Shown: piece by piece, positions 1 to 12,402 of the stretch
Numbering within the stretch: the stretch's first letter is position 1
Layout of the letters: each line of letters begins with the position of its first letter
Assembly (NCBI GenBank): GCA_040757115.1
Contig: JBFLYA010000117.1
Location: 1 to 12,402 of the forward strand
Source of the DNA: a bacterium
GTDB taxonomy: Bacteria; UBA9089; CG2-30-40-21; SBAY01
Direction: 5' to 3'
DNA length: 12,402 bases
Translations under genes and position numbers: made by a program
Notes under the pieces: model-generated
Told to the model about the DNA's origin: nothing
What the model saw: only the letters and a program-made list of their open reading frames with translations
Database searches by the model: none

Positions 1-110
1 ACTAATAATTAATTTTTTAATTTTATTTTCAACCCCCACCCCCCAATCTTGGGGGCTTTAATAAGGAATTAGGATTGTGGCATTCAAAATGACCAACAAT
101 ATATATTATA
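1..110. other. Window-edge intergenic DNA with a small C/G hairpin
   Basis: No coding region is supported here. A short hairpin (CCCCCA at 40-45 pairing with TGGGGG at 50-55, 4-nt loop) follows an AT-rich stretch and is followed by CTTTAATAA. It could be a weak terminator for a + strand gene to the left, but the U-tract is poor. A TTGTGG/AATATA pair (75-80 and 98-103, 17-bp spacing) could be a weak + strand promoter for the antiporter transcript. I do not rely on either reading. Confidence 0.35.
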
Positions 111-117
111 CGAGGAC

Positions 118-283
118 GATGAAAATTAATAGGACGCAGATTTACAGGATTAACAGGATTTTAAAGAAAAACAAAACATCAAGAAACAATAAGGAAATAA
201 CTATAGAAATACAATAATAAAAAATTAATTTTAATCCTGTTCATCTGCGAAAATCTGCGTCCCATAACCTATTTTCAGGAGAA
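118..283. repeat. Hairpin unit A between GATGAAAAT and CTATTTTCAGGAGAA
   Basis: A long imperfect inverted repeat. The left arm (about 132-161, beginning GGACGCAGATTT) matches the reverse complement of the right arm (about 231-262, ending AAATCTGCGTCC) over roughly 30 bases with a few mismatches and one gap. An AT-rich loop of about 70 nt separates the arms. The unit is bounded by GATGAAAAT (118-126) and CTATTTTCAGGAGAA (269-283), which themselves pair through TGAAAAT/ATTTTCA. It has no coding potential and no transposase. Confidence 0.8.
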
Positions 284-323
284 ACCAGGTATAAACCTGC
301 GGTTCACAAACGAGGATGAAAAT
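269..323. repeat. 55-bp direct repeat, copy 1
   Basis: This segment starts CTATTTTCAGGAGAA and ends GATGAAAAT. It matches 406-459 with seven substitutions and one single-base gap by eye. It separates hairpin A from hairpin B. A small internal hairpin (CAGGT/ACCTG, 286-290 and 295-299) is present in this copy but is not kept intact in copy 2. Confidence 0.8.
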
Positions 324-420
324 TGAGCATAGAGATTAGAGATTGGAGATTAGAGATTAGCAAGAGTGCAGGTTCTAATTCACTAATTCTCTAATCTCTA
401 ATTAACTATTTTCAGGAGAA
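315..420. repeat. Hairpin unit B between the same boundary sequences
   Basis: The left arm (331-360) is made of repeated AGATTAG/AGATTGG words. The right arm (375-403) is made of CTAATTCT and CTAATCTCT words and is the imperfect reverse complement of the left arm. The loop is short, around 361-374. The unit is bounded by GATGAAAAT (315-323) and CTATTTTCAGGAGAA (406-420), exactly as in units A and C, yet its arms share no sequence with theirs. Confidence 0.8.
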
Positions 421-459
421 CCGGGCATGAACCTACGGCTCACAAAGGAAGATGAAAAT
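406..459. repeat. 55-bp direct repeat, copy 2
   Basis: The second copy of the segment separating the hairpins. It carries AGGAGAA (414-420) six bases before an ATG at 427. This resembles a ribosome-binding context and matches the real one at 561-573. Confidence 0.8.
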
Positions 460-567
460 AGTGATAGGAGATAGAAGGTAGGAAGTAAGGAGATAGGCGT
501 GAGGAGTGATGTTTTCTTTACTTTCTACTTTCTACTCTCTACTTTCTACTTCCTATTTTCAGGAGAA
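451..567. repeat. Hairpin unit C, ending in the antiporter ribosome-binding site
   Basis: The left arm (464-497) is purine-rich (words such as GATAGGAGATAGAAGG). The right arm (516-556) is pyrimidine-rich (CTTTCTACTTTCTACT words) and is the imperfect reverse complement of the left arm. The boundaries are again GATGAAAAT (451-459) and CTATTTTCAGGAGAA (553-567). The closing sequence supplies the AGGAG Shine-Dalgarno of the antiporter, so in RNA the hairpin would lie immediately upstream of the ribosome-binding site. Confidence 0.8.
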
Positions 568-570
568 ATA

Positions 571-1737
571 ATGACTATATTTCTTGAAGTAGGGCTAATT
601 CTGATATTAGTCAAGATTTTAGGTGAATTATTTGAGCGGATAAAACTTCCTTCTATCTTTGGGGAAATCACCTTAGGCATAATTCTGGGGCCTGTTCTGG
701 GTCTAATTATTCTTAATGATAAGACTTTTTCCGCAGCCATAATTAAACTTTTAGGTGAGATAGGGGCAGTATTTTTGTTATTTTCTATTGGGTTCACCCG
801 TGTAGATTTCAAAAAGGTTACTGTATCTATAAAAAGGATTTTCCCGGTATCAATTTTCGGGGCGATGTTTCCTTTTTTAGCTGGATTTTTTATTGGCTAT
901 ATTTTTTTTAGTTCGGTAAAAGTGGCGTTATTACTCGGGACAGCGTTAGCCTCGACAAGTATTGGCGTAAGTGTTCGCACCTTAATGGATGTAAAATATA
1001 TTGCGACAATGGTAGGAGCAACTATTTTATTTGCCGCTGTTTTAGATAATTTCCTCTCGATGGGCACATTAGGGATAGTTACCGGAATTATCCAGAGAGA
1101 AAAGGTCTGGTATATTTCTATGGGAATAACCATTACCGAATTAGTCGGTTTTATCGCGGTGGTCTATCTAATGAGGAGATTCATTTTCCCTTTACTTACA
1201 AAATTAACGGATAAGATGATTGTTGAAGAAGCCACGCTGGGAATTATTATTGGCACGCTTTTTGTCTTTGCATACCTGACGCATATCTTTGGGTTGAGTG
1301 TGATAATAGGTGCATTTTTGTTTGGGGCAGGAATATCAATCATCCCAAGATTAAAAACAGAGGTTGTCGTTCATAAGGTTAGAGGGATAGCCGATGGATT
1401 TTTTGTCCCATTTTTCTTCTTGAATATGGGGCTGATGTTTGATTTTAAAGGGATTGGGAATGTAGGGATATTTGCCAGCATCCTTCTTGTGGCACTAATT
1501 GTCAGTCAAATTATCGGTGGTTTCCTTGGAGGAAAAATAGGTAGGTTTAACTTTAAAGATTCCCTTATTATTGGCACCGCACTTATCCCCAGAAATGAAC
1601 TTGCCCTGGTTGTTTCTACCATTGGTTTAGAAATAGGGTTGTTAGGAAGTGAAGTCTTTTCGGCATTAATATTAATTTCATTAGTAACAACCATCATCAC
1701 GCCTTTATTGCTCAGGTTAATAATTAAAGCCAGATAA
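571..1737 (+). CDS. CPA2-family cation/proton antiporter (KefB/NapA-like)
   Basis: An integral membrane protein of 388 residues, predicted to exchange Na+ or K+ for H+ across the inner membrane. It shows the family signatures in order: GEITLGIILGP (31-41), LGEIGAVFLLFSIGF (61-75), the TM4-like ASTSIGVSVRTL (127-138), a core motif AAVLDN (155-160), SVIIGAFLFGAGIS (243-256), FFVPFFFLNMGLMFD (277-291) and PRNELALVV (340-348). The length matches the membrane domain alone, with no RCK/TrkA-N domain. I chose ATG 571 because AGGAG at 561-565 sits 5 nt upstream. An in-frame GTG at 499 would add 24 residues read out of hairpin C and is unlikely. The core pair is Asp159-Asn160 where most CPA2 members have Asp-Asp. 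The ion and the stoichiometry cannot be told from sequence. It is convergent with nadB. Confidence 0.88.
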   Translation: MTIFLEVGLILILVKILGELFERIKLPSIFGEITLGIILGPVLGLIILNDKTFSAAIIKLLGEIGAVFLLFSIGFTRVDFKKVTVSIKRIFPVSIFGAMFPFLAGFFIGYIFFSSVKVALLLGTALASTSIGVSVRTLMDVKYIATMVGATILFAAVLDNFLSMGTLGIVTGIIQREKVWYISMGITITELVGFIAVVYLMRRFIFPLLTKLTDKMIVEEATLGIIIGTLFVFAYLTHIFGLSVIIGAFLFGAGISIIPRLKTEVVVHKVRGIADGFFVPFFFLNMGLMFDFKGIGNVGIFASILLVALIVSQIIGGFLGGKIGRFNFKDSLIIGTALIPRNELALVVSTIGLEIGLLGSEVFSALILISLVTTIITPLLLRLIIKAR

Positions 1738-1742
1738 AGAAG

Positions 1743-1784
1743 AAGGCTGAAGGCTGAATCCAATTTCCTTCAGCCTTCAGCCTT
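1743..1784. terminator. Perfect 15-bp hairpin between convergent genes
   Basis: AAGGCTGAAGGCTGA (1743-1757) is the exact reverse complement of 1770-1784, with a 12-nt loop. It begins six bases after the antiporter stop. TTTAAATT follows on the + strand and a CTTCTTCTTTAT run follows on the - strand, so it can act as a bidirectional terminator. The right arm overlaps the last codons and TGA stop of nadB. The arm is itself a doubled GGCTGAA word, the quasi-repeat style seen in the other hairpins of the window. Confidence 0.65.
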
Positions 1785-3342
1785 TAAATTCAATATGCCT
1801 TTTGAATCGGGCATCATCTTTGGCAGGGAAATCCTGGCGGTAATGAACGCCCCTTGATTCTTCACGCATAAGTGCTGCTTTCTGAATAAGTTTTCCGATG
1901 ATTAACATATTTTGTAATTCAAAACCATCCGAGGTTGAAAATTCTTTAGCCAGAACATACGAAGACCAAAAGTCTATTTCTTTTCCTGCATCGACGAGTT
2001 TATCCTTTTCTCGTTCAATACCCACATCTCGCCACATTAAACTTTTGAGTGCATTGCGGACATCTTCTACATCTAAGTCTTTCAGGTATTTACCTTCAAA
2101 GATATAAGAGATATGTGGAAATGATTTTATCTTATTTTTTGAACACCCGGCTCTATATCCAAAAACCAAACATTCTAAAAGCGAATTGCTGGCTAAACGA
2201 TTTGCACCATGGATACCAGGGTTGGCACACTCACCGCAAGCATATAATCCTTCAATGTTAGTCTTGCCCTCTAAATCTGTTTTAATCCCACCAATGGTAT
2301 AATGAGCCGTAGGTCTAACAGGTATCAAGTCTTTCTTTATATCAATGTCGAAGGAATGGCAGGTTTTCATTATATTTGGAAACCTATTTTGCAGGAATTC
2401 ATCATCTAAGTGGGTCACATCTAAATATACATGGGTATCATTGGTTAATTTCAATTCAGTCAGGACACTTCTGGAGACGACATCCCTTGGGGCTAATTCT
2501 AAAGCGGGATGATATTTAGCCATAAATCTTTCGCCGTATTTATTTTTTAATATTCCGCCTTCTCCCCGGACGGCTTCTGAGATTAATGCCCTGGCCGCAC
2601 CGGCAATATAAAGTGTTGTTGGATGAAATTGGATAAACTCCATATCCATTAAACTTGCACCAGCACGATAAGCCGCCGCCATCCCATCGCCAGTGGCAAT
2701 AATGGAATTAGTTGTCTCACGATAAATCTGACCAACCCCACCAGTTGCCAGAATTGTTTGACTGGCAAAGATTATTTCTCTCTTCTTACCTTTTGACTGG
2801 ACAATTGCTCCGTAACAGATATTATCTTCGGTTAGTAAGTCTATGAGAAAGGTATTTTCTAAAATAGAGATATTTTTTTTGAGTTGAACCTTTGCGAGGA
2901 GTATTCGTTCAAGTTCTGTGCCAGTGGCATCACCTCTGGCATGGATTATTCTTCGGGTAGAGTGTCCTGCTTCCTGGGTAAATAGTAGTTTTCCTTCTTT
3001 GCAGTCGAAATTTGCTCCCCAATCAATTAAATTCTGTATTTGTTGAGGACCTTCTTCAACTAATACTCTAACTGCTTCCTCATTACACAGCCCATCACCT
3101 ACTTCTATGGTATTCTGTAAATGGCTTTCATAGGTATCATTTTCAGTTAAAACTGCGGCGATACCGCCTTGAGCAATCTCGGTATTACACTGTTTCAATT
3201 TATCCTTAGTAATGATTAGCACCTGACCTTCATCAGCGGCTTCAATTGCCGCCCGGAGCCCCGCCGCACCACTACCAATGATTAAAATGTCTGTTTTGAT
3301 AATTGGTAATTTGTTGGTATCAAAACTGACTAAATATCTCAC
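1777..3342 (-). CDS. nadB: L-aspartate oxidase
   Basis: An FAD enzyme of 521 residues that oxidises L-aspartate to iminoaspartate, the first step of de novo NAD synthesis; NadA then condenses the product with dihydroxyacetone phosphate to quinolinate. It has an N-terminal FAD fold with GSGAAG (23-28) and CNTEIAQGGIAAV (52-64). The NadB active-site residues are visible: Glu124 in QEAGHS, His240 in QFHPTTLY, Arg286 in APRD and His347 in TAHYTIGG. The second FAD motif GLYACGECANPGIHGANRLASNSL (365-388) and the C-terminal RGVHYRQDFP complete the family pattern. These distinguish it from succinate dehydrogenase flavoprotein. The start is GTG at 3342, whose G is shared with the TAG stop of serA, so translational coupling is likely. 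nadA and nadC are not in the window. The last codons lie inside the 1743-1784 hairpin. Confidence 0.93.
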   Translation of the reverse strand: MRYLVSFDTNKLPIIKTDILIIGSGAAGLRAAIEAADEGQVLIITKDKLKQCNTEIAQGGIAAVLTENDTYESHLQNTIEVGDGLCNEEAVRVLVEEGPQQIQNLIDWGANFDCKEGKLLFTQEAGHSTRRIIHARGDATGTELERILLAKVQLKKNISILENTFLIDLLTEDNICYGAIVQSKGKKREIIFASQTILATGGVGQIYRETTNSIIATGDGMAAAYRAGASLMDMEFIQFHPTTLYIAGAARALISEAVRGEGGILKNKYGERFMAKYHPALELAPRDVVSRSVLTELKLTNDTHVYLDVTHLDDEFLQNRFPNIMKTCHSFDIDIKKDLIPVRPTAHYTIGGIKTDLEGKTNIEGLYACGECANPGIHGANRLASNSLLECLVFGYRAGCSKNKIKSFPHISYIFEGKYLKDLDVEDVRNALKSLMWRDVGIEREKDKLVDAGKEIDFWSSYVLAKEFSTSDGFELQNMLIIGKLIQKAALMREESRGVHYRQDFPAKDDARFKRHIEFKG

Positions 3343-4925
3343 TATAATTTCACCACTGTTGTTTCTAAAATCTCTTCCTGAGCATTAATCTCTTGTAAAA
3401 CTGTTTGGGGTATAGGCTCATCGACATTTAAAACGATTAATTGTTTACCACCAATAGTTTTTCTACCCATTTGTAGTCCGGCAATATTGATGTTATTTTT
3501 GCCCAGAATGGTGCTGATTTTGCCCAGAACCCCGGGTTTATCAATATTTGAGATAACAAGCATATTACCTTGAGGTATAGCATCGATTCTAAAACCGTCA
3601 ATTGCTACGATTCTGGCATCATTCTTTTGGAAGATACTGCCGGCAATTTGAGATGTCTTTTTATCTGTTTTTAGCGTCACGGTAATGAGGTTGACAAAAT
3701 CTTCTTCTTTTGCCTCTTTGTTTTCAACAATATTTATCCCTCGTTCTTTAGCGATAAAAGGTGCATTGACATAATTGACGACAGGCTCTTTAAGGATAGT
3801 TGCCAGCATCCCTTTAAGCACCGCAACTTTAAAAGGCGTAACCTCATACTCAGCAATTTCACCTGAAATCTTTATTTCGACTTCTTGTATTCCCTCGACG
3901 GTCAATTGAGTATGGAGAGAACCTATTTTTTCGGCTAAAGTTAAATATGGGGCGATTTCCTGGAATACCTCTGGAGCGACCTGCTGGATATTAACGGCGT
4001 TTCTAATTACCCCACTGGTTAATGCATCTACGACCTGCTGAGCCATTTCTATGCCGACATTTATCTGTGCATCAATCGTCGAGGCACCAAGATGCGGCAC
4101 TAAAACGCAGTTATCGAATGTCAGAAGCGGACTATCCACTGGCGGTTCGGTTTCATAGACATCTAAAGCCGCACCCGCAACCTTACCCAACTTAAGCCCC
4201 TCATAAAGTGCCTGTTCGTCAATTAATCCACCTCTGGCGCAGTTAATTATCCGCACACCATCCTTCATCTTATCAATTTCTGCTTTAGAAATCATCTTTT
4301 TCGTCTCATCAGATTTAGGTACATGCAGGGTAATATAATCTGAGCGGCGATAGAGTTCGTCCAGTTCAGATAATTCTACCCCCATTCGTTTTGCCTTTTC
4401 CTGTGAAATATAAGGGTCATAAGCCAGAACCTTCATATTGAAGGCTAATCCGATTTGAGCAACATAGGAGCCAATTCTTCCCAGTCCAACAACACCTAAT
4501 GTTTTTCCGCATAATTCTACACCCATATATTTTTTGCGGTCCCATTTCCCTTCTTTCATAGATTTATCTGCCTGTGGTATATTTCGTGATAGGGCTAAAA
4601 TCATCCCAATTGTGTGTTCAGCGGTAGAAACCGTATTGCCGCCTGGGGCATTCATTACAATAATCCCTTTTTTCGTGGCAGATGGAACATCAATATTGTC
4701 CACACCTACCCCGGCTCGACCAATGACCTGTAATTTTTTGCTTGCCTCGATGACTTCTTTAGTCACCTTTGTTTCACTTCTCACAATCATCCCATCGTAA
4801 TCACCAATACACGCCACTAATTCTTCTGGTTTAAGTCCTGTCTTGACATCTACTTCAATGGATTCTGCTTTCTCTAAAATCTCTAATCCTTGCTTTGATA
4901 ACGGGTCACTAACTAATACCTTCAT
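3342..4925 (-). CDS. serA: D-3-phosphoglycerate dehydrogenase, long ACT-domain form
   Basis: A cytosolic NAD-dependent enzyme of 527 residues that oxidises 3-phosphoglycerate to 3-phosphohydroxypyruvate, the first step of serine synthesis. The Rossmann motif GLGRIG is at 147-152. The catalytic set is Arg231 (NCARGG), Glu260 (DVYETEPP) and His278 (PHLGAST). An intervening regulatory domain of about 130 residues (roughly 310-445) is followed by a C-terminal ACT domain (about 453-527, with NIDKPGVLGKISTILG). This is the usual ~525-residue bacterial type, in which serine commonly binds the ACT domain and inhibits the enzyme. The start is ATG with AAAGGAGG (4937-4944) 11 nt upstream; this Shine-Dalgarno overlaps the stop of the preceding aminotransferase gene. 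Confidence 0.95.
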   Translation of the reverse strand: MKVLVSDPLSKQGLEILEKAESIEVDVKTGLKPEELVACIGDYDGMIVRSETKVTKEVIEASKKLQVIGRAGVGVDNIDVPSATKKGIIVMNAPGGNTVSTAEHTIGMILALSRNIPQADKSMKEGKWDRKKYMGVELCGKTLGVVGLGRIGSYVAQIGLAFNMKVLAYDPYISQEKAKRMGVELSELDELYRRSDYITLHVPKSDETKKMISKAEIDKMKDGVRIINCARGGLIDEQALYEGLKLGKVAGAALDVYETEPPVDSPLLTFDNCVLVPHLGASTIDAQINVGIEMAQQVVDALTSGVIRNAVNIQQVAPEVFQEIAPYLTLAEKIGSLHTQLTVEGIQEVEIKISGEIAEYEVTPFKVAVLKGMLATILKEPVVNYVNAPFIAKERGINIVENKEAKEEDFVNLITVTLKTDKKTSQIAGSIFQKNDARIVAIDGFRIDAIPQGNMLVISNIDKPGVLGKISTILGKNNINIAGLQMGRKTIGGKQLIVLNVDEPIPQTVLQEINAQEEILETTVVKL

Positions 4926-4942
4926 TTTTTTATCATCCTCCT

Positions 4943-6130
4943 TTATTCTAATTTAGCCATTGCCTTTTCTATTCTATCTAATCCTTTTTCAATATTTTTT
5001 AGAGAAGTAGCGTAGGAGAGTCTGATGTAATTTGGTGCGCCAAAGGCATCTCCTGGGACGACCGCTACCCGTGCCTCATCTAATAAAAACTCAGTTAAGC
5101 CAAAGGAATTATTAATCATTTTTCCATTAAATTTTGTCCCATAAATACAGGAGACATCAGGAAAGGCATAAAATGCGCCCTTTGGGGTTTTACAGGTAAA
5201 TCCTTTAATCCCATTTAGCCGTTGGACAATAAACTTGCGTCTTTTATCAAATTGTGCCACCATCTCGGCAATACATTCTTGAGGTCCCTGTAATGCGGCT
5301 AAAGCGGCTTTTTGGGAAATAGATGTTGGATTAGAGGTAGAATGTGATTGAACATTTGACATCGCCAGGATAATCTCTTTAGTCCCGGCGGCATAACCAA
5401 TTCGCCAGCCAGTCATCGAATACGCCTTTGAGACACCATTAATGGTAATGGTTAACTCCTTGACCGCTGGATTTAAACTGGCAATGCTAAAATGCCTTTG
5501 ACCATCATAGATTAGATACTCATAAATTTCATCGGAGATAATGTAAATTCCATTTTCTACAGCTATCTCCGCCAGAGCCTCTAATTCATCCTTTTCATAG
5601 ACTGCCCCGGTTGGATTACAGGGGGAATTAAGAATAAGTAGTTTAGTTTGAGGTGTTATCGCCTTTTCAAATAATTCTGGAGTTAATTTAAAGTCATCAT
5701 TGGTCTGAACAATAGTTGGTGTCGCACCTGCCATTTTCACCTGCTCTTCATAACTTACCCAGTAAGGAGCCGGGATGATAACCTCATCTCCCTCATCAGC
5801 AAGCACAAATATAGCGTTAAAGAGTGAATGTTTTGCCCCACTTGAAATCAGGATTTGAGATGGCTCATAAATCAGGTTATTATCTTTTTTAAACTTTTCA
5901 CAGACCGCTTTCTTTAACTCTATTATCCCGGAATCTTGCGTATATTTCGTAAAACCGGATTTGATGGCGGTAATTCCTGCCTCTTTAATTAGTTCTGGGG
6001 TATCGAAATCAGGCTCACCAGCCCCAAAGCCAATGACATCAATTCCATCTGCTTGCATCTGTTTAGCCTTAGCACTTATGGCTAATGTAATCGATGGCGA
6101 GAGATTAGAGGCTCGTTTAGATAATATCAT
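4943..6130 (-). CDS. aspC: Class I aminotransferase, aspartate aminotransferase type
   Basis: A PLP enzyme of 395 residues, most like the bacterial aspartate aminotransferases of the Thermus type, interconverting aspartate and 2-oxoglutarate with oxaloacetate and glutamate. The visible motifs are GFGAGEPDFDTP (34-45), YWVSYEEQVKMAG (123-135), CNPTG with Asn172, SDEIYE with Asp200 and Tyr203, the PLP lysine Lys235 in GVSKAYSMTGWR, and the substrate-carboxylate Arg370 in YIRLSYATS. It is first in a three-gene operon with serA and nadB. Its product aspartate would feed NadB directly. Some enzymes of this group also act on prephenate or other amino acids, so the exact substrate is inferred. AAAAGGAGG (6141-6149) lies 10 nt before ATG 6130. 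Confidence 0.88.
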   Translation of the reverse strand: MILSKRASNLSPSITLAISAKAKQMQADGIDVIGFGAGEPDFDTPELIKEAGITAIKSGFTKYTQDSGIIELKKAVCEKFKKDNNLIYEPSQILISSGAKHSLFNAIFVLADEGDEVIIPAPYWVSYEEQVKMAGATPTIVQTNDDFKLTPELFEKAITPQTKLLILNSPCNPTGAVYEKDELEALAEIAVENGIYIISDEIYEYLIYDGQRHFSIASLNPAVKELTITINGVSKAYSMTGWRIGYAAGTKEIILAMSNVQSHSTSNPTSISQKAALAALQGPQECIAEMVAQFDKRRKFIVQRLNGIKGFTCKTPKGAFYAFPDVSCIYGTKFNGKMINNSFGLTEFLLDEARVAVVPGDAFGAPNYIRLSYATSLKNIEKGLDRIEKAMAKLE

Positions 6131-6158
6131 ATTTAATCACCCTCCTTTTGGGATATAA

Positions 6159-6187
6159 AGTATACAAAAAGAGATTAAAAAAGTCAA
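6159..6187 (-). promoter_or_regulatory. Sigma70-type promoter of the aspC-serA-nadB operon
   Basis: On the minus strand, TTGACT (6187-6182) and TATACT (6164-6159) are separated by exactly 17 bp. Transcription would begin near 6152, giving a leader of about 20 nt that contains the AAAAGGAGG Shine-Dalgarno. Confidence 0.75.
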
Positions 6188-6233
6188 GAAAAAAGTATAA
6201 AGTTCAGTATTTCTCCTTCTTGTAAAAAAACGC

Positions 6234-6262
6234 TTGCAATCTTTGATATTTTGTGATATGAT
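6234..6262 (+). promoter_or_regulatory. Sigma70-type promoter of the oxidoreductase/acyltransferase fusion gene
   Basis: TTGCAA (6234-6239) and TATGAT (6257-6262) are separated by 17 bp. Transcription would start around 6268-6270, precisely where the two-hairpin leader begins. This promoter is divergent from the aspC promoter about 50 bp away. Confidence 0.75.
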
Positions 6263-6267
6263 AATCT

Positions 6268-6315
6268 GAGTGCAGTGTCCGTGACGCTGCAGGCATTGAC
6301 AGGGTCAATGTACTC
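6268..6315 (+). promoter_or_regulatory. Structured 5' leader: two hairpins closed by a short stem
   Basis: Hairpin 1 is TGCAGTGTC/GACGCTGCA (6271-6279 and 6283-6291, loop CGT, one G-U pair). Hairpin 2 is the perfect CATTGAC/GTCAATG (6294-6300 and 6304-6310, loop AGG). GAGT (6268-6271) can pair with ACTC (6312-6315), closing a possible three-way junction if T6271 is used there. The dyad centres (6281 and 6302) are 21 bp apart, two helical turns, so a pair of DNA operators is an equally good reading. AGGAGGT (6327-6333) and ATG 6343 follow. I recognise no known riboswitch. Confidence 0.6.
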
Positions 6316-6342
6316 CATAGTTATTCAGGAGGTTTAGAAAGA

Positions 6343-7929
6343 ATGAGTAATATCGCGGTAATTGGAGGGGGATATTGGGGGAAAAATCTTATCCGCAATT
6401 TTGCACAACTGGGGGCACTTCATACTATTTGTGATGCTGATGAAGGTAGATTAAAACAACTGGGAAAGGATTATCCACTTGTAAATAAAACTATGGCATT
6501 TGCCGAAGTTTTAAGCAATAAAGAGATTGATGCTATAGTTATCTCTGCACCGGCAGAATTACATTATCAATTAACCATGGAGACTTTATCTGCAGGTAAA
6601 GATGTATTTTGTGAAAAACCATTAGCCTTAACGGCAGAACAGGGAATAGAATTAACTACCATCGCCCAGGAAAATAAAAGGATATTGATGGTTGGGCATT
6701 TATTAGAATATCATCCAGCAATCTTGAAACTAAAAGAGCTGGTTGATAAAGGAGAGTTAGGCAAGATTAATTATATTTATTCAAGTCGGTTAAATCTTGG
6801 GAAAATAAGACGGGAGGAAAATATCCTGTGGAGTTTTGCACCACACGATATTGCGGTTATCTTGCTTTTATTAGGTGAAATACCAGATAGGGTTTGTGCT
6901 CTGGGTGGAAATTATTTACATTCTCAAATTGCTGATATTACGGTAACTCACCTGAACTTTAAAAGTGGTGTCCGGGCACATATCTTTGTCTCCTGGCTTC
7001 ATCCCTACAAGGAACAAAAACTTATTGTTATTGGCGATAAGAAAATGGCGGTATTCGATGATGTTTTAGCCGAAGATAAACTACTTCTTTATCCTCATAA
7101 AATTGATTGGATTGACCGCGTGCCAATTCCAAAGAAAGAAAATGCCGAAAAGGTCGATTTTGAAATGAAAGAACCTTTACAAGAAGAATGCCGGCATTTT
7201 TTAGATTGTATCAACACGAGGCAAACTCCAAGAACAGATGGAAATAACGGTGTTCGGGTTTTAAGGATTTTACAAGCTTCTCAATTCTCATTAGAAAATA
7301 ATGGTCTGGTGGTAAATATTGAAGAACCAGCAAAAGCACAAAAATATTTTGCCCATCCGACGGCTATCATTGATACTCCCTCTGAGATTGGTGATGGAAC
7401 TAAAATCTGGCATTATTCTCATATTATGGCAAAGGCAAAGATTGGGCAGAATTGTAATATTGGCCAGAATGTAGTTATAAGTCCAGATGTAGTTATTGGT
7501 AACGGCGTAAAGATTCAAAATAATGTCTCAGTTTATACTGGAGTTACTTTAGAAGATGATGTTTTTTGTGGGCCTTCAATGGTATTTACCAATGTTATCA
7601 CCCCACGAAGTCATATCTCTCGCAAGAACGAATACCGCAATACATTAATTAAAAAAGGAGCAACTATCGGTGCTAATGCCACTATTGTTTGTGGAGTGAC
7701 GATAGGCAATTATGCCTTCATCGGTGCAGGAGCAGTGGTCACGAAGGATGTCTTACCGTATTCATTAGTCATTGGTAATCCTGCCAGACAGGTTGGGTGG
7801 ATGTGCCAATGTGGCGAAAAACTGAATTTTATCGAACAAATTGCTGAATGTGATAGATGTGGAAATCAATATACGCTACAAGAGGGTAAAATAAATTGTA
7901 ACCGTTCAGGTATAGATAAAAATATGTAA
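6343..7929 (+). CDS. Fused Gfo/Idh/MocA oxidoreductase and hexapeptide-repeat acyltransferase (WbpB/WbpD-like)
   Basis: A 528-residue protein with two enzymes in one chain. Residues 1 to about 330 are an NAD(P) oxidoreductase: GGGYWGKN near the start, the EKP motif (Glu91-Lys92-Pro93) and a His168-Asp169 motif. From about residue 335 ([10 protein letters not shown]) a left-handed beta-helix of hexapeptide repeats runs to GNPARQVGW. It ends in a small zinc ribbon with Cys488, Cys490, Cys503 and Cys506. In the UDP-2,3-diacetamido-glucuronate pathway, WbpB oxidises C3 of UDP-N-acetyl-glucosaminuronate, WbpE adds an amino group and WbpD acetylates it, so the fusion would join steps that flank WbpE. 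The substrate is inferred from family resemblance. The partner dehydrogenase and aminotransferase are not in the window. AGGAGGT at 6327-6333 supports ATG 6343. Confidence 0.88.
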
Positions 7930-7933
7930 CTAT

Positions 7934-8222
7934 AACTCAAATCTCAAAACGCAAAACTCAAAACTACAACTTAAAACTAAAAAAGCGTTGATAGTAGATA
8001 GTTGATAGTTGAAGGACTATAAACTATACACTATAAACTATAAACCATAAACTATAAACTATAAACCATAAACTATAAACCATAAACTATAAACTATAAA
8101 CCATAAACTATAAACCATAAACTATAAACCATAAACTATAAACTATAAACCATAAACTATAAACTATAAACCATAAACTATAAACGAGTTTTGCATTTTT
8201 AGTTTTAAATTTTAAGTTTTTT
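7934..8222. repeat. Composite fold-back region surrounding the 7-bp array
   Basis: This fills the 7930-8271 gap; I see no gene in it. The outer left arm (about 7955-7986, AACTCAAAACTAC then TTAAAACTAAAAA) is the imperfect reverse complement of the outer right arm (about 8193-8222, TTTTTAGTTTTAA words). Inside lies a second left arm, 7987-8014: four degenerate heptamers (GTTGATA, GTAGATA, GTTGATA, GTTGAAG) complementary to units of the downstream array. So a short left arm faces a greatly expanded right arm. No GC-rich terminator is evident after the fusion gene. Confidence 0.7.
8017..8184. repeat. Tandem array of 24 heptamers (CTATAAA / CCATAAA)
   Basis: Exactly 168 bp, or 24 units of 7 bp with no insertion or deletion. 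With T for CTATAAA and C for CCATAAA, the order is TxTTC TTC TC TTC TC TC TTC TTC T, where x (8024-8030) is CTATACA. C units never stand next to each other, giving alternating 21-bp (TTC) and 14-bp (TC) higher-order periods. It is not a CRISPR because there are no spacers. Confidence 0.95.
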
Positions 8223-8271
8223 CCTGCCCTCTCTTATTTTTTGCCAAAGTGGGGTTAGGTATAGATTGGCT

Positions 8272-9429
8272 ATGTCAGAAGTTTCCATTGTTAAATGTGC
8301 TGAATATCAGTTTGAAGAGGTCGCCAGAGCTGTTAGGAACAGTATTGACCTTATTGGTGGGATGGGCAGGTTTGTCAAAAAAGGAATGCGGGTGTTGATA
8401 AAACCTAACCTTTTATCTGATAAACCACCCGAAAAAGCGGTTAATACCCATCCAACGATTATCAAGGCAGTTGTGGATTTGGTTATTGAATATGGTGGTA
8501 TTCCTTTAATCGGCGATAATCCAGGAATTCATAGTCTGACAAAGGTGATACAAAAATCGGGTCTGAACGAATTTATTAAGAATGAAGGTGTTTTTTTGTC
8601 TGATTTTAGCCAATACCTTTCCACACAATCCCCAAAAGATTATACTTTCAAAGAATTCAATATTGCCAAAGAAGTACTCGATGCAGATTTGGTCATTAAC
8701 TTGCCTAAACTAAAAACTCATGGCCATATGATACTCACATTAGGGGTAAAAAATCTATACGGATGTCTTTCCAAACATGAGCGGATACAATGGCATTTGA
8801 GAGCGGGTATTAACCGCGATTTTTTTGCCACAATGCTGGTTGAATTATATACCCTTATTCAACCTGGTTTGACGATTGTCGATGGAATTGTTGGTATGGA
8901 AGGTAATGGACCCAGCAATGGAACACTACGAAATATTGGACTAATTATCAGTGGTATTGATTGTCTGGCAATTGATACGGTTATTTGTCATCTCCTTAAC
9001 ATTAATAGCCAGCAGATATACACTATTCGGGTAGCAAAGGAAAAGAATATTGGAAAAACTTCGCTTGATGAAATAAATGTTGTTAGCAAAAATTTGAACC
9101 AATTTAAAATTAAGAATTTTCAACTACCACCAGAATTAACAGAAGATACAGTATGGGGGGTGTATATTCCTAAAAAACTCCGCACACCTTTAAAACAACA
9201 TCTTATCCCTAAACCTGTTATAGATACTTTTAGATGTAATCTTTGTCATACCTGCGTTGACTTCTGTCCGGCAAAAGTTATAAAGGTAGAGAAAAAAAGA
9301 GTAATTATCGACTCTATGAAATGCATTCGTTGTTTTTGCTGTCAGGAATTTTGCCCACAAGGGGCAATTATTATCAAGGAAAACTGGCTTTATAAAATTA
9401 ATCCATTAAAACTTATTGATAGTTTGTAG
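8272..9429 (+). CDS. DUF362 family protein with C-terminal 2x[4Fe-4S] ferredoxin domain
   Basis: A 385-residue, probably cytosolic protein. The N-terminal part is a DUF362 domain, recognised by KPNLLSDKPP...NTHP, GDNPG, NLPKLKTHGHM..GVKNLYGCLSKH and DGIVGMEGNGPSNG. The C-terminal ferredoxin domain carries two clusters: Cys322-325-328-332 followed by Pro, and Cys351-354-357-361 followed by Pro, plus an extra Cys356. The biochemical role of DUF362 is not established as far as I know; the clusters imply electron transfer or Fe-S dependent chemistry. The start is uncertain: TTG at 8266 adds two residues, but ATG 8272 looks more natural, with a weak AGGT at 8257-8260. There is no clear own promoter. 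It may be read through from the fusion gene across the heptamer array. Confidence 0.82.
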   Translation: MSEVSIVKCAEYQFEEVARAVRNSIDLIGGMGRFVKKGMRVLIKPNLLSDKPPEKAVNTHPTIIKAVVDLVIEYGGIPLIGDNPGIHSLTKVIQKSGLNEFIKNEGVFLSDFSQYLSTQSPKDYTFKEFNIAKEVLDADLVINLPKLKTHGHMILTLGVKNLYGCLSKHERIQWHLRAGINRDFFATMLVELYTLIQPGLTIVDGIVGMEGNGPSNGTLRNIGLIISGIDCLAIDTVICHLLNINSQQIYTIRVAKEKNIGKTSLDEINVVSKNLNQFKIKNFQLPPELTEDTVWGVYIPKKLRTPLKQHLIPKPVIDTFRCNLCHTCVDFCPAKVIKVEKKRVIIDSMKCIRCFCCQEFCPQGAIIIKENWLYKINPLKLIDSL

Positions 9430-9964
9430 GCATTCCGAAGTCAGTGAAGATAGACTTCTACACTGCTCACTTACTTTGTATGTGTTTAGCGTGTTCCAAA
9501 TTGCGTTGATTTGAGAAGTAACTCTTTGTTAAACAATAGGATACCGGTGCGAAATATTCCACAAGGAGTTTAATGCAAATATCAAAATGTAAAAATCAAA
9601 AGGACAAAGCAAAATGCAAAAATATACCCAAATAAATTGAGTTTGCAAATATTTTGCTCTAAAAAGGGATCAAGGATTTCGAGGGGGCAAGGATTCAAGG
9701 GAGGTGAAAAATAAGGTGTTCACTCGACCCCTGGATCCCTTGACCCCTTGAATCCTTTCAAGAAAGTTTTTGCAAACCTGTATACTTGTAAGGCAATAAA
9801 TTAAACACGAAGTCAAGATTTTTGATATTTGATATGTCATTTTGCATTTTAATATTTAATTTTTGATTTTGTATTACACAACTTGTTATGTTTGAAGTAG
9901 GTTCGCACTAAGTCAGTACCATTCATTTGTGCTCTCTGACCACGCTAAACAGGTAGCTTACTTT
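9430..9964. repeat. Intergenic region of nested inverted repeats between convergent genes
   Basis: No gene is seen in these 535 bp. Five inverted-repeat pairs occur in strict nested order: TGTTTAGCGTG (9483-9493) with 9941-9951; GTGCGAA (9547-9553) with 9902-9908; a CAAAAT/GCAAAA-rich arm (9574-9623) with 9818-9872; GTTTGCAAA (9641-9649) with 9769-9777; and a GGATCAAGG/GGATTCAAGG-rich arm (9666-9703) with 9723-9757. The innermost GC-richer hairpin could serve as a bidirectional terminator for the DUF362 and moxR-type genes. A small GAAGTC/GACTTC hairpin (9437-9442 and 9453-9458) follows the DUF362 stop. Confidence 0.7.
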
Positions 9965-10954
9965 TTACGGCACTTCAATTTTATTTAAAATCTTTCTGAC
10001 AATATCTTCCGTAGTCATTTCTTCTGCCTCTGCCTCGTAGGAAATAATAATTCTATGTCGTAAAACTTCCATTGCCATTGCTCGAACATCTTCTGGAATA
10101 ACATAACCTCGTCTTCGTAAAAAGGCATGTGCCTTAGCGGTTAATGACAGATAAATAGATGCCCTTGGCGAAGCACCCCATTCAATTAAAGGTTTTAAGT
10201 CATCTAAATCATATCTTTCTGGATAACGGGTAGCAAAGACGATATCTAAGATATATTGTTCTATCTTTTCATCCATATAGACATCTTTAACTACTTCTCG
10301 TGCTTTTATAATACTTGCTGGTGAGATAACTGGTTGTATTTGAGGATGTTCTTTTCTCGTCATTCGACGCATTATCTCTAATTCCTCGTTTTTATTTGGG
10401 TAGTCAATTTTTAGTTTTAACATAAACCTATCCAGTTGGGCTTCTGGTAAAGGATAAGTTCCTTCCTGCTCAATCGGGTTTTGAGTGGCTAGGACCAAAA
10501 ATGGCTCTTCTAAAGGATAGGAGGCTTCGCCAATGGTTACTTGTTTTTCTTGCATTGCCTCAAGGAGTGCACTCTGGACTTTAGCCGGGGCACGATTTAT
10601 CTCATCGGCTAAAATCAGGTTAGCAAAGATAGGACCTTTTTTAACCTTGAATTCCCCAGTTTTTTGTTCATAAATCATTGTCCCGATTAAATCTGCGGGT
10701 AAAAGGTCTGGGGTAAATTGTAGTCGTTGAAATTTAGTTTGAATAGTCGCAGATAATGTTTTAATCGCCAATGTCTTGGCTAATCCTGGAACTCCCTCTA
10801 ATAAAATATGTCCATTAGCCAGAAGTCCAATCAGTAACCTTTCTAAAATAGACCTCTGTCCAACAATTATCTTGCCTATCTCACTCAAAATTTCATCCAC
10901 AAATGCACTTTCTTTATTAATTCTTTCATGCAATATCTTGATGTTTTCATCCAT
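9965..10954 (-). CDS. MoxR-type AAA+ ATPase
   Basis: A 329-residue chaperone-like ATPase of the MoxR family, which typically helps mature or activate protein complexes. Walker A is GVPGLAKT (54-61, Lys60). Walker B is LILADE (113-118, Asp117 and Glu118), followed by INRAPAK. Sensor 1 is ATQNP (Asn159). LDRFM includes a likely arginine finger, Arg176, and sensor 2 is SPR (Arg264). The length and the C-terminal lid (about 230-329) are normal for the family. MoxR genes usually sit beside DUF58 or VWA-domain genes; here the downstream side is non-coding and the upstream partner is a secreted FN3 protein, 22 nt away. No clear Shine-Dalgarno precedes ATG 10954, so coupling to the upstream gene is plausible. 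Confidence 0.92.
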   Translation of the reverse strand: MDENIKILHERINKESAFVDEILSEIGKIIVGQRSILERLLIGLLANGHILLEGVPGLAKTLAIKTLSATIQTKFQRLQFTPDLLPADLIGTMIYEQKTGEFKVKKGPIFANLILADEINRAPAKVQSALLEAMQEKQVTIGEASYPLEEPFLVLATQNPIEQEGTYPLPEAQLDRFMLKLKIDYPNKNEELEIMRRMTRKEHPQIQPVISPASIIKAREVVKDVYMDEKIEQYILDIVFATRYPERYDLDDLKPLIEWGASPRASIYLSLTAKAHAFLRRRGYVIPEDVRAMAMEVLRHRIIISYEAEAEEMTTEDIVRKILNKIEVP

Positions 10955-10976
10955 TTTTAATATACACTTTGTCTTT

Positions 10977-12134
10977 CTATATAAGGTCTATTAGAGACCC
11001 AATAATAAACTTTAGTTCATCTTTTTTGTCTCCTAATCCATCCGAGTCACAAAACCAGGAGACAAAAATAGTATTTTTGAATTTTGTCTTATAAATAGGT
11101 AAGAATCCTTCGATTTTTAACCGTTGTTCTTCCTTATCGCTAAAATTTTCACTTCTGCCCATGCCAATATCTAAGTATGCTCCATTAAGTTTATGCCCAA
11201 TATTTAAGAATCTAATTCCATAAAAAGTCCTGACGAAAATATTGGTTATAGAATCATCTACATTTACACCCCCGGCTCGCAGTAATAATCCAAGACTTAC
11301 GCTATGACGCTCATTATTAAGTGAGTTTTTATTAAAAACAGAAAATCTATACAATTCAAATAAAAAACCCAGACTATACTCGAGGGATTTTTGAACTAAT
11401 TCGCTTGATGATGATTGAGAAGCCGCAATGGTACTGGATAATTGGAAATTGGTTAATAAACTCAATCTTTCATTCAATCTATTATGTGTTTTTAATCCAA
11501 TAAGCGGAAATATATCTGTAAATTTAGTTTTACTCATCGCATATTCACAGCCAACTATAAATTTTATTGTCTGAGGAATATCCGTATCTTCTAATTTAAA
11601 GGTTGTGCAGTTTGCTATTTTGGATAATGGAGACCAATTTGATGCTTCATCTGAGGTTTTAATCGCAAAGTAGTAGGTAGTTTGAGGAGATAAATTTCCT
11701 ATCGTCCATCGCTCAAGGGTTCCTGAACTCCCTGGTTTTGGCTCTTTTTCTACCTGGATAGTATCATCCCAATTCTCATCTGTAATTGGAACAAGGGAAT
11801 AGCGAATATCATAGGTCGTCACACTTCCTCCTGGAGTAGTCCAGGTTAAGGAAATAGAATCCTGTCTTTTATGGACAACCGTTAAATCTTTAATAGAAGT
11901 AGGCGGGACTATCTCTTTAAGAGCTGGCGTCAAGATACCTTCTGAAGTTTGATTAAAAATGTCCTCAAAAGACAGCGTAGATGAAGTAGAAGGAAGAGAG
12001 GATGTGCTTGAAACAGTTGTCGTTGGTAGAGTTATAGTTAACTCATCTAATTCTAACTTATCCGCCGCATAAGTATAAAAGTCCCCACCTAAATAAATAG
12101 CAATAACTAATCTTATGATATTTTTTAACATCAT
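10977..12134 (-). CDS. Secreted fibronectin type III protein with barrel-like C-terminal domain
   Basis: A 385-residue protein of unrecognised specific function. The N-terminus (about 1-24, hydrophobic IIRLVIAIYLGG and a TYAA cleavage-like site) looks like a signal peptide. A Thr/Ser-rich linker (38-54) is followed by one fibronectin type III domain (about 78-178; SIKDLTVVH, SLTWTTPGG, YDIRYS, LSPQTTYYFAIKTSDEASNWSPLS). Residues 188-385 alternate hydrophobic and polar positions with many Gly, Phe and Tyr, as in an outer-membrane beta-barrel, but the last residue is Ile rather than the usual aromatic, so this is a guess. Two adjacent ATGs begin the gene; CAGGGGGT upstream is a modified Shine-Dalgarno. 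It is first in a two-gene unit with the MoxR ATPase. Confidence 0.75.
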   Translation of the reverse strand: MMLKNIIRLVIAIYLGGDFYTYAADKLELDELTITLPTTTVSSTSSLPSTSSTLSFEDIFNQTSEGILTPALKEIVPPTSIKDLTVVHKRQDSISLTWTTPGGSVTTYDIRYSLVPITDENWDDTIQVEKEPKPGSSGTLERWTIGNLSPQTTYYFAIKTSDEASNWSPLSKIANCTTFKLEDTDIPQTIKFIVGCEYAMSKTKFTDIFPLIGLKTHNRLNERLSLLTNFQLSSTIAASQSSSSELVQKSLEYSLGFLFELYRFSVFNKNSLNNERHSVSLGLLLRAGGVNVDDSITNIFVRTFYGIRFLNIGHKLNGAYLDIGMGRSENFSDKEEQRLKIEGFLPIYKTKFKNTIFVSWFCDSDGLGDKKDELKFIIGSLIDLI

Positions 12135-12151
12135 TATTAACCCCCTGAAAG

Positions 12152-12224
12152 GTAAGCATTCAGCGGTCAGCCATCAATTGTCAGCATTTAGCCATCTTTC
12201 AAAAACTGAATGCTGAACGCTTAC
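12152..12224 (-). repeat. Hairpin occupying the leader of the FN3 gene
   Basis: The left arm (12152-12171, GTAAGCATTCAGC...) matches the reverse complement of the right arm (12205-12224) at 16 of 20 positions by eye. The interior (about 12172-12204) holds further TCAGCATTTAGCC-like words. On the minus strand this hairpin lies between the predicted transcription start near 12228 and the TTTCAGGGGG ribosome-binding region (12141-12150), so it makes up most of the 5' leader. Confidence 0.8.
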
Positions 12225-12234
12225 ATATTTTTAT

Positions 12235-12263
12235 ATTATACCTTAAATTAAGATTAATTGCAA
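12235..12263 (-). promoter_or_regulatory. Sigma70-type promoter of the FN3-MoxR unit
   Basis: On the minus strand, TTGCAA (12263-12258) and the consensus TATAAT (12240-12235) are separated by 17 bp. Initiation is expected near 12228, four bases before the hairpin arm. The -35 hexamer is identical to that of the fusion-gene promoter at 6234. Confidence 0.8.
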
Positions 12264-12366
12264 GTATTTTTTTACTTGAACCTTCAATTCAGACATAAAA
12301 AAGAAGATATAAGGGGTAATAAAAAAAAGATTATTATTTTGGATAAGGAAGATAGGGTTGATAAAA

Positions 12367-12402
12367 ATGAGATATGTTAGTTTCTCTGATGGTGAGATTG
12401 TA
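12367..12402 (+). CDS. Start of a gene running off the window
   Basis: ATG 12367 opens a frame reading MRYVSFSDGEIV to the window end with no stop. AGGG-like purines about 10 nt upstream (12352-12356 region) are a weak Shine-Dalgarno. Twelve residues are too few to name a family. A weak TTGAAC (12276-12281) lies upstream on this strand without a convincing -10. Confidence 0.4.
   Translation, partial: MRYVSFSDGEIV

Follow-up and report, generated by a model that had tools for sequence, protein, structure and literature searches.

Hairpin cassettes upstream of a Na+/H+ exchanger-type antiporter gene belong to a dispersed, genus-restricted family of probable mobile elements with exchangeable cores

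Small non-coding mobile elements are common, and to our knowledge there are few cases in which both empty sites and exchange of a central hairpin inside unchanged ends are seen between close species. PATEs, the palindrome-associated transposable elements of Haloquadratum, are non-autonomous and derived from IS605 (PMC3119063). The hairpin cassettes described here share with PATEs the absence of terminal inverted repeats, near-terminal palindromes lying farther from the 5' end than from the 3' end, a length too short to code, a target of 4-5 bp on the 5' side and loss of the core between repeated ends (PMC3119063). They differ from PATEs in that the exchangeable core as a whole forms the 3' palindrome, in their long tandem arrays, in ending with a copy of the target pentamer, and in that no IS605-type parent was found and no TnpB in the five genomes searched. 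Because the cognate IS605 enzyme is missing from these searches, the family is not classed as a PATE. The cassettes are short, non-coding, hairpin-forming, high in copy number and mostly intergenic as in MITEs (PMC10969869), but lack both terminal inverted repeats (TIRs) and the ordinary target duplication of free sequence, and their anatomy appears to resemble IS605-derived PATEs more closely than TIR-type MITEs. One cassette is inserted in frame in a protein gene and adds 49 amino acids, reminiscent of the ~150-bp palindromic elements of Rickettsia (PMC10969869), from which the family differs in its mostly intergenic positions, its fixed GGAGA-like target and its exchangeable cores; the conserved peptide typical of the Rickettsia elements is absent, as reading frames vary among units. 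Dispersed hairpins, clusters and Y1-type genes in the genome are shared with REP/REPIN-RAYT systems (PMC3733652, PMC3116915), whereas the cassettes carry no GTAG/CGTC tag and an intact RAYT-like Y1 gene (L236 and L237, in both species, about 1300-2200) lies between its own, different GTAG-tagged hairpins, TGTAGTGAGGGTCTTTAGACCC. By analogy the arrays also recall integron attC cassette arrays, with directional, exchangeable units and structured sites known by shape rather than sequence; unlike integron cassettes the units hold no genes, no platform integrase was seen and the arrays are many and dispersed.

Within the window, which is the whole 12,402-nt stretch of DNA analyzed, GATGAAAAT has three occurrences (118, 315 and 451) and so does CTATTTTCAGGAGAA (269, 406 and 553). 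These are the sole copies; all six are on the + strand, and their coordinates agree to the base with the original prediction. The interiors between these boundaries (127-268, 142 nt; 324-405, 82 nt; 460-552, 93 nt) all fold back on themselves, with DNA folding of 122-271, 315-412 and 451-559 giving z = -5.1, -3.3 and -2.4 against dinucleotide shuffles, and the arm sequences of the three hairpins are mutually unrelated, both as anticipated. A module of ~50 nt between successive hairpins is itself conserved and has its own small stem-loop, making copies 2 and 3 full units and copy 1 not (Table 1). This covarying stem-loop had been missed in the original prediction, and copy 1 lacks it. The notion of a cassette holds, with limits shifted by about 30-50 nt, the natural unit beginning after GGAGA and ending in GGRGA. 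The core of copy 1 is of the CAGGATTAACAGGATT / ATCTGCGAAAATCTGCGTCC type, and the repeat on its left is also present in L019, L022, L036, L063 and L113/L134, there directly left of other cores. Unit 2 is near-identical (98%) to a unit at C131, and the core family of unit 3 comprises 59 collected units. The last copy supplies the ribosome-binding site of the antiporter gene, as had been proposed. No relative of the antiporter was found among GTDB contigs, and the gene is absent from the sister genome, hence there is no ortholog of this locus to compare. A stand-alone GGCTGAAGGCTGAA / TTCAGCCTTCAGCC hairpin occupies window positions 1738-1786, between the antiporter gene and a convergent L-aspartate-oxidase-like gene; the same arms form a core of the cassette family at L022, L039 and L058.

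Table 1. Positions of the cassettes and associated features in the window
Feature	Start	End	Strand	Description
Left flank of copy 1	1	117	+	Different ~110-nt repeat ending in ...ACAATATATATTATACGAGGAC; contig starts inside the repeat
Copy 1, incomplete on the left	118	282	+	GATGAAAAT at 118-126, core at 127-268, right end ATTTTCAGGAGA at 271-282
Unit 2, full, 137 nt	283	419	+	AACCAGGTATAAACCTGCGGTTCACAAACGAGGATGAAAAT, core of AGAGATT heptads, ATTTTCAGGAGA
Unit 3, full, 147 nt	420	566	+	ACCGGGCATGAACCTACGGCTCACAAAGGAAGATGAAAAT, core of TACTTTC/GATAGAAGG heptads, ATTTTCAGGAGA
Shine-Dalgarno sequence, GGAG of the last end motif	562	565	+	5 nt before ATG at 571
Na+/H+ exchanger-type antiporter gene, 388 aa	571	1737	+	PF00999, E=1.1e-44
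Empty site (iii)	6195	6220	-	AGAAGGAGAAATACTGAACTTTATAC, upstream of an aminotransferase gene; sister L157 has a 3-unit array exactly there

About 150 modules were collected from ~100 stretches read in the window's own genome and that of the sister, and are summarized by the unit AACGnnCA-(small stem-loop with covarying arms)-CAAAkGRGGATGAAAAT-(hairpin core)-ATTTTCAGGRGA, of about 90-210 nt. As a repeat this is written AACGnnCA-(TG..stem-loop..CA)-CAAAkGRGGA-(TGAAAAT..core..ATTTTCA)-GGRGA, in which the TGAAAAT/ATTTTCA pairing recognized in the window forms the foot of the hairpin. The small stem-loop is placed 8-9 nt from the left end and, in nearly all types, the core hairpin stops 5 nt short of the right end; the two ends, AACGnnCATG... 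and ...ATTTTCAGGRGA, do not match each other in inverted orientation, leaving the unit without terminal inverted repeats. At least 58 different stem-loop sequences occur, nearly all paired, with a mean of 5.03 contiguous pairs compared with 3.23 +/- 0.20 after shuffling of the 3' halves (maximum 3.81, n=1000). This covariation may reflect selection for structure, and template-switch repair of imperfect palindromes can also yield it without selection. Grouped by core, 143 units form 15 clusters, 9 of them with at least two members, and about a dozen unrelated types. The largest clusters combine with 25 different stem-loops, and core and stem-loop are therefore shuffled against each other. Most cores fold strongly, although those of a 41-nt type hardly fold; the conserved ends and replaceable core of the original prediction are borne out, a strongly palindromic core being usual rather than obligatory given these few ~41-nt cases. 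A peptide-coding role for the module (Shine-Dalgarno, ATG and short open reading frame) was considered and rejected, as the frames are not conserved; the arrangement is therefore taken for mimicry or coincidence. Imperfect repeats of 7-8 nt make up six unrelated hairpin arms, the match at 7 nt being 0.74-0.92 in five, with one of 9-nt repeats.

The 21-base pattern of the unit-unit junction, TTTTCAGGRGAAACGNNCATG, has 102 matches in the genome of the window (462 contigs, 4.3 Mb), 72 in the single congeneric species used as the sister comparison and 0 in 17 other genomes of the phylum. The end motif ATTTTCAGGRGAAAC, with 1 mismatch allowed, gives 184 matches in the genome compared with 3 for a reversed-pattern control, and a DNA search with one unit locates at least 54 places in its own genome among the matches listed. 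The boundary pair thus recurs genome-wide and encloses about a dozen unrelated interiors. Tandem arrays of 1-6 units each are dispersed over more than 60 sites, array counts referring to sampled stretches around matches rather than a census. Both genomes are fragmented metagenome assemblies, and contigs often stop about 110 nt from an end motif because assemblers break at such repeats. Two viral-contig matches to the 21-mer proved to be only a phage ribosome-binding site plus ATG. Sequence comparison confirms the window hairpins as one example of a dispersed, genus-restricted, putatively mobile small element.

The flanking DNA of the two species is ~95-98% identical, and three clean empty sites were read. 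A single 147-nt unit in L035 is matched in sister L195 by uninterrupted CACCTTGAGAAACACCCAG, the native site being TTGAGAAACACCC. Sister L151 has two units (328 nt) where this genome (L165) reads uninterrupted ATATTCAGGAGATACAG. The third is in the window itself (Table 1), reads AGAAGGAGAAATACTG and has an 8-nt difference beside the site. A fourth native context is a repeat with CTTTGAGAAAC in all its remaining copies, placing the left GAGAAAC in the host, and at L068/L138 the sister retains one end motif alone. In the core swap at L017/L127 the left flank and stem-loop module are identical at 99 of 101 positions and the right side at 297 of 300, while the two cores, 77 and 95 nt long, belong to unrelated types. 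L040/L125 and L013/L136 each differ at one site in both module and core. None of 17 orthologous sites has an equal array, some of these being without alignable upstream flanks, where absence of an array is less certain. In the strongest cases, L035/L195, L151/L165, L017/L127 and L040/L125, a single contig contains both flanks and the whole unit. The empty sites, and the different cores at one site, that were to be sought in related genomes were both found. The alignments show units inserting as discrete blocks and stacking in tandem, with arrays gained, lost or rebuilt between species, and show replacement of cores while flanks and stem-loop stay in place.

Insertions are located at GGAGA-like pentamers. 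About two thirds of the left native pentamers are GGAGA (AGGAG register merged), and TGAGA, GGTGA, GGAAA and others also occur. GGGGA is rare at left native pentamers (3) and frequent at right ends (20 of 86) and internal junctions (47 of 90, with GGAGA at 38), which favours reading the right copy as the 3' end of the element. In L035 the right pentamer copy has G where the native base is T. The left pentamer is that of the host, and the right GGRGA looks to be the element's own 3' end rather than a classical target duplication. At L030, GGTGAA is present at the left end and also at an inner junction, a pattern that suggests target copying. The right ends lie just before an open reading frame of at least 100 codons in 38 of 81 cases, compared with 16 of 102 for other non-coding GGRGAA sequences; at start codons the 3' end of the element acts as the ribosome-binding site, always in sense. 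Selection against damaging insertions is sufficient for this excess, and targeting of translation starts is not needed. With its 3' end ...CAGGRGA, an element inserted at a Shine-Dalgarno sequence still leaves one ahead of the gene, so insertions there are tolerated and accumulate. With the target in the translation start region and restored by the element, the 5' leaders of many genes can be changed without breakage. Among the arrays read, all are intergenic except for the in-gene case, a unit in L035 (C11, about 1164-1310 of the reverse strand) placed antisense and in frame in a PF01902 diphthamide-synthase-type gene that is uninterrupted in the sister.

Of the three origins first considered, a non-autonomous mobile hairpin family is the best fit, and the cassettes are probably a genus-restricted element of this kind with a GGAGA-like target, tandem stacking and core replacement. 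An enzyme acting in trans would recognize the folded ends, formed by the 5' stem-loop, at 8-9 nt from the left end, and by the 3' hairpin foot TGAAAAT/ATTTTCA, at a distance of 5 nt from the right end. Such recognition would explain a conserved foot while the stem-loop sequence and core vary freely. The most likely substrate for movement would be single-stranded DNA, as for IS605/PATE or attC-type recombination, and cores are probably exchanged when dispersed copies recombine or undergo gene conversion following breakage at the hairpin. Y1 transposase genes are present, none flanked by cassette ends, and no interior over about 330 nt, as for an autonomous copy, was seen among the loci read. 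The family offers a way to test how hairpin elements that lack coding capacity move, and whether break-induced gene conversion replaces large palindromes. A more speculative proposal, which we consider rather unlikely, is that an undescribed recombinase reads folded single-stranded ends by shape, integrates hairpin units at Shine-Dalgarno sequences throughout the genome and reshuffles cores as a gene-free cassette system. If true, the leaders of many genes would be continually rewritten with ribosome-binding sites kept.

The family could spread and swap cores with no dedicated enzyme, through homologous or microhomology-mediated recombination via the GGRGAAAC repeats flanking each unit, by template switching or by gene conversion once SbcCD-type nucleases have broken the hairpin. 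Every junction is within the short identity GGAGA(AAC), arrays are made of whole units, sister L138 is reduced to a single end motif and the cores of L017/L127 are swapped between identical flanks, all consistent with such a route. However, new sites have only 5-8 nt in common with the element, the stem-loop arms covary, and about a hundred copies in one genus with none in relatives resemble an active element; an enzyme-free origin is rather unlikely. It is similarly doubtful that an attC-like site-specific recombinase acts on excised circles, with attP as ATTTTCA-GGRGAA-ACG and attB as GGAGAA, and repeated integration growing the arrays. Directional tandem arrays of interchangeable units, the conserved junction, the structured sequence-free stem-loop and GGTGAA at both positions in L030 accord with this, as do tyrosine recombinase genes numbering 10 and 10 in this genus compared with 1 and 4 in the sister genus. 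Against it, no integrase, the tyrosine recombinase genes listed included, was seen beside an array, the more than 60 sites offer no single platform and no attC-type R/L box pair was noticed in the stretches read.

An RNA-level regulatory leader, either riboswitch-like or a processing array kept for gene control, had also been suggested, and about half of the right ends are directly before start codons, in sense, and supply the Shine-Dalgarno sequence. This reading fits poorly because no array is equal at the 17 orthologous sites and several are empty; the functions of the downstream genes are unrelated, one unit is antisense within a coding gene and the window has no Rfam match at gathering score, making the RNA leader very unlikely. 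A one-off local tandem duplication, or an assembly artefact suggested by contig ends about 110 nt from end motifs, is scarcely credible, being refuted by dispersion over more than 100 sites genome-wide in two independently assembled genomes and by single-unit differences with both flanks in one contig (L017/L127, L040/L125 and L035/L195).

Other repeat families accompany the cassettes in this genome. A distinct family is bounded by terminal inverted repeats, GTAATGGGTCAG.../...CACTGACCCATTAC; it is present in many copies, including L053 (302-500), L009, L016 and L019, and has related inner ends AATGAAAA...ACTTTCAGGAGAATCCCCC with its own heptad hairpin core. Another inverted-end family, GTAAGCGTTCAGG...CCTGAACGGTTAC, at L240 and L242, contains purine/pyrimidine hairpin cores and suggests that cores are exchanged generally in this genome.
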